A DNA stretch of 64,000 bases from an uncultured Paracoccaceae bacterium (lineage in GTDB: Bacteria > Pseudomonadota > Alphaproteobacteria > Rhodobacterales > Rhodobacteraceae): NCBI GenBank assembly GCA_947497985.1, contig CANMIX010000004.1, forward strand, positions 1-64,000, in the 5' to 3' direction. The notes beneath the pieces were generated by a model, which was not told where the DNA came from, made no database searches, and saw nothing but the letters and a program-made list of their open reading frames with translations. Below, piece by piece: positions 1 to 64,000 of the stretch; within the stretch, counting starts at the first letter, position 1; every line of letters starts with the position of its first letter. The position numbers were made by a program, and so were the translations under genes.

Positions 1-170
<170 letters not shown>

Positions 171-174
171 CCGG

Positions 175-199
175 TCGCTTTGGGCAAAGCCCAAAGCGA
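175..199. repeat. perfect hairpin, 11-bp stem and 3-nt loop
   Basis: TCGCTTTGGGC and its exact reverse complement are separated by AAA. No T run follows on the plus strand, so it is not an obvious intrinsic terminator for anything visible. Its position at the edge of the homopolymer block suggests it marks where reliable sequence begins. It could also be the end of a gene lying outside the window. Confidence 0.6.
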
Positions 200-265
200 A
201 ACACCTCACACATTGCGACCAAGGAAAACTGAAACCTATTGAGGGGAAACAACAATAATCGACAC

Positions 266-279
266 TTTGATCCATCAAA
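266..279. promoter_or_regulatory. palindrome upstream of cysE, candidate operator
   Basis: TTTGAT-CC-ATCAAA is a 6-2-6 inverted repeat about 87 bases before the chosen cysE start. It resembles an Fnr/Crp-type site but the spacer is 2 bases, not the 4 of TTGAT-N4-ATCAA, so no known family is assigned. The rest of 200-365 holds no gene that I can support. Confidence 0.3.
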
Positions 280-365
280 ATGTGAAATAGATCGCATCAC
301 GGGATTGCGTTTGGTAGTATTCGGGTTAGATCGCTAGCATGAGCGCATCAGCAGGAGAGCCAGAG

Positions 366-1184
366 ATGTCCCAAACGCGCACCGCCCTGAGCACTGTTGA
401 TCCCGTATGGGATCAGATCACAGCCGAGGCCGAGGAAGCCGTTCGCAAGCAGCCTTTGATGGGCGGCTTGATCCACGCCTGTATCCTGCACCACCCGACA
501 TTGGACAAGGCGCTGTCCTATCGGATCTCTGCCAAGCTGTGCTCCAATGAGATGTCGATGGTCATCCTGCGCGAGATTGTCGATCAGGCCTACCGCGATG
601 AGCCTGCGTTGGTCGAAGCCGCCCGTGCGGATCTGAGCGCGGTTTATGAACGCGACCCGGCGTGTCATCGTCTGCTACAGCCGGTCCTCTATTTCAAAGG
701 CTACCAAGCGGTTCAGGCCTACCGAGTGGCGCATCATCTGTGGGTCAAGGGCGACTATGATCTGTCCTATTTCTTCCAAATGCGGATTTCGGAAATCTTT
801 GGCGTCGACATCCACCCGGCTGCCAAAATTGGCCGCGGCATTATGATCGACCACGCCCATTCCATCGTCATTGGCGAGACCGCAATTGTCGGCGACAATG
901 TGTCGATGCTGCATTCGGTGACCCTAGGCGGCACCGGCAAAGAAGAAGAAGACCGTCACCCCAAAATCGGCGACGGAGTGTTGATCGGTGCGGGGGCAAA
1001 AGTGCTCGGCAATATCAAGGTGGGCCATTGCTCGCGGATTGCTGCGGGTTCTGTGGTTTTGTCTGAGGTGCCTGAATGCAAAACCGTGGCCGGTGTTCCG
1101 GCCAAGATCGTGGGTGAGGCGGGATGCAGCCAACCGGCGGTCAGCATGAACCATGTTGTCAGCTCTGATTGCACCGGTGGCTGA
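366..1184 (+). CDS. cysE: serine O-acetyltransferase CysE
   Basis: Transfers acetyl from acetyl-CoA to L-serine, giving O-acetylserine, the carbon acceptor in cysteine synthesis; cytosolic. The 272-residue product has the usual CysE plan: an alpha-helical N-terminal half, then a left-handed beta-helix of hexapeptide repeats from about residue 150 (IHPAAKIGRGIMIDH onward). The catalytic Asp-His pair is visible as D162-H163. The helix repeats ISEIFGVDIHP, VIGETAIVGDNV and VLGNIKVGHCSRIAAGSVV are intact, and the length matches the family. An in-frame ATG at 339 exists, but AGGAGA at 353-358 sits 7 bases before the ATG at 366, so that start is chosen. The gene is convergent with a chemoreceptor gene across a shared terminator. 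Confidence 0.95.
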   Translation: MSQTRTALSTVDPVWDQITAEAEEAVRKQPLMGGLIHACILHHPTLDKALSYRISAKLCSNEMSMVILREIVDQAYRDEPALVEAARADLSAVYERDPACHRLLQPVLYFKGYQAVQAYRVAHHLWVKGDYDLSYFFQMRISEIFGVDIHPAAKIGRGIMIDHAHSIVIGETAIVGDNVSMLHSVTLGGTGKEEEDRHPKIGDGVLIGAGAKVLGNIKVGHCSRIAAGSVVLSEVPECKTVAGVPAKIVGEAGCSQPAVSMNHVVSSDCTGG

Positions 1185-1220
1185 ATGCCCCCCATACCAC
1201 GCACCAAGTGTGAAACAAAA

Positions 1221-1251
1221 AAGCCTCGCTGATGCGCGGGGCTTTTCTTTT
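1221..1251 (+). terminator. bidirectional intrinsic terminator, cysE / chemoreceptor
   Basis: AAGCCTCGC and GCGGGGCTT form a 9-bp stem (one G-T pair) around a 6-base loop, followed by TTCTTTT. On the opposite strand the preceding run of A gives a T tract too, so it can serve both convergent genes. Confidence 0.75.
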
Positions 1252-1276
1252 GTGGCAGTGCTCTGAGTTCCAGTGG

Positions 1277-3007
1277 CTAGGCCGCGCGGTCCTCGAGAAG
1301 CAGCGGCTGGTCGTCCGGCAGATGAAACGCTCCGGCTAGCGCGTCAAGGCGGGCGGCCTCTGTGCGCAGAACCTCAACCGATTGGGTGTTGAGGGCGACG
1401 ATCTCATCATTTTGCTGGGTGAGCGCGCCCAGCTCGTTGAGGCGACCGGAGAGATCCTGCAACGCGGCGCTGTCGTTTACAAACCCATCCGCCGAGGTGC
1501 TGACACGTTCGGAAATCTCGCTCATCCTTGTAATGATATGCTGCAGGACAGCGCCGGTGTTGTTGACCTCGCTCACACCGTTTTCGATATGGGCGGTGGC
1601 ATCGGTGATCAGCGTCTTGATCTCGGTTGCCGCGTGGGAGGTTCGCATGGCCAGTGCCCGTACCTCTGAGGCGACCACCGCAAAACCTGCGCCAGCTTCG
1701 CCTGCGCGCGCGGCCTCGACGCCTGCGTTCAGCGCCAGAAGGTTGGTCTGAAACGCGATATCATCAATGGTGCCGATGATGGTTGCGATCTGGCTGGCGC
1801 TGTTTTCGATGCTTTCCATCGCGGTGACCGCATGTTCGACCACGGCTGCGTTGCTTTGGGCTTCATGCACGGCTTCGCCGACGATGCCATTGACGTCGCG
1901 GGCACCGTCAACCGCGCTGGCCACGGATTGGGTCAGCTCTCCCATGCCATTGGCAATATCACCCAGCGTGTCGGATTGGGTGTGAATGCGAGACGACAGA
2001 TCGCCAGAGCCTTGGCGGATCTCTGTTGTCTGGTTGAGGATGCCAGAGGCGGTGCCCAGCACCTGGGTCATCATCTGACCAATGGCCGCAAGCGCAGAGT
2101 TGAAGTCCTCACGCAGGGGTTCATAGGCATCTGACAGGGGCTGATCCATGCGATAGGCGAGATCCTGACTGGCCAGCGCGGCCAGACCCTGGCGCAGCTC
2201 TTCCACGGCTTTGCTTTGCTGGCTTTGCTCGGCGCTGCGGGCGCGGGCGGCGTCCTGACCCTGACGTAATGTGACCTGCAGGCTTTGGACCCGGTGGGCG
2301 ATCTCTCCCAATTCGTCCTTGCGATTGCTGGCGGCCAATTGCGTGTTGTAATTGCCATCGGTGATGGCGCGCAGGCATTGGCCGATTTCCTGCAACGGGC
2401 GCCCCAGAAGGCGGCGCAGCAGCAGGAAACATACGATACAAGAGGTGATCAGCAGGCTGATGCCGATCAACGTCTCAACGATCAGGCCTTTTTTGAGGGC
2501 TGCAAAGGTCGCCGCCGGGTCCCAGATCATGACCAATGTTCCGCGCAGCGCGCCTTTTTTGGACAGGATCGGAAAGACCATGCGAAACCCATCCTCCGAT
2601 ATCCACGGCTGCAGATCGGTGGCAACCTGCAGTTCCATCGCCTCAATCTCGGCAAGGTCGAACTGGCTGTTGTCGCCTTTCTCGCTCATCACCACACCAT
2701 TGGATTTGGTGACACGAGCGTATTTAAAGCTTTTGCCGGCCCGTTCGATCACATAGTCGACCCGGTCATCCACCGTGCCGGAAAAGCCCAGTTGCACCGG
2801 TTGGGCCACTTCTTTTGCCACCATTTGGGTGAGTTCACGTTCCATATCGCGGGTGGCGGTCATCGATATGCGGATCATTTCCATTTCTGCAAATATAGCT
2901 ACGGGGACTGCAACTATGATTGAAAAGGTTGAGACAAGGAGTGCGATGCGAAAATTCATCGACTGGAAAAAACGGTGACGTTTAAAGAGGGGGGATTTCG
3001 GTTTCAT
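1277..3007 (-). CDS. methyl-accepting chemotaxis protein
   Basis: Transmembrane chemoreceptor that controls CheA kinase activity. The 576-residue product has a membrane segment at about residues 21-40, a periplasmic sensor of about 135 residues, a second membrane segment at about 175-198, a HAMP linker to about 250 and a cytoplasmic signalling coiled coil. The conserved hairpin tip is clear near residues 405-440 (DDIAFQTNLLALNAGVEAAR, then AGEAGAGFAVVASEVR). There is no C-terminal CheR-tethering pentapeptide of the NWETF type. The periplasmic domain is in the size range of a single Cache domain, but I cannot identify its ligand. The gene stands alone; no che genes are nearby. Confidence 0.92.
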   Translation of the reverse strand: MKPKSPLFKRHRFFQSMNFRIALLVSTFSIIVAVPVAIFAEMEMIRISMTATRDMERELTQMVAKEVAQPVQLGFSGTVDDRVDYVIERAGKSFKYARVTKSNGVVMSEKGDNSQFDLAEIEAMELQVATDLQPWISEDGFRMVFPILSKKGALRGTLVMIWDPAATFAALKKGLIVETLIGISLLITSCIVCFLLLRRLLGRPLQEIGQCLRAITDGNYNTQLAASNRKDELGEIAHRVQSLQVTLRQGQDAARARSAEQSQQSKAVEELRQGLAALASQDLAYRMDQPLSDAYEPLREDFNSALAAIGQMMTQVLGTASGILNQTTEIRQGSGDLSSRIHTQSDTLGDIANGMGELTQSVASAVDGARDVNGIVGEAVHEAQSNAAVVEHAVTAMESIENSASQIATIIGTIDDIAFQTNLLALNAGVEAARAGEAGAGFAVVASEVRALAMRTSHAATEIKTLITDATAHIENGVSEVNNTGAVLQHIITRMSEISERVSTSADGFVNDSAALQDLSGRLNELGALTQQNDEIVALNTQSVEVLRTEAARLDALAGAFHLPDDQPLLLEDRAA

Positions 3008-3185
3008 GTCGCGCCTGCTGTGTTTCGGTTCCCGCGCCCCTTATAAAATTGAGATATTTGAGAGTTCCTAAACGCTAAAATCAAAAAACTATTCAATTTG
3101 AGCAGGTTGTCATGGCGCTGTTACATAGGCGTTTCGGTTTGAGGAGATATGTGGGGGAAACCAAGAAAATCAAACATTGATCCAC

Positions 3186-3211
3186 AAAAAAGGCCGGGCA
3201 TTGCCCGGCCT
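3186..3211 (-). terminator. intrinsic terminator of the pdh operon
   Basis: Read on the minus strand, AGGCCGGGC / GCCCGGCCT forms a 9-bp GC-rich stem with a 3-base loop, followed by TTTTTTGTGG. It lies about 45 bases after the pdhC stop. Confidence 0.85.
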
Positions 3212-3254
3212 AGATTTCACAAATTGGAATATTTACGCGTGTTTTGTACGTGGC

Positions 3255-4559
3255 TTACGCCAGCATAACCATCGGATTCTCGAGATTGTCGACAATCGCC
3301 TTAAGCAGATTTGCACCCACGGCGCCGTCGATCACCCGGTGATCCACGGACATTGTGACGCTCATCACGGTGGCAACAGCCAATTCGCCATCTGCGCCCA
3401 CAACCGGTTTTTTGACGCCTGCGCCAACAGCCAGGATACCTGCGTGCGGCGGGTTTACGATGGCGTCGAAGTTGTCGATGCCGAACATGCCGAGGTTGGA
3501 GATCGCGAAGGAGCCGCCTTGGTATTCATGCGGTGCAAGCTTACGCTCACGGGCACGTTTGGCGAGGTCTTTCATCTCAACCGACAGAGCGGAGAGCGAC
3601 TTCATGTCGGCGTCTTGCAGAACCGGGGTGAACAGGCCACCTTCGATGGCAACCGCAACAGCAACATCCGACGGCTTCAGCTGCAGCACACGGTCACCCG
3701 CCCAAACAGCGTTGGCTTCTGGAACCGCTTGCAGTGCATTTGCCAGCGCTTTGATGATGAAGTCGTTGACCGAGAGTTTCACACCACGACCTTCGAGCTG
3801 TTTGTTCAGCTGTGCGCGGAACTTGAGCAGCGCATCCAGTTGGATGTCACGGCGCAGGTAGAAGTGCGGGATGGTCTGTTTGGCTTCCGACAGGCGGGCT
3901 GCGATGGTCTTGCGCATACCGTCGAGCTTGACCTCTTCGTAGTCGCGCTCTGCGTACATCTTGGCAACCACATCGGCCGAAGGACCAGCAGGTGCCGCAG
4001 CGGCAGGTGCCGGAGCAGCGGCTGCAGGTGCAGCAGCCGGTTTCGGCGCAGCGGTTGCGTTTTCGACGTCCGCCTTGACGATACGACCACGCGGGCCGGA
4101 GCCTGTGATGGTGGTGAGGTCGAGACCTTTGTCAGCCGCGATGCGACGCGCCAGAGGCGACGCAAAGATGCGTGTGCCATCCGCCGCTGCAGGTGCAGCT
4201 GGGGCAGGGGTTGCTGCTGCCGGGGCGGCGGCTTTCTCGGCGGCAGCAGGTGCCTCCTCGGCAGCCGCTGCGGCAGGGGCCGCGGTTCCGGCTGCGGCGA
4301 TGTCGTCTGCGGTTTCACCGTCTTCCAGAAGGACTGCGATCAGGGTGTTCACTTTCACCCCTTCCGAGCCTTCCGCGACGAGGATCTTGCCAACAGTGCC
4401 TTCGTCCACGGCTTCGAATTCCATGGTGGCCTTGTCGGTTTCAATCTCGGCAATCAGGTCGCCGGAGGCGACAGTGTCGCCTTCCTTTACGAGCCATTTT
4501 GCCAGGGTGCCTTCTTCCATAGTTGGAGAGAGGGCGGGCATGAGGACTTCAATAGGCAT
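3255..4559 (-). CDS. pdhC: pyruvate dehydrogenase E2, dihydrolipoamide acetyltransferase
   Basis: Core subunit of the pyruvate dehydrogenase complex: takes the acetyl group from E1 on its lipoyl arm and passes it to CoA. The 434-residue product has one N-terminal lipoyl domain with the modified lysine at K43 ([11 protein letters not shown]), an Ala/Pro-rich flexible linker, an E1/E3-binding domain at about 130-165 ([28 protein letters not shown]) and a C-terminal catalytic domain with the active-site motif DHRVIDG at 406-412. It is the last gene of pdhA-pdhB-small ORF-pdhC, and its ATG directly abuts the TAA of the small ORF, which points to translational coupling. Branched-chain or 2-oxoglutarate E2s share the fold, but the context with pdhA and pdhB supports pyruvate. 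Confidence 0.95.
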
Positions 4560-4718
4560 TTAATTTTCTCCCTCTTCGGAGCAGCGAGCAGCCTGTTTCT
4601 CTAGGTCCGAGATGTATGAATTCATCATCGCGCCGTGCATCGCGTCTTTGACCTCTGCTGATGCAAAGCCAACCCCGAACACACAAGGAACCAAGAGAAA
4701 CAGCCAACGCTTTTTCAT
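4560..4718 (-). CDS. small secreted protein inside the pdh operon
   Basis: A 52-codon frame starting ATG at 4718 and ending TAA at 4560, filling the space between pdhB and pdhC. The product begins MKKRWLFLLVPCVFGVGFASA, typical of a Sec signal peptide: two lysines, a hydrophobic core and an Ala-x-Ala-like site before EVKDA. The predicted mature part is about 31 residues, charged, with one cysteine. The pdhB stop is 6 bases upstream and the pdhC ATG follows the TAA with no gap, so it looks co-translated. A lipobox is not present (Pro precedes the Cys of the core). I do not recognise the family, and an exported peptide has no obvious job beside a cytosolic complex. It could be a translational-coupling leader for pdhC. 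Confidence 0.6.
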   Translation of the reverse strand: MKKRWLFLLVPCVFGVGFASAEVKDAMHGAMMNSYISDLEKQAARCSEEGEN

Positions 4719-4724
4719 AGAGCT

Positions 4725-6101
4725 TTACCGATAGGTGACTTGTTTCACGGCTGCGACCACTTCGTCTGTGGTGATCAGCGCGTGTTTTTCGAGGTTCGCG
4801 GCATAGGGCATCGGAACGTCCTTGCCGGTGCAGGTCACAACCGGAGCGTCCAGATAGTCAAACGCCTGTTGCATCACTTCCGACGCGATATAGGAGCCGA
4901 CGGAACCTTGTGGCCAGCCTTCTTCGACGGTGACAAGACGGTTGGTTTTCTTGACTGATTGGATCACGGTGGGCAGATCCATGGGACGCAGGGTCCGCAG
5001 ATCGATCACCTCAGCCGAGATACCGTCTTCGGCCAGCTTGTCCGCCGCTTCCAGCGCATAGGTCATGCCGATGCCAAAGGAGACGATGGTTACGTCGGTG
5101 CCTTCACGCCAGATGCGGGCCTTGCCGAATGGAATGGTGAAATCATCCAGTTTCGGCACGTCAAAGGACTTACCATAGAGGATCTCGTTTTCCAGGAAGA
5201 TCACCGGGTTGTTGTCGCGGATTGCGGTCTTCATCAGACCTTTGGCATCCGCGGCAGAGTAGGGCATCACAACTTTGAGGCCGGGGATCTGCATGTACCA
5301 GGCGGCGTAGTCCTGCGAGTGCTGTGCGGCCACCCGGGCTGCGGCACCGTTTGGACCACGGAAGACCATGGGCGCACCCATCTGACCGCCGGACATATAC
5401 AATGTCTTGGCAGCAGAGTTGATCAGGTGGTCGATCGCCTGCATCGCAAAGTTGAAGGTCATGAATTCAACGATGGGGCGCAGACCACCAAAGGCCGCCC
5501 CGGTCGCGATACCGGCAAAGCCGTGCTCGGTGATCGGAGTGTCGATGACGCGTTTGGGGCCGAACTCGTCCAGCATGCCTTGCGAGATCTTATAGGCACC
5601 CTGATATTCGGCGACTTCTTCGCCCATCAGGAAGACATCTTCGTTGCCGCGCATCTCTTCGGCCATCGCGTCGCGCAATGCTTCGCGGACGGTCGTGCTG
5701 ACCATCTCAGTGCCTTCGGGATAGTCGGGTGTCAGCTCAACCACTGCAACCGGAGCCGCGGCAGCAGCGACAGGCGCTGCGGGCGCCGTAGGTGCCTCTG
5801 CGACTGGTGCTTCGACGCTCGCCGCAGGTGCCGACACCACTGAGGCGTCGTAGGTTTCGCCTTCTTCGACCAGCACTGCGATGGGCGTGTTTACTTTTAC
5901 GCCTTCAGAACCTTCCGCGATCAGGATGGCGCCAACAACACCTTCGTCGACCGCTTCGAATTCCATCGTTGCTTTGTCAGTTTCAATTTCCGCCATGACG
6001 TCGCCGGAGTTAACGGTGTCGCCTTCTTTCACCAGCCATTTGGCCAATGTGCCCTCTTCCATCGTGGGCGACAGGGCGGGCATCAGGATTTCAGTTGCCA
6101 T
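4725..6101 (-). CDS. pdhB: pyruvate dehydrogenase E1 beta with lipoyl domain
   Basis: Beta subunit of the thiamine-diphosphate-dependent E1 that decarboxylates pyruvate and acetylates lipoyl groups. The 458-residue product opens with a complete lipoyl domain (K43 in [11 protein letters not shown], nearly identical to that of the E2), then an Ala/Pro/Val linker (about 80-125), then the transketolase-like pyrimidine-binding and C-terminal domains. A lipoyl-E1-beta fusion is typical of alphaproteobacteria. The frame is open further upstream, but the ATG at 6101 follows GAGGAGA by 8 bases and starts the lipoyl domain ([10 protein letters not shown]), so it is chosen. The pdhA stop overlaps this ribosome site, so the two are coupled. 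Confidence 0.95.
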
Positions 6102-6115
6102 GTCTTGTTCTCTCC

Positions 6116-7105
6116 TCAGGCGTAGATGTCGGTCCACAGTTCTTCCAGAGCCGGTTCAGGGCTCTCTTTGGAAAAATCTGCCGCCTGGTTGACGATGTCT
6201 TTGATTTCTTTGTCGATCGCTTTCAGATCGTCCTCGGACGCGTGTTTGCCGGTCAACAGCATGTCGCGCACTTGTTCGATCGGGTCACGTTCAGAACGCA
6301 TCTTCTGCACTTCTTCGCGGGTCCGGTACTTTGCCGGATCCGACATGGAGTGGCCGCGATAGCGATAGGTGTTCACCTCAAGGATATAAGGCCCTTTGCC
6401 CGCGCGGCAGTGTGCCACGGCGCGCTCGCCGGCTTCCTTGACGGTCAGAACGTTCATACCGTCCACTTCTTCGCCTGCGATGCCATATGCAGCGCCGCGC
6501 TCCCACAGGGAGGGGGATTTGGTCGAACGCTGAACGGAGGTGCCCATGGCGTATTGGTTGTTCTCGATCACAAAGACAACCGGCAGCTCCCAGAGCTGTG
6601 CCATGTTATATGTCTCATAGACCTGGCCTTGGTTTGCAGCGCCATCACCAAAATAGGTGAAGGTCACGCGACCGTTGCCTTTGTATTTGTCGGCAAAAGC
6701 CAGACCAGCACCCAGAGGCACCTGCGCGCCAACGATGCCGTGGCCACCATAGAAATGCTTCTCTTTCGAGAACATATGCATGGAGCCGCCTTTACCTTTG
6801 GACAGACCACCTTCGCGGCCGGTCAGCTCGGCCATAACGCCGCCGGGTTCCATGCCACAGGCCAGCATATGGCCGTGATCGCGGTAAGAGGTAATCCGCT
6901 TATCGCCTTCTTCTGCTGCAGCTTCGAGACCAACAACAACGGCTTCTTGGCCGATGTAGAGGTGACAGAAACCACCGATCAGACCCATGCCGTAAAGCTG
7001 TCCGGCCTTTTCTTCGAATCGGCGGATCAACAGCATTTCGCGATAATAGGTTTTCAATTCGTCAGCGGAGACGTTTGATTTCGCTGTGGATTTTCTTGCG
7101 GCCAT
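6116..7105 (-). CDS. pdhA: pyruvate dehydrogenase E1 alpha
   Basis: Alpha subunit of E1. It binds thiamine diphosphate and Mg2+ through the GDG-x(25-30)-N motif, seen as [12 protein letters not shown] followed by [11 protein letters not shown]. The Arg/Ser-rich loop [16 protein letters not shown] is the region that becomes ordered on cofactor binding. The 329-residue length fits bacterial E1 alpha of the two-subunit type. It is first in the operon pdhA-pdhB-small ORF-pdhC; an AGGGGGAG ribosome site precedes the ATG at 7105. The leader carries an 18-bp palindrome 27 bases upstream of the start that also occurs before the lpd (E3) gene. Confidence 0.95.
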
Positions 7106-7132
7106 GGTGGCGGGCTCCCCCTTTTGGCAAGA

Positions 7133-7150
7133 TAGTTTAGTGTTAAACTA
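7133..7150. promoter_or_regulatory. 18-bp palindromic operator upstream of pdhA
   Basis: TAGTTTA-GTGT-TAAACTA, a perfect 7-4-7 inverted repeat starting 27 bases before the pdhA ATG. The same arms with spacer ATGG occur 34 bases before the lpd gene at 30792-30809. Two identical 14-base arm sets before genes of the same complex are unlikely by chance. Its closeness to the start suggests repression. The regulator is not in the window and I cannot name it. Confidence 0.7.
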
Positions 7151-7481
7151 ACTGATAAAGCATTTTTCTTGCTGAGGCGAGCGCTAAGTTATCGCAATTC
7201 AGGGTTGTGCTGTTTGCGCCAAGTTGGAAGGCAGTCGCCTATCAATATCAAAGGCTTAACCCTGTGCAACAAAATGCCGCTGCCGCAGTGCAGGCGTTTT
7301 CAGCCTGTCTTTGCGTGTTTGACGAAGATGCGTGAAGAAACCGATAAGACCGAAAGTGCGGTTTTCTGCACAGGATTTGCCGTGCGGATGAAGCACCATC
7401 CAACAGCTTCAAGGGCGGCCGCCAGCAGCGCCCTTGGTCACACCAAAGTCGATCGTGATTGACGTTAAAAAGAGAGGCGTG
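7151..7481. other. intergenic region between pdhA and ftsB
   Basis: No supported gene. A 97-codon frame at 7169-7462 (+) has no family features and overlaps the pdh promoter region. At 7186-7199 there is AAGTTATCGCAATT, which matches 10 of 12 central bases of a LacI-type site found between gap and the DUF808 gene (TGTTATCGCAAC as read on the minus strand of 55201-55214). It could be a second control element of the pdh operon. Confidence 0.5.
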
Positions 7482-7781
7482 TCAGCGAATGACCAACTCG
7501 TCCGAGCGCACCACGCCCAGTACAGATCGTGCCTGTTCATCAAGGAGGTCCAGATCCAGATAATCATCCGACAACCGACGGGTCAGATTTTCCATCTGTC
7601 GGATCTCGGCCGTCAATCGGCTGAGGTCGGCATGCAATGAGGTGCTCTCCGCTTCGATCTCAACCCGGCGGAACAGGCCAAAATCACCCTGAATTGCCGC
7701 AAAGGTGAAATAAGCGCTGAGGCCAAAGGCCACCGCAAAGAAGAAAAATACACCCAAATTGGGACGGTTCATGCGTGTCAC
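7482..7781 (-). CDS. ftsB: septum formation initiator FtsB/DivIC family
   Basis: Small bitopic division protein that, with FtsL and FtsQ, helps activate septal peptidoglycan synthesis. The 99-residue product has a short cytoplasmic N-terminus, one membrane helix at about 11-30 (GVFFFFAVAFGLSAYFTFAA), then a periplasmic coiled coil (about 38-75) and a conserved C-terminal segment DLLDEQARSVLG. Length and layout are typical. The GTG at 7781 gives MTRMNRP; the ATG at 7772 is an equally possible start, and neither has a strong ribosome site. It lies immediately upstream of pdhA on the same strand, an arrangement familiar from alphaproteobacteria, but the 376-base gap and the operator suggest pdhA has its own promoter. 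Confidence 0.85.
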   Translation of the reverse strand: MTRMNRPNLGVFFFFAVAFGLSAYFTFAAIQGDFGLFRRVEIEAESTSLHADLSRLTAEIRQMENLTRRLSDDYLDLDLLDEQARSVLGVVRSDELVIR

Positions 7782-8119
7782 GTTGGATCGCCTGTCTGTC
7801 TGCTCGGGCCAATTCCGCCATTACTGCTCGGCGAATTAACCTGTGTTAACGTTGTGTTATTGCGCCGTTTTCCGGCGTCTATGCGAACTATGACACAGGG
7901 TAGGGTGTTTGTGAAACGCTATTTTGGGCGCTTGGTCGTTTCCCGCAGGCTGACTGGGCTACAACTGTAGAACTCCCGAAAACGCATGGCACATTTTCGG
8001 GAACTGAAGGCTGCATTTGGGCGGGCTTTGTCTTACCCTTGGCCAAACGATGCGATGCTATCTGGTTGTGCCGGCCGTTTAGGCCGGTTTGCTGATTTGG
8101 ATGGGGATGTGGGCATGGG
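7782..8119. other. intergenic region upstream of ftsB
   Basis: No supported gene. It holds TTAAC-CTGT-GTTAA at 7836-7849, a 5-4-5 inverted repeat about 55-67 bases before ftsB that may be an operator or overlap the promoter. A CCGGCC-GTTTA-GGCCGG hairpin lies at 8071-8087; it has a short T tract only on the plus strand, so it is a poor terminator for the minus-strand gene before it. Confidence 0.4.
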
Positions 8120-10531
8120 TCATGACGCCTTTTGCACAGGTGATCGTGGCGCAGCACCGCCATTGGCAGAACCCCGCTCGTGAAGCGCGAATTTACCAAC
8201 AGAACTGCTGAGGTTCTCTGACAGATGGGAAATTGAGTGGGCCGCATCCGCCAGATTGTCAGCGTCACGCGCGCTGCTTTGCGCCTGACCTTCCAAGTTT
8301 CGAGCCGATTGCACGCTGGCGGCCAGGGATTGTGCGTTGTGTTCCGCGTTGGATTTTACTGAACCTGCCTGATCGCGCACCTGTTGAATGGCTTCGGCGA
8401 CCGTCGCCGCCTGTTGCGATGCACTTTCGATACGCGAAGAGGTGAGATGCGTGGCTTGGCGTTGCGAATTCACCGCTTTGGTAATGCCTGCAACAGAGGC
8501 GTGAATGCCAGACATCAGCTCGGTGACCTGGGTGATGACCGATGTGGCGCTGTCGGACTGGCTGCGCATCTTTCCGATGGTGTTTTTGATTTCCTCAGCC
8601 GCGTTATCGGTTTCTTGAGCGAGGCCACGCAATTCAGAAGCCACCAAAGAGAAACCTTTGCCTGCTTCGCCCGCGCGCGACGCCTCAAACGATGCATTCA
8701 TGGCCAACATGTTGGACTGCATGGTGATTTTCTTGACCAGATCGACGACCGCTTCGATTTCTTCCATGGCCTGCGACAGCGCCTGCATGGTGGTGACCGC
8801 TTCACCTGATAACTGATTGGCCTCATGCGTGACGGCGCTGGTGGCGTCCGCGTTCTACGAGATCTGCTGTACAGATTGCATCAAGCCGCTGATCGCGTCA
8901 GAGACGGCCGAGACCTCACCAGACATTCCGTCGGCGCTTTGGGTGATGCGGGTGACCTGTCCCAGGATTTGGTCAGCCGTCTCGCGGTTGTTTTGCGCCG
9001 AGGTCGCCACGGTGGCGGCGGTTTGGCTCATTTCGGATGACAACTGCTTGGTTGCGGTGGCCTCAAGGCGGAACCGGTGGGAGATTTCCTCCAACCCGTT
9101 TGAGGAGCGTTGCATCTGTAATGCGTGCCCCTGGATGCCAGAGACCAGATGATGCACCTGGGCGATGAATGGGTTGAACAGCGCGGCCAGCTCTGCCGCC
9201 TCGTCACCGGTGGTCTCATCCAGACGGCGGCTTAGATCGACGCCGTTCTTTGTCATGGCCTGCAGTTGCGATTGCAACACGCCGGTGCCAAGAGAGGCCC
9301 CGTGTTCGGTGGCATTGAGGCCTTCGATTTCGTCCTTTAGGGGAACTCGGATGCCGATGGTCATATCGAGGATTTTAAAGAAGACAAAACTGGTGCCAAA
9401 AGCCCAGGAAAACGTCACCGTAACGCCTTCTATCTGCACGACGGCCTGGGCCCAGGGCGTGGGTGCTGCCAGCTTGTCGGGCAGAGCAAAGAAGGCCAGC
9501 ATGATTGTGCCAAGCGCGCCGCAGACCCCATGGACCGAGACCGCACCCACCACATCGTCCAGTTTCAGGACGCGTTCGATGACCCATTCCGACAGCACAA
9601 CACACAGGCCCGCGCTCAACCCGATGATCACGGCGCCTTGAACCGTTACAACATCGCAGCCTGCGGTAATGGCAACCAAGCCGCCAAGGCTGCCGTTGAT
9701 GGGGCGGTTGGGGGTGTGCAACGTGTCAAAGATCCGACCGGAAAACAGCCCCGCGACCCCGCCAAAACAGGCCGCAAGGATTGTGTTGAGGATGATATGG
9801 GCGAATGCTGGATCTGCTGTCGTGGTGGAGCCGCCGTTAAAGCCGATCCAGCCCACCCAGAGGATAATCGCACCCACTGTCGCAAGCACGTAACTGTGTC
9901 CCTGCAGCGTGTTGGGGCTGCCGTCTTGAGCAAATTTACCGTGGCGGGCGCCTAGGACAATAATGCCCGCCAGCGCCACCCAAGCACCAACCGAGTGGAC
10001 AACGGTGGAGCCCGCAAAATCGATAAAGCCTCGGTCCGCGAGAAAGGCGGCATTGTCTCCATTCAGAAGATTGCCCCAGGACCAGTGGCCGCTGACCGGG
10101 TAGACCAGAACCACCACAAAAATTGCTGCCAGAAAATAGGCGGAGAATTTCATCCGTTCGGCCACCGCGCCGGACAGGATAGTGGCGGCGGTGCCCGCAA
10201 AGACCGCCTGAAACACAAAGAAAGTGTATTGCCAGTCGTCCGCCTGCGCAAAGGCAAAGGTATCTGTGCCGATTAATCCGGACCATGAGGTCCCGAACAT
10301 CAAGCCAAAGCCAAGCAAATAGAAAGCGCTGACCGAGACAACGAAGTCGATGATGTTCTTTTGGGCCACGTTGATGGAGTTTTTTGAACGTGCCATGCCA
10401 GCTTCAAGCAACAAAAATCCGGCTTGCATCATGAGTACCAGAGCAGCTGCAATCATGGTCCACATGTGGTTGGCGGAAATTTGTAAGTGGTCGACAGAAA
10501 CGTGCAGAGTTTGGAGGGTAACGTCTTGCAT
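8120..10531 (-). pseudogene. Amt ammonium transporter-chemoreceptor fusion, interrupted by TAG
   Basis: A single reading frame of 804 codons joins an ammonium transporter to a methyl-accepting chemotaxis signalling domain, broken only by TAG at 8855-8857 (codon 559). Downstream of the stop the same frame continues NADATSAVTHEANQLSGEAV and reaches the chemoreceptor hairpin (ITMQSNMLAMNASFEASRAG, then EAGKGFSLVASE) at about codons 605-640. Upstream, a helical linker begins after the transporter near codon 410. One C-to-T change of a CAG (Gln) codon would produce this stop. If real, the receptor loses its CheA-binding tip; if an error or suppressed, the gene encodes an 803-residue ammonium chemoreceptor. 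Confidence 0.8.
8855..10531 (-). CDS. ammonium transporter domain, predicted truncated product
   Basis: Residues up to about 400 are an Amt/MEP/Rh channel with some 11 membrane helices. The twin pore histidines are present: H179 (TVVHSVGAWVAL, E. coli AmtB H168) and H334 (SVHGVCGALGT, AmtB H318). The signature FQAVFAGTAATILSGAVAER is also intact, so the pore looks functional. About 150 residues of coiled coil follow before the TAG. An in-frame ATG at 10582 lacks a ribosome site; the ATG at 10531 (MQDVTLQ) follows GTGGAAAAC and is chosen. No glnK neighbour is present, unlike a standard amtB operon, consistent with a sensing rather than uptake role. Confidence 0.85.
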   Translation of the reverse strand: MQDVTLQTLHVSVDHLQISANHMWTMIAAALVLMMQAGFLLLEAGMARSKNSINVAQKNIIDFVVSVSAFYLLGFGLMFGTSWSGLIGTDTFAFAQADDWQYTFFVFQAVFAGTAATILSGAVAERMKFSAYFLAAIFVVVLVYPVSGHWSWGNLLNGDNAAFLADRGFIDFAGSTVVHSVGAWVALAGIIVLGARHGKFAQDGSPNTLQGHSYVLATVGAIILWVGWIGFNGGSTTTADPAFAHIILNTILAACFGGVAGLFSGRIFDTLHTPNRPINGSLGGLVAITAGCDVVTVQGAVIIGLSAGLCVVLSEWVIERVLKLDDVVGAVSVHGVCGALGTIMLAFFALPDKLAAPTPWAQAVVQIEGVTVTFSWAFGTSFVFFKILDMTIGIRVPLKDEIEGLNATEHGASLGTGVLQSQLQAMTKNGVDLSRRLDETTGDEAAELAALFNPFIAQVHHLVSGIQGHALQMQRSSNGLEEISHRFRLEATATKQLSSEMSQTAATVATSAQNNRETADQILGQVTRITQSADGMSGEVSAVSDAISGLMQSVQQIS

Positions 10532-10900
10532 TGGTTTTCCACGCAGTTTTCGAGAATACGAAACTGAGGTACAATCGGCCATTTAATGGAAAGTTTATTT
10601 GAAGGGTGAATTTGTCGAATTTGTGAGGTGAACGGTCGTATTTGTATGATTATTATTCAGTTTCATTACCGGCGCCCAAGAACTCCGTTCAAAGGCGTCG
10701 ATGAGATTGGGCTGTAAGCGACTATTGCCTTTCGAAATTCAAAATATTGATATTGTCGGATGTCGCGGGACCGGGCTTGCTGCTCCCGACGTTGATCACA
10801 AAACGCAACCGGCGCCGCGCGTCAGCGCGGCGCCGGGCCCAAGTCTGGTGGAACGCCTGAAAGGCGGTTCATAAGGACGCGGGAGTGCGCGCCCCTTCGT
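10532..10900. other. intergenic region, Amt-receptor promoter and pgk end
   Basis: No supported gene. It must hold the promoter of the Amt-chemoreceptor gene; I see no convincing sigma-54 (GG-N10-GC) element. At the other end it contains the pgk terminator hairpin. Confidence 0.5.
10801..10836 (-). terminator. hairpin downstream of pgk, probable terminator
   Basis: CCGGCGCCGCGC and GCGCGGCGCCGG pair perfectly over 12 bp around GTCA (10809-10836). On the minus strand the hairpin is followed by TTGCGTTTTG, a modest T tract, about 65 bases after the pgk stop. Confidence 0.55.
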
Positions 10901-12079
10901 TTATTGTTCCAGCGCGGCAACGCCGGGCAGGGTTTTGCCTTCCATCCATTCTAGGAACGCGCCGCCTGCGGTGGAGATATAGGTAAAGCTGTCGGCCGCG
11001 CCAGCTTGGTTCAGGGCTGCAACCGTGTCACCGCCACCCGCGACCGAGATCAACGACCCAGCTTTGGTCAATTCCGCCGCTTTCGATGCTGCTGCATTGG
11101 TGGCCATGTCAAACGGCGTGATTTCAAACGCGCCCATCGGACCGTTCCAGATCAGGGTTTTGGAGTTCTCCAGCACCTCGGCCACGGCCTCGACCGTTGC
11201 GGGGCCTGCATCCAGGATCATCGCATCCGCCGGGCAGGCGTCTGCTGCGACGGTTTCATTGTCAGCATTGGCTTTGAATTCGCGTGCCACAACCACATCG
11301 GTGGGCAGGACGATGGTGCAGCCTTCGGCCTTGGCTTTTTCCAGGATCTCAACCGCAGTGTCGGTCATATCGTGTTCACACAGCGATTTGCCCACGTCGA
11401 TGCCTTGGGCTGCAAGGAACGTATTTGCCATGCCGCCGCCAATCACCAGATTGTCGACCTTTGCCACCAGATTGCCCAGCAGCTCCAGTTTGGTTGATAC
11501 TTTGGCACCACCCACAACGGCCGTCACCGGGCGTGTCGGTTGACCCAGCGCGCTTTCCAGTGCGGTCAGTTCAGCCTGCATCAAACGGCCAGCGCAATTG
11601 GGCAGCAGTTTTGCCACCCCTTCGGTGGAGGCATGGGCGCGGTGGGCGGCTGAGAATGCATCGTTGCAATAGATGTCCCCCAACGTGGCCAGAAACCCTG
11701 CCATTTTAGGATCATTGGCTTCTTCCATCGGTGTGAACCGCGTGTTTTCCACCAGTACAACGGCGTCCGCGGGCAGGGCGTCGATCGCCTCGCGGCTGGG
11801 TGTCTCGATAAAAGTGACCGATGTGCCAAAGGCCGCTTCCAAAGCGGGCACCAGTGGCTTCAGGGACATCTCTGGCACCGGCTGACCTTTGGGACGGCCG
11901 AAATGCGCCAGCATGATGGGGGATCCGCCATTGGACAGAATATCGGCAATGGTCGGTGCGATACGTTGGATGCGGGTGTCGTCGGTCACACGGCCGCCTT
12001 CGACAGGGACGTTAATGTCGACACGCACCAACACGCGTTTTCCGTTCAGATCCATGTCGTCCAGTGAATTCCAGCCCAT
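10901..12079 (-). CDS. pgk: phosphoglycerate kinase
   Basis: Cytosolic glycolytic and gluconeogenic enzyme interconverting 1,3-bisphosphoglycerate plus ADP and 3-phosphoglycerate plus ATP. The 392-residue product has the N-terminal signature [20 protein letters not shown], the substrate-binding HFGRPKG, the lysine motif [21 protein letters not shown] and the C-terminal nucleotide motif GGGDTVAAL. Length is typical. The frame extends two codons upstream with TTG, but the ATG at 12079 lies 6 bases after AGGAG, so it is chosen. It is divergent from a cyclophilin gene; gap and tkt are 42-50 kb away and not linked. Confidence 0.96.
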
Positions 12080-12234
12080 GCCCAACTCCTTTGGTTAAAT
12101 CGGCAGTCATATCTAACGAGGCCTGTTTCGGGTCTTTTTGGCCGTCCGTCAATGCTTGGCGCATTGCTCCCTTGGCTTTCCTGTTCCAGCACCTTAACAA
12201 TCGCTTCCAATTCTATTGTATTGAGGAGGGCCAG

Positions 12235-12741
12235 ATGGCCGAGATCAAGGATCCCGAAAACACAATCATCGTAGAGCTGAAAGACGGCAATGTGGTGATC
12301 GAACTCCTGCCTGACGTGGCTCCCAAGCACGCAGAGCGTATGAAAGAACTGGCGCGCGGCGGGGAATACGACAACGTTTGTTTCCACCGTGTGATCGACG
12401 GTTTCATGGCGCAGACCGGCGATGTGGCCAATGGCGACATGGAAGACGGGTTCAACCTGCGCATGGCCGGCACCGGTGGCTCCAGCATGCCCGATCTGCC
12501 TGCGGAATTCTCCAAACTGCCACATGACCGTGGCACGTTGGGTGCGGCACGTTCGGCAAACCCGGATTCTGCCAACTCGCAGTTCTTCATCAACTTCAAA
12601 GACAACCACTTCCTGAACGGTCAATACACCGTTTATGGCCGTGTCATCGAAGGCATGGAGCATGTGGATGCGATCACCAAAGGTGAGCCGCCTGCAAACC
12701 CCGACCGTATGATCAGCGTCAAGGTGGCCGCAGATGCGTAA
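12235..12741 (+). CDS. cytosolic cyclophilin-type peptidyl-prolyl isomerase
   Basis: Accelerates cis-trans isomerisation of Xaa-Pro bonds. The 168-residue product is a single cyclophilin domain with the catalytic motif FHRVIDGFMAQTGDV, GTGGSSMPDLPAEF and SANSQFFINF. There is no signal peptide, so it should be cytosolic. The ATG at 12235 follows GAGGAGG. Its last 8 bases overlap the start of a second, exported cyclophilin gene that is clearly a paralogue, so the two arose by tandem duplication and are probably translated together. Confidence 0.93.
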   Translation: MAEIKDPENTIIVELKDGNVVIELLPDVAPKHAERMKELARGGEYDNVCFHRVIDGFMAQTGDVANGDMEDGFNLRMAGTGGSSMPDLPAEFSKLPHDRGTLGAARSANPDSANSQFFINFKDNHFLNGQYTVYGRVIEGMEHVDAITKGEPPANPDRMISVKVAADA

Positions 12742-13291
12742 GCTTGTTGCAGCGGCTGCGCTGGCAGCCTTGGGCGCAAGCCCGGCGCTGGCAACCGGTC
12801 TGACCATCGATGTGGCCGGTGAGGGCGCCAATGGCACCATCACCATCGACCTGTTCGAAGATGTGGCGCCCGGCCACGTTGAACAGATCGCAACCCTGGC
12901 CAGCGAAGGCAAATACGATGGCGTGGTGTTTCACCGCGTGATTGATGGCTTCATGGCGCAGACAGGTGATGTGCAATTCGGCAAGATCGGCGAAGACCTG
13001 CGCCGTGCTGGCACCGGCGGTTCTGACCGTCCGGATCTGCCGGCCGAATTCTCGGATCTGCCCTTTGATCGTGGTGTGGTCGGCATGGCCCGGTCGCAGA
13101 ACCCAAACAGCGCCAACTCGCAGTTCTTCATCATGTTTGACGCGGGCTACTTCCTGAACGGTCAATACACCGTTGTGGGCAAAGTGACCGGTGGCATGGA
13201 TGTTGTGGATGCGATCAAGCTGGGCAAAGGCCCCAATGGCGCCGTGATCGGTCAACCGGATCAGATGTCCAAGGTTTCTGTCACCGACTGA
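12734..13291 (+). CDS. exported cyclophilin-type peptidyl-prolyl isomerase
   Basis: Periplasmic counterpart of the preceding gene. The 185-residue product starts with a Sec signal peptide (MRKLVAAAALAALGASPALA, cleavage after ALA), then a cyclophilin domain with VFHRVIDGFMAQTGDV and SANSQFFIMF. ATGCGTAA is shared between its start and the stop of the cytosolic paralogue. The pair gives one proline isomerase to each compartment from one transcript. Confidence 0.92.
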   Translation: MRKLVAAAALAALGASPALATGLTIDVAGEGANGTITIDLFEDVAPGHVEQIATLASEGKYDGVVFHRVIDGFMAQTGDVQFGKIGEDLRRAGTGGSDRPDLPAEFSDLPFDRGVVGMARSQNPNSANSQFFIMFDAGYFLNGQYTVVGKVTGGMDVVDAIKLGKGPNGAVIGQPDQMSKVSVTD

Positions 13292-13316
13292 TCCAATCCT
13301 AAATTGGAAAATCCAG

Positions 13317-13343
13317 AAAAGCGCGATTTCGGTCGCGCTTTTT
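13317..13343 (+). terminator. intrinsic terminator of the cyclophilin pair
   Basis: AAAAGCGCGA-TTTCGG-TCGCGCTTTT, a 10-bp stem followed by further T, 26 bases after the stop. Confidence 0.85.
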
Positions 13344-13400
13344 GATTTTTGGACCACAACGCCCGTTAATACGCCAACGTAAGTTCAAATCATGGTGATG

Positions 13401-13410
13401 CACCTAGGTG
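13401..13410. promoter_or_regulatory. CACCTAGGTG palindrome, candidate operator
   Basis: A perfect 10-bp palindrome about 115 bases before the VPLPA-CTERM gene, in the only intergenic space available for that gene's promoter. No regulator family is assigned. Confidence 0.25.
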
Positions 13411-13524
13411 AACCCCTTTTAGATGAACCGCTGCTTTTATAAAATGTGACATAAATTAGTTGTAAATTTCTGGCATTCTCGACGTGCCTCGGCTCAATTA
13501 ACTTATTTCACTGCAAGGGTTTGA

Positions 13525-14880
13525 ATGATGTCTGTGTATTTTAAGGCCAGCACGGCGGTAACGCTGATCATGCTGTCTGCTCCAGCTTTCGCGCAATGCC
13601 TGCCAACGGTGCCCGATGATGGTGATCTTGTCACCTGTACTGGGATCGACACAGATGGTTTGAGCCAGGAGTTTCTGGGCACAGGCAACCTGGATGACGT
13701 GAATGTTGTTGTGAACCCAGGCGCGCTTGTCAGCAATCTTAGCAGCGGTGAACACACGATCGAATTGGACGATGACGCGGTTGTTGAAATTAACGCTGGC
13801 GGCACCGTTCTTGGCCTGTTGGGCCAAGATGCCATTCATCTGGACAATGACGGCCAGGTCTTCAACAACCACTTTATCTCCGCTGATGATGACGCCATTC
13901 AGGGAGACGATGGGCTTTTGGTCGACAACCGTGGCTGGATACAGGCCATCGACGAGGGGATCAACGCCGAGGACGACGCTGAGGTGATCAACCGTGCGGG
14001 CGCGTCCATCATTGCCGGTGACGACGCGGTGAAAGTCGGGCGTCGCGCCACCATCTTTAACGAGGGTTTCCTGCAGAACACCGGCGCCGACGCGGACGAT
14101 CCACAAGATGCCGTTGATCTCGATTCCGGCACTGTCATCAATCAGGGTGGCCTGATTTTCTCCAATCTCGGCGATGGTATCGATTTTGATGCGGTAGAGC
14201 TGGACGGCGATGATGATGTGGCCGAGGTCAGCTTTGTCCAGAACCGGGGCAATGGGATCATCCAAGGCCAGATCGGGATTGAGACCGATGCGGCCAATAC
14301 GTCGTCGCAGTTTGTTACACTGCACGATACGTCGTCCTTGCTCGGCCATTCCGGGGTGGCCGCCAATTTGGGTGACGGTGAGGATCTGGTGCAGCTCAAT
14401 GACAGCGCGCAGATCTTTGGTGATGTGTTCCTTGGCGACATGAACGACATTTTTGAGGTACGTTCCGCGGATGTTGTGCTGGACGGCGATGTGTATTTTG
14501 GCGAAGGCGACAACACATTGGCGCTGTTGGGCGACGGGGTGAATATCTTTAGCGGGGATTGGTTCCAGACCAATAGCGCGACCTTTGTTGGTGGCAGCGG
14601 TCTGGACACGCTAAGCTTTTTGGACACTGATCCGTTCACCTCGGACGATTTCGCCGCGCTGTTTGAAGTCAATTTCACCTCGGACGACCGGTTCTCGCTG
14701 GACGCGGGGTTTGGCGCCTTGGTCTTCTTTGAACAATTCGACAATCTTTTGCTGAGCGATGGCACCTTTGCTTTCAGTGATTTCGCAGCCATTGCCCCGG
14801 TGCCGCTGCCTGCAGGTGGCCTGCTGTTGCTGGGTGGCTTGGGTGGTTTGACGGTTTTGCGTCGCCGCCGTCGGTCTTAA
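13525..14880 (+). CDS. VPLPA-CTERM sorting-domain surface protein
   Basis: Exported protein of 451 residues. A Sec signal peptide (about 1-24, ending SAPAFA) is followed by a long Asp/Gly-rich repetitive region with repeated N-x-G, DDAI/DDAV and V-x-NxG elements at roughly 20-residue spacing, suggestive of a right-handed beta-helix like passenger domains. The C-terminus is a classical exosortase signal: VPLPAGG, a hydrophobic helix and an Arg-rich tail (RRRRRS). VPLPA-CTERM proteins are processed by a dedicated exosortase (XrtD type), which is not in this window. Function is unknown; export and surface attachment are inferred. Two adjacent ATGs (13525, 13528) follow AAGGG. Confidence 0.85.
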   Translation: MMSVYFKASTAVTLIMLSAPAFAQCLPTVPDDGDLVTCTGIDTDGLSQEFLGTGNLDDVNVVVNPGALVSNLSSGEHTIELDDDAVVEINAGGTVLGLLGQDAIHLDNDGQVFNNHFISADDDAIQGDDGLLVDNRGWIQAIDEGINAEDDAEVINRAGASIIAGDDAVKVGRRATIFNEGFLQNTGADADDPQDAVDLDSGTVINQGGLIFSNLGDGIDFDAVELDGDDDVAEVSFVQNRGNGIIQGQIGIETDAANTSSQFVTLHDTSSLLGHSGVAANLGDGEDLVQLNDSAQIFGDVFLGDMNDIFEVRSADVVLDGDVYFGEGDNTLALLGDGVNIFSGDWFQTNSATFVGGSGLDTLSFLDTDPFTSDDFAALFEVNFTSDDRFSLDAGFGALVFFEQFDNLLLSDGTFAFSDFAAIAPVPLPAGGLLLLGGLGGLTVLRRRRRS

Positions 14881-14923
14881 AGGCCGGGTTGATAGACCGA
14901 CCAAGTCGGTCGAAATTTCGAGC

Positions 14924-14955
14924 AACCGCGCGGGGGTTATCCGGCGCGGTTTTTT
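14924..14955 (+). terminator. intrinsic terminator after the VPLPA-CTERM gene
   Basis: AACCGCGC (14924-14931) and GCGCGGTT (14944-14951) form a stem followed by a T run. A second hairpin, GACCGAC-CAA-GTCGGTC at 14895-14911, lies just upstream. Confidence 0.75.
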
Positions 14956-15035
14956 CATATGCAGCCGCGTTTACAACTTGAGGCCCCGTCCGGTATGGCG
15001 GTAGCGTCGCCAAAGCGAAAAAAGGGTGGCGTGGT

Positions 15036-16487
15036 ATGGCTTATTTGGGGATCGATCTCGGCAGTTCTGGCCTGCGTGTCTTGCTGGTCCAAGCGGACGG
15101 TGCGGTGATTGGCACAGCCGAGCGGCCATATGCGTTCACGCACCCCCATGACGGCTGGTCCGAACAAGATCCACAAGACTGGATCGATGCATTGGAAGGT
15201 GCGGTGGCTGAGCTGCGCCAGGGCCATCCAGTGTTTCAAGATCTGCGCGGTGTCGCGGTTTCGGGCCATATGCATGGTGCGGTCTTGTTGGATGAAAATG
15301 CACAAGTGCTGCGCCCCTGTATCATGTGGAACGACAGCCGTTCTGCGGCAGAGGCTGCGATACTTGACCAAACCGACGGTGTTCGGGACCTGTCCGGCAA
15401 TATTGTATTTCCCGGTTTTACTGCGCCCAAATTGCGATGGGTCGAACACCATGAACCAGAGATTTTTGCCAAAGTGGCCAAGGTCCTTTTGCCGGCTGCT
15501 TTCATCAACCACTATCTGACCGGTGAGTATGTCTGTGACATGTCCGACGCCGCCGGAACATCGTGGCTGGATGTGGGCGCGCGAACTTGGTCGGATGATC
15601 TGTTGTCGGCCAGTGGCATGCGCCGGGAGCAGATGGCCGACGTCGTTGAGGGCTGTGCACCTGGTGCCCAAATGCGCGAGGATTTGCGCCAATCTTGGGG
15701 GCTGCGGGGCAGGGTTGTGGTCGCCGGTGGCGCAGGGGACAACGCGGCCGCTGCCTGCGGCATTGGGGCGATGGATGAAGGGCAGGGCTTTGTCTCTCTT
15801 GGAACGTCAGGCGTGTTGATGGCCGCGCGCGACGGCTATTATCCGGCGCCCGAGACAGCCTTGCACACGTTTTGCCATGCAGTGCCGGGGCGCTGGTACC
15901 AGATGGGGGTGATGTTGTCGGCGGCCAGCAGCCTCAGCTGGTTTGCCGGGATCTGTGGCAGCACATCTGCTGCGTTGACAGGGGAGTTTCCTGAAACGCT
16001 GCGTGACCCGTCCAGCGTGCAATTTTTGCCGTATCTGAGCGGTGAACGCACGCCACATAATGACGCCAGCATTCGCGGCGGCTTTGTTGGACTTGCGGCT
16101 GGCAGCACCCGCCAGGACATGACGCAGGCAATTCTGGAAGGCGTCGCCTTTGGACTGCGCGACAGTCTTGAGGCCTTGAAATCTACCGGAGCCACGCTTG
16201 ACCAGCTTGTGGCTGTTGGCGGTGGCGTGGCCTCGCCCTATTGGTTGCGGTTGATTGCAACCTGTTTGGATGTGCCACTAACACTCCCCGAAGGCGGGGC
16301 CTTTGGCGCTGCACTGGGGGCTGCGCGTCTGGCCATTGTGGCCGATACAGGCGCCACGCCTGAAGAGGTGATGACCTCACCAAAGGCGCGCGCGGTGATT
16401 GAACCCGATGGCGCGCAGTCGGCGCGCTATGACGCAGCTTACCATCAGTTTCGTGGGCTTTACCCGGCAGTTAAGGCACTGCAATGA
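15036..16487 (+). CDS. xylB: xylulokinase, FGGY family
   Basis: Phosphorylates D-xylulose to xylulose 5-phosphate, feeding the pentose phosphate pathway. The 483-residue product has the two ribonuclease-H-like ATPase domains of FGGY kinases: the N-terminal phosphate loop GIDLGSSGLRVLLVQADG, the sugar-site WNDSRS, the catalytic-base region AGDNAAAACGIG and the C-terminal GGGVASPYW. Other FGGY kinases share these features; overall length and the SGHMHGAVLLDE segment favour xylulokinase. An AAGGGTGG ribosome site precedes the ATG. It stands alone, without xylA or a sugar transporter. A weak AAAGGC/GCCTTT hairpin at 16513-16530 lies between it and the convergent RTX gene. Confidence 0.9.
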   Translation: MAYLGIDLGSSGLRVLLVQADGAVIGTAERPYAFTHPHDGWSEQDPQDWIDALEGAVAELRQGHPVFQDLRGVAVSGHMHGAVLLDENAQVLRPCIMWNDSRSAAEAAILDQTDGVRDLSGNIVFPGFTAPKLRWVEHHEPEIFAKVAKVLLPAAFINHYLTGEYVCDMSDAAGTSWLDVGARTWSDDLLSASGMRREQMADVVEGCAPGAQMREDLRQSWGLRGRVVVAGGAGDNAAAACGIGAMDEGQGFVSLGTSGVLMAARDGYYPAPETALHTFCHAVPGRWYQMGVMLSAASSLSWFAGICGSTSAALTGEFPETLRDPSSVQFLPYLSGERTPHNDASIRGGFVGLAAGSTRQDMTQAILEGVAFGLRDSLEALKSTGATLDQLVAVGGGVASPYWLRLIATCLDVPLTLPEGGAFGAALGAARLAIVADTGATPEEVMTSPKARAVIEPDGAQSARYDAAYHQFRGLYPAVKALQ

Positions 16488-16550
16488 AACGCCCATATCC
16501 GTGCCTGCCCACAAAGGCCCATGAGCCTTTGCGAGCAAAACAATCGGGTC

Positions 16551-18404
16551 TTAGAACAGGAAATTGTCGGCATCATTCAATGTGGCCGCATCAATGTCCG
16601 TCACAATGATTGTTGCCGCACCAAAGGTGATCAAGCCGTCACCGTCCAGATCGACAATCGTCAGGTCGTCGATGCTGCTCGCGCCGGATCTGATCTCCAA
16701 CTGGTCGATACCAACCTTGAAATCGGTGATCGTGTCTACGCTATCTGTGTTGATGAAAACAAATACGTCCGCGCCGAGGCCGCCGGTAAGCGTGTTTTCA
16801 CCCGAGCCACCAAAAAGCGTATCGTTTTGAGCGCCGCCGAATAGTTCGTCGTTGTCATGCCCACCGATCAGGGAATCGTGACCTGTGCTGCCGATCAACG
16901 TGTCTGCGCCAAGGCCACCCAGGAGCGTGTCCGCGCCAGATCCGCCGTTCATGACATCATTGCCTCTGCCGCCGTTCAGCAGATCGTTATCTGCCTGACC
17001 AAACAGGGTGTCGTTGCCGTCGCTGCCGATCAAGGTATCGAGCCCAGTCCCCCCGTACAAAGTGTCGTTGCCGACACCGGCGGACAATATGTCGTTTTGG
17101 GCGCCGCCATAGAGTTCGTCGTTGTCAGATCCACCTATCAGGGAGTCTCGGCCTGTGCTGCCGATCAACGTGTCTGCACCGAGGCCGCCAAGGAGCGTGT
17201 CCGCGCCAGACCCGCCGTTCAACGCATCATTGCCTCTGCCGCCGTTCAGCAGGTCATGATCTGCGTCACCAAACAGGGTATCATTACCGTCTCCGCCAAT
17301 CAGGCTATCCAGGCCAGAGCCGCCAACCAGCCGGTCGTGACCGGAGTCTCCAACCAGTTCATCGTCGCCAAGTCCGCCGGACAGGGTGTCTGCGCCGGTG
17401 CCGCCGGTCAGAGTGTCATTCCCAGCTCCTCCGGATATTGTGTCGTTATGGGCGCCTCCGTTCAGGCTGTCGTTGCCTGCACCTCCCAAGAGCCGGTCTT
17501 GAGCGTTGCCGCCCAGAAGGAGGTCGCGACCGTTCCCACCAATCAGCGTGTCACGGCCATTGCCACCGCTCAGAGCGTCGTCCCCATTGCCACCCGATAG
17601 CGAGTCCGCACCGTTGCCGCCCAGAAGCGTGTCATTGTCTTCTTCGCCAAAAAGGTAATCATTGCCGGAGAGACCTGCGATACGGTCATTGCCCTCACCT
17701 GAGACGATGACGTCGTCTGATGTGATTGACGTGAATTGATCGCCTGAAATCTGGTTGTCATCAACAGTACCAATGGCCGTTGCTACAGTTCTATCTAAGA
17801 ATTCGATAATTTCGACGTCGTTAAGACGATCCAGAGTCTCAGCCGTTTGTACGATCAAGAATTCGTCGGTGAAAAAGTCATAGATTGAACTATCACCTGT
17901 CGCGAAAGTCGCGCCATTGAACCTCTGATCAATCACGACCCTGTCCAGACCCTCTGCGCCATAAACTTCGTGGAATTGCCCGTTGAGTATGAAGGTGTCA
18001 TCTCCTTCGAAACCTTCAACCGCTGTGGATGCAAAGTCCGAGCCGAACATGATTGTATCGTCTTCGGAAAGCAAAAGCCTAAGCAGAGCATGGTTTCCAG
18101 TTGCGGACAGGATTTGAGAGCCCGACAAGGTTAATTGGGTCAATTCAAGTACGCTGGTGCCGTTCATGCGAAAGTTGACGCTTGAAATGGTCCAATCAGC
18201 AATTTCAGAAGACGTAAAATCACCTGTGGCAACAAGGGATACACCCGTAAATTCGGGGAATTCGGTGCCGCTATAGGCGAATTCAACCGAACTGCCAGAG
18301 TTGGTTAACGTTGGTAAGCTGCTGTTTAACAGGAACGTCAAAGGATCTGTGATGTCCAGGATATCAAATAGATCCTGCGGGGGACGAAATGTAACAGTTG
18401 CCAT
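16551..18404 (-). CDS. RTX-repeat calcium-binding secreted protein
   Basis: 617-residue product whose residues about 220-540 are a dense array of glycine/aspartate nonapeptides of the form GGxGxDxLx, the calcium-binding beta-roll of type I secreted proteins. The first 200 residues show no recognisable catalytic domain and no signal peptide. The last 60 residues (after GGLGADVFVF) resemble the C-terminal cap and secretion signal seen in hemolysin-type proteins. No type I secretion genes are adjacent. Part of the array is a recent 270-bp duplication. Likely role is extracellular or surface, but the ligand or activity is unknown. Confidence 0.85.
   Translation of the reverse strand: MATVTFRPPQDLFDILDITDPLTFLLNSSLPTLTNSGSSVEFAYSGTEFPEFTGVSLVATGDFTSSEIADWTISSVNFRMNGTSVLELTQLTLSGSQILSATGNHALLRLLLSEDDTIMFGSDFASTAVEGFEGDDTFILNGQFHEVYGAEGLDRVVIDQRFNGATFATGDSSIYDFFTDEFLIVQTAETLDRLNDVEIIEFLDRTVATAIGTVDDNQISGDQFTSITSDDVIVSGEGNDRIAGLSGNDYLFGEEDNDTLLGGNGADSLSGGNGDDALSGGNGRDTLIGGNGRDLLLGGNAQDRLLGGAGNDSLNGGAHNDTISGGAGNDTLTGGTGADTLSGGLGDDELVGDSGHDRLVGGSGLDSLIGGDGNDTLFGDADHDLLNGGRGNDALNGGSGADTLLGGLGADTLIGSTGRDSLIGGSDNDELYGGAQNDILSAGVGNDTLYGGTGLDTLIGSDGNDTLFGQADNDLLNGGRGNDVMNGGSGADTLLGGLGADTLIGSTGHDSLIGGHDNDELFGGAQNDTLFGGSGENTLTGGLGADVFVFINTDSVDTITDFKVGIDQLEIRSGASSIDDLTIVDLDGDGLITFGAATIIVTDIDAATLNDADNFLF
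16822..17361. repeat. two tandem 270-bp units in the RTX gene
   Basis: The units at about 16822-17091 and 17092-17361 align at a constant offset of 270 bases, equal to ten nonapeptides. Examples are CCTGTGCTGCCGATCAACG at 16882 and again at 17152, and GCGCCGCC at 16831 and 17101. Divergence rises toward the outer edge of the second copy. The unit keeps frame, as expected for unequal crossing-over inside a repeat array. Confidence 0.8.
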
Positions 18405-18738
18405 AAAAATGCCTTTGATAAAAATCTTGGTAACCGGGCTAACATAGTGCCCTTTTGGGGGCAGTTTTATGTCATTTGAATGGCCGTCAAAATGCTTTTT
18501 GGTTGTGTCCTTGCGAAAAGTTTATGTGCGGTTGCAATTGTATCACTCAATTTTCGTTGAAGCAGAAACGCGCCCGCAACCACAAACCCTTTTCTGATGG
18601 GCGGGCTTTTGTCGCGGGCTGTAGGTTTTGACCTAAAAGAATAGATACGTCACTGGATCCTTCTTGATTGGGAAAACGACAGACATGTTTTCACTTGCGC
18701 TGCCAAAGAGTTTTTTGGTGTTGCGTCCAGACAAATAA
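18405..18738. other. intergenic region, promoter of the RTX gene
   Basis: No supported gene. AT-richer than its surroundings. A GCCCGC (18572) / GCGGGC (18601) pair with a 23-base loop is followed by TTTTG on the plus strand, but no plus-strand gene precedes it. Confidence 0.5.
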
Positions 18739-18765
18739 AAAACGCCGCGACGGGCGCGGCGTTTT
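18733..18765 (-). terminator. intrinsic terminator of the M23-bactofilin operon
   Basis: AAAACGCCGCG-ACGGG-CGCGGCGTTTT, an 11-bp stem; on the minus strand it is followed by TTTTTTATTTG, 35 bases after the bactofilin stop. Confidence 0.88.
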
Positions 18766-18800
18766 CGTAATGTAACAACGTAGACGCGTTGTCTTGGACC

Positions 18801-19307
18801 TTAGCCCTGTGCGGGTGCTGCTGCCGGTTTGGCGGCGGCCTTGCCTGGGTTCAGGGGGTCGTCCTGACGCTGAACAGAGCCTTCGAAGTGAGCGCCGCTC
18901 TCGATTGCGATTGTTTTGTGAATGATATCACCTTCGACGCGCGCGGTGGCGGTCAGGCGGACCTTCAGACCACGTACGCGACCAACGATACGGCCGTTGA
19001 TTACGACGTCATCGGCGGTCACTTCGCCTTTGATGGTGGCGCTTTCGCCGATGGTCAGCAGGTGGGCACGGATGTCGCCTTCGACAGTGCCTTCAACCTG
19101 AATGTCACCGGTTGTTTTCATATTGCCGGACACGTGCAGGTCCGAAGACAGGATCGACGCAGGCGGCTTCGCCTTGGGCGCGCTTGCCTTGAAATCAGAG
19201 GCAGGTGCTGACGGAGCGACCGGCGCTGCCGAAGAGGGAACTGCCGGAGCAGGTGAAGAACCTTCTGGCTTGGCGCCGGGCTCGTTGATTTTGCTTTTAG
19301 AAAACAT
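18801..19307 (-). CDS. bactofilin
   Basis: Cytoskeletal scaffold that polymerises without nucleotide and usually sits under the membrane to localise cell-wall enzymes. The 168-residue product has a disordered Pro/Ala/Ser-rich N-terminus (about 1-50), then the DUF583 beta-helix (about 52-145: ILSSDLHVSGNMKTTGDIQV, VEGDIRAHLLTIGESATIKG, VVINGRIVGRVRG), and a Pro/Ala tail. Its start overlaps the stop of the upstream M23 peptidase gene by 11 bases, so the two are co-translated. The same pairing of bactofilin and an M23 factor is known in stalked alphaproteobacteria (BacA and LmdC). Confidence 0.92.
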   Translation of the reverse strand: MFSKSKINEPGAKPEGSSPAPAVPSSAAPVAPSAPASDFKASAPKAKPPASILSSDLHVSGNMKTTGDIQVEGTVEGDIRAHLLTIGESATIKGEVTADDVVINGRIVGRVRGLKVRLTATARVEGDIIHKTIAIESGAHFEGSVQRQDDPLNPGKAAAKPAAAPAQG

Positions 19308-20631
19308 TTCTTGCAGCCTTGATATAGATCATCGGGTTTATAGGGTTGCCATCGACCCGGACCTCGTAATGGAGGTGGGTCCCGGTTGACCGTCCAGTGT
19401 TACCCATATCAGCAATATGATCCCCGCGCGAGACCCTTTGACCGACCTTGACGCGGATGTTTGAATTATGGGCATAACGTGTTTCGATGCCAAAGTCGTG
19501 TTTGATCACGACCAGACGGCCATAGCCAGATTGCCATCCGGCGGTGGTTACGACGCCATCAGCAGTCGCAAAGATGTCCGTGCCGGTTGCGCCGGCGAAA
19601 TCCGCACCTTTGTGCAGGCGGCGTCCACCGGTTTTAGGATCGCGGCGGTAGCCAAAGCCCGAGGACTGGCGGACGTTGTTCAGGTTGACGGGCACATCAA
19701 AAGGAGCGCGTTCAGCGGCCAGACGATAAAGGTTCAGCTGGCTCATCTTTGCCAAGAGCTCGTTTGCCCGCAGCGTGTCGGGGTCCGCGACTTCACCGCT
19801 GGTCGACATTGCCAGCGGTTCAAGCGGGCCACCTTGTCCGTCGTAGCCGCGGCGCACCTGTTCGATGATACGTTCGGGCGGCATGCCAGCTTGGCGGAAC
19901 ATTTTGTCCAGCGGCTCTACTGATACTTCCATGGCTTCTTCAAGCTGGCGGAAAATCTGGTCATTGCGCTCTTCCATCAGGCGCATTTCCAGTTTCAGCT
20001 CATCACGTTCATTCAGCGCGCTTTGGGCGTCGGCCAGGATCTGATCGCGTTCTTCGGCCGTTTCCGCCAAAGCGTCCGCAACAAAGTCCATTTGCGCAGG
20101 CAGCGTGACTGCGGCGATATGATTGGCGGCATTGTCCGCCGTGCTTTCGCGCAGATCCGCAAGCGCGCTGCGTGCGGTTTCGCGTTCGCTCATGGTTTTG
20201 CGCAGCGTTGTCTGGATCACCTCGATGCCGGTTTCCAATTCGCGCCGACGTGTTTCAGAGGCCAAAAGCTCGGATTGCATGGCCGAAATTTGCGCCAGTG
20301 CCGCGTTGAACCGTTGTTGGGCTGCGACGGCTTCGGCGGCGCGGTCGTCGCGTTCAACAGAGATCGCATTGAGGCGGGCGCGGTAGGTCACCTGATCGCG
20401 CTTGGCTTGCTCGCGGAAATTGCCGGCCCCGATGCTGTCCATCAGTACAATTGCGGAGGCGACAATAGACCAAGTTACAACGGCAGTCATGCCGATGGCC
20501 GCGACCAGTTGGGTTTCGGAGCGCAGACGAATAAATCGTGTATCGCTGTCAGACTTTACAAAGACGCGGCGCTCGGGAAAGCGGCGCTCAAGAAAGGCGT
20601 GAACCTTGATGCCAAGACGTGTTCGCTTCAT
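19297..20631 (-). CDS. membrane-anchored M23 (LytM) peptidase or factor
   Basis: 444-residue product: a basic cytoplasmic N-terminus, one membrane helix at about 45-65 (LVAAIGMTAVVTWSIVASAI), a long periplasmic coiled coil (about 75-230) and a C-terminal LytM domain. Its zinc ligands appear intact: HKGADF and HLHYEV, with YAHNS between. It may therefore cleave peptidoglycan cross-links rather than only activate amidases. The frame reaches back to a TTG at 20646; the ATG at 20631 follows GGAG and is preferred. It is coupled to bactofilin by overlapping reading frames, which suggests the bactofilin positions this enzyme, as described for LmdC. Confidence 0.9.
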   Translation of the reverse strand: MKRTRLGIKVHAFLERRFPERRVFVKSDSDTRFIRLRSETQLVAAIGMTAVVTWSIVASAIVLMDSIGAGNFREQAKRDQVTYRARLNAISVERDDRAAEAVAAQQRFNAALAQISAMQSELLASETRRRELETGIEVIQTTLRKTMSERETARSALADLRESTADNAANHIAAVTLPAQMDFVADALAETAEERDQILADAQSALNERDELKLEMRLMEERNDQIFRQLEEAMEVSVEPLDKMFRQAGMPPERIIEQVRRGYDGQGGPLEPLAMSTSGEVADPDTLRANELLAKMSQLNLYRLAAERAPFDVPVNLNNVRQSSGFGYRRDPKTGGRRLHKGADFAGATGTDIFATADGVVTTAGWQSGYGRLVVIKHDFGIETRYAHNSNIRVKVGQRVSRGDHIADMGNTGRSTGTHLHYEVRVDGNPINPMIYIKAARNVF

Positions 20632-20833
20632 CGCGCTCCGTTCCAATTAGTCCTTAAGCCCTCCGGGCCGTCGGGGCGCGGGTCGTATTTAAGTCGTAGT
20701 CGGATAAGGAATTAACCAGCCGCTAACCTTTGAGCAAGCTTTTGGTGGGCTGACTAACGCAAACGTAAAGTTACAGCGCGGATTTACACCACTTCATGAG
20801 CGGTTCTTTGCCGATTAACGGCGATTACGCCGG

Positions 20834-21679
20834 TTACGACCAGCCTGGCAGCGGCCGGATCTGGTCGGAGAGTGGCCAATAGAAATCCGGAGGAATGCCG
20901 GCCTCCGCGCGTTTTTCCTCGTTAAACGGGGGTTTGAGAGCGCCGTGGAAATAGGTGCGGACCAGTTTGTGGAACTCTTCCTTAGGATCCAGACCATCGC
21001 GGCCACAAAGGAAATTGAACCATTTCGCGCCATACGCCACATGTCCGACCTCTTCGGCGTAAATGAGGGTGAGCGCAGAGACGGCGTCGGTCAGGTTTGC
21101 TTTTTTGAAAACTTCGATCATGCCCGGGGTGACGTCCAACCCGCGCGCCTCCAGAACCATCGGCACCACGGCGAGCCGGCCCATGAGGTCGTCCGCCGTG
21201 TCCTCAGCCGCGCGCCACATGCCTGCGTGGGCCGGGAGGTCGCCGTAAAAACTGCCGAGATCTTCCAGGCAGTCACACATCAGATTGAAGTGTTTGCTTT
21301 CCTCATCCGCCGCCTGGACCCAGTCATCAAAGAACCCCAGCGGCATAGGAATATGTGAAAACCGGGCAATCAAATCCCAGTGCAGGTCAACCGCGTTTAA
21401 TTCGATATGGGCAACCGCGTGTAGCAGTGCTTTGCGGCCTTCTTCAGAGCCGGGTTTGCGTTTGGGCACGTCACGCGGGCTGCGAAGGTCTGGTTTTTCA
21501 GGGCGCGCGGGATGCATGGGGGGATTGGCGGTGCCGATGGCGATTTCAGGCGCGTCCCCGGTGCGATAGGCGAACCAAGCGGCGGCGTAGCTGTGCGACA
21601 GCGCAGTTTTTTCGCGACCGTCCGCCGTTGTCAAAACATTGGTCGCCATTTGGGCAAGGCTGAGGGGGGCTTCGGTCAT
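20834..21679 (-). CDS. DUF455 ferritin-like protein
   Basis: 281-residue protein of the DUF455 family, a ferritin-like di-iron four-helix bundle related to the MiaE type. Candidate iron ligands are visible as E-x-x-H pairs (DEESKHFNLM and AEEVGHVAYG) plus an earlier HIELNAVDLHWD helix. The exact reaction is unknown. The frame is open to 21718, but the ATG at 21679 follows GGAG by 8 bases and begins MTEAPLSLAQ, so it is used. Confidence 0.85.
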   Translation of the reverse strand: MTEAPLSLAQMATNVLTTADGREKTALSHSYAAAWFAYRTGDAPEIAIGTANPPMHPARPEKPDLRSPRDVPKRKPGSEEGRKALLHAVAHIELNAVDLHWDLIARFSHIPMPLGFFDDWVQAADEESKHFNLMCDCLEDLGSFYGDLPAHAGMWRAAEDTADDLMGRLAVVPMVLEARGLDVTPGMIEVFKKANLTDAVSALTLIYAEEVGHVAYGAKWFNFLCGRDGLDPKEEFHKLVRTYFHGALKPPFNEEKRAEAGIPPDFYWPLSDQIRPLPGWS

Positions 21680-22069
21680 CGGTCTGCTCCAGGTCGGTTC
21701 GATGTGAATTGGGGGCAAGGGGCGTTAAGTTGGTTACTGCAGATGTCGGATCCGGAGCCCACCAAAGCGAAAGCTTCAAACCCACCCATCACCTGATCTG
21801 TCCCCTGCCATCGCGCCTCCGCCGCTGCAAGCAAAATAACCGTCTCCCCGCTATGGCGGGGCCCCTCGGCGATTTCCCTTGCACCGCCGTAGACGTGCTG
21901 GCTATTCGGGGACAGGTGACGGGCGGCTCCGAAGCGAAAGCGTTTGGGTCCTGCGCTGTGGGTGCAGGCAGGCGGTGACGCGCCGCGCGCCTATGCGCGG
22001 CGCTATGCCCAACGCTGCCAGGGGGTGTCCCGTTAGGGGCGCAACCGCAGAGGCGGGAGGGTTCGCAGG
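21680..22069. other. intergenic region between bcp and the DUF455 gene
   Basis: No supported gene in 390 bases. It holds a GCGCCGCGC (21980-21988) / GCGCGGCGC (21995-22003) hairpin with a 6-base loop, similar in sequence to the pgk terminator stem at 10809-10836, but with no T tract. It may end bcp transcription. Short open frames here have no family features. Confidence 0.45.
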
Positions 22070-22531
22070 TTAAAGCGCGCGTATGGCTTCCAATACGTCT
22101 TCCACATGGCCCGGAACTTTGACCTTGGGCCAGATCTTGGCGATTTTGCCCTCAGCATCGATCACAAAGGTGGCCCGTTGGATGCCCATGCTTTTGCGGC
22201 CATACATATTTTTTTCAACCCAAACGCCATACCGCTCACAGGTATCGCTGTCTGCATCCGACAAAAGCGGGACCGTCAGCGCGTGTTTGGTGGTGAATTT
22301 TGCATGTTTGGCGACCGTGTCCTTGGAGATTCCAAAAACGTGAACGCCTGCGTCGGCAAAGCTTTGCAGATGTTCGGAAAATCCGATGGATTCCTTGGTG
22401 CAGCCTGGCGTATCATCACGGGGATAAAAGAAGAGAACCACCGCTTGTCCTTTAAGCGCAGACAGCGTGACCTCATCTCCGCCATCACGGGGCAGGGTGA
22501 AGTCAGGGGCAAGATCGGATTGGCTGAGCAT
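22070..22531 (-). CDS. bcp: thioredoxin-dependent peroxiredoxin, BCP family
   Basis: Reduces hydrogen peroxide and organic hydroperoxides using thioredoxin. The 153-residue product has the peroxidatic cysteine in YPRDDTPGCTKESIGF, five residues before the position where atypical two-Cys BCPs carry their resolving cysteine (here Gly/Phe), so it may work as a one-Cys enzyme or use a distant cysteine (SDTCERYGV). The family Arg and Thr of the active site are present. Divergently transcribed from the giant AsmA-like gene across 118 bases. Confidence 0.93.
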   Translation of the reverse strand: MLSQSDLAPDFTLPRDGGDEVTLSALKGQAVVLFFYPRDDTPGCTKESIGFSEHLQSFADAGVHVFGISKDTVAKHAKFTTKHALTVPLLSDADSDTCERYGVWVEKNMYGRKSMGIQRATFVIDAEGKIAKIWPKVKVPGHVEDVLEAIRAL

Positions 22532-22649
22532 GGAACAGGTCTCCAGATAGAATGTGTCAAAGTTTTCCCGCTATACTTAGGCGATAACTCCCAAGGGAAA
22601 AGCACTCATCGCACCCGATCCACATAATTCTGAACAGCCAGTCCCAGAG

Positions 22650-25600
22650 GTGGCTGATGACGCCCCCGTTGTGACCGTGGCGCGGCCGTTGCCGCGTCCG
22701 TGGGTTTTGGGGTTGCGCCGGATGGGTGTGGTCTTGCTGCGCTGGTTGAGCGTCTTGTGCATACTCGCCGCGGGTTTGATCTATTTTGGTCAGGGGCGGC
22801 AATTTGATGTGCCACCTTGGTTGCGCCACAAAGTCGAAACAGTGATCGAGACCCAGTTGAACGGGCTGGATCTGGAATTCGGTTCGATGGAGGTGATCGT
22901 CAACCAAGGTTGGCGTCCCCGCGTGGGTCTGCGCGATGTGGTGTTGCGCTATGAGGACGGCGCAATCGCGGCACAGCTAAGCGATGCGCAAGCCAGCCTG
23001 TCGATGTCCAATCTGTTTCATGGGCGCATCAGCCCCAAGAATATCTACCTCGCGGGATTGGTGGCGACCCTGCGCCGGGGTGGTGATGGCGTCGCGCTAA
23101 GTCTTGCAGATGGCGCAGGTGCCGTGCGGCAAGCGCAAAACCTGCCGCAGTTGATCGAGCAATGGGATCTGTATCTGGACCAGCCGGGCTTGGTCGCGCT
23201 GACCGAAATCGATGTTGAGGCGATTACCCTGCAATACGAAGACCTCCGCATCGGCCGCGCCTGGACCTTTGATGGTGGCTACATCCGTTTGGAACGCGCG
23301 GGCGAAGACGTTGCACTATCCACCGGGTTCTCTGTCCTCAGCGGTGGCGATGGCGTTGGGGTGGTTGAGGCCAGCTATACGTCGGCGATTGGTGACACCG
23401 CGGCGGAGTTTGGCATCGCATTCACCGAATTGCCCAGCCAGGACATCGCGGTTCAAAGCCCGGCGCTTGGCTGGTTGGAAATCCTGCGGGCGCCGATCTC
23501 TGGCAACTTGCGCGGCGGGGTCGACAGCCGGGGAGACTTTCTGCCGGTGGCGGCCAGTTTGGAAATTGGCCAAGGCGCATTGCAGCCAGATGACACCGCA
23601 CGGCCTGTGCCTTTTGACGGAGCCAGCAGTTATTTCACCTATTTCCCGGCCGAGCAGCTGTTGCAATTTGACGGGTTAAACATCGCCACCGGTTGGGGCA
23701 GCGGCCAGATGGAAGGGATTGCGCGACTAGGCGACGTCAGGGATGGTCAGTTGATGGATCTGGTTGGCCAATTGCAATTCTCGGATCTGCAGCTAAACCC
23801 GTTTTACCTTTATGAGGACGAACAGCAATTTGCCGGTGTCACCACCGATTTCAAGCTGGAGCTGAACCCGTTCCGCCTGAAACTGGGTGAAGCCACCGTG
23901 ACCCAGGATGCCACCACCGTGCATCTAAAAGGTGAGGTTTGGACCGATGATGCGGGCTGGGCCTACCGGCTGGATGGGGCTGCGGATGTGGTCACCATTG
24001 ATCAGGTCAAAACCCTGTGGCCGGCCGCTGCGCCGCCTAAGCCACGAAAATGGGTACAGGAAAATATTTCCGAAGGTGTTGGGCGTGACGTGCAGATCGC
24101 GCTGCGCAGCCAGGCCGGGCAAAAGCCGTTTCTGTCGTTGTCGCTTGGGTTTGAAGACATGCGGCTGCGGTACCAAAAACATATGCCTGAACTGGAACGC
24201 GCAGCTGGGCAGCTTTCGATCCATGGCAATCGCTTGGTCGCGTCCGCAACCGAGGGTTGGGTCGTGCCCGATCAAGGTGGCGCATTGGATGTTGCGGGCA
24301 CCTCTTTCATTATCCCGGATACCAGCGTCAAAGGCGGCAGCCCGGCGGTGATCCGGCTGGCGGCTGACGGGGCCGTGACCGCCGCGCTGTCGCTTTTGAA
24401 CCGGGAGCCGCTGTCGGTGATGGACAAGGCCAAGCTGCCAGTCGATCTGGCCGATGGCCGTGCGCGGGTGTTGGGAACCCTGTCCCTGCCGCTCAAGGAC
24501 AACCTGCCGATTGAGGCGATCGAATACCATTACAGCGGCACAATCCGCGATGTAAAAAGCGACACACTAGTGCCCGATCATGTGGTGACAGCTCAGCGGC
24601 TGACTGTCAGTGGCGATCAAGACCATGTTCAAGTCACCGGCAATGGCGCCTTAAGCGGAGTGGCCGCAAGTGTGGATTGGCGACTGCCGTTAGGACCAGC
24701 GCGCGACACGGAACCCCACCGGGTGATTGGGACCGTCGCTTTGACGCCCGACGCAGTGGAAACCTTCAAGATCGGGCTGCCGCGCGGCACGGTTTCGGGG
24801 GCTGGAACAGGCCAATATCGTCTGACGTTTGCGCCGGATGTTGCACCAAAGCTGTCGCTGACATCGAACCTGGAAGGCGTGGGCTTGCGCATTGCTGCCC
24901 TTGGCTGGCGCAAGCGCGCGGGGTCCACCGGGAACCTGGAGGCGCAGATTACATTGGGGCGCACACCGCGTGTGGATGCCCTGTCTGTCGCCGCGGCGGG
25001 GTTGACCGCGCAGGGGCGTGTAACCTTGCGTGACGGTGGTGGTTTAAACCAAGCCATCTTGTCCTCGGTTCGGATTGGCGATTGGCTGAACAGCAGCGCG
25101 ACCTTTACCGGGCGGGGGGCTGCGGCGCCGTCGCTTACCCTGTCAGGTGGTCGTTTGGATCTGCGCACCGCGCCTTTTGGCAGTGATGGAACAAGCGCGG
25201 GTGGCAGCGGGTCCGGCGGCGGAAGCTCTGGCGGGGTGGGGCCCATTGAATTTGCGCTCGACCGGATGCAGGTGACTGACAGTATCGCGCTGCACAATAT
25301 GCGCGGGCGAATTTCCACCCAAGGCGGCGTGAATGGCGAATTCCGGGGGTTGTTGAACGGTCAAACGGCGGTGAACGGGGTCTTGGTGCCACAAAATGGT
25401 GGCATGGGGATCCGGGTGCGTTCGGACGATGCAGGCGGGGTGTTTCGCTCCTCTGGGATTTTGCGCCATGCCTCTGGCGGCAGTTTTGACATGACCTTGG
25501 TTCCCGCCAAAAAATCAGGATATTTCAACGGTCAGATCACGGCGCGCAATACCTATATCCGGCAGGCACCGGCCATGCTGGCGCTGGTCAATGCTGTCAG

Positions 25601-26033
25601 CCTGGTTGGCTTGGTCACGGAATTGGCCGGGCAGGGTGTGTTGTTTAGCGAGGTTGAGGCGCAGTTCCAATTGGGTCCAACCCATTTGCAGCTGTGGAAA
25701 AGCAGCGCAGTTGGCCCCTCGATCGGCCTGTCGATGGACGGGATCTATGATCTGGAAAACTCGCGTTTGGATATGCGCGGTGTCTTGTCGCCGATCTATC
25801 TGGTGAATGTGGTCGGCAGTGTTTTGACCCGCAAAGGCGAAGGTTTGATCGGGTTTTCCTTTAACCTCAAAGGCACCGCTGACGATCCCAAGGTGACGGT
25901 GAACCCGTTGTCTGGCCTTGCGCCCGGCTTCTTGCGTGAGATCTTCCGCCGTCAGTCACCGACCGTTCCGGGGGAAGAACAACCCGAGCGCAAGACGCAG
26001 CAGCAGCGCCGTGAAGAGCGCGAGGAACGCTAA
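22650..26033 (+). CDS. AsmA-like / YhdP-type large envelope protein
   Basis: 1127-residue product with a short cytoplasmic N-terminus, one membrane helix at about 30-48 (WLSVLCILAAGLIYF), and a very long periplasmic beta-rich body that ends in an AsmA-like C-terminal region (YLVNVVGSVLTRKGEGLIGF, then FNLKGTADDPKVTVNPLSGL). This plan is that of YhdP/TamB/AsmA proteins, which form hydrophobic grooves thought to carry phospholipids toward the outer membrane. A Gly/Ser-rich insert at about 845-870 looks like a flexible linker. The C-terminal tail is highly charged (Glu/Arg/Gln). Role here is inferred from the family. Confidence 0.88.
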   Translation: MADDAPVVTVARPLPRPWVLGLRRMGVVLLRWLSVLCILAAGLIYFGQGRQFDVPPWLRHKVETVIETQLNGLDLEFGSMEVIVNQGWRPRVGLRDVVLRYEDGAIAAQLSDAQASLSMSNLFHGRISPKNIYLAGLVATLRRGGDGVALSLADGAGAVRQAQNLPQLIEQWDLYLDQPGLVALTEIDVEAITLQYEDLRIGRAWTFDGGYIRLERAGEDVALSTGFSVLSGGDGVGVVEASYTSAIGDTAAEFGIAFTELPSQDIAVQSPALGWLEILRAPISGNLRGGVDSRGDFLPVAASLEIGQGALQPDDTARPVPFDGASSYFTYFPAEQLLQFDGLNIATGWGSGQMEGIARLGDVRDGQLMDLVGQLQFSDLQLNPFYLYEDEQQFAGVTTDFKLELNPFRLKLGEATVTQDATTVHLKGEVWTDDAGWAYRLDGAADVVTIDQVKTLWPAAAPPKPRKWVQENISEGVGRDVQIALRSQAGQKPFLSLSLGFEDMRLRYQKHMPELERAAGQLSIHGNRLVASATEGWVVPDQGGALDVAGTSFIIPDTSVKGGSPAVIRLAADGAVTAALSLLNREPLSVMDKAKLPVDLADGRARVLGTLSLPLKDNLPIEAIEYHYSGTIRDVKSDTLVPDHVVTAQRLTVSGDQDHVQVTGNGALSGVAASVDWRLPLGPARDTEPHRVIGTVALTPDAVETFKIGLPRGTVSGAGTGQYRLTFAPDVAPKLSLTSNLEGVGLRIAALGWRKRAGSTGNLEAQITLGRTPRVDALSVAAAGLTAQGRVTLRDGGGLNQAILSSVRIGDWLNSSATFTGRGAAAPSLTLSGGRLDLRTAPFGSDGTSAGGSGSGGGSSGGVGPIEFALDRMQVTDSIALHNMRGRISTQGGVNGEFRGLLNGQTAVNGVLVPQNGGMGIRVRSDDAGGVFRSSGILRHASGGSFDMTLVPAKKSGYFNGQITARNTYIRQAPAMLALVNAVSLVGLVTELAGQGVLFSEVEAQFQLGPTHLQLWKSSAVGPSIGLSMDGIYDLENSRLDMRGVLSPIYLVNVVGSVLTRKGEGLIGFSFNLKGTADDPKVTVNPLSGLAPGFLREIFRRQSPTVPGEEQPERKTQQQRREEREER

Positions 26034-26059
26034 GCACGGCGCGCAGTGGTGCTGTGCCC

Positions 26060-26458
26060 CTAGAATTTCATCCGGTAGATCATGCCAAGCGCCAGGGCGA
26101 AGAGGCCGAATTGCAGCGCCAGATAGATGGTCTCCATCACGATGAAAACACTCGCATTGGGCACGTTCTGCTTGGCCACCAGCGCCAGCACATGAGAGGT
26201 CCAGAAGAACACACCCATCAAGCCGGCAAAGGCAAAGGCGCGCCCAAAGCCGTGGCTTTCGGTCATGAACAGCGGATAGATCACCGACAGCGCGATGCCT
26301 TGGATCACCATAGTGGCCAGTCCAACGGCAATATTGGGTTCACCTGAGAAATAACCAAAGGTCATGTAGCGTTCCTTGAAAGGGCCAAGGTGCCAGACAA
26401 GGGCGAGGGGGAAGACAATCACCACATAGGCAACGGAACTGAGGATCGGTTTCAACAT
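26060..26458 (-). CDS. four-helix membrane protein of unknown function
   Basis: 132-residue hydrophobic protein with about four membrane segments (for example SSVAYVVIVFPLALVWHLG, VGLATMVIQGIALSVIYPL, FAGLMGVFFWTSHVLALVA and TIYLALQFGLFALALGMIY). I do not assign a family. The frame opens upstream at a GTG (26491), but that would overlap the VOC gene; the ATG at 26458 begins 8 bases after the VOC stop, so the two form an operon facing away from the HxlR regulator gene. Confidence 0.7.
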   Translation of the reverse strand: MLKPILSSVAYVVIVFPLALVWHLGPFKERYMTFGYFSGEPNIAVGLATMVIQGIALSVIYPLFMTESHGFGRAFAFAGLMGVFFWTSHVLALVAKQNVPNASVFIVMETIYLALQFGLFALALGMIYRMKF

Positions 26459-26466
26459 CTTTGTGC

Positions 26467-26817
26467 CTACATGCCCGCCGCGCGTTTCCACAAGGCCAGC
26501 GGCGCGCCGCCCGGATCGCGGATAAAGCTGGCGTCCCCGGCAGGCCCTGTCAGGTTCTCAGCAATCAGCGTGGCACCCTGCGCCAGTGCGTTTTCAACGG
26601 ATTTGGGCAGGTCATCGACTTCCACATAAGGCACCCAGCCGGACAGCCCCTCCATCGCGTCGGTGGTGGCGGCAAAGGGTTTGTCTTGGCCTTCGGCGGT
26701 CAAAAAGGTCATTGGTCCGATGTCAGCGGGCGCCCAGCCAAAGGCGTTTTGCAGAAACTCGGTTGTGGCGGTGCGGTCGGGTCCAAAGTTGTCGAACCAA
26801 ACAAAAGGAGACGGCAT
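26467..26817 (-). CDS. VOC (glyoxalase/bleomycin-resistance) superfamily protein
   Basis: 116-residue vicinal-oxygen-chelate protein with two paired beta-alpha-beta-beta-beta modules: VWFDNFGPDRTATTEFLQNA, FGWAP, later YVEVDDLPKSVENALAQGA and the C-terminal FIRDPGGAPLALWK. Such proteins are metalloenzymes or ligand-binding decoys for small toxic compounds; the substrate cannot be read. It is divergent from an HxlR-type regulator, which suggests induction by a reactive electrophile. Confidence 0.85.
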   Translation of the reverse strand: MPSPFVWFDNFGPDRTATTEFLQNAFGWAPADIGPMTFLTAEGQDKPFAATTDAMEGLSGWVPYVEVDDLPKSVENALAQGATLIAENLTGPAGDASFIRDPGGAPLALWKRAAGM

Positions 26818-26867
26818 AAGGTGATTCCTCTTTTAAAATGCAAGTGGAATTATGGGTATTTACTTCG

Positions 26868-26882
26868 CTTGCATATTGCAAG
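26868..26882. promoter_or_regulatory. CTTGCA-N3-TGCAAG operator between VOC and HxlR genes
   Basis: A perfect 6-3-6 inverted repeat centred in the 94-base divergent intergenic region, with a third TGCAAG half-site at 26840-26845 and a repeated GGTATTTA motif on each side (26855 and 26883). Position and symmetry fit autoregulation by the adjacent HxlR protein. Confidence 0.55.
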
Positions 26883-26911
26883 GGTATTTATCTGCGCGTA
26901 TTTCATCAGAC

Positions 26912-27364
26912 ATGAGCAAGGTCCAAACCCCCAAATGGCAGGGATGCCCCACCCGGTATGCTGCCGGTATCTTAGGCGACAAATGGTGCTTCCTGATCCT
27001 TCGGGATGTGTTGCTGCATGGCAAACGCACCTACAGTGAGTTTCTGAACGGGCCCGAAGGCATATCCACCAATATCCTCGCCAATCGGCTGTCACGGTTG
27101 GAAGAGGCGGCTTTGTTGGAACGCCAGATTGACCCGCGCAAAGCCAGCCGCGTCTGTTACTTTCCCACCCGAAAAGCGCGCGATGTATTGCCTGCGTTGA
27201 TCGCCATCATGGTCTGGTCGACCAAATACGACGATAAGACCGAGGCCCCACCGTCGTTTGCCGCAAGTTTCGAAGCGGATCCCAAAGCGACGATTGCCTG
27301 GTATGAGGCTGAGATCGACCGGGTGGATCGTGACATCAAAGGTCCAATTGGCGATGGCCAATAG
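26912..27364 (+). CDS. HxlR-family transcriptional regulator
   Basis: 150-residue winged-helix repressor or activator of the HxlR (DUF24) type. The N-terminal domain has the expected CPTRYAAGILGDKWCFLILR, the recognition region FLNGPEGISTNILANRLSRL and the wing KASRVCYFPTRKARD. The N-terminal cysteine (C12 region) is the redox- or electrophile-sensing position in several HxlR members. A longer in-frame start exists at 26852 but has no ribosome site and would cover the operator; the ATG at 26912 begins MSKVQTPKWQ. Probably controls the divergent VOC/membrane protein operon. Confidence 0.85.
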   Translation: MSKVQTPKWQGCPTRYAAGILGDKWCFLILRDVLLHGKRTYSEFLNGPEGISTNILANRLSRLEEAALLERQIDPRKASRVCYFPTRKARDVLPALIAIMVWSTKYDDKTEAPPSFAASFEADPKATIAWYEAEIDRVDRDIKGPIGDGQ

Positions 27365-27391
27365 GGGCAAACCGCCTTATGAGAGCGGGCC

Positions 27392-28441
27392 ATGAAGCTC
27401 AGTGATTTTGATTTTGACCTGCCCGAAGACCTGATTGCCACCCGGCCGGCGAACCCGCGTTCCTCGGCGCGATTGTTGGTGGCCAAAGGCGACGTGATCC
27501 ACGACCAGACGGTGGGGGATCTGCTGACCTGGCTGCAACCCGGTGACCGGCTGGTTTTGAACGACACCAAAGTCATCCCGGCACGCCTGTTTGGCCAGCG
27601 GTTTCGCGACAGCGCCCAGGGGCGGGTTTCGGCCAAGGTCGATGTGACTTTGCTGGAGCCCCGCGCCGATGGCTGTTGGGCAGGTCTGCTGAAACCCTTG
27701 CGAAAGGTCAAGCTGGGAGAAGAGATCATATTCTCGGACGACCTGTCCGCCACGTTGGAAGCGGTGGAAGACGGGCAGGGGCATCTGCGGTTCAATCTGG
27801 CAGGTGATGATTTTGATGCGGCGCTGAACGCGGCGGGCGCCATGCCGCTGCCCCCGTATATAGCTGCCAAACGGCCTGCGGACGAACAAGACAAATCCGA
27901 CTATCAAACCGTCTGGGCTGCCAACACTGGTGCTGTGGCTGCCCCCACGGCCTCGCTCCATTTTGACGAACCGCTCTTGGCGGCACTGGCGGACAAAGGC
28001 GTGACCTTTACCCATGTGACCCTGCATGTGGGCGCGGGGACGTTCCTGCCGGTCAAGGTTGAGGACGTGACCACCCACAAGATGCACGCCGAATGGGGCC
28101 GCGTCAGTGAACAGGCCGCATCCGAGATTGCACAGACCAAGGCCGCAGGCGGGCGTGTTGTTCCCGTGGGCACTACAGCGCTGCGCCTGATCGAAAGTGC
28201 CGCACGCGCCACAGGTGAAATCGCGCCGTGGGAGGGGGAGACTGACATCTTTATCTATCCTGGTTTCACCTTCCATGTGACCGATGCGTTGATGACAAAT
28301 TTCCACCTGCCCAAATCAACCCTGTTGATGTTGGTGTCGGCCTTGATGGGGCAGGAGCGGATGAAACGGGTCTATGACCATGCTGTTGGTCAGGGCTATC
28401 GGTTCTTTTCCTATGGCGATGCGTCGCTGTTAATTCCCTAA
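27392..28441 (+). CDS. queA: tRNA preQ1 ribosyltransferase-isomerase QueA
   Basis: Transfers and rearranges the ribosyl group of S-adenosylmethionine onto 7-aminomethyl-7-deazaguanine in tRNA, giving epoxyqueuosine. The 349-residue product spans the whole family: N-terminal [15 protein letters not shown], the motif [31 protein letters not shown], and the C-terminal [19 protein letters not shown]. Length is normal. No other queuosine gene is in the window. It starts 27 bases after the HxlR gene. Confidence 0.95.
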
Positions 28442-28618
28442 ATGCCGCAATCCCGACAGAAATGTCGGGAAATGACGTAGACAAGCGACCTCTGTCATCT
28501 GCCAGATGAAGGAGCCTATTCGCACGAGTCGGATACTCCGGCACCGGGCAGGATTGGCGATTTCACCGCAGGATGGGTTCCCCGTTTTTGGTAACGGGCA
28601 CGGAGGAGACGAGCGCAG

Positions 28619-29890
28619 ATGTTGCAAGTGCTGTCGAGCGCCTGGGCGCTGTTGTTGGGGGTTGGCCTCTTGATGATCGGCAACGGTCTGCAAGGGTCAT
28701 TGTTGGGGGTGCGCGGCTCGATCGAAGGGTTTTCGCCCTTTGCCTTGTCGATGGTAATGTCCGCGTTCTTTATCGGATTTTTGGGAGGGTCACGCCTGGC
28801 GCCAATCATGATTGGCCGGGTCGGGCATGTGCGGGTCTTTGCCGCCCTTGGCTCGCTGATATCGGCCGTGATGATCATCTATCCGGCGCTGGCGAACCCC
28901 TATGTATGGTTCATTGGCCGGGTCGTGATCGGCTTTTGCTATTCTGGCGTTTATGTGGTGGCCGAAAGCTGGCTGAATGATGCCGCCGACAATGAGAACC
29001 GAGGCAAGGCGCTGTCGCTTTATATGCTGGTGATCACATTGGGCATGGTCGGCGCGCAGGCGCTGTTGCTGGTGGGAGATCCGACCGACTACCTGCCATT
29101 TGTAATCGCCTCGATTGCGGTTTCGGTGTCATTTGCGCCAATCCTTTTGTCGATCTCGCCAACGCCAATTTTTGAAACCGCCAAACGGATGAGCCTGCGT
29201 GAATTGATGCAGGCCTCGCCGCTGGGCTGTGTTGGGATGTTCATGCTGGGTGGTGTCTTCTCGGGCCAGGTTGGCATGTCGGCGGTGTTTGGCGCCAATG
29301 TAGGCCTGTCCTTGGTGCAGATCTCTGCCTTTGTGTCCTCGTTTTATGTGGGTGCGATTATTCTGCAATTCCCCATCGGCTGGCTGTCGGATCGGATGGA
29401 CCGACGTCTGGTGATTGTCAGCACCGCCGCCGTCGCCACGGTGGCCGGATTGGTTGGCATGGTCGAACCGGAACACTACCCTATGCTGCTGGGGGCCGGT
29501 TTTGTGCTGGGTGGATTGACCACGCCGCTCTATTCGCTGCTCATCGCGCACACCAACGACTTCCTGTCGCATGAGGACATGCCCGCGGCGTCGGGCGGGT
29601 TGATTTTTATCAACGGTCTTGGCGCGGTTGCAGGTCCAATGACCACCGGTTGGCTGATGTCGGATCAGATGTTTGGCCCGGCGGGATATTTCCTGTTTAT
29701 GGCCGTCTTGTTTGGCGCAATCGCGCTTTATGCGGCCTATCGTGCGACTCAGCGTCCAACTGTGGATCTGGAAACCACCGGGCCGATGGCGGTGATGGCG
29801 CCAACAGCCACCGCCGTTGCGGGTGAATGGGCACAGGAATACGTCATCGAGACCGAGTTGGAAGAGCAGGAAACCGCGCAAGAGCCGTAA
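28619..29890 (+). CDS. MFS transporter, YcaD-like
   Basis: 423-residue integral membrane protein with 12 predicted helices of the major facilitator superfamily. The segment GFLGGSRLAPIMIGRVGHVR matches the loop 2-3 signature, and WLSDRMDRR the equivalent in the second half. The C-terminal tail after residue 385 is hydrophilic and acidic. The overall pattern is like the YcaD/CsbX group of uncharacterised exporters. Substrate unknown; neighbours (queA, DUF924) give no hint. Confidence 0.85.
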   Translation: MLQVLSSAWALLLGVGLLMIGNGLQGSLLGVRGSIEGFSPFALSMVMSAFFIGFLGGSRLAPIMIGRVGHVRVFAALGSLISAVMIIYPALANPYVWFIGRVVIGFCYSGVYVVAESWLNDAADNENRGKALSLYMLVITLGMVGAQALLLVGDPTDYLPFVIASIAVSVSFAPILLSISPTPIFETAKRMSLRELMQASPLGCVGMFMLGGVFSGQVGMSAVFGANVGLSLVQISAFVSSFYVGAIILQFPIGWLSDRMDRRLVIVSTAAVATVAGLVGMVEPEHYPMLLGAGFVLGGLTTPLYSLLIAHTNDFLSHEDMPAASGGLIFINGLGAVAGPMTTGWLMSDQMFGPAGYFLFMAVLFGAIALYAAYRATQRPTVDLETTGPMAVMAPTATAVAGEWAQEYVIETELEEQETAQEP

Positions 29891-30032
29891 TGCTAGCGCT
29901 AAGCTCAAGGAAATATGCCGTTTATTTCATCCTTGGCCGTCAACGTTGCAAAACGTGACTTGGGTCTGTCTTGTAAAAGTGATGTGAAAGAGCCCTACAA
30001 TAGACTGTAGGTATTTATACGGAGACAGACCC

Positions 30033-30611
30033 ATGCAAGGGCCCGAACAGATCCTGGAATTTTGGCTGGACAAAGTCGGTGAGAGTGGTTGGTACATTCA
30101 GGATGAGGCGCTGGATCAGGAGATTAGGGACCAGTTTCTTCCCACCTGGCAAGCGGCTTGCGACGGCAAGTTTTCCATGTGGATGACCTATCCCACGGGG
30201 GCTTTGGCCTATATCATTCTGACCGATCAATTGCCGCGCAATATGTTCCGCAGCGACGCCCGCGCGTTTGAGACGGACCACCTGGCGCGCGCGGTGGCCA
30301 AGATGGCAATTGACAAGAAATGGGACATGAAGATTGACGAGCCGGCGCGGCAGTTCTTCTATCTGCCGTTGATGCATTCCGAAAATCTGGTGGATCAAGA
30401 ACGCTGTATCCGCATGTTTATGGATCACATGCCCAAGACCGGGATGAGCAATCTGCTGCATGCGCGCGCCCATCGCGAAGTGATCCGCCTGTTTGGCCGC
30501 TTTCCTTATCGCAACTCCGCTTTGGGCCGTTCCAGCACCGGAGCAGAGCAGGATTACGTTGAGGCCGGCGGCTATGGCAGCACGGTTCGGATCCTGCAGG
30601 CCGCAGAATAA
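30033..30611 (+). CDS. DUF924 family protein
   Basis: 192-residue all-helical protein of the DUF924 family, related in fold to tetratricopeptide-like repeats. Typical conserved stretches are visible: ILEFWLDKVGE near the start, IILTDQLPRNMFR, FFYLPLMHSENLVDQERC and GRFPYRNSALGRSST. Function is unknown. It is transcribed alone; a TGCTAGCGCTAAGC element at 29891-29904, similar to LacI-family operators, lies about 130 bases upstream. Confidence 0.88.
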   Translation: MQGPEQILEFWLDKVGESGWYIQDEALDQEIRDQFLPTWQAACDGKFSMWMTYPTGALAYIILTDQLPRNMFRSDARAFETDHLARAVAKMAIDKKWDMKIDEPARQFFYLPLMHSENLVDQERCIRMFMDHMPKTGMSNLLHARAHREVIRLFGRFPYRNSALGRSSTGAEQDYVEAGGYGSTVRILQAAE

Positions 30612-30791
30612 ATCTGCGCAAAATCATATCGATCGACCCGCCAAGGGTGTGGCTGTTCCTGATCCGGGAGCAGCCATTTTTGTGCAAGCCCCTCTGAAAT
30701 AACAAAATTAAATGACGTGACGGTGGCGTATAGCAATTTTTCATCACTGCATGGCAGATATGTGCCACTGTCGTTGCAGTGGGTTCGAAAG

Positions 30792-30809
30792 TAGTTTAAT
30801 GGTAAACTA
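30792..30809. promoter_or_regulatory. 18-bp palindromic operator upstream of lpd
   Basis: TAGTTTA-ATGG-TAAACTA, the same 7-4-7 palindrome as before pdhA (7133-7150), differing only in the spacer. It ends 34 bases before the lpd ATG, nearly the same position as in the pdh operon. Confidence 0.7.
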
Positions 30810-30843
30810 AATTTCGGGATCCTGATTTTGGCGAGGAAACATC

Positions 30844-32238
30844 ATGGCCGGACAGAACTTTGACGTGATCGTAATTGGCGCCGGCCCCGGCGGATATGTA
30901 GCTGCTATCCGGGCCGCCCAATTGGGACTGAAAACCTGCATCGTAGAGCGTGAGCACCTGGGCGGCATCTGCCTGAACTGGGGTTGTATCCCGACCAAAG
31001 CGCTGTTGCGCTCCTCGGAAGTGTTCCACCTGATGGAGCGCGCCAAGGAATTTGGTCTGAAGGCTGACAAAATCGGCTATGATCTGGACGCGGTTGTCAA
31101 ACGCTCGCGCGGTGTGGCCAAGCAATTGTCGGGCGGCATTGGCCATCTGATGAAGAAGAACAAAGTTACCGTGGTGATGGGCGAAGCAACCATCCCAGCC
31201 AAAGGCAAGGTTTCGGTCAAAACCGCCAAAGGCACCGAAGAGCTGACGGCCAAGAACATCGTTCTGGCGACCGGCGCACGGGCCCGCGAATTGCCGGGTC
31301 TGGAAGCGGACGGTGATCTGGTCTGGACCTACAAGCACGCGCTGGATCCGGTGCGTATGCCCAAGAAACTGCTGGTGATCGGTTCCGGCGCGATCGGCAT
31401 CGAATTTGCCAGCTTCTACAACACACTGGGCGCCGACACGACTGTGGTCGAAGTGATGGACCGCGTGCTGCCGGTGGAAGACGCTGAAATCTCGGCCTTT
31501 GCGAAGAAGCAATTCGTCAAGCAAGGCATGAAGATCATGGAAAAAGCCATGGTCAAACAGCTGGACCGTGGCAAAGGCAAAGTCACCGCGCATATTGAAG
31601 TGGGCGGCAAAATCCAGAAGCAAGAATTTGACACCGTGATCTCGGCTGTGGGCATCGTCGGCAATGTCGAAGGTCTGGGTCTGGAAGCGCTGGGTGTGAA
31701 ACTGGACCGTACCCATGTCGTGACCGACGCCTACTGCCGCACCGGTGTTGATGGTCTTTATGCCATTGGCGACATCGCGGGCGCGCCTTGGCTTGCGCAC
31801 AAAGCCTCCCATGAAGGTGTCATGGTTGCCGATCTTATCGCAGGCAAGCACGCGCACCCCGTGAAACCCGAAAGCATCGCGGGCTGCACATACTGCCATC
31901 CGCAGGTTGCAAGCGTTGGCTATACCGAAGCAAAGGCCAAAGAGCTGGGCTTTGACATCAAGGTTGGCCGCTTCCCCTTCATCGGCAACGGCAAGGCGAT
32001 TGCATTGGGTGAGCCCGAAGGCATGGTCAAAACCATCTTTGACGCCAAAACAGGCGAATTGCTTGGCGCCCATATGGTTGGCGCCGAAGTGACCGAGATG
32101 ATCCAAGGCTATGTGGTTGGCCGTCAGTTGGAGACCACTGAGGAAGACCTGATGAACACCGTATTCCCGCATCCAACCCTGTCAGAAATGATGCACGAAA
32201 GCGTGCTGGATGCCTTTGATCGCGTGATCCACATGTAA
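30844..32238 (+). CDS. lpdA: dihydrolipoyl dehydrogenase (E3)
   Basis: FAD enzyme that reoxidises dihydrolipoyl groups of 2-oxoacid dehydrogenase complexes with NAD+. The 464-residue product has the N-terminal FAD motif VIGAGPGGYVAAIRAA, the redox disulfide in GGICLNWGCIPTKALL, the NAD-binding GSGAIGIEFASFY, the FAD motif GVDGLYAIGDIAG and the dimer-interface HPTLSEMMHE with its catalytic His-Glu. It is about 24 kb from pdhA-pdhB-pdhC but shares their 18-bp palindrome, so this E3 most likely serves the pyruvate dehydrogenase complex. An AGGAAAC site precedes the ATG. Confidence 0.96.
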   Translation: MAGQNFDVIVIGAGPGGYVAAIRAAQLGLKTCIVEREHLGGICLNWGCIPTKALLRSSEVFHLMERAKEFGLKADKIGYDLDAVVKRSRGVAKQLSGGIGHLMKKNKVTVVMGEATIPAKGKVSVKTAKGTEELTAKNIVLATGARARELPGLEADGDLVWTYKHALDPVRMPKKLLVIGSGAIGIEFASFYNTLGADTTVVEVMDRVLPVEDAEISAFAKKQFVKQGMKIMEKAMVKQLDRGKGKVTAHIEVGGKIQKQEFDTVISAVGIVGNVEGLGLEALGVKLDRTHVVTDAYCRTGVDGLYAIGDIAGAPWLAHKASHEGVMVADLIAGKHAHPVKPESIAGCTYCHPQVASVGYTEAKAKELGFDIKVGRFPFIGNGKAIALGEPEGMVKTIFDAKTGELLGAHMVGAEVTEMIQGYVVGRQLETTEEDLMNTVFPHPTLSEMMHESVLDAFDRVIHM

Positions 32239-32267
32239 GCTGGCCCCCAAGCCATCAGACGAAAAAG

Positions 32268-32303
32268 AACGCCTCGGTCCTTTCTGGACTGGGGCGTTTT
32301 CTT
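32268..32303 (+). terminator. intrinsic terminator of lpd
   Basis: AACGCCTCGGTCC pairs with GGACTGGGGCGTT (wobbles allowed) and is followed by TTCTTT, 30 bases after the stop. Confidence 0.75.
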
Positions 32304-32357
32304 TGAGAAGGCGCGGCGCGCGAGAGTTGGTCACAGGCACGGCGCCAGGGGTATGCG

Positions 32358-33332
32358 CTAGGGAAACATCAAGGTGATCTGCATGCTGCCACCATTTGTA
32401 ACCTGAATGCGACGCGTTTCGGTATGGCCGCTTTCGGTGTCGGTTGCTGTCAAACGGTAGGTGCCAGGTTTCAGGTCGATATGGCCGCCGGCATTGTGAA
32501 AACCGGTCATGATGGGATTGCCTGCCTGGTCTTCCACCTGCCAATGGGCGGGCAGGTTTTGAAGCTTGCCGCGCATTTTATGGGATGCCACAAAATACAG
32601 GCGCCCGGATTGGGTGATCAACGGCAGGCCGGTTTCTGTCGTGCTAAATTGCGTGGTTGCGATCAAAGCTGAACTCAGCTCTTCGGCGGTGTCGACCGAA
32701 AGGTAACGCCCGCCGGTGGCACGCGCCATGCAGGCAAACTGGTTTTGGGCCTCTTCTTCGTGGACGTCGAAACCGATGACATGCGCGGTGAAATCCACGC
32801 CAGTTCGTTCAAGCTCCGCCGCGATTGCGCAGACATCCGGCGCGCAGGTTTCGACCCCGTCAGAGACCAGAATAACCGTTGCGGGTGCATGGCTGTTGCC
32901 GAGCGATTGTGCCGCTTGCCGCACCGCTTCGGCCATGGGGGTTTTCCCTTTGGGTTTAATCGCGCCGATTTGTTCGGCAATGGCTGCGCGATTGTTCTGG
33001 CTGGGGTCCACCATAACCTCAACGTCGTGACAGTCACCGGTATTGCGATGGCCATAGGCTGTCAGACCAAGAGAGATATCGGCTGGCAAATCATCCAGCA
33101 AATCGCGCACCACGTCACGTGCAATGGTGATTTTCGGGGTGCCGTCGATTTGACCCCACATTGAATTGGAGCCATCTACGACCAGCATTGCACGCGGACC
33201 ATCGGATAGGTTAGCGGAGGTCGCGGCGGCGGCGGCGGGCACAGTGAGCGCAGTCAAAAAACAGGCGGTGATAGCGGCCAGACCGTGGCTCATTTCGCGA
33301 AGACTGAAACATTGAGATAGGCGATTTATCAT
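32358..33332 (-). CDS. secreted von Willebrand factor A domain protein
   Basis: 324-residue exported protein. An N-terminal signal peptide (hydrophobic LAAITACFLTALTVPAAAAA) is followed by a VWA domain with the metal-ion-dependent adhesion motif DGSNSMWG and downstream acidic residues (SDGVETC). The C-terminal 100 residues form a separate beta domain (LKPGTYRLTATD). Related proteins bind metal and protein partners at the cell surface or in the periplasm. The frame is open to 33437; starts at 33356 and 33332 are both possible, and 33332 (MINRLSQ) is chosen since it follows GAGG. Function unknown. Confidence 0.8.
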   Translation of the reverse strand: MINRLSQCFSLREMSHGLAAITACFLTALTVPAAAAATSANLSDGPRAMLVVDGSNSMWGQIDGTPKITIARDVVRDLLDDLPADISLGLTAYGHRNTGDCHDVEVMVDPSQNNRAAIAEQIGAIKPKGKTPMAEAVRQAAQSLGNSHAPATVILVSDGVETCAPDVCAIAAELERTGVDFTAHVIGFDVHEEEAQNQFACMARATGGRYLSVDTAEELSSALIATTQFSTTETGLPLITQSGRLYFVASHKMRGKLQNLPAHWQVEDQAGNPIMTGFHNAGGHIDLKPGTYRLTATDTESGHTETRRIQVTNGGSMQITLMFP

Positions 33333-33787
33333 AACCTCGGTTCCTTTACGGGCCATTGGTATGGCTGGGTCGCGCAACGTAACGTTCCGTTTTGGCAGCA
33401 TTGGCGTTAATCGGGCTACACCTCTTGAAGGTAACACAAATCGGGAACTTTCGCGCCGGGTTCGCTCAAGGTTTAACCATTCAATCCTGGGGTGAATTTG
33501 GCCGGATGAAACTGCGGCGCGTGATGCAAAGCAGATCGGAAATTCTTTTTTTCCATCAGGTTAACTCCGAAATTGGCGTGCCGCCAACTGGCATGAGAAT
33601 GTCCAAAGCCGTCCTGTATTTTAAAATTTGAACGATCTTTCTTGGTGAGAGAGCTATGCGTGCCCGGCGGGAGGGGCGATGTCGTCACGGCGAAGAGAGG
33701 CTTACATCCGACGTGAATTCTGGTCATAAAACCGGTAACGCGCTTGGGCTTTTTAGGCCCATGGTGGAAAAGAAAGGACTGGCACGT
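33333..33787. other. divergent intergenic region, VWA protein / MFS transporter
   Basis: 455 bases with no supported gene. It must carry both divergent promoters. Small open frames (33392-33631 plus strand, 33473-33865 minus strand) lack family features and ribosome sites. Confidence 0.5.
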
Positions 33788-34963
33788 ATGACGACGACAC
33801 AACATGCGACGCCTTGGGCTGAGATCCTGTTGATCTGGGCGGCTGGCCTGGGGGCGGCGGCGCAATACGGCAAAGTTTCGGTGGTTTTTGACCAGCTGGG
33901 GAACGTTTATCCCGAAGCCGGCGCTACGGTGAGTATGGCGGTGTCACTGGTCGGGGTCTGCGGCATTGTCCTTGGCACGGTTGCGGGGCTGCTTGCGGCG
34001 CGTATGGGGTATCGGCGGGTGTTGGTCCTGTCGTTGTGGCTTGGCGCGACGATGGGCATCCTGCAAGGGTTGGAGCTGCCGTTTTGGGCCTATCTGTTAA
34101 GCCGCGCAGTTGAGGGGATGTCTCATCTTGGCATTGTGGTCGCGGGGCCCACATTGATTGCCATGTTGGCCGGTGCCAAACAGCGCAATTTAGCGATGAC
34201 GTTGTGGGGCACGTTTTTTGGTGTCTCCTTTGCGCTGACCAGTTGGGCCGCTGGAGTGGTGGTTCAGAACTTTGGCGTGTTAGAATTCTTTATGGCGCAC
34301 GGTGTCTTGATGGGGGCGCTGGCACTCGCGCTGTCCGCCTTCTTGCGCCGGTCCGCCGCGCCAGCGCATCACACCATGCCGTCTGTGGCGGGGTGGATTG
34401 CGTTGCACCGGCAGATCTATCGCTCGCCACACAAAATGGGGCCGGCGGCGGGATGGTTGTTCTATGCGGCGGGATTTGTGGCGCTGTTGACCGTGTTGCC
34501 GCCTCATATCGACCCTGTTTGGCGGGACCAAGTGATGGTGGCAATCCCGCTGGTTTCGATTGCCAGTTCAATGACATTGGGCGTTTTCCTGACCCGGATC
34601 TTACCAGCGGTGCGCGTCGTCCAATTGGGATTTATTGCCAGTGCCGTCTGTACCCTTGCACTTGGGCTCAGCGATGCGGGGGCGGTGATCTGTGTGGTTC
34701 TGGCGGCGGCGCTGGGGTTGATCCAAGGGGCAAGCTTTGCCTCGATCCCGCAGCTTAATGAAACCTCCGGCGATCAGGCCGAGGCCAATGGCGCGCTCGC
34801 GCAGGCGGGAAACCTTGGCAATTTCATTGGCACCCCCTTGTTGGTCACCGCCGTCACCTTTGGCGGGCTTGCGGGCATGGTGGGGGCCTTGATCCTGCTG
34901 CATCTCTTGGGATTGGCCGCCCATGAATATCTGGCACGGCGCCGCAGAGAGGTGCAGGCCTAG
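33788..34963 (+). CDS. MFS transporter
   Basis: 391-residue major facilitator protein with 12 predicted helices. Signature loop AARMGYRRVLVLSLWLGATM is visible between helices 2 and 3. An ATG at 33656 would add 44 hydrophilic, Arg-rich residues without family character; the ATG at 33788 follows AAAGGA and starts close to the first helix (AEILLIWAAGLGAAAQYG). Resembles the CynX/NimT-like or general drug-efflux groups, but the substrate is not readable. Confidence 0.82.
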   Translation: MTTTQHATPWAEILLIWAAGLGAAAQYGKVSVVFDQLGNVYPEAGATVSMAVSLVGVCGIVLGTVAGLLAARMGYRRVLVLSLWLGATMGILQGLELPFWAYLLSRAVEGMSHLGIVVAGPTLIAMLAGAKQRNLAMTLWGTFFGVSFALTSWAAGVVVQNFGVLEFFMAHGVLMGALALALSAFLRRSAAPAHHTMPSVAGWIALHRQIYRSPHKMGPAAGWLFYAAGFVALLTVLPPHIDPVWRDQVMVAIPLVSIASSMTLGVFLTRILPAVRVVQLGFIASAVCTLALGLSDAGAVICVVLAAALGLIQGASFASIPQLNETSGDQAEANGALAQAGNLGNFIGTPLLVTAVTFGGLAGMVGALILLHLLGLAAHEYLARRRREVQA

Positions 34964-34978
34964 GGCGATCTGACGCTT

Positions 34979-34993
34979 GTTCGTATTTTGTTC
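34979..34993 (+). promoter_or_regulatory. LexA SOS box upstream of uvrA
   Basis: GTTC-GTATTTT-GTTC, an exact match to the alphaproteobacterial LexA site GTTC-N7-GTTC known from Rhodobacter and relatives. It lies 88 bases before the uvrA ATG and after the stop of the upstream MFS gene, as expected for DNA-damage induction of uvrA. Confidence 0.85.
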
Positions 34994-35081
34994 ACTTTTT
35001 TCTATTGGAGACTCGCGCCGCTTTCCCTATCTCTAAGGGAACTGTGCCCAGGGGGGTGCGGATCCGGGAACTGAGGGCACT

Positions 35082-37940
<2,859 letters not shown>

Positions 37941-38002
37941 CGCCTCTGGGTTAGAGAGCGGCCATGAGCCGTTGTGCAACGCGAGACGATAGGGACAGCG
38001 AA

Positions 38003-38170
38003 ATGACGGGTTTGATCGGTTTGTTTTTCGTTGTGGTGTCTTTGCTGGCTTCCTGCGCGTGGCTCACGCTTCTTGTGCGTCGCAGCGGGGGCACCGTTTT
38101 GGGACTGAACTATGCAACGCTGATGTTTGTCAGCGTTGCAAGTGCGGTGCTGGCCACGATTTTCCTGTGA
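38003..38170 (+). CDS. small two-helix membrane protein
   Basis: 55-residue product with two hydrophobic segments (LIGLFFVVVSLLASCAWLTL and TLMFVSVASAVLATIFL) joined by a basic loop. An AGGGACAG site precedes the ATG at 38003; an earlier in-frame ATG at 37964 would add 13 hydrophilic residues. Family and function unknown. It lies 62 bases after uvrA on the same strand and might be co-transcribed. Confidence 0.55.
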   Translation: MTGLIGLFFVVVSLLASCAWLTLLVRRSGGTVLGLNYATLMFVSVASAVLATIFL

Positions 38171-38237
38171 ATTGGAACGTAGACACATCCCCGAGCACGG
38201 TGCCTGTACCGCGGCAGGCCAGCGAAATTGTGGTGTC

Positions 38238-38585
38238 TTAGTTGATCTGCCAATCCACAGGACCATTGCGCCCTGTGATGGTGATGACACCGTCGCCTAG
38301 CGTCATCGCCTGACATTCGGTCCCTGCAAAACTGGCGGGCTCTTTGATGGTGCGGCACCATTTGCCGTCGCGGATTGCCCAGGCCCCTTCGAATTTCACA
38401 TCCCCATTCGGGCCGACCTTGCCGGTCAGCCTGCCGTTTTTGCGGACCTTCAAGACAGCTTTGCCGGATGAAATCGTTTTGCCGGCTATGGCTGACGTCA
38501 GTGCGGCATCATCCGCGAAACCAGCTGCGGGCAGGGAAAAGCTGAGCGCAAGGATCAGAGCGGAACATTTTAAAGACTGGTACAT
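38238..38585 (-). CDS. small secreted protein of unknown function
   Basis: 115-residue product with a Sec signal peptide (ending PAAGFADD) and a mature part of about 90 residues rich in beta-forming Gly/Lys/Val pairs, with two cysteines (WCRTIKE and TECQAM) that could form a disulfide. The repeat GKAVLKVRKNGRLTGKV suggests a small beta-barrel. No family recognised. The ATG at 38585 follows AAAGGTGAT; the longer frame to 38624 lacks a site. Confidence 0.7.
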   Translation of the reverse strand: MYQSLKCSALILALSFSLPAAGFADDAALTSAIAGKTISSGKAVLKVRKNGRLTGKVGPNGDVKFEGAWAIRDGKWCRTIKEPASFAGTECQAMTLGDGVITITGRNGPVDWQIN

Positions 38586-38919
38586 TTTATCACCTTTCAA
38601 AACATGGCGCTGATGCGCCTTCACGTCCCATTGGTTCGGTACTTTGGATTATGTATTGCGCAAAAACGCGGAGGCAATATCTGTGCATATTCAAGAGATG
38701 GACGCAGACCTAAACTGTTCGGGCTGCACAGGGCGTTGACAGAGCGTCGGAAAAACATTCAAATCTTAGCTCGTTGAGATTGGACGTGAAATCGACATGT
38801 GCGTTGTGTTGGGAAGATCCCCGGGCCATCCGCATCGGAAGGCACAGGAATGGTGGCCGCCCCCTTTGGGGCGGGTGATCTTTCGTACCTAAACTCTACT
38901 TCCATTTATGGAGAGACAT
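38586..38919. other. intergenic region before the dioxygenase gene
   Basis: No gene supported. A 7-bp hairpin CCGCCCC-CTTT-GGGGCGG at 38857-38874 lies 46 bases before the downstream start, in the likely 5' leader. It has no T run and could be a leader structure; I cannot match it to a known riboswitch. Confidence 0.4.
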
Positions 38920-40032
38920 ATGTCACTCGTTTTTACTGCCGGGGCAGACAGCCTCGACATGCGTTGGGCTGATGGCACCAGCGGAACCTTCCCCTATATC
39001 TGGCTGCGGGACACAGACCCGTCAGGCTTTCACCCCCAAACCGGCGAGCGGGTCTTTGAGCTGAGCAGCGTTCCTCTCGACATCGCGCCAGTCTCGGTGG
39101 AGCAGAGCGAAAGCAATTTGCTGATTACCTGGCCGGGGGCGGATGAGCCGAGCCTGTTTGACCTCGATTGGTTAAAGGCCCATCGTCCCGGCCAACGCCG
39201 TGCAGATGCTGCAGACATTGCCCGCAATCTGTGGCGCGGTGAGCTGGGCGGTGCGGGGGTTCCCCGCCATGACGGATCCGCCATCATGCGCTCTGATGCG
39301 GCATTGGGGGACTGGCTGGCGGATACCAAACGCTTTGGGTTGGCCATTGTCACGGGTCTTGCGGATCATACGGACGCGGGCATGGATGTGGCCCGGCGCG
39401 TTGGCCACTTGCGTGAGACGAATTTTGGGCTGACGTTTGAGGTGGTCTCAAAACCGGATCCGAACAATCTGGCCTATACCTCCGTGGCACTTCCGCTTCA
39501 TACGGATCTGACCAACCAAGAGCTGCCGCCGGGGTATCAATTCCTGCACTGCCTCGCCAATGATGCCGAAGGGGGCGGATCAACCTTTTGCGACGGCGCT
39601 GCGGTGGCCGAGGATCTGCGCAGGCATGACCCCGATGCTTTTGACGTGCTGTCGACCGTTACCGTGCCCTTCCGGTTTCAGGACGAAACGACCGATATCC
39701 GGTCTCGAAAGTCGGTGATCACACTGGACTCCGATGGCAACGTATCCGAGGTCTGTTTCAACGCCCATATCGCCGATTTGGTGGATCTGGAGCCTGCACA
39801 GATGCTGCCGTTTTATCGGGCCTATCGTCTGTTCATGGAGATGACCCGCAGCCCGGATTATGGCATCGCGTTGAAGCTGTCCGGTGGCGAGATGGTGGTA
39901 TTTGACAACCGCCGCGTTCTGCATGGGCGCGAGGCTTTTGATCCATCGACCGGTTATCGCCATCTGCATGGTTGCTATGTGGACCGGGGTGAGTTGGACA
40001 GCCGCATTCGGGTTTTGGCGCGCAACGCCTAA
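38920..40032 (+). CDS. gamma-butyrobetaine hydroxylase-like TauD/TfdA dioxygenase
   Basis: 370-residue Fe(II)/2-oxoglutarate oxygenase. The N-terminal 90 residues form the DUF971-like domain of butyrobetaine and trimethyllysine hydroxylases (RWADGTSGTFPYIWLRDTD). The catalytic domain carries the metal triad H-x-D...H as LPLHTDLTNQELPPG and RVLHGREAF, with the 2-oxoglutarate-binding Arg near RHLHGCYVDRGEL. It could hydroxylate gamma-butyrobetaine in carnitine metabolism, but related enzymes act on other betaines. Start at 38920 is chosen since GGAGAG ends 5 bases before it. Confidence 0.88.
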   Translation: MSLVFTAGADSLDMRWADGTSGTFPYIWLRDTDPSGFHPQTGERVFELSSVPLDIAPVSVEQSESNLLITWPGADEPSLFDLDWLKAHRPGQRRADAADIARNLWRGELGGAGVPRHDGSAIMRSDAALGDWLADTKRFGLAIVTGLADHTDAGMDVARRVGHLRETNFGLTFEVVSKPDPNNLAYTSVALPLHTDLTNQELPPGYQFLHCLANDAEGGGSTFCDGAAVAEDLRRHDPDAFDVLSTVTVPFRFQDETTDIRSRKSVITLDSDGNVSEVCFNAHIADLVDLEPAQMLPFYRAYRLFMEMTRSPDYGIALKLSGGEMVVFDNRRVLHGREAFDPSTGYRHLHGCYVDRGELDSRIRVLARNA

Positions 40033-40093
40033 CCCCAAAGTCGATGCAATCAGCGCGCCCGTTCCAATGCGGGCGCGCGTTCTTAGGTGTTGT

Positions 40094-40300
40094 TTAGTTG
40101 CGTTCCAGCGGGCAAGTCGACAGGCCAAAGATCCGGTAAAGCGGACAATGGTTGATAAATGCCGTGCCCACAAAGACGACGCCTGCGATAAGCCCGATCA
40201 CCATCCAGCCCCCGCCGATGCCTGCGAAATACGCGACGATCAACGCGGCGCCGATTAGAATGCGCGCGATCCGATCCCAGCTTGCTAGATTTTTGGTCAT
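40094..40300 (-). CDS. DUF2892 (YgaP-like) membrane protein
   Basis: 68-residue product with two membrane segments and the family signature IARILIGAALIV...INHCPLYRIFGLSTCP. DUF2892 domains occur alone or fused to rhodanese and are often near sulfur and redox genes. Of the two ATGs, the second (40300) lies 6 bases after GAGGAG. It is downstream of the Crp/Fnr gene on the same strand, 100 bases apart. Confidence 0.85.
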   Translation of the reverse strand: MTKNLASWDRIARILIGAALIVAYFAGIGGGWMVIGLIAGVVFVGTAFINHCPLYRIFGLSTCPLERN

Positions 40301-40400
40301 GGTCATCTCCTCTTTTGATCTGATGTCATTGAGGAGCGTAGAGCAGGGGGCACACGTTGGTCTGTGACGGGGTCACAAACCCCGCGCGGGTTTTACGTCG

Positions 40401-41054
40401 TTAGCTTGCGCTTTGGGAAAATCCCATCAACGCGGCACGGTCCAATACACGCAAGCGACCCCGGCCCGTCGCGACCCAGCCCCGTTTTGCCCAGGCCTCT
40501 AACCGGCGTGAGACCACCTCGCGGGCGGTGCCGATTTCGCGGGCCAGATCCCCTTGGGTTATGATGATCTCTGAGCCTTGGTCCAACTCCAGCAGCCGCT
40601 CGGCCAAACGATGTTCGGCGCGTTGAAAGGTGACTTTTTCCAATAAGTGCATCAGCATCTGCATCCGGTCGGAAAAGGCACGCATCACCACGGCGCGGAA
40701 GCTGTCGGATTGGTTCAAAAGTTCCAGGAACACGGGCTTTGGCAGGAGTACCAAACGGGTGGGTCCACGTGTGCGGGCCTCGGCTGAGTAGTCCTCCCCA
40801 CCCAACAGACCTAGCGTGGACTGGATACAGCTCTGCCCCGGTGTCACCGAATACAGCAGCATTTCGCGGCCGTTCACCCCCGACAGGCCGACATCCACGC
40901 ATCCTTCGAGCACGATCACGTAGCCTTGCACCGCATCACCGGGGCGAAATAAGACGTGGTCCTCGGGTAGGCTATGTGGGGTCAGTTGGGCGAGGCGGCT
41001 GCGGGCCGCGTCGTCCATTTCGCGCATCAGCGGTGAAGAATCGAGCCATGACAT
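40401..41054 (-). CDS. Crp/Fnr-family transcriptional regulator
   Basis: 217-residue regulator: cyclic-nucleotide-binding-like sensor domain (about 20-130) and a C-terminal helix-turn-helix (ITQGDLAREIGTAREVVSRR). It has only two scattered cysteines (EGCVDV and QSCIQS), so it lacks the N-terminal iron-sulfur cluster of FnrL; the signal is unknown. The start lies only 12 bases after the mmsB stop on the same strand, so it may be transcribed with the valine catabolic genes, and the DUF2892 gene follows. Confidence 0.88.
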   Translation of the reverse strand: MSWLDSSPLMREMDDAARSRLAQLTPHSLPEDHVLFRPGDAVQGYVIVLEGCVDVGLSGVNGREMLLYSVTPGQSCIQSTLGLLGGEDYSAEARTRGPTRLVLLPKPVFLELLNQSDSFRAVVMRAFSDRMQMLMHLLEKVTFQRAEHRLAERLLELDQGSEIIITQGDLAREIGTAREVVSRRLEAWAKRGWVATGRGRLRVLDRAALMGFSQSAS

Positions 41055-41066
41055 GGCGCGAAACTA

Positions 41067-41939
41067 TCAATCCCGTCCGCGTTTTTCAAAGCGTGGCAAC
41101 AGCGCCGAAAAGTCGCGCCCGCGTCCATCCTCATCTTCGACAAACTGCGTATAGAGCGCAGTGGCCTGCTGCCCCATCGGAGTGTCTGCATCGGCCCCGT
41201 CTGCGGCCTGTTGCGACAGACGCAGGTCTTTGAGCATCAGTTCCGCCGCAAAGCCCGGCGTGTATTCATTGTCCGCCGGAGAGGTCGGCCCGACGCCTGG
41301 CGCCGGGCAATAGGCATTCATCGACCAGCTGTACCCCGACGACGTAGAGACAACGTCGAACATCTTTTGCCGATCCAGCCCCAGTTTGTCTGCAAGGGCA
41401 AAGGCTTCGCAGGTTGCAGCCATCGTGACACCAAGGATCATATTGTTGCAGATCTTGGCGGCTTGGCCTGCACCGGCGTCGCCGCAATGCACCGCCTTTT
41501 GTCCCATCACATCAAACAAGGGGCGCGCCAGTGCAAAGCCCTGCACGCTGCCGCCTGCCATAAAGGTCAGGCTGCCTTGCGCCGCGCCGCCAATGCCCCC
41601 GGACACGGGGGCATCGACCGCCAAAAGACCCGCGTTGTGTGCTTGCTCCGCGACGTGCCGGGCGCTGTCGACGTCTACGGTCGAACAGTCCAGAAACAGC
41701 GCGTCTTTCTCCATGACGGGAATGATCTCTTGCGCGACACTGCGAAGGATATCGCCATTGGGAAGCATGGTGATCACGACCTTTGCGCCTGCCACTGCAG
41801 CGGGGGCTGTGTTTGCCTCTGCGACATTGTCGACGGCGACGCCGGCTGGGTCAAACCCCGTGACATTGTATCCAGCCGCTGCCAGATTTGCCGCCATCGG
41901 CGCGCCCATATTCCCCAATCCAATAAAGGCTATGTTCAT
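41067..41939 (-). CDS. mmsB: 3-hydroxyisobutyrate dehydrogenase
   Basis: NAD-dependent enzyme oxidising 3-hydroxyisobutyrate to methylmalonate semialdehyde in valine breakdown. The 290-residue product has the Rossmann motif IAFIGLGNMGAPMAANLAAAG, the substrate-binding DAPVSGGIGGAAQGSLTFM, the catalytic lysine in GDAGAGQAAKICNNM and the C-terminal LMLKDLRLSQQAA. It is third in the operon after an acyl-CoA dehydrogenase and a 3-hydroxyisobutyryl-CoA hydrolase, which fits the pathway order. Confidence 0.94.
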   Translation of the reverse strand: MNIAFIGLGNMGAPMAANLAAAGYNVTGFDPAGVAVDNVAEANTAPAAVAGAKVVITMLPNGDILRSVAQEIIPVMEKDALFLDCSTVDVDSARHVAEQAHNAGLLAVDAPVSGGIGGAAQGSLTFMAGGSVQGFALARPLFDVMGQKAVHCGDAGAGQAAKICNNMILGVTMAATCEAFALADKLGLDRQKMFDVVSTSSGYSWSMNAYCPAPGVGPTSPADNEYTPGFAAELMLKDLRLSQQAADGADADTPMGQQATALYTQFVEDEDGRGRDFSALLPRFEKRGRD

Positions 41940-41967
41940 GGTGTTCCTCCCTAAATAAGCGCGTGGT

Positions 41968-43011
41968 TCAAAACGTCAGCGTGTTGTCCCCAAGGGGCAG
42001 CAACAGGTTTGAAACCTCCACCGGTGGCACCTGCATGTCTGGGTATTTCCAATTTGGCTGGCGGTCTTTGTCGATCAACTGCGCCCGCACGCCTTCTTGA
42101 AAATCCGCCATCTCTTGCGCGCGATAGGTGAAACGGTATTCCATCTCGAGCGCTTTCTCCATCGACAACTGGGTGCCTCGCAGGCGATGCAGCACCTCAA
42201 CGGAAACGGCCATCGACAGCGCGGAATGGGGCGAGATGCGTTTCAACACATCCTTGGCAAAATCGCTGCCGCTTTGTTGCAGCTGGGTCAGGATGTCGGC
42301 CAGGCTCTCTCCGTCGAACAACCGGTCGATCTCTTCTTGTCGTTCGGCCAAAGGTGCCAGATCCGGTTTGGTTCCATCCTGGTCCAGCCGCGTTGCATCC
42401 CCGCTCTCTTCCAAAGCCGCGATCAAAGCCGGCCATTTGTCTTGTGGGATAAGATGGTCCGCAAATCCGGCATAAAGCGCATCCGAGGCTTTCATCCGAT
42501 AGGCGGTCATAGCGATGTATTCACCAAGGCGTCCCGGTGCCAGCGCCAAAAGCAAAGTTCCACCCACATCCGGGATCAAGCCTATTACGGCTTCAGGCAT
42601 TGCGACTTGCGATGTCTCGCACACCACGCGGTGGGTGCCATGACATCCGAGCCCAACACCACCACCCATGACAAAGCCCTGCATGAAGCTGACGATTGGT
42701 TTTGGATAGCCAAAGATCCGGGCGTTCATTCGGTATTCGTCGCGCCAAAAATCCCGCGCGGCTTGCAAATCGCCCGCTTGGGCCGCGTGATAGATCCCGG
42801 CGACATCGCCGCCCGCACAAAAGGCCTTGTCCCCTTGGGCGTCGATCACCACCAGCTTGACGGCCGGATCATCAAGCCATGCAACAAGGGCTGCGTCAAT
42901 CTGCTGGCACATCTGGTGGGTCAGTGCGTTCAACGCTTTGGGTCGGGTCAGTGTAATGCGGCCTGCATGACCAGTGACCCGGATCAAAAGATCAGAATTT
43001 TCCTCTGCCAT
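41968..43011 (-). CDS. 3-hydroxyisobutyryl-CoA hydrolase
   Basis: 347-residue crotonase-superfamily protein that releases CoA from 3-hydroxyisobutyryl-CoA in valine catabolism. The length and the extended C-terminal half distinguish it from enoyl-CoA hydratases of about 260 residues. Visible features: RPKALNALTHQM, the oxyanion-hole FMQGFVMGGGVGLGCHGTHR and the acidic active-site region MPEAVIGLIPDVGGT. It lies between the acyl-CoA dehydrogenase and mmsB genes with gaps of 10 and 28 bases. Confidence 0.92.
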   Translation of the reverse strand: MAEENSDLLIRVTGHAGRITLTRPKALNALTHQMCQQIDAALVAWLDDPAVKLVVIDAQGDKAFCAGGDVAGIYHAAQAGDLQAARDFWRDEYRMNARIFGYPKPIVSFMQGFVMGGGVGLGCHGTHRVVCETSQVAMPEAVIGLIPDVGGTLLLALAPGRLGEYIAMTAYRMKASDALYAGFADHLIPQDKWPALIAALEESGDATRLDQDGTKPDLAPLAERQEEIDRLFDGESLADILTQLQQSGSDFAKDVLKRISPHSALSMAVSVEVLHRLRGTQLSMEKALEMEYRFTYRAQEMADFQEGVRAQLIDKDRQPNWKYPDMQVPPVEVSNLLLPLGDNTLTF

Positions 43012-43021
43012 AGGAGCTCCC

Positions 43022-44167
43022 TTAGGTGTTTGCGGCGAGCAGATGGCGGGCGGTGATCACGCGCATAATTTCATTTGTACCTTCAAGAATCTGATGAACA
43101 CGTAAGTCACGCGCCAGTTTTTCGATCCCATAGTCGGCCAGATAGCCGTATCCACCGTGCAGTTGCAGACAGTGATCGACAACCTTTGATCCGGTTTCGG
43201 TGACGAACTTTTTGGCCATGGCGCAGAATTTACTGGCATCGGGGGCCCCTGTGTCCAGCTTCCACGCGGCTTGACGCAGGAACACGCGCGCTGCCTGAAG
43301 TTCGATCTCCATATCCGCAAGTCGGAACTGCAGAGCCTGGAATTGATCGATGCTCTGCCCAAAGGCTTTGCGTTCGGACATATATTGCAGAGTCTGAGTG
43401 AGCGCTTGCTGCGCGCCCCCAAGCGAGCAGGCAGAGATGTTCAACCGTCCGCCGTCCAGCCCCGCCATCGCGTATTTGAAACCTTTGCCTTCCTCACCGA
43501 TCAACGCGCCTGCGCCGATTGTGCAATCATCAAATTGAACCTGGGCTGTTGGCTGGCTTTTCCACCCCATCTTTTCTTCCAAGGCACCAAAGGACAGGCC
43601 AGGCGTTCCGTCTTGGACCAACACGCAGGATATCCCGCGCGGGCTGTCATCGCCGGTGCGCACCATGGTGACATATGCATCCGAATAGGACCCGCCCGAG
43701 ATAAACGCCTTGGTCCCATTGAGGGTGTATCCATCTGCAGTCTTGGTCGCACGTGTCCTGAGCGCCGCCGCGTCGGACCCAGAACCGGGCTCGGTCAGGC
43801 AATAGGACAGCACGGTCTGCATTTGCAACACATCGGGTAAAACCCGGTCTTTCAGCGCGGCGTCGCCATAAGTGTCGATCATTTTTGCGCACATGTTGTG
43901 GATCGACAAAAAGGCTGCCACGGACGGACATGCCATTGATAAAGCTTCAAACACCAACGTCGCATCCAGCCGGGACAGGCCAGCACCACCGCTGCCTTCG
44001 CTGACGTAAAGCCCGCCAAACCCCAATGCACCAAGCGCGGGCCAAAGGGATTTGGGAATGGTACCATCACGCTCCCAATCGCGCGCAAAAGGCGCGATCT
44101 GCGTTTGGCCAAAATCATACGCGAGGTCAAATATTGCTGTTTGCTCCTCGGTCAATGCAAAATCCAT
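43022..44167 (-). CDS. acyl-CoA dehydrogenase, probably isobutyryl-CoA specific
   Basis: 381-residue FAD acyl-CoA dehydrogenase. FAD and substrate motifs are clear: YCLTEPGSGSDAAALRTRAT, the GTKAFISGGSYSD loop and the C-terminal HGGYGYLADYGIEKL and QILEGTNEIMRVITARHLL, which carries the catalytic base region. First gene of an operon with the CoA hydrolase and mmsB, so isobutyryl-CoA is the likely substrate. An AACGATCGTT palindrome lies 32 bases before the start. Confidence 0.93.
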   Translation of the reverse strand: MDFALTEEQTAIFDLAYDFGQTQIAPFARDWERDGTIPKSLWPALGALGFGGLYVSEGSGGAGLSRLDATLVFEALSMACPSVAAFLSIHNMCAKMIDTYGDAALKDRVLPDVLQMQTVLSYCLTEPGSGSDAAALRTRATKTADGYTLNGTKAFISGGSYSDAYVTMVRTGDDSPRGISCVLVQDGTPGLSFGALEEKMGWKSQPTAQVQFDDCTIGAGALIGEEGKGFKYAMAGLDGGRLNISACSLGGAQQALTQTLQYMSERKAFGQSIDQFQALQFRLADMEIELQAARVFLRQAAWKLDTGAPDASKFCAMAKKFVTETGSKVVDHCLQLHGGYGYLADYGIEKLARDLRVHQILEGTNEIMRVITARHLLAANT

Positions 44168-44198
44168 AGCCTTTCCTCCCGACGGCCTGGCTGAATTG

Positions 44199-44208
44199 AA
44201 CGATCGTT
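44199..44208. promoter_or_regulatory. AACGATCGTT palindrome before the valine operon
   Basis: A 10-bp perfect palindrome, flanked by AT-rich TTATTTAATA, 32 bases upstream of the acyl-CoA dehydrogenase ATG. The size and placement suit a TetR-type operator, but no such regulator is in the window. Confidence 0.35.
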
Positions 44209-44409
44209 TATTTAATACCCGCTCTCTGATGCAGAGGCAAGCAGCGGTTTTGCACGGCCATTTTGCAATTTTGAAGGAGCCAACGGCGCGGCACTCTCAA
44301 CTTTCAAAATCCTAGAGACGAAATTTTAAGAAGATTGCCGGAAAACTTTGGCTAAATCCGAATTCCAGAACGGCACGTGATCGCCTGGATCACTGAAGGA
44401 GCTACCATC

Positions 44410-46200
44410 ATGGGAAACTTGGACAATCATTTTCATGCGCAGGGTCAACAAAACAACCTTGCCCAGACATCCAGCCAGACGTTATCGCCCATTTTCTCCG
44501 CCCCTGTAAACAAGATAGACAGGAAGAAGCTTGCCGAGCGCTGCGCCCTGCTGCTCAACCACGCCAATCGCAAGATTATGGCAATAGAGCTCGATGACGC
44601 GGAGCGAATTCTGGAAGAAGTTAAAAAGATAGATCCAGACAACGTCGAACTAAAGTACAACTACGCCAACCTTTACTTGAACCGCAAACGCCTGGATCTA
44701 GCGGTGGTGCCGCTATTGGAAGTCCTTGCGAAAAACCCCAACGATTCCATGGCGTATTCCAATCTTGGCGCGATCATGAACAAGTGGAAGGACTATCCTG
44801 CAGCGTATAAGTTCTTTGAAAAAGCTCTGAAATGTGACCCAAAGAACACCGTTGCGGCCGCTCGTCTTGTTCACAATTCCATGATGCTTTCCGATTGGAG
44901 CAATTGGGAGCGGCTAAACGAATTGAAAAAACTCTTTTACAAAAAAGTCGGTTCTATGGACCCCGGGTTGTTTCTGCCGATGCTGGACGACCCGGCGCTG
45001 CAGCGGATAAAATCGGAAGCTTACATCGAGGGGCTCGTAGGGCGATATCCGCGAAACCGACCGGCGCCACGTTCGCGCGGAGAAGGTGATAAAATCCGCC
45101 TGGGGTATTATTCTTCTGATTTCCACAAACACGCCACCATGTGGTTGATGATCCGAATGCTCGAACTTCATGATCGGGATAAATTTGAAATCTTCATCTA
45201 CGATTACAGCATGAAATTTGATGAGATGAGCGAAAAGGTGAGGGCCATCGCCGATCATTATCATGTTGTCCGCGATAAAACTGACGAAGACATCGCCGCG
45301 CTTTCACGCGAACACGGCATTGATATCGCGATCGATCTGAAAGGGTTTACGTCGGGACATCGAACGCAAATTGTGTTGAAAAACCCGGCGCCCGTAAATG
45401 TGTCCTACATCGGATATCCTGGCACGATCGGCTCTAAGGACTTGGACTACATCGTTGCAGACGAAGTGATGATCCCGATGTCCCTGCGCAAGCACTACTC
45501 GGAAAAGATCATCTACATGCCCGACTGTTATCAGGTCACGAACGACGCGCGCGAAATGTCATCTGACATCCCTTCGCGTCAGGAGCTTGGCTTGCCCGAC
45601 AATGCCTTTGTGTTCTGTTCGTTTAACTCTCATTACAAGGTCACACCGGTGGAGTTCGAAATCTGGACACGCCTGGTGAAACAAGTCGAAGGTAGCGTTC
45701 TTTGGATGTGGTGCAGCGAAGAGGCGGCCAAGGAAAATCTAAAAGCGACGTTCGAGAAGAGCGGGCTTTCGCCAGACCGGCTGATCTTTGCGGAATCGGT
45801 CTCGCAGGAAGAGCATCTGGCACGGATGACGCAGGCAGATCTGTTTTTGGATACATTTGCAGTTTGTGCGCATACGACAGCTTCTGATGCGATGTGGGCA
45901 GGCCTGCCTTTGGTGACAATGGAAGGCAAACAATTTGCCGCACGCGTAGCGAGCAGCGTGCTGCATACGATGGGCCTGCCGGAACTGGTTACCCGTCGTA
46001 AAGACGACTATGAGAATGTGGCGTTGGAGTTGGCGCAAAACCCTGAAAAGCTGAGCGACATCCGTGCAAAAATTGCGCAACAGCGGGAGACTTCGCCTAT
46101 GTTCGACACGGAACGCTTCACCCGCAATTGGGAACAACAGCTGGAAAGAGCGCTGGTGCGGTGTGAGAGCGGGTTGAAGCCCGACCACCTAATGCCTTGA
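44410..46200 (+). CDS. SPINDLY/OGT-like GT41 glycosyltransferase with TPR repeats
   Basis: 596-residue protein of the COG3914/GT41 group. Residues about 45-165 are tetratricopeptide repeats (ELKYNYANLYLNRKRLDLAV, AYSNLGAIMNKWKDYPAAYK). The rest is the catalytic two-Rossmann fold: DFHKHATMWLMIRMLELHDR, IDLKGFTSGHRTQ, VSYIGYPGTIGSKDLDYIVA, YMPDCYQVTND, FCSFNSHYKVTP and the nucleotide-sugar motif CAHTTASDAMWAGLPLVTM. Relatives transfer GlcNAc, fucose or glucose to Ser/Thr or Asn of proteins. Bacterial targets are mostly unknown. The ATG at 44410 follows AAGGAG. A second copy lies 230 bases downstream. Confidence 0.88.
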   Translation: MGNLDNHFHAQGQQNNLAQTSSQTLSPIFSAPVNKIDRKKLAERCALLLNHANRKIMAIELDDAERILEEVKKIDPDNVELKYNYANLYLNRKRLDLAVVPLLEVLAKNPNDSMAYSNLGAIMNKWKDYPAAYKFFEKALKCDPKNTVAAARLVHNSMMLSDWSNWERLNELKKLFYKKVGSMDPGLFLPMLDDPALQRIKSEAYIEGLVGRYPRNRPAPRSRGEGDKIRLGYYSSDFHKHATMWLMIRMLELHDRDKFEIFIYDYSMKFDEMSEKVRAIADHYHVVRDKTDEDIAALSREHGIDIAIDLKGFTSGHRTQIVLKNPAPVNVSYIGYPGTIGSKDLDYIVADEVMIPMSLRKHYSEKIIYMPDCYQVTNDAREMSSDIPSRQELGLPDNAFVFCSFNSHYKVTPVEFEIWTRLVKQVEGSVLWMWCSEEAAKENLKATFEKSGLSPDRLIFAESVSQEEHLARMTQADLFLDTFAVCAHTTASDAMWAGLPLVTMEGKQFAARVASSVLHTMGLPELVTRRKDDYENVALELAQNPEKLSDIRAKIAQQRETSPMFDTERFTRNWEQQLERALVRCESGLKPDHLMP

Positions 46201-46430
46201 ACAATGGCGTTTTCCGTTTGGACGTCACTGATTGTGAACGGAATTAGCTCGCGGATCGAGGCAGAGGCACCAATAGTGGGAAACCTTGTTTGTCGCCGAA
46301 GGTTCGAAGGCTGGAAAAGTTCCGCGTGAATGCGTTCCTGTCGCGCGTTCGAATTGGCTTGGAGCCTTTCGTCGACGGCTTTTAGTCAACGGCAATGCCA
46401 TCAACCATTTACTCTTCTTTTGGATGTTCG
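46201..46430. other. spacer between the two GT41 genes
   Basis: 230 bases, no gene supported. A frame at 46286-46594 has no family features. Confidence 0.4.
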
Positions 46431-48166
46431 ATGAAACGCTTTCCGTTCAAATCCGGCAAACCCACGTTACCGCGCCAGAAGGTTTCTTCAAACAATGCTC
46501 CGGACGTTTTGTTCTCAAAATGTCTGGTCCTGAACCGAAAAGGGCAAACGCAGGAAACGCTCCAGTTGTTGCGCAAGGCTCGTGGTTCGTATGAAACCGA
46601 CAGTCGCATCGATATGTTGATCGCAGAGACAGAGTTTCAACGCGGTGATTATGGTGCTGCCGTGTCGGCCTACCAAAATGTTCTACGCTTAAACCCACCG
46701 ACCATCGGGTGTTTGTGAACATTGGAGTAGCCTTGGAGGCCTTGGATCGCCATGCCGATGCAGCGAAGATGTTTGATACCGCATTAAAAATTTCACCGAA
46801 TTCCACCGAGGCCAAGGTGCGCAAAGCCCGTCTGGACTTGACGCTCAGTGATTGGGGTGATTTTGATCGGATTGAAAAGAGTATTGCGGACTTTAAGAAG
46901 TTGAAGGTCAGCTTCACCCCTGGCAGCTTTCTGGCTCTGGCTGACGACCCGTCGCTGCAGAAGAAAGTCTGTGAGAGCTATGTCTCAAGGGCGTACAACA
47001 TTCCCAAGACCAAACGCCACAAGCCGCGAGATCGGACCTCAAAGGACAAAATCCGCATCTGCTATTTTTCCTCCGATTTTCACCGACATGCCACCATGCG
47101 GCTGATAATCCGAATGTTGGAACTGCACGACAAAGATCGGTTCGAAGTCCACCTGTTTGATTATACTACAGCTGAACAGGTGCAGCCGTGGAAAGATAGA
47201 ATTCGCGCGACGGCCTGTCGCTATCACCCTGTGGTGAACATGCTCGACAGCGAGGTTGCCGCACTGGCGCGGGCGGAAGGGATCGACATTGCCGTTGATC
47301 TTAAAGGCCACACCAAAAATGGCCGCCCTCAGATTTTGATGCATCAACCAGCGCCGGTTTTGGTGTCTTATCTTGGGCACCCTGGCACGCTTGGCATCAA
47401 GGCTGTCGACTATATCGTGGCGGATCCCATTGTCATTCCGGAAAACCTGCGTCGCCATTACAGCGAGAAAATTTTATACATGCCTGACTGCTATCAGGTG
47501 ACGGACAATACGCGCAGCATTTCCGAACAGATCCCCACACGCGCGGATCTGGGCCTGCCTAATGGGGCAGTTGTGTTTTGCTGCTTCAATGTGAACTACA
47601 AGGTTACGCCCCGGGAATTTGATGTCTGGATGCGTGTCATGGCCGAGGTTGACAACAGTGTTCTTTGGCTTTGGTCGCTACATGAGGAGGCCCGCGACAA
47701 CCTGCGGGGTGAGGCAGAGGCACGTGGGATCGACCCGGACCGGCTCGTGTTTGCCGAAAGCGTCGGGCAGGAAGAACATCTGGCCCGTATTCAGAAGGCG
47801 GATATGTTCCTGGATACGTTTGCAGTTTGTGCCCATACCACAGCGTCTGACGCGCTTTGGGCCGGGTTGCCCTTGGTTACGATGGAGGGCCAACAATTCG
47901 CGGCCCGCGTGGCCAGCAGTATTTTGCATGCCATGGATCTGCCCGAACTGGTGACACGATCCCCTAACAAGTATGAGGCGTTGATTCTGGATCTGGCACA
48001 AAATCCCCAAAAGCTGTCGGCGATCCGCGCCAAAATCGCCGAAAAACGCGAAACTGCGCCGTTGTTTGACACCGAGCGCTTCACCCGCAATTGGGAAACC
48101 CAGCTGGAGCGCGCTTTGCAGCGATGCGAGAACCGGTTGAAACCAGAATATCTGATGCCTTTATAA
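46431..48166 (+). pseudogene. second GT41 SPINDLY-like glycosyltransferase, frameshifted
   Basis: A paralogue of the preceding gene split over two frames. 46431-46694 encodes the N-terminal TPR part (LNRKGQTQETLQLLRKARGS through SAYQNVLRLNP), then the frame changes near 46694-46697 and continues VFVNIGVALEALDRHADAAK, the rest of the TPR and the full catalytic domain. Adding one base in the CCC run at 46694-46696 restores LNPTDHRVFVN and a 578-residue protein, matching the paralogue in size and TPR register. Either a real one-base deletion or a sequencing error. The catalytic motifs (CAHTTASDALWAGLPLVTM, HPGTLGIKAVDYIVAD) are intact. Confidence 0.75.
46709..48166 (+). CDS. GT41 catalytic part as it would be read without frame repair
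   Basis: From GTG at 46709, a 485-residue product has one and a half TPR motifs and the whole glycosyltransferase domain. The GTG lacks a ribosome site, so independent translation is doubtful. Ends PEYLMPL, like the paralogue's PDHLMP, confirming common descent. Confidence 0.7.
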   Translation: MFVNIGVALEALDRHADAAKMFDTALKISPNSTEAKVRKARLDLTLSDWGDFDRIEKSIADFKKLKVSFTPGSFLALADDPSLQKKVCESYVSRAYNIPKTKRHKPRDRTSKDKIRICYFSSDFHRHATMRLIIRMLELHDKDRFEVHLFDYTTAEQVQPWKDRIRATACRYHPVVNMLDSEVAALARAEGIDIAVDLKGHTKNGRPQILMHQPAPVLVSYLGHPGTLGIKAVDYIVADPIVIPENLRRHYSEKILYMPDCYQVTDNTRSISEQIPTRADLGLPNGAVVFCCFNVNYKVTPREFDVWMRVMAEVDNSVLWLWSLHEEARDNLRGEAEARGIDPDRLVFAESVGQEEHLARIQKADMFLDTFAVCAHTTASDALWAGLPLVTMEGQQFAARVASSILHAMDLPELVTRSPNKYEALILDLAQNPQKLSAIRAKIAEKRETAPLFDTERFTRNWETQLERALQRCENRLKPEYLMPL

Positions 48167-48189
48167 CATAGACGCTGGCCGCGACGAAG

Positions 48190-48224
48190 AAGCCCCCGCG
48201 TCTGGGAAGACGTCGGGGGCTTTG
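48190..48224. terminator. hairpin between the GT41 and L,D-transpeptidase genes
   Basis: AAGCCCCCG-CGTCT-GGGA-AGACG-T-CGGGGGCTT, a long stem with one bulged T, between convergent genes. T tracts are short on both sides (TTTG plus, TTCTTCG minus), so it is a moderate bidirectional terminator. Confidence 0.6.
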
Positions 48225-48248
48225 TGCTGTCTTACGGTAAGACGTTGA

Positions 48249-48851
48249 TCAGAGCAGGCGCACTTTGGTGCCGATTTTGACCAGTTCAAACAGCTCTTCC
48301 ACATGCTGGTTATAAAGACCAATACAACCGGATGAGCTCTGACGACCGATTTTGCGTGTGTCATGGGTGCCGTGGATCAGATAGGCCGGCCATGTCAGAT
48401 ACATGGCGCGGGTGCCCAGCGGATTGCCCACTTGACCACCTTCCATACGGATCGGCAAGGATGGGTCACGTTCACGCATGGACGCGGTCGGCGTCCAGCT
48501 GGGTTTCTCGCGTTTGCGGACGACTTCGGTGTAGCCACGCTTGGTCAGCTCTTCCGTCAACGGAACAGATGACGGGAACAGACGGTATGTCTCACCATCG
48601 CCGCCCCAGTAGTGCAGCGCGCGTGAATTGATGTCGGCCAACAGGCAACCAACACCAAGCTCTTCGAAATGGTCCTGCCAACGCTGCTGCGAAAAGGCCG
48701 AGATATTTCGGTTTACCGGGATCTGGTCGCGAATTGCAGGTTCGTTCTGCGGAAAGGCATCCGTGGACTGCGCGCGCAGGACTGATGGGGTTGCAAGGCT
48801 GGCGCCTAGGCCCAACAGGGTGGCGCGGCGGGTATAAGTGCTCTTACTCAT
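48249..48851 (-). CDS. L,D-transpeptidase (YkuD), Tat-exported
   Basis: 200-residue periplasmic enzyme forming 3-3 peptidoglycan cross-links or attaching proteins to the wall. The N-terminus has a twin-arginine motif (TRRATLLGLGAS) and an Ala-rich cleavage region. The YkuD catalytic motif is intact: HGTHDTRKIGRQSSSGCIGL with the nucleophilic Cys. The frame starts at a GTG (48860); the ATG at 48851 is preferred. Carbapenem-insensitive cross-linking is known for the family. Confidence 0.92.
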   Translation of the reverse strand: MSKSTYTRRATLLGLGASLATPSVLRAQSTDAFPQNEPAIRDQIPVNRNISAFSQQRWQDHFEELGVGCLLADINSRALHYWGGDGETYRLFPSSVPLTEELTKRGYTEVVRKREKPSWTPTASMRERDPSLPIRMEGGQVGNPLGTRAMYLTWPAYLIHGTHDTRKIGRQSSSGCIGLYNQHVEELFELVKIGTKVRLL

Positions 48852-49041
48852 CTTGTTCACTCTGCTTGATCGATGGGATGCATTGCGGGTGATTATCTAT
48901 GCGTATCTAAAATATATCAGCGGGAAAAAGCCAAGAGCATGCACATTCACTTTTACGTATCCTTGTGATGATCTTTGCCGATACCTACTCTTATAGAGAA
49001 GCTTGAGTGTTGTTTATGCGTTTTATAGGGGAGGCTGAATT

Positions 49042-49941
49042 ATGGGCCAGAAAATCGCAATCGCAGTGATCCATGGGATGGGCAGCCAAGGGGCAGAGCG
49101 CCCGGCGCCACATGAATACGTCTTTTCTCATCAAATGTATTTTGGTCTGCGACAAGTCATGGGAGATGCGTTTTTCGAAGACGTGATCTGGCGGGAGATC
49201 TTTTGGTCGGACATTTTGCAGAAACGGCAGGATGATTTCCGCCAACATCTGGTCGAAAACGAAGGCGCGCGCTGGCCGTGGTTGCGTGGGTTTGCCATGA
49301 ACCGACTGGCGGATGCCGCGGCCTATCGCCGTGGAGCAGGCGACATGGGCAGCCGCAGCTATCAGGCCATCCATCACCGTATTTCTGAAACCATGGAAGA
49401 TCTGGAACGGCTCGCAGGGGGCGACACGCCGCTTTTGGTGTTTGCCCACTCGCTGGGCGGGCACATCATGTCCAATTACATCTACGACCAATTTGCCAAC
49501 AAACCGGTGGTCGAGCCCAAAAGCAGCTTTCAACGGTTTGAAACGCTGAGCCATTTTGTGACTTTTGGCTGCAATATCCCGGTCTTTACCTTTAATGAGC
49601 CACGGGATGAAATCCGTCCCATTCAGTATCCGGGAAAACGGGTTGAGATGCGCGGCGTTGGGCGCCCCTGGTGGTTGAATTTCAACGATCGTGACGATTT
49701 CCTTGGCATGCCGTTGGCACCGTCGTCGCCGCATTATCAGGCCATGGCGGATCGGGGGGAGTTGCAGGAAAGCTGGATCAATACGCGGCCTTGGGTCACC
49801 GGTATGACGCCCTTGTCCCATAATCTATTCTGGAAGGATCGAAACTTTCACCAGATGCTGGCCCCCTTGATGAAAGCTGCCAGCACGGCGGATATTCTGG
49901 ATGTGGCCGAACCGTCCGCACCGGCCAAATTGGTTGCCTGA
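49042..49941 (+). CDS. alpha/beta-hydrolase, lipase-like, unknown substrate
   Basis: 299-residue protein with the serine-hydrolase nucleophile elbow FAHSLGGHIMS, the oxyanion-region VIHGMGSQG near the N-terminus and a C-terminal HNLFW His that could complete the triad. No signal peptide, so probably cytosolic. A hydrophobic-poor insert at 60-110 is charged. Family unclear; substrate unknown. Stands alone and is convergent with mmsA. Confidence 0.7.
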   Translation: MGQKIAIAVIHGMGSQGAERPAPHEYVFSHQMYFGLRQVMGDAFFEDVIWREIFWSDILQKRQDDFRQHLVENEGARWPWLRGFAMNRLADAAAYRRGAGDMGSRSYQAIHHRISETMEDLERLAGGDTPLLVFAHSLGGHIMSNYIYDQFANKPVVEPKSSFQRFETLSHFVTFGCNIPVFTFNEPRDEIRPIQYPGKRVEMRGVGRPWWLNFNDRDDFLGMPLAPSSPHYQAMADRGELQESWINTRPWVTGMTPLSHNLFWKDRNFHQMLAPLMKAASTADILDVAEPSAPAKLVA

Positions 49942-49979
49942 ACCAGCCAGTGTCTAAATCAAGCTGTGCCCAAACCAAA

Positions 49980-50007
49980 AAAGCCCCGGACAATGCCGGG
50001 GCTTTTT
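49980..50007. terminator. bidirectional terminator, hydrolase / mmsA
   Basis: AAAGCCCCGG-ACAATG-CCGGGGCTTT with TT after it on the plus strand and a run of A before it, so T on the minus strand as well, between convergent genes. Confidence 0.88.
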
Positions 50008-50024
50008 CATTTAAGGTCAGTGCC

Positions 50025-51524
50025 TTAATCAATTGATTTGAAGTTCAGCGCCGCGCCGTCTTTGATGCCAGAGAACCAGCGGGCTGAGACTTTTTTGCTC
50101 TTGGTGTAGAACTTGAACGCATCCGGGCCGTATTGGTCCAAATCGCCAAAGCCGGATTTTTTCCAGCCGCCGAACGAATAATAGGACAGCGGTACAGGGA
50201 TCGGGAAGTTGACACCAACCATGCCGACCTCAACCCGGGCGACAAAGTCACGCGCCACATCGCCATCTGCGGTATAGATCGCGGTGCCATTGCCATAGGC
50301 GTTGTCTTGGATCAGCTGCAGCGCATCCTCGTAATTGTCTTGGCGCACCATGGACAGAACCGGGCCAAAGACCTCTTCTTTGTAGATGTCCATATCCGGG
50401 GTCACGTCGTCAAACAGGGTCGGACCCACGAAATAGCCATCTTCATAGCCTTGGATCGACAGGCCGCGACCGTCGGTCAGGATTTTGGCACCTTGCTCCA
50501 CGCCGGAAGAGATCAGCCCTTCGATCCGATCCTTGGCCTGGGCGGTGATCACCGGGCCAAAATCCACATCGTCGCCACCGGTATAGGGGGCCACTTTCAA
50601 GCTTTCGATGCGGGGAACCAGCTTGTCCACCAGTTTGTCGGCAGTCTCTTTGCCAACCGGAACCGCGACCGAGATCGCCATGCAGCGTTCGCCCGCCGCG
50701 CCAAAACCGGCACCAATCAGCGCATCCGCCGCTTTGTCGATGTCGGCGTCGGGCATGATGATCATGTGGTTTTTGGCGCCACCAAAACACTGGGCCCGTT
50801 TGCCATTGGTCGCCGCACGACCATAGATGTATTGCGCAATTGGGGTGGAGCCGACAAAGCCAACCGCCTGAACGGTCTCATTATCCAGGATCGCGTCAAC
50901 GCATTCCTTGTCGCCGTGCACAACCTGAACCACACCGGCGGGCAGGCCGGCCTCGATGAACAGTTCCGCCAGACGCATGGATGTTTTGGGCGTACGCTCG
51001 GATGGTTTCAAGATGATCGCATTGCCACAAGCCACGGCCGGGGACATTTTCCACAGCGGGATCATGGCTGGGAAGTTGAACGGGGTGATGCCCGCTACAA
51101 CGCCCAACGGCTGGCGCATGGAGTAAAGGTCAATCCCGGTGCCCGCATCAACGGTATATTCCCCTTTGAGGTAGGAAGGCAGACCCATGCAAACCTCAAC
51201 CACTTCGAGACCGCGCTGAATGTCGCCTTTTGCGTCCGGAATGGTCTTGCCGTGTTCGCGCGACAGGATCTCGGCCAGCTCGTCCATGTGTTCGTTGATC
51301 AGCGCTCCGAATTTCATGAAGACGCGGGCGCGGCGCTGTGGGTTGACCTTGGCCCATTCCTTTTGCGCGATGGCGGCACGTTCAACCGCAGCATCCAATT
51401 CGGACTGGCTGGCAAGCGGGACTTTGTAAATCACTTCGCCCGTCGCTGGGTTGCGGGCTTCGGCAAAGCGACCGGATGTACCGGCAACCAGTTCACCGTC
51501 GATGTAATGGGTCAGGTCCTGCAT
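50025..51524 (-). CDS. mmsA: CoA-acylating methylmalonate-semialdehyde dehydrogenase
   Basis: Oxidises methylmalonate semialdehyde to propionyl-CoA, the last step of valine (and part of inositol) breakdown. The 499-residue aldehyde dehydrogenase has the catalytic cysteine in GERCMAISVAVPV, NAD-site FNFPAMIPLW and GFVGSTPIAQYIYGRA, and lacks the classical Glu general base, as in this subfamily. The frame is open 65 codons further upstream into the LysR gene; the ATG at 51524 lies 6 bases after GGAGG and starts MQDLTHYIDG. It is divergent from a LysR regulator. Confidence 0.95.
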   Translation of the reverse strand: MQDLTHYIDGELVAGTSGRFAEARNPATGEVIYKVPLASQSELDAAVERAAIAQKEWAKVNPQRRARVFMKFGALINEHMDELAEILSREHGKTIPDAKGDIQRGLEVVEVCMGLPSYLKGEYTVDAGTGIDLYSMRQPLGVVAGITPFNFPAMIPLWKMSPAVACGNAIILKPSERTPKTSMRLAELFIEAGLPAGVVQVVHGDKECVDAILDNETVQAVGFVGSTPIAQYIYGRAATNGKRAQCFGGAKNHMIIMPDADIDKAADALIGAGFGAAGERCMAISVAVPVGKETADKLVDKLVPRIESLKVAPYTGGDDVDFGPVITAQAKDRIEGLISSGVEQGAKILTDGRGLSIQGYEDGYFVGPTLFDDVTPDMDIYKEEVFGPVLSMVRQDNYEDALQLIQDNAYGNGTAIYTADGDVARDFVARVEVGMVGVNFPIPVPLSYYSFGGWKKSGFGDLDQYGPDAFKFYTKSKKVSARWFSGIKDGAALNFKSID

Positions 51525-51707
51525 GGGAATCCTCCAAAATGCGTTCTTGGCCCCAGCATAGGATTGCAAAAAACGTTGTGACAGAGGAAAGATCTCAAAC
51601 GGATCTTGCAAAAACGCAATGAGTTTACTCTTGGTTAACCATGACACCGATACGGTCAGCATGCGGAGAAAACAGGGGTTTTCCGGGTTTCCAGAAGGGA
51701 AAAGGCA

Positions 51708-52604
51708 ATGGAACCACAATGGGATGATATGAAAGTCTTCCTCGCAGTTGCGAGAGAGGCAAGCCTGTCCGGGGCAGGGCGGGTGTTAAAGATGGACCCC
51801 GCCACGGTTGGACGTCGGGTTTCGCGGTTTGAATCGGCGCTTGGAACATCGCTTTTCGTAAAATCGCCTCAAGGTTACGCACTCAGCGCGGCGGGCGATC
51901 GTCTGTTGGCGCATGCGGAATCTGCAGAGCAAGCAATGCGAGCAGGGCGTGAGGCCCTGAGCGGGCCCAGCGATACACTGTCGGGTCAAATCCGCATCGG
52001 TGCCCCCGATGGCAGCGCAAATTACGTTTTACCCCAAGTGGTTGCGAAGATTTCCGAGAAGAACCCCGACTTGGATATTCAAATTGTTGCCCTGCCGCGC
52101 GTGATCAATCTGACCCGACGCGAGGCGGATATGGCCGTCACCGTCAGCGCGCCGACCGCCGGACAGCTGCTGGTTCAGAAGATTTGCGACTATAAATTGC
52201 ACCTTGTGGCGTCACGTCACTACTTGCGCGACCACGGTCCGATTGAGAAATTGGAAGACATCAAGAACCATAAGATGATCGGCTATATCCCGGATATGAT
52301 TTTTGACCGGGAGCTCGACTACCTCAGCGAATTGGGGGTGGAACGGGTTCACATGGCCTCAAACTCTGTTGCGGTCCAGATCAAGTTGGCCGCAGAAGGC
52401 ACAGCGCTATGCGTCGCCCATGACTTTACTCTTCCGGGGCACCGGATGTTGCGGAAAATACTGACCGATCAGGTCAGCCTGACTCGCAGTTTCTATTTGG
52501 TGCGTCATCAGGGCGATCAACGCAGTGAAAGACTGAACCGGTTTGCGCAAGAATTGTCCAAAGGCATCCGCGAAGAAATCACAAGTTTGGAAGCCTTGAC
52601 TTGA
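51708..52604 (+). CDS. LysR-family transcriptional regulator
   Basis: 298-residue regulator with the N-terminal winged helix (MKVFLAVAREASLSGAGRVL, VGRRVSRFESALGTSLFVKS) and a periplasmic-binding-like effector domain. Divergent from mmsA across 184 bases, so it most likely controls valine catabolism, though the effector is not known. The other half of the pathway, at 41-44 kb, shows a different candidate operator (AACGATCGTT). Confidence 0.9.
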   Translation: MEPQWDDMKVFLAVAREASLSGAGRVLKMDPATVGRRVSRFESALGTSLFVKSPQGYALSAAGDRLLAHAESAEQAMRAGREALSGPSDTLSGQIRIGAPDGSANYVLPQVVAKISEKNPDLDIQIVALPRVINLTRREADMAVTVSAPTAGQLLVQKICDYKLHLVASRHYLRDHGPIEKLEDIKNHKMIGYIPDMIFDRELDYLSELGVERVHMASNSVAVQIKLAAEGTALCVAHDFTLPGHRMLRKILTDQVSLTRSFYLVRHQGDQRSERLNRFAQELSKGIREEITSLEALT

Positions 52605-52660
52605 TCATCTATTGCGGAAACAGTTGTGAATAAGGAATAAAATTACGAGTAGGAGGCGTA

Positions 52661-53095
52661 ATGCTAGTCCAATTGATTTTGAAGTCCAAAGCCAATGCCA
52701 GCGTATTTACGGTTGCACCTGACGCCACTGTGGCGCAAGCGGCTGAGATCCTTGCCACGAACCGGATCGGTACGGTTATTATCTCGTCCACAGGTGACAC
52801 GGCTGAAGGTATTTTGTCGGAACGCGATATTGTACGGGAGCTGGCTGTCAGCGGTTCAGGCTGTCTAAACGAGCCGGTGCGCGAATACATGACCCAGAAA
52901 TTGGTGACCTGCAGCCCGCAGGACAATGCCGAAGATGTCTTGCGCAAGATGACTGAAGGCCGGTTCCGTCACATGCCCGTTGTGGTTGATGGCACCCTCA
53001 AAGGGATCGTGACCTTGGGCGATGTGGTCAAGGCGCAGCTGAGTGAGCTGGAAATGGAAAAAGACGCGCTGGAAGGTATGATCCGCGGGATGTAA
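52661..53095 (+). CDS. CBS-domain protein
   Basis: 144-residue protein of two CBS domains (about 5-65 and 78-140: SVFTVAPDATVAQAAEILAT, NRIGTVIISSTGD; LVTCSPQDNAEDVLRKMTEG, FRHMPVVVDGTLKGIVTLGD). CBS pairs bind adenosyl nucleotides or NAD and regulate partner proteins; none is fused here. Preceded by AGGAGG. Stand-alone CBS proteins are common in alphaproteobacteria. Confidence 0.9.
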   Translation: MLVQLILKSKANASVFTVAPDATVAQAAEILATNRIGTVIISSTGDTAEGILSERDIVRELAVSGSGCLNEPVREYMTQKLVTCSPQDNAEDVLRKMTEGRFRHMPVVVDGTLKGIVTLGDVVKAQLSELEMEKDALEGMIRGM

Positions 53096-53271
53096 GCGCA
53101 AATACGCGTCATTTTTATTGAGACATCACGTGGCGCAGCGCAGCGGGCCAGGCTGCGCCATGTAAATTTGGTGTTTCGGTCACTTTTGCCCCGTTTCCTT
53201 CTGTTTTACCTTGCAAATCCGCCACGAAATATGATTGCGTGCCCGCAACAGAATGCCAGGAGGAGGGCATC

Positions 53272-53769
53272 ATGCGGGTCGCGTTATATCCGGGAACTTT
53301 TGATCCGATCACCCTCGGTCATGTCGATATCATCCGTCGCGCCAGCGCGTTGGTGGACAAGCTGGTGATTGGTGTTGCGATCAACCGCGACAAGGGTCCG
53401 TTGTTCAGTCTCGAAGAACGGGTTGCGATGATCGAGGCAGAATGCGCGATCCTCAGCGAAGAGACCGGAACCGAAATCGTCGCCCATCCCTTTGAAAACC
53501 TGTTGATCGACTGTGCTCGTGATGTGGGCGCGCAACTGATTGTGCGCGGCTTACGCGCGGTTGCCGATTTTGAATATGAATACCAGATGGTTGGCATGAA
53601 TCGCGCGCTCGACAGTTCGGTCGAAACCGTGTTCCTGATGGCCGAGGCCAAGCATCAGGCGATTGCATCAAAACTGGTCAAGGAAATCGCGCGTCTCGGC
53701 GGCGATGTGTCAAAATTCGTCACGCCGCTGGTGCATGACAAGCTGGTGGAACGACTGCACGGCAAGTGA
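53272..53769 (+). CDS. coaD: pantetheine-phosphate adenylyltransferase
   Basis: Fourth step of coenzyme A synthesis: 4'-phosphopantetheine plus ATP to dephospho-CoA. The 165-residue product has the nucleotidyl-transferase signature YPGTFDPITLGHVDII and the conserved RGLRAVADFEYEYQM. An in-frame ATG at 53239 lacks a site; the ATG at 53272 follows GGAGGA. Confidence 0.95.
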   Translation: MRVALYPGTFDPITLGHVDIIRRASALVDKLVIGVAINRDKGPLFSLEERVAMIEAECAILSEETGTEIVAHPFENLLIDCARDVGAQLIVRGLRAVADFEYEYQMVGMNRALDSSVETVFLMAEAKHQAIASKLVKEIARLGGDVSKFVTPLVHDKLVERLHGK

Positions 53770-53793
53770 CACGATCAACATGTACCGAATGTG

Positions 53794-53819
53794 AGGCGGC
53801 CCTGTGGGTCGCCTTTTTT
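53794..53819 (+). terminator. intrinsic terminator of coaD
   Basis: AGGCGGCCC-TGT-GGGTCGCCT (one G-T pair) followed by TTTTT, 25 bases after the stop. Confidence 0.8.
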
Positions 53820-53858
53820 GTTGGCGTTAAGAGGCGTTCACCGCCAAAAGGCCATCCA

Positions 53859-54062
53859 ATGGGTCAACTCAAAGAGTTTCTTGCCCAAAAAGACCATATG
53901 CTCATCCCCGAACAAGATCACGTCCGTGATTATCGCAATCAGGATGAAGCTTCCCAGCCATACAGCGATCTTATGTGTCATATGAAAGTGGCCGATAAAA
54001 AGAAAATGCCCGGCCAGATATGCCTGACCGGGCGCGAAATCTCAACCCTTTGGGTGGGTTAG
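53859..54062 (+). CDS. possible small protein, doubtful
   Basis: 67-codon frame, MGQLKEFLAQKDHMLIPEQD onward, preceded by AAAAGG. It is charged and has no recognised family. Its last third overlaps the gap terminator hairpin (53996-54033), and its upstream extension contains the coaD terminator, so it may be a chance frame. Listed because the spacing and ribosome site are acceptable. Confidence 0.3.
   Translation: MGQLKEFLAQKDHMLIPEQDHVRDYRNQDEASQPYSDLMCHMKVADKKKMPGQICLTGREISTLWVG
53996..54033 (-). terminator. intrinsic terminator of gap
   Basis: On the minus strand GCCCGGTCAG-GCATAT-CTGGCCGGGC (one wobble), followed by ATTTTCTTTTTATC, about 37 bases after the gap stop. Confidence 0.85.
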
Positions 54063-54069
54063 GGGGCGA

Positions 54070-55071
54070 TTAGCCCAGGTTGCCCATGGCAACAGCCACA
54101 TCCGCCATCCGACAGGAGAAACCCCATTCATTGTCATACCACGCCAGAACCCGAACCGTACGACCACCAACGACGCGGGTTTGATCCGGTGCAAAGATCG
54201 AGCTTTCAGGGCTGTGGTTGAAATCAACCGAGACGAGCGGCGCGGGCTCATAGCCCAAAACGCCTTTCATCTGACCCATGGAAGCTTCTTGCATGATCGA
54301 GTTGATCTGATCTGCAGTGACGTCCTGGCCGGCCTGAAAGGTCAAATCCACAGCCGAGACATTGGGCGTGGGCACACGAATGGCGGAGCCGTCCAATTTG
54401 CCCTTCATGGCTGGCAGAACCTCACCCAGCGCCTTTGCCGCACCGGTAGAGGTCGGAATCATCGCCATCGCCGCACCGCGTGCACGGTACAGATCGCTGT
54501 GGCGGCGGTCCAATGTGGGCTGGTCGCCGGTGTAGGAGTGGATGGTGGTCATGATGCCGCTCTCGATGCCAACGGTCTGATCCAGAACCTTAGCCAGCGG
54601 AGCCAGACAGTTGGTGGTGCATGACCCGTTCGAGATCATCACCTCATTCGCGGCCATTTCGTGGTCATTGACCCCAAAAACCACGGTGCGGTCGACGTTC
54701 TTGCCAGGCGCGGATAGCAGCACGCGTTTGGCGCCCCGCTCGATATGTTTGTTTGCTTTCTCACCGTCGTTGAACTGGCCGGTGCATTCGAGAACCACAT
54801 CGCAGCCCTCCCAATCCAGCGTGTCCATGTCATAGGTGGAGAACATCTGCATGTCGCCGCGACCCATGTTCATGGTGTTCTCGCCGATGGTCACCTCACC
54901 CGGGAAGCGTCCATGCACACTGTCGTACTTGATGAGATGCGCCGCAGTTTCCAAAGGTCCGGTGGCGTTGACCTTGATCACTTCGATATCGTCCCGACCT
55001 GACCCGGCAATATGGGACAGGGTGCAGCGGCCGATGCGGCCAAATCCGTTAATACCAACTTTAATGGTCAT
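54070..55071 (-). CDS. gap: glyceraldehyde-3-phosphate dehydrogenase
   Basis: NAD-dependent glycolytic and gluconeogenic enzyme. The 333-residue product has the Rossmann start MTIKVGINGFGRIGRCTL, the catalytic cysteine in SNGSCTTNCLAPL, the Ser-Gly-rich anion sites and HSYTGDQPTLDRRHSDL. The ATG at 55071 follows GGAGAG by 7 bases (an earlier in-frame Met at 55086 has no site). The upstream region to the divergent DUF808 gene holds several LacI-type operator-like sequences. Confidence 0.96.
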   Translation of the reverse strand: MTIKVGINGFGRIGRCTLSHIAGSGRDDIEVIKVNATGPLETAAHLIKYDSVHGRFPGEVTIGENTMNMGRGDMQMFSTYDMDTLDWEGCDVVLECTGQFNDGEKANKHIERGAKRVLLSAPGKNVDRTVVFGVNDHEMAANEVMISNGSCTTNCLAPLAKVLDQTVGIESGIMTTIHSYTGDQPTLDRRHSDLYRARGAAMAMIPTSTGAAKALGEVLPAMKGKLDGSAIRVPTPNVSAVDLTFQAGQDVTADQINSIMQEASMGQMKGVLGYEPAPLVSVDFNHSPESSIFAPDQTRVVGGRTVRVLAWYDNEWGFSCRMADVAVAMGNLG

Positions 55072-55159
55072 AATGCATCTCTCCAAACGAGCGTCCGTTG
55101 GTCAGGCTATAGCGGCCCTCTTTAATTTCCTAAAGGAAAAAAGTGTATAAATGACAGAC

Positions 55160-55247
55160 TGTTAGCGCAAAACATGACCGTTGGCGTTAACGAAATTCTG
55201 CGGTTGCGATAACATGCAGCACGGGGAAATTTTCGGTTGCGCTAACG
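55160..55247. promoter_or_regulatory. cluster of four LacI-type operator-like sites
   Basis: Between divergent gap and DUF808 genes: TGTTAGCGCAAAAC (55160-55173), CGTTGGCGTTAACG (55179-55192), CGGTTGCGATAACA (55201-55214) and CGGTTGCGCTAACG (55234-55247). Each approximates the LacI-family palindrome TGTTAGCGCTAACA. Sites two and four begin 55 bases apart and three and four 33 apart, near whole helical turns. The pattern resembles sites of the alphaproteobacterial central-carbon regulator CceR, but that assignment is inference. Confidence 0.5.
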
Positions 55248-55319
55248 CTTGTTTGCCTGCGCATTTTCGCTAGGGTGCGGAGCAGACTCACCTTTGGCAA
55301 GGCAATAAGGAAAAATGGT

Positions 55320-56276
55320 ATGAGCGGTTTACTGGCGCTTTTGGATGATGTTGCAGCAATTGCAAAGGTGGCTGCGGCCTCGGTGGATGATATTGCGACC
55401 CAGACCGCCAAGGCAGGCTCCAAGGCGGCGGGGATTGTGATCGACGATGCTGCGGTCACGCCGAAATATGTCACCGGATTTGCGCCTGCGCGCGAATTGC
55501 CGATGATCTGGCGCATCGCACGGGGGTCATTGATCAACAAACTGGTGTTCCTGCTGCCGGTGGCCTTGCTGATGTCACTTTATGCGCCGTGGCTTGTGGC
55601 GCCTTTGTTGATCCTGGGCGGCTGTTATCTGAGCTTTGAAGGGGCGGAAAAGATCGTCCATGTTCTGATGCCTCATGACGACCATTCCGGCGGACCGGAC
55701 GGCAGCCACGATGTCGGTGATAAAGCGCATCTGGAAGAGCAGCGCGTCAAAGGAGCGATCAAAACCGATTTCATCCTGTCGGCCGAGATCATGACCATCG
55801 CGCTGGCAACCATTGAATCCGACGTTCTGTGGTTGCAGGCCGTGACCCTGGCCGTCGTTGGGATCGTGATCACCATTGCCGTCTATGGTGTGGTGGCGAT
55901 TATCGTAAAGATGGACGACCTTGGCATGTGGATGGCGCGGGTCAGCCCAATTAACGCCTTGCGGGCCTTGGGGCGGGGCATTGTGTTTATCATGCCGTGG
56001 TTCTTGAAATTTCTGACCATCGTCGGCACCGCGGCCATGCTGTGGGTTGGTGGGTCGATCATCGTGCACTCGGCGCATCAAATGGGCTGGCATATGCCCG
56101 AAGACACCATTCACGGCTGGGCCCACGCCATCGGTCATGGCGACGCGGCCACGGAATGGATCGTCAAGGCGGTTGTCGATGGTATCTTGGGCTTCTTGAT
56201 TGGTCTGGCGTTGATCCCCATCGTCACCAAAGTGTTGATGCCTTTGATCGGTGGCGGCAAGGCCGACGCCCATTAA
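55320..56276 (+). CDS. DUF808 (YedI-like) inner-membrane protein
   Basis: 318-residue protein of the DUF808 family: N-terminal amphipathic GLLALLDDVAAIAKVAAASV, then at least six membrane segments (for example LINKLVFLLPVALLMSLYA, IMTIALATIESDVLWLQA, LTLAVVGIVITIAVYGVVA, GIVFIMPWFLKFLTIVGTA). Function unknown; YedI is annotated only as a membrane protein. ATG at 55320 follows AAGGA. Divergent from gap across the operator cluster. Confidence 0.9.
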   Translation: MSGLLALLDDVAAIAKVAAASVDDIATQTAKAGSKAAGIVIDDAAVTPKYVTGFAPARELPMIWRIARGSLINKLVFLLPVALLMSLYAPWLVAPLLILGGCYLSFEGAEKIVHVLMPHDDHSGGPDGSHDVGDKAHLEEQRVKGAIKTDFILSAEIMTIALATIESDVLWLQAVTLAVVGIVITIAVYGVVAIIVKMDDLGMWMARVSPINALRALGRGIVFIMPWFLKFLTIVGTAAMLWVGGSIIVHSAHQMGWHMPEDTIHGWAHAIGHGDAATEWIVKAVVDGILGFLIGLALIPIVTKVLMPLIGGGKADAH

Positions 56277-56301
56277 GTCTACGCAATAAGTTCTGCCAAT
56301 A

Positions 56302-56335
56302 AAAAAGCCGCCCTCACAATCTGGGCGGCTTTTTC
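56302..56335 (+). terminator. intrinsic terminator of the DUF808 gene
   Basis: AAAAGCCGCCC-9-base loop-GGGCGGCTTTTT, with five A-T pairs extending the stem, 25 bases after the stop. Confidence 0.85.
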
Positions 56336-56550
56336 CATTTTACCTACATTGCGCAGGCCGGTTTCAGGTTTTGTCCACATCATGCCTGGCTGGCGGCTGG
56401 GTCGCTGTCTGGCTGAAGGGCAGGATAGGCCTGGCGGAAGCTGGGATCTATCGCGCTGTCTGGCTTGAGAGCTGCCATTGCGTTGGCTTGGGTGAGGCGT
56501 ATCAGAACCTTATGAAAACGGTGCTGCGGATGCGGCAATGTAAGTATTGC

Positions 56551-57036
56551 TTACTCGGCCGCGTCAGCGGACTCCGCATTCAACGCACCATAGTTTTGCG
56601 CACCAATTGAATCGTGCAGACCGATCTGGGTCTCCAGGAAATCGATATGGCCCTGTTCGTCCAGGATCAGGTCGTCAAACAGCTTCATGGACGCGTAATC
56701 GCCAACACTGTCGCAGTATTTGCGCGCTTCGCTATAGAGCGCGACGGCTTCCATTTCTGCTTCCAGATCGCAGGTGAGCGTTTCACGAACGTCCTCGCCG
56801 ATGCGCAGCGGATCAAGCGTTTGAAGGTTCGGATGACCTTCAAGAAACAAGATACGGTCGATGAGTTTGTCTGCGTGCTCCATCTCTTCGATAGATTCTT
56901 CACGCATCTTCTTGGCCAATTTGCCAAGGCCCCAATCTGCTTGCAGGCGGTAATGCAGCCAAAACTGGCTCACTGCCGTAAGCTCAACCCGCAGAGCTTT
57001 ATTGAGGTATTCGATGACTTTTTTGTCGCCCTTCAT
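56551..57036 (-). CDS. bfr: bacterioferritin
   Basis: Iron-storage nanocage subunit binding heme between pairs of monomers. The 161-residue product has the ferroxidase ligands in the four-helix bundle ([55 protein letters not shown]) and the heme-axial methionine position in [14 protein letters not shown] (M52 equivalent). The second ATG (57036), which follows AAGGGA by 9 bases, is chosen over 57045, giving the standard MKGDKK start. It overlaps bfd by 38 bases. Confidence 0.95.
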
Positions 57037-57280
57037 GGTTGCCATTCCCTTGTGACACAGCTTCCTTCATGCCGCGAAGTATCGCAGGCACCTCAAGCTT
57101 GTCACTTTTACGCATGGTTGACACGAATAATTTCATGCAACCGCCGCAGTCGGGGGTCTTACCAAGGGCGCGATAGATTTTACCGGGTGTGATGATCGTG
57201 TCAGGGTCAGCGGCGCGCATCCAACCAATTGCGGTGTGGATGTCTTTGCTGGATATGGTCTGGCAACTGCAAACGATCAT
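56999..57280 (-). CDS. bfd: bacterioferritin-associated ferredoxin
   Basis: 93-residue [2Fe-2S] protein that delivers electrons to bacterioferritin to mobilise iron. The four ligand cysteines are present: [10 protein letters not shown] and [11 protein letters not shown]. The tail after residue 70 ([17 protein letters not shown]) is longer than in E. coli Bfd. It precedes and overlaps bfr, so the storage protein and its reductant partner are co-expressed. Confidence 0.93.
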
Positions 57281-57756
57281 GGGTGTCTCTATCTAACGCC
57301 CTTGCGATATTGCCTTTTTCACGCTGCAGGTCAATTCCGACTAAAAGAATAGGGAAACAATTCCCTGTATTTTTGTCAGGAAACGCGTTTGAGCAAACTA
57401 TTTCCCATGAAAAATGTCAGAAATACAGTTACTTAACGCAATGGGTGTGCGGTAATGTCGCACCCTTTCGTGGCTGATGAAATTCCTAGCAAAGGTGATT
57501 TGAGCCGGAAATCCGTTCCCCAGTTTAGACTCAATCCAAGTAAGCGGAGGGTGTCGGTTTGCTTAAGACCGTCCCGACGGACAGCACGGTAAAGCGAGCC
57601 TGAAGGAAACGTGATTTCCTATGTGATGAGTTTCCATAGATTTTAGAGGCGCTCGTTTGAGCCGCAAACTCCTGTGCGCGACAGGGATAATGTCGGCGAG
57701 ACGGCCGGGCGCACGCCTGTTTTATTTGACGCATGACGCGCCCGAAAGGTCACACT
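57281..57756. other. intergenic region between bfd and DUF3179 genes
   Basis: 476 bases with no supported gene; divergent promoters of the bfd-bfr operon and the DUF3179 gene. I looked for Irr and RirA type iron boxes and found none that is convincing. Confidence 0.5.
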
Positions 57757-59142
57757 ATGTCGATTGCACGACGCTCTGTTTCCCGCTCGCTTTTCCTTGG
57801 GGCCCTTGTTGGTCTCTCCGTAACATGGTCGCAAACGGCCGAGGCACAAGCCACCACCGCTTTGCCGGAGTATGTCATTGCCGAATACGGCACCCCGCCC
57901 GCCGTGCCCTCTGGTGCCTATTCCCGTGACTTGAAAAAAGCGGTCCAAGTCGCGCTGGTGGACAGTGTTGCCAGCTCCAGCTGGGGACCCGATCAGATTA
58001 ACGCGTTGATCACAATCACGGAATCCAAGGACCCTCGTGTGGCCTGGGTGATCGCGGATTTGATGCGCTTTGTGTCAAACGGTCAATTGTCGGCCATCCT
58101 GACAGAAACCGCAGCCGGCCTGCTGGGGATTGACACGCCACGGTTCAATGAATGGGGCGTGGTCACCGATCACCTTATTGCCTGGGACATCCCGGAACCT
58201 CCTGGTTACCTCAAGGCCAAGCGCGGCATCTTTACCTCGGTCGTGCCGGGCTGGGACAAGATATTTGTCAAAGGCGACATTGATTGGCGTCATGTGTCCT
58301 GGGGCGGGGTTCTGATTGATGATCGCCCCTATGACACCACGGACGAGGTCTGTAACTGCATTCCAGCAGCCGACAATCCCGAAGTGGAAACCGCGGCTGA
58401 GGCCACGTGGCTAGAGGACAGCGATGTTGTTTTTGGGGTCGAGGTCAACGGCGAAGCACGTGCCTATCCGCGTCAGATCATGGAAGTGCGCGAAATGGTG
58501 AACGACACGCTGGGCGGGCGGGATCTTGGCATTCCCTATTGCACCCTATGTGGCGCCGCACAGGCCTATTTCACTGATGAGCTGGGCGGGGGGACCAAAC
58601 GTCCGATCCTGCGCACGTCGGGTCTGCTGATCCGGTCGAACAAGGTGATGTATGATGTGAACAGCTTTTCTGTCTTTGACACGTTTTTGGGCACTGCCGT
58701 CACCGGCCCCTTGGCCCGTAAAGGGGTTGCATTGAAACAGGCCGGCGTTGTCACAACCACGTGGGGTGACTGGAAAAAAGCCCACCCCGAGACCACGGTT
58801 CTGGTCGAAGATCTCGCGCTTGGTCGCGATTTCGATTTCCGCAATGGACGTGATGCAGATGGCCCGATTTTCCCGATCGGCGATGTAGATCCGCGCCTGC
58901 CGGTCCATGAAGATGTGATTGGTATTATTGCCGCCTCCGGCACGCCCATTGCCTTCCAACGGTCGAAAGCGATTGCAGCGCTGAGCCGTGGTCAGGAGAT
59001 CGCATTTGAAAACATCCGCCTGACCTTGGACGGTGGCGGTGTCAAAGCCGTTTCAACCGACGGGTCCGACCTGGGCAGCCATCAGGCGTTCTGGTTTGCT
59101 TGGTCTCAGTTCCACCCGGAAACAGTATTGTGGCAGGGGTGA
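57757..59142 (+). CDS. DUF3179 exported protein
   Basis: 461-residue exported protein of the DUF3179 family. A Sec signal peptide (SRSLFLGALVGLSVTWSQTA, cleaved near AEA) precedes a mature domain containing the family cysteine pair IPYCTLCGAAQAYF, plus a second pair VCNCIPAADN. The paired cysteines suggest metal or redox chemistry, but the function is unknown. The ATG at 57757 follows AAAGG; an earlier ATG at 57733 is weaker. Confidence 0.82.
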   Translation: MSIARRSVSRSLFLGALVGLSVTWSQTAEAQATTALPEYVIAEYGTPPAVPSGAYSRDLKKAVQVALVDSVASSSWGPDQINALITITESKDPRVAWVIADLMRFVSNGQLSAILTETAAGLLGIDTPRFNEWGVVTDHLIAWDIPEPPGYLKAKRGIFTSVVPGWDKIFVKGDIDWRHVSWGGVLIDDRPYDTTDEVCNCIPAADNPEVETAAEATWLEDSDVVFGVEVNGEARAYPRQIMEVREMVNDTLGGRDLGIPYCTLCGAAQAYFTDELGGGTKRPILRTSGLLIRSNKVMYDVNSFSVFDTFLGTAVTGPLARKGVALKQAGVVTTTWGDWKKAHPETTVLVEDLALGRDFDFRNGRDADGPIFPIGDVDPRLPVHEDVIGIIAASGTPIAFQRSKAIAALSRGQEIAFENIRLTLDGGGVKAVSTDGSDLGSHQAFWFAWSQFHPETVLWQG

Positions 59143-59161
59143 AGTATTTCACTCCAACACG

Positions 59162-59192
59162 AAAAGGACGCCTTCTATGGCGTCCTTTTTTC
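59162..59192 (+). terminator. intrinsic terminator of the DUF3179 gene
   Basis: AAAAGGACGCC-TTCTAT-GGCGTCCTTTT followed by TT, 20 bases after the stop. Confidence 0.85.
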
Positions 59193-59217
59193 GAGCGATG
59201 AAGCGAGACAATGCCCG

Positions 59218-59694
59218 CTAGGTTCGTGTTCCGTCCGTGAAAAACGCGGTTGGAGTTGAGAGACGCGCGCCCAGCCAAAACAACGCGCTGAAACACAAAC
59301 CAAAACCGACACCTATCGGCAAAGCCTCGGGTTCGAATTCCATCGCATATTTAAAAAATAGATATCCAACTAAACCGCCAGAAGTCAGAGCGCAGACCCA
59401 TCCGGCATAACCGATTTTAAGAGCCCATAGCGCAATTGGCATCGCAATAAGAAGACAGGGAATGCTGCCGATGAATGATAAAAGCATTAGCGAGGCTAAT
59501 TGACTGAGAAGGTCAGATAAGGTGGCCAAACCCGTCCAGTTTAAAAGTGTCGACAGTGCAAATGCGAAGAAACTGATGCACATCTGGACAAGCAAGCAAA
59601 GTCCCATGCCGGACGATACGGCCTCCCTCTTAACAGCACGCGGGACCGAACGCGAGGTTCGAAATGCTGGCCAGTTCCTTAAAATCGACATCAT
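59218..59694 (-). CDS. integral membrane protein of unknown function
   Basis: 158-residue product with four predicted membrane segments (LLVQMCISFFAFALSTLL, LASLMLLSFIGSIPCLLIA, WVCALTSGGLVGYLFF, GVGFGLCFSALFWLGARL) and a basic N-terminus. No family recognised. Codon composition is AT-richer than neighbours, which could mark a foreign or fast-evolving gene. Between convergent DUF3179 and tkt terminators, so an independent unit. Confidence 0.6.
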   Translation of the reverse strand: MMSILRNWPAFRTSRSVPRAVKREAVSSGMGLCLLVQMCISFFAFALSTLLNWTGLATLSDLLSQLASLMLLSFIGSIPCLLIAMPIALWALKIGYAGWVCALTSGGLVGYLFFKYAMEFEPEALPIGVGFGLCFSALFWLGARLSTPTAFFTDGTRT

Positions 59695-59766
59695 GAAATA
59701 TCCTATTATTCAGAGTAGGATACCAAAATCCGCGTCTTTGGCTGTAACTTTGATCACTGCGCAGCA

Positions 59767-59797
59767 TAAAAAAGGGCACCTCGATTGAGGCGCCCTT
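59767..59797 (-). terminator. intrinsic terminator of tkt
   Basis: On the minus strand AAGGGC-G-CCTC-AATC-GAGG-T-GCCCTT, followed by TTTTATG, about 30 bases after the tkt stop. Confidence 0.8.
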
Positions 59798-59823
59798 CTT
59801 CGATTTAGCATGTGATTGGCGAT

Positions 59824-61845
59824 TTACCCCAGCAGGGCTTTGGCCTTGGCCACTGTTGCATCGGCGGTGATGCCGAATTTTTCGAACAACTCACCTGCCG
59901 GAGCAGAGGCACCAAAGGACGCCATGCCGACAAAATCGGCTTTCTTCTCTTGGCCGCGTTCCCCCATCAACAGGCGATCCCAGCCACCGTCACGGACAGC
60001 GGCTTCGATGCCAACGCGTACGGCGCCTGCGGGCAGGACCTTGCGGCGGTAGGCTTCGTCTTGTTCAAGGAACAGCTCCATACAGGGCATGGAGACCACG
60101 CGGGTGCCGATGCCTTCGGCTTCCAGCTTGGCTTTGGCGTCCATCGCCAGCGAAACTTCGGAACCGGTGGCGATCAGGATGACCTGACGTTTGCCCTCGG
60201 CATCTGCCAGAACATAACCACCTTGGGCGGTCAGGTTGTTCATCTTGTGCTCGGTCCGAACAGTCGGCAGGCCCTGACGGGTCAGCGCCATGACTGACGG
60301 TGTCTCTTTGGACGACAGCGCGATTTCCCAGGCTTCCGCAGTTTCCACCGCATCCGCTGGGCGGAAGGTGTAGCTGTTCGGGGTCGCGCGGCAGATTGCC
60401 AGATGTTCAACCGGCTGGTGGGTCGGGCCATCTTCGCCAACACCGATGGAATCGTGGGTCATCACAAAAACAGTCGGTAGTTTCGACAGGGCCGCCAGAC
60501 GCATGGCCGGGCGCGCATAGTCGGTGAAGCAGAAGAAGGTGCCACCATAGGGGCGCATGCCACCATGCAGCGTCATGCCGTTCATCGCAGCCGCCATACC
60601 GTGTTCACGGATACCCCAATAGACGTAACGCCCCTTGCGGTTATCTGTGTCAAACATGCCGAGATCATCGGTTTTGGTGTTGTTAGAGCCTGTAAGGTCG
60701 GCAGAGCCGCCAACAGTTTCGGGCAGCACTGGGTTGATCACAGCCAGCGCCATTTCGGACGCTTTACGGGTTGCGACCTTGGGCTGCTCTTCGGAAACCT
60801 GTTTCTTCAGGGCGCGCACAACGGAGGCGAGCTTCTTGGGTGCTTCCAGTGCATAGGCGCGGTTGAAGCGGTCCTGCTTCTGGCTGGACACTTCGGCAAA
60901 ACGTGCTTCCCATGCAGCGCGGTCTGCGCCGCCACGGGTGCCGATGGCTTCCCATGCGGATTTGACGTCTGCCGGAACCTCGAACGCTTCCAGCGGGCAA
61001 CCATAGGCTTCCTTGGCGGCGATCAGTTGTTCAGCATCTGTCAGCGCGCCGTGACCTTTAGAGGTATCCTGTGCTGCGTGACCCAGGGCGATATGGGTTT
61101 TGCAGGCGATCATCGACGGTTTCTTGGTCTTCTTGGCTGCAGTTATCGCTTCGTCGATGGCTACGGGATCGTGGCCGTCGATTTCTTGCACATGCCAACC
61201 CGACGCTTTGAAGCGTTGGATCTGGTTGGTGCGGTCAGACAGGTCTACTGTGCCGTCGATGGTGATGTTGTTGTCATCCCACAGAACAACCAGCTTGCCC
61301 AATTGGTGGCGGCCAGCGATGCCGATGGCCTCTTGGCTGATGCCTTCCATCAGGCAACCGTCGCCGGCAATCACATAAGTATAGTGATCAACGATCTTTT
61401 TGCCGTATTGAGCGCGCTGCATTTCTTCGGCCATGGCAAAACCCACGGCGTTGGAAATACCCTGACCCAGCGGACCGGTGGTGACTTCGACTGCGTCCAG
61501 CAGGAAGTTTTCCGGGTGGCCTGCGGTCAGCTGACCCATTTGGCGGAATTTCTTCACCTGATCCAATGTGACCTGCGCGTCGCCCATCAGATAGAGCAGC
61601 GAATAGATCAACATCGATCCGTGACCGGCGGACAGGATAAACCGGTCGCGATCTGGCCATTTTGGCGCGGTGACATCAAACTTCATATGCTTTTCAAAAA
61701 GCACGGTCGCGACATCGGCCATGCCAATTGGCATGCCAGAGTGGCCGGAATTGGCGGCAGCAACCGCATCGAGTGTCAGGCCACGAATGGCGGCGGCCTT
61801 GGACCAATGCTCGGGGTTTGCAGAGCGCAGGGCTGTCAGATCCAC
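59824..61845 (-). CDS. tkt: transketolase
   Basis: Thiamine-diphosphate enzyme moving two-carbon units in the pentose phosphate pathway (xylulose 5-phosphate to ribose 5-phosphate or erythrose 4-phosphate). The 673-residue product has the start [20 protein letters not shown], the [13 protein letters not shown] cofactor motif, [46 protein letters not shown] and the C-terminal [12 protein letters not shown]. Length is typical. Divergent from the coiled-coil/zapA operon. Confidence 0.96.
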
Positions 61846-62152
61846 TGGAGTTTTCCTTTGGCTTTATCAGGCGGATGAAAGGCTGAATAACAGTCATACG
61901 ACAAAGTGCAAGCGGCGTGAGGGTGCAAATCCGCTATTCCTTGAGCTTAGACCTGCAACCGCTTGAAAGGACAGGGTGGCTCATTTACTCCTATGAGTGA
62001 ATACCGCCGCAAACGTTTGAACGTGGACTTGCGATTCGCGACGTCTGTGGCAAATATGATTAACCAGAAGGCTGTAAAGCAGTGACCACCGGACCTGTGA
62101 ATGGGCAGGGACATTTGCCAAAAGCGTCACAGAAACAGGCATAGGGACAGGC
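61846..62152. other. divergent intergenic region, tkt / coiled-coil gene
   Basis: 307 bases. It contains an imperfect inverted repeat, ATTTACTC-CTAT-GAGTGAAT (61983-62002), about midway, and no gene I can support. Confidence 0.4.
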
Positions 62153-63109
62153 ATGGAGCAGATAGAGGAATTGCAGGCACGCGTTCTGGCGGCGATGGAT
62201 CGGATCGCATCCGGGGTTGGCGTGCTGGAGGCGAGCCAACAAGCCGCAGCGGCTGCGGCCCCAAACGCTGAATTGGAGCAAGCGCTCGACGAAGAGCGCA
62301 CAGCCAATGCACAGTTGGAAGAACGTCTGCGCCTGTTGCGCGGCCGCTTGGATGAGCTGGAAACGCAAGCCGAAGCCGCACAAGGCAATGCGGGGGACGC
62401 AGAAACCATTGCGGCCCTTGAAGCCGAAGTACAGCTGTTGCGCAATGAGGTTGGCAATACAGCTGAACGCGACGCGTTGCGAATGGAAGTGGACCGGCTG
62501 AAGGGTGCGCTTGAAGGCGCCCAGAATGAGGCCGCGAGCGCCAAAGAACATTGTGAGATGATGGAGTCTGAAGTCGCGCGGCTCAAGTCTGAGCTGGAGA
62601 CTGCGCTTGTTGCAGCCGCACCCAGCGACGAGCCGGTGATCTCCGAGGTGGATTTTGCAGCGCTGGAAGCCGAACGTAATCGTTTGAAGGACGAGCTGGC
62701 TACCGCGACTGAAGCGGCAAGCGCAGCCGAAGCGCAAGTGGCTGACGCCAAAGCCGAAACGGCACAAGCACTGGCAGCTGCGCAAGATGCCCAAACTGCG
62801 GCAGCACAGGCCGCAGCGGCACCACAGCCTGTGCCGGTTGCGGATGATGAGACCCTCATCAAACTGGATCAAGAACTGACCAGCCTGCGCACGGCCAATG
62901 ATCAGCTGGTGGAATCCAACACCGCTTTGCGGCAAGCCAATGCCGAAGGGGTCGGCGATCCGGCTTTGATCAATGCGGCCCTGCAGGCCGAGGTCAATGG
63001 GTTGAAGGCCGCGAATGCAACGGACCGCGCCGAGATGGCGGCGGTGATTGCCCGTTTGGAGCCACTGTTGGCGAATGACCAGACCTTGCCACAGGGGGAG
63101 ACTGAGTGA
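62153..63109 (+). CDS. coiled-coil ZapA-partner protein (ZauP-like)
   Basis: 318-residue cytosolic protein, almost all heptad-repeat coiled coil rich in Ala/Glu (long LxxELExA stretches) with a short helical N-terminus (MEQIEELQARVLAAMDRIAS). It lies directly before zapA with an overlapping TGATG, the arrangement described for Caulobacter zauP and zapA, whose products act together on the Z-ring. The assignment is based on context and architecture; sequence identity cannot be assessed here. Confidence 0.75.
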   Translation: MEQIEELQARVLAAMDRIASGVGVLEASQQAAAAAAPNAELEQALDEERTANAQLEERLRLLRGRLDELETQAEAAQGNAGDAETIAALEAEVQLLRNEVGNTAERDALRMEVDRLKGALEGAQNEAASAKEHCEMMESEVARLKSELETALVAAAPSDEPVISEVDFAALEAERNRLKDELATATEAASAAEAQVADAKAETAQALAAAQDAQTAAAQAAAAPQPVPVADDETLIKLDQELTSLRTANDQLVESNTALRQANAEGVGDPALINAALQAEVNGLKAANATDRAEMAAVIARLEPLLANDQTLPQGETE

Positions 63110-63525
63110 TGCCCGAAGTTACAATTCATATCGGTGGACGCGGGTTCGAAGTGTCTTGTCAGGAAGGCGAGGAAAGCTATCTGCAGTCCGCCGCCAAAAT
63201 GCTGGACGACGAAGCCCAGGTTCTCGCGGATCAGATTGGCCGCATGCCAGAGGCGCGGATGCTGTTGATGGCGGGTCTGATGCTGGCCGATAAAACGGCG
63301 GCGGTGGAAGATCGCCTTGGCGCTGTCGAGGCCAAACTGGCCGAAAAAGACGCAGAGATCATGGCCAAGGATGCTGAATTGACGGCTTTGCGTGCGGCTC
63401 CAGCCCCGGAACCCGAACGTATCGAAGTGCCCGTTGTTCCCCCACAGGTTGGCGAAACACTTGCCGAATTGGCAGCGCGTGCCGAAAGCTTGGCACAAGA
63501 AATCGAAGAAAAAGCGGCGTCTTAG
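63109..63525 (+). CDS. zapA: cell division protein ZapA
   Basis: 138-residue Z-ring-associated protein that bundles FtsZ. N-terminal globular domain (VTIHIGGRGFEVSCQEGEE, YLQSAAKMLDDEAQVL) and a C-terminal coiled coil (about 65-100). The tail after the coiled coil is a Pro/Glu-rich extension (APAPEPERIEVPVVPP) and a final helix, longer than in E. coli ZapA. Start at 63109 (ATG, site GGGGAG) rather than the GTG at 63106. Overlaps the stop of the partner gene. Confidence 0.92.
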   Translation: MPEVTIHIGGRGFEVSCQEGEESYLQSAAKMLDDEAQVLADQIGRMPEARMLLMAGLMLADKTAAVEDRLGAVEAKLAEKDAEIMAKDAELTALRAAPAPEPERIEVPVVPPQVGETLAELAARAESLAQEIEEKAAS

Positions 63526-63873
63526 TGTAAGTCTCGTCGCGCGCGAGTCCGGGACCGTAATCTCGGGCTTGCAAGCGCACCGGAACCGGTGTGACGCCGT
63601 GTGATTGTGCGGATTTTCAGGATATATACATCGCTCAATTTCGCGCTTAGAGGGAATCGATGTATATATTCAGTATAGGTCGAATATCCTTATGCACGCT
63701 TGAATGTTTTGGAACGTTTTGAATTTTGAAACAATCGCGAACTTAGCTGAAAATTGTCCACCTTGGCCATCCAGTATCGTCTGGCTTAACCACCTTTGGT
63801 AAGAACATCTTTAAATTGTTTGGGCTCTGGAATAATAAATTAAGGGAACTTTAACGGCATTTGGGAATTCAAG
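63526..63873. other. 348-base region downstream of zapA
   Basis: In many bacteria 6S RNA lies immediately after zapA. Here 63526-63610 is GC-rich with several possible short stems (for example CACCGG-AA-CCGGTG at 63578-63591), but I cannot verify a 6S fold, so no RNA gene is called. 63622-63669 holds a perfect 12-bp inverted repeat. The remaining AT-rich stretch probably is the promoter region of the next gene. Confidence 0.4.
63622..63669. repeat. 12-bp perfect inverted repeat with 24-base spacer
   Basis: ATATATACATCG (63622-63633) and CGATGTATATAT (63658-63669) are exact reverse complements separated by 24 bases, 204 bases before the next start. It could be a long-arm hairpin in a transcript or two oppositely oriented protein sites. 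Confidence 0.6.
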
Positions 63874-64000
63874 ATGTTTGGAATTGCTATATTGGCGACG
63901 CTAGTCCTGGGTGGGGCAATTATCGCGCTTGATGACGATGACGACAATACGGTGGACGAAACGAACCCGACCGAAGAACCGGAACTGCGGGTAGAAGACG
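63874..64000 (+). CDS. start of an Asp-rich membrane-anchored or secreted protein, cut by window end
   Basis: The frame begins MFGIAILATLVLGGAIIAL, a single hydrophobic helix at the very N-terminus, immediately followed by a run of five Asp and an acidic Thr/Glu/Pro-rich stretch (NTVDETNPTEEPELRVED). GGGAATT precedes the ATG by 7 bases. Roseobacter-type RTX or cadherin-like surface proteins sometimes open like this, but only 42 residues are visible, so the identity is open. Confidence 0.6.
   Translation, partial: MFGIAILATLVLGGAIIALDDDDDNTVDETNPTEEPELRVED

Follow-up and report, generated by a model that had tools for sequence, protein, structure and literature searches.

The gene at positions 8120..10531 on the minus strand of the window (the whole 64,000-nucleotide stretch of DNA analysed here) is probably a copy of an ammonium chemoreceptor gene that was broken recently. 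In members of the family that are intact, an ammonium transporter (Amt) domain would act as the sensor, and a HAMP-like module and an MCP hairpin would steer the cell via CheA. At the level of the family, sequence comparisons give good support to an Amt that acts as a chemoreceptor's sensor: the Amt-MCPs fall on the same side of a phylogenetic tree as receptor Amts, most residues of the Ks-Amt5 ammonium site are conserved in them, and Ks-Amt5 and Sd-Amt1 are their closest solved relatives. An earlier sequence-only reading proposed an ammonium chemoreceptor in which the channel itself is the sensor; this is supported for the family but not for the window gene, which carries a premature stop. 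The ligand, the direction of signalling, the coupling to CheA and the behaviour described below for Amt-MCPs are predictions.

The fusion gene has 804 codons including the terminal TGA, and its ATG at 10531 agrees with the starts of the intact orthologues. The Amt domain (PF00909, E = 8e-106; residues 24-412, 9296..10462) carries the twin histidines H179 and H334 and is followed by a HAMP-like junction (residues 419-453, 9173..9277) and the descending arm of a coiled coil (8858..9172), which extends as far as a premature in-frame TAG at codon 559 (8855..8857). The corresponding codon is a sense codon in four intact relatives. The MCP signalling domain (PF00015, E = 1.5e-27; 8369..8845) and the hairpin tip region (8639..8725) lie past the stop. 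All of these features are on the minus strand, and Pfam finds both domains in the same frame. The single frame from Amt to MCP described in the sequence-only reading is present in this sense, with a complete Amt and both histidines, but it is shut by the TAG at 8857-8855. This is the sole premature stop in the frame; the window strain has no uninterrupted frame, its open reading frame comprises 558 residues, and a separate open stretch of 244 codons holds the MCP hairpin. As the stop parts the sensor from the hairpin, the receptor is most likely non-functional in the window strain, where the gene would yield an Amt that ends in a short piece of coiled coil. An open reading frame of 222 amino acids past the stop (8120..8788, minus strand) could yield at most a soluble MCP fragment.

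Pfam reports no periplasmic sensor domain in the protein, and no PII gene is found near the fusion gene; both PII matches of the genome are on other contigs (C14 and C3), the one on C3 adjoining a stand-alone amt. The absences of a periplasmic sensor and of a neighbouring glnK, as previously described, are thus borne out. A terminator-like stem-loop with 12 G-C pairs (10803..10836, minus strand) is situated between pgk and the fusion gene; the region has six terminator-like sites compared with 3.8 expected in shuffles. Among signs of mobility around the gene, only short repeats are found, none flanking it in a telling way. An ordinary HAMP-MCP chemoreceptor (L016) is encoded at window positions 1280-3007, minus strand, ∼5 kb from the fusion gene. 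Elsewhere in the window (13525-14880, plus strand), an acidic protein of 451 amino acids ends in VPLPAGGLLLLGGLGGLTVLRRRRRS, a C-terminal end that presumably resembles a VPLPA-CTERM sorting signal.

Intact orthologues of 809-814 amino acids are present in Tritonibacter mobilis NBRC101030, Tritonibacter scottomollicae DSM 25328 and Epibacterium sp. Ofav1-8, and these display 70-71% identity to the 558-residue part of the window protein. Each has one continuous frame, which rules out that the two halves are separate genes, the outcome named in the sequence-only reading as fatal to it. A chance overlap of Amt and MCP sequences is ruled out by the domain E-values and by the orthologues, three in the genus and more elsewhere. 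Among 18 Tritonibacter/Epibacterium genomes, the Amt-MCP is intact in three, broken in two (the window's and Epibacterium ulvae 4A10) and without a copy at the cut-off used in 13; in this count, the match in G008 is a GGDEF-EAL fusion, and the TAG recorded in G006 is simply the terminal stop of its 809 codons. The E. ulvae 4A10 copy sits, like the window's, between pgk and ftsB, and is disrupted by separate frameshifts and stops elsewhere in the gene. Three of the eight genomes searched for pgk (G002, G011, G380) have pgk followed by ftsB with no fusion gene between them, and ftsB was not found in the fetched pgk flank of G004, G006, G016 and G008. In the three intact genomes, the fusion gene adjoins a gene that we take to be trpB. 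The two chromosomal places, one between pgk and ftsB and one beside this neighbour, indicate that the gene has moved or been transferred.

Past the stop, too, comparison of the window sequence with the intact genes gives an excess of differences at the third codon position, of the coding type; with locus L021, the values are 0.34, 0.27 and 0.62 at codon positions 1, 2 and 3. Amino-acid differences in this part are 45.5% between the window and L021 and 46.3-48.8% in the other window pairs (48.8% with L067), and 45.7% between L021 and L067, both of which are intact. Coding-type divergence at the rate seen between intact genes points alike to a lesion that is recent, to an assembly error or to a suppressed stop. 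The window copy has most likely been broken recently. A TAG in a draft assembly could be a sequence error, and a gene that still functions, whether because the TAG is suppressed or misassembled or because the products of the two open reading frames reassemble, would agree with the single premature stop and with the unaccelerated, third-position-rich divergence past it. A lone recent nonsense mutation would nevertheless give an equal pattern, the downstream open reading frame would lack part of one helix, and the E. ulvae copy, at the same place and broken elsewhere, makes loss in this lineage plausible. We therefore regard a functional window gene as unlikely, and continue with a recently broken copy of a gene that is intact in its relatives.

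Searches for the Amt-MCP architecture across family, class and phylum samples detect further fusions, in Alphaproteobacteria and in one genome outside that class. With a cut-off of 1e-68, two candidates were scored in each genome, and the places whose loci were fetched number 17, 30 and 30, respectively; the classification covers the fetched loci and leaves aside unfetched matches (for example G545, with an open frame of 766) and G520, at a contig end. Amt-MCPs are found in at least seven of 394 family genomes, at least five of 385 class genomes and at least three of 398 phylum genomes, the window's genome being counted in each. Altogether 18 genomes carry them: the window's, G004, G006, G016, G380, G168, G065, G293, G097, G034, Pelagibius marinus, a Kiloniellaceae MAG, G532 (at two places), G697, G443, G618, G1117 and G924, the last being the sole case outside Alphaproteobacteria among the 18. 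Some of these Amt-MCPs are cut by contig ends. Outputs are assigned by motif patterns unless the protein was run through Pfam, and among the 18 Amt-MCPs only L056 is assigned on patterns alone. The patterns missed L068 and L069, recognised as MCP fusions by hand and confirmed by Pfam, and L133, which was found by Pfam.

Of the known systems, Ks-Amt5 of Candidatus Kuenenia stuttgartiensis (PDB 6eu6) is the closest in both sequence and fold. When the T. mobilis protein is compared with PDB sequences, Ks-Amt5 scores 325 bits, 8qj3 and 8qpf score 278 and AmtB 145; in the fold comparison, ranks 1-4 are taken by 6eu6, entitled 'Sensor Amt Protein', and three Shewanella denitrificans Amt1 entries. 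Sd-Amt1 (PDB 8qj3, 8qj4, 8qpf), the next-best match, is known here from its entry titles, two of the three referring to the receptor OFF- or ON-state, and only chain residues 8-415 align to the T. mobilis protein. Ks-Amt5, like the Amt-MCPs, has an N-terminal Amt receptor, a fused output and no adjacent glnK. It binds ammonium at a buried site formed by Q24, E31, N47, D50, T51, T109 and T112, translocates ammonium poorly and controls its kinase (PMC5764959). The output is the main difference: in Ks-Amt5 it is a kinase, attached without a HAMP according to its description (PMC5764959), whereas the two halves of Amt-MCPs are joined by a HAMP-like module. By these sequence likenesses, Amt-MCPs would belong to the Ks-Amt5-type sensor/transducers; the fusion in one frame is found in the intact orthologues, and in the window the frame is cut. 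What is new is the MCP output; the sensor belongs to a known kind.

Equivalents of the Ks-Amt5 site are found in the window within 10172..10426 (minus strand), where Q36, E43, N59, D62, T117 and S120 correspond to Q24, E31, N47, D50, T109 and T112 of Ks-Amt5, whose numbering is used below. Residues were tabulated for 78 Amts, of which 16 are MCP-fused (the window's included), 27 kinase-fused, four GGDEF-fused, two otherwise fused and 29 stand-alone. Duplicate loci of one gene, L002, L004, Amt matches shorter than 330 residues (L024 and L061 among them) and L131-L159 were left out of both table and tree, and the window row is labelled MCP by hand in both. All 16 MCP-fused Amts, the window's among them, keep Q24, E31, N47, D50 and T109 and have Ser for T112; T51 is kept in none. 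D50 and T109 are found in every fused Amt (16/16 MCP, 27/27 kinase, 4/4 GGDEF and 2/2 other fusions, 49/49 in all) and Q24 in 48 of the 49. E31 is common to all 78 Amts, and N47 to 77.

Stand-alone Amts, AmtB included, share with Amt-MCPs the Amt fold, selectivity filter, Phe gate and twin histidines, and differ in having no signalling domain and mostly a Leu for the site Asp. The combination A24, L50 and S109 is present in 21 of 29, a sample drawn by searches with fused Amts as query and thus not a fair draw. D50 is present in eight of the 29, six of which also have Q24 and T109; this suggests that the site marks a receptor clade, not fusion as such, and it weakens D50 as a mark of fusion alone. 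The twin histidines are present in all 78 Amts tabulated and were discarded as a sign of sensing. Two stand-alone Amts of the window's genome outside the table have Ile (L002) and Ala (L004) at the position of the site Asp. Loci L073 and L075 (G182 and G241) are tandem pairs of stand-alone Amts of 425-440 amino acids that lie in the receptor clade and keep Q24, D50 and T109; the second Amt of each pair has Leu at Phe-gate position 103.

A careful tree of 79 Amt domains places all fusions, Ks-Amt5 and five stand-alone Amts on one side, with support of 94/95, just under the level that the program stars. A quick tree displays the same split with a starred support of 98.

The junction between the two halves is most likely a divergent HAMP, judged from profile scores. 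The absence of a HAMP, part of the sequence-only reading, is most likely wrong in view of the Pfam scores, a profile comparison and an NCBIfam model, with a PDB search on the other side. Pfam detects HAMP at the window junction with 16.6 bits, below its cut-off of 25. Scores are 15.7-18.8 bits in the three intact orthologues, 20.3 in L025, 17.4 in L055, 22.7 in L083 and 16.9 in L097; L086, with 29.8 bits, is the sole Amt-MCP above the cut-off. HAMP-like matches are thus present at the junction in nine of the 17 Amt-MCPs scanned. In the other eight (L067, L068, L069, L070, L071, L084, L131 and L133), Pfam reported no junction HAMP at the limits used; L068-L071 have HAMP or HAMP_2 matches farther down, that of L071 below the cut-off. 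A kinase-fused Amt, L153, also displays a junction HAMP match (22.5 bits). Comparison of a profile of 11 junctions with the HAMPs of ten MCPs of the window's genome gives E = 1.7e-4 and a probability of 50%, compared with 0.2% and 0.1% for two coiled-coil controls. The match to the NCBIfam CtpM receptor model begins with the junction and extends across it (for the window protein, E = 7.7e-8). No HAMP came up when the junction profile was searched against PDB sequences; the best match there, at E = 0.27, is a sensor kinase. AlphaFold2, run on nine sequences (mean pLDDT 70.4), predicts for the T. mobilis protein a helix at 410-424, then a connector and a second, long helix that starts at 439, as well as a turn at 616-620. 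Confidence in these features is low, with block means of 31-55 near the junction and 43-69 along the coiled coil.

In a rival reading, Amt-MCPs are mainly ammonium transporters, with a coiled-coil tail that only localises or clusters them at receptor arrays, or regulates transport, and no sensing for taxis. The selectivity filter, Phe gate and twin histidines are kept in 16/16 MCP-fused Amts, and two of the three pore-blocking residues of Ks-Amt5 are mostly absent (Y30 in 0/16, F34 in 1/16; F27, present in 16/16, is also present in all 29 stand-alone Amts). The MCP-fused Amts may consequently also conduct. The NCBIfam ammonium transporter model TIGR00836 accepts the intact T. mobilis protein, with 347.4 bits against a cut-off of 343.3. 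A mainly transporting role is nonetheless distinctly unlikely. The fused Amts group with receptor Amts, the junction resembles a HAMP, which is a signalling device, the window's genome has three other Amts, one with an adjacent PII gene, and Ks-Amt5 has the same pore residues yet translocates ammonium inefficiently (PMC5764959). An Amt that senses for a chemoreceptor is preferred for the family.

The output half resembles that of canonical chemoreceptors of the E. coli Tsr/Tar type, a group that includes PDB 2ch7, which we take to be TM1143. Both have a signalling hairpin with a recognisable tip, preceded in canonical receptors by a HAMP and in Amt-MCPs by the putative HAMP of the junction; canonical receptors have a periplasmic sensor domain, in whose place the Amt-MCPs have the Amt channel. 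PF00015 matches the three intact orthologues with E-values of 6.7e-28 to 1.1e-30. Compared with what we take to be the E. coli Tsr tip sequence, the tip is identical at 36 of 61 positions in T. mobilis and at 31 of 61 in the window. N381, E385 and R388, presumably trimer contacts of Tsr, are kept in the Amt-MCP tip, and F373 is replaced by Met. The arm from HAMP to tip comprises ∼159 residues, or ∼22.7 heptads, and is longer than in all ten other MCPs of the window's genome scanned, in which the MCP profile match is 14 residues shorter; the three intact orthologues display no such gap. The window's genome has 15 MCP-domain matches (the fusion gene, 12 strong and two weak or partial), four CheW-domain matches and a single match to CheA (PF02895). 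With a longer arm and only one CheA seen, it is uncertain whether Amt-MCPs join the same arrays. A strict methylation motif is absent from the five Amt-MCPs inspected, four of which have relaxed matches, and none of the five has what we take to be the NWETF-type C-terminus. Two Amt-MCPs, L068 and L069 (G168 and G065), carry short insertions beside the usually well-conserved hairpin tip.

In the mechanism proposed for the intact proteins, the Amt domain would bind external ammonium at the buried Ks-Amt5-like site, and binding would shift the C-terminal end of the Amt. The HAMP-like module would relay this shift to the long antiparallel coiled coil, the tip of which would control CheA through CheW, and the cell would bias its swimming along ammonium gradients.

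Amt fusions to other outputs also occur in the samples. By motif patterns, the class sample includes 23 kinase fusions and the phylum sample 14 GGDEF fusions. At L074 (775-2874, in G397), an Amt is joined to a domain of the adenylate/guanylate cyclase type (PF00211, E = 1.4e-46), and L076 groups with it. An Amt with GGDEF and EAL motifs, by pattern match, occurs along with an Amt-MCP in T. mobilis NBRC101030 (G016; L128, 1489-4206) and in G380 (L082, 1441-4203), so that by these patterns each of the two may combine two ammonium-receptor outputs in one cell. Such pairs would agree with an MCP output that serves a role other than taxis, for instance in deciding, together with c-di-GMP, whether the cell swims or attaches, but this is very improbable, as only one CheA (PF02895) match is seen in each of six genomes and no second Che pathway is visible.

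On the tree, the 16 MCP rows need four label changes, compared with a mean of 14.9 in shuffles, and all output labels together need nine. The tree therefore does not demonstrate that the MCP fusion arose only once, and the changes suggest that outputs have switched more than once in this sample, although long branches make the details unsure. We lean neither for nor against a broader proposal, in which Amt plus the HAMP-like junction would be an exchangeable sensor cassette, joined repeatedly to chemotaxis, kinase, c-di-GMP and cyclase outputs, and the Tritonibacter MCP version would be a true ammonium chemoreceptor, a trimeric channel without a periplasmic domain that drives a dimer-based Che array.

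Among the open-access literature matches listed, none describes an Amt-MCP protein; an earlier mention is possible, for example in the 2009 review on Amt fusions by Tremblay and Hallenbeck. To our knowledge, no Amt-type ammonium chemoreceptor has been identified. Marine bacteria and algae use ammonium as a prime source of nitrogen, and T. mobilis is a cultured, motile species. If the proposed function is correct, T. mobilis would permit a direct test of a channel protein driving a chemoreceptor array. Amts are trimers and MCPs are dimers, of different symmetry, and the family would offer a system for studying the fit between a trimeric sensor and a dimeric coiled coil. With its GGDEF and EAL motifs, the second fused Amt of T. 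mobilis would raise the question of whether one cue governs swimming as well as attachment.
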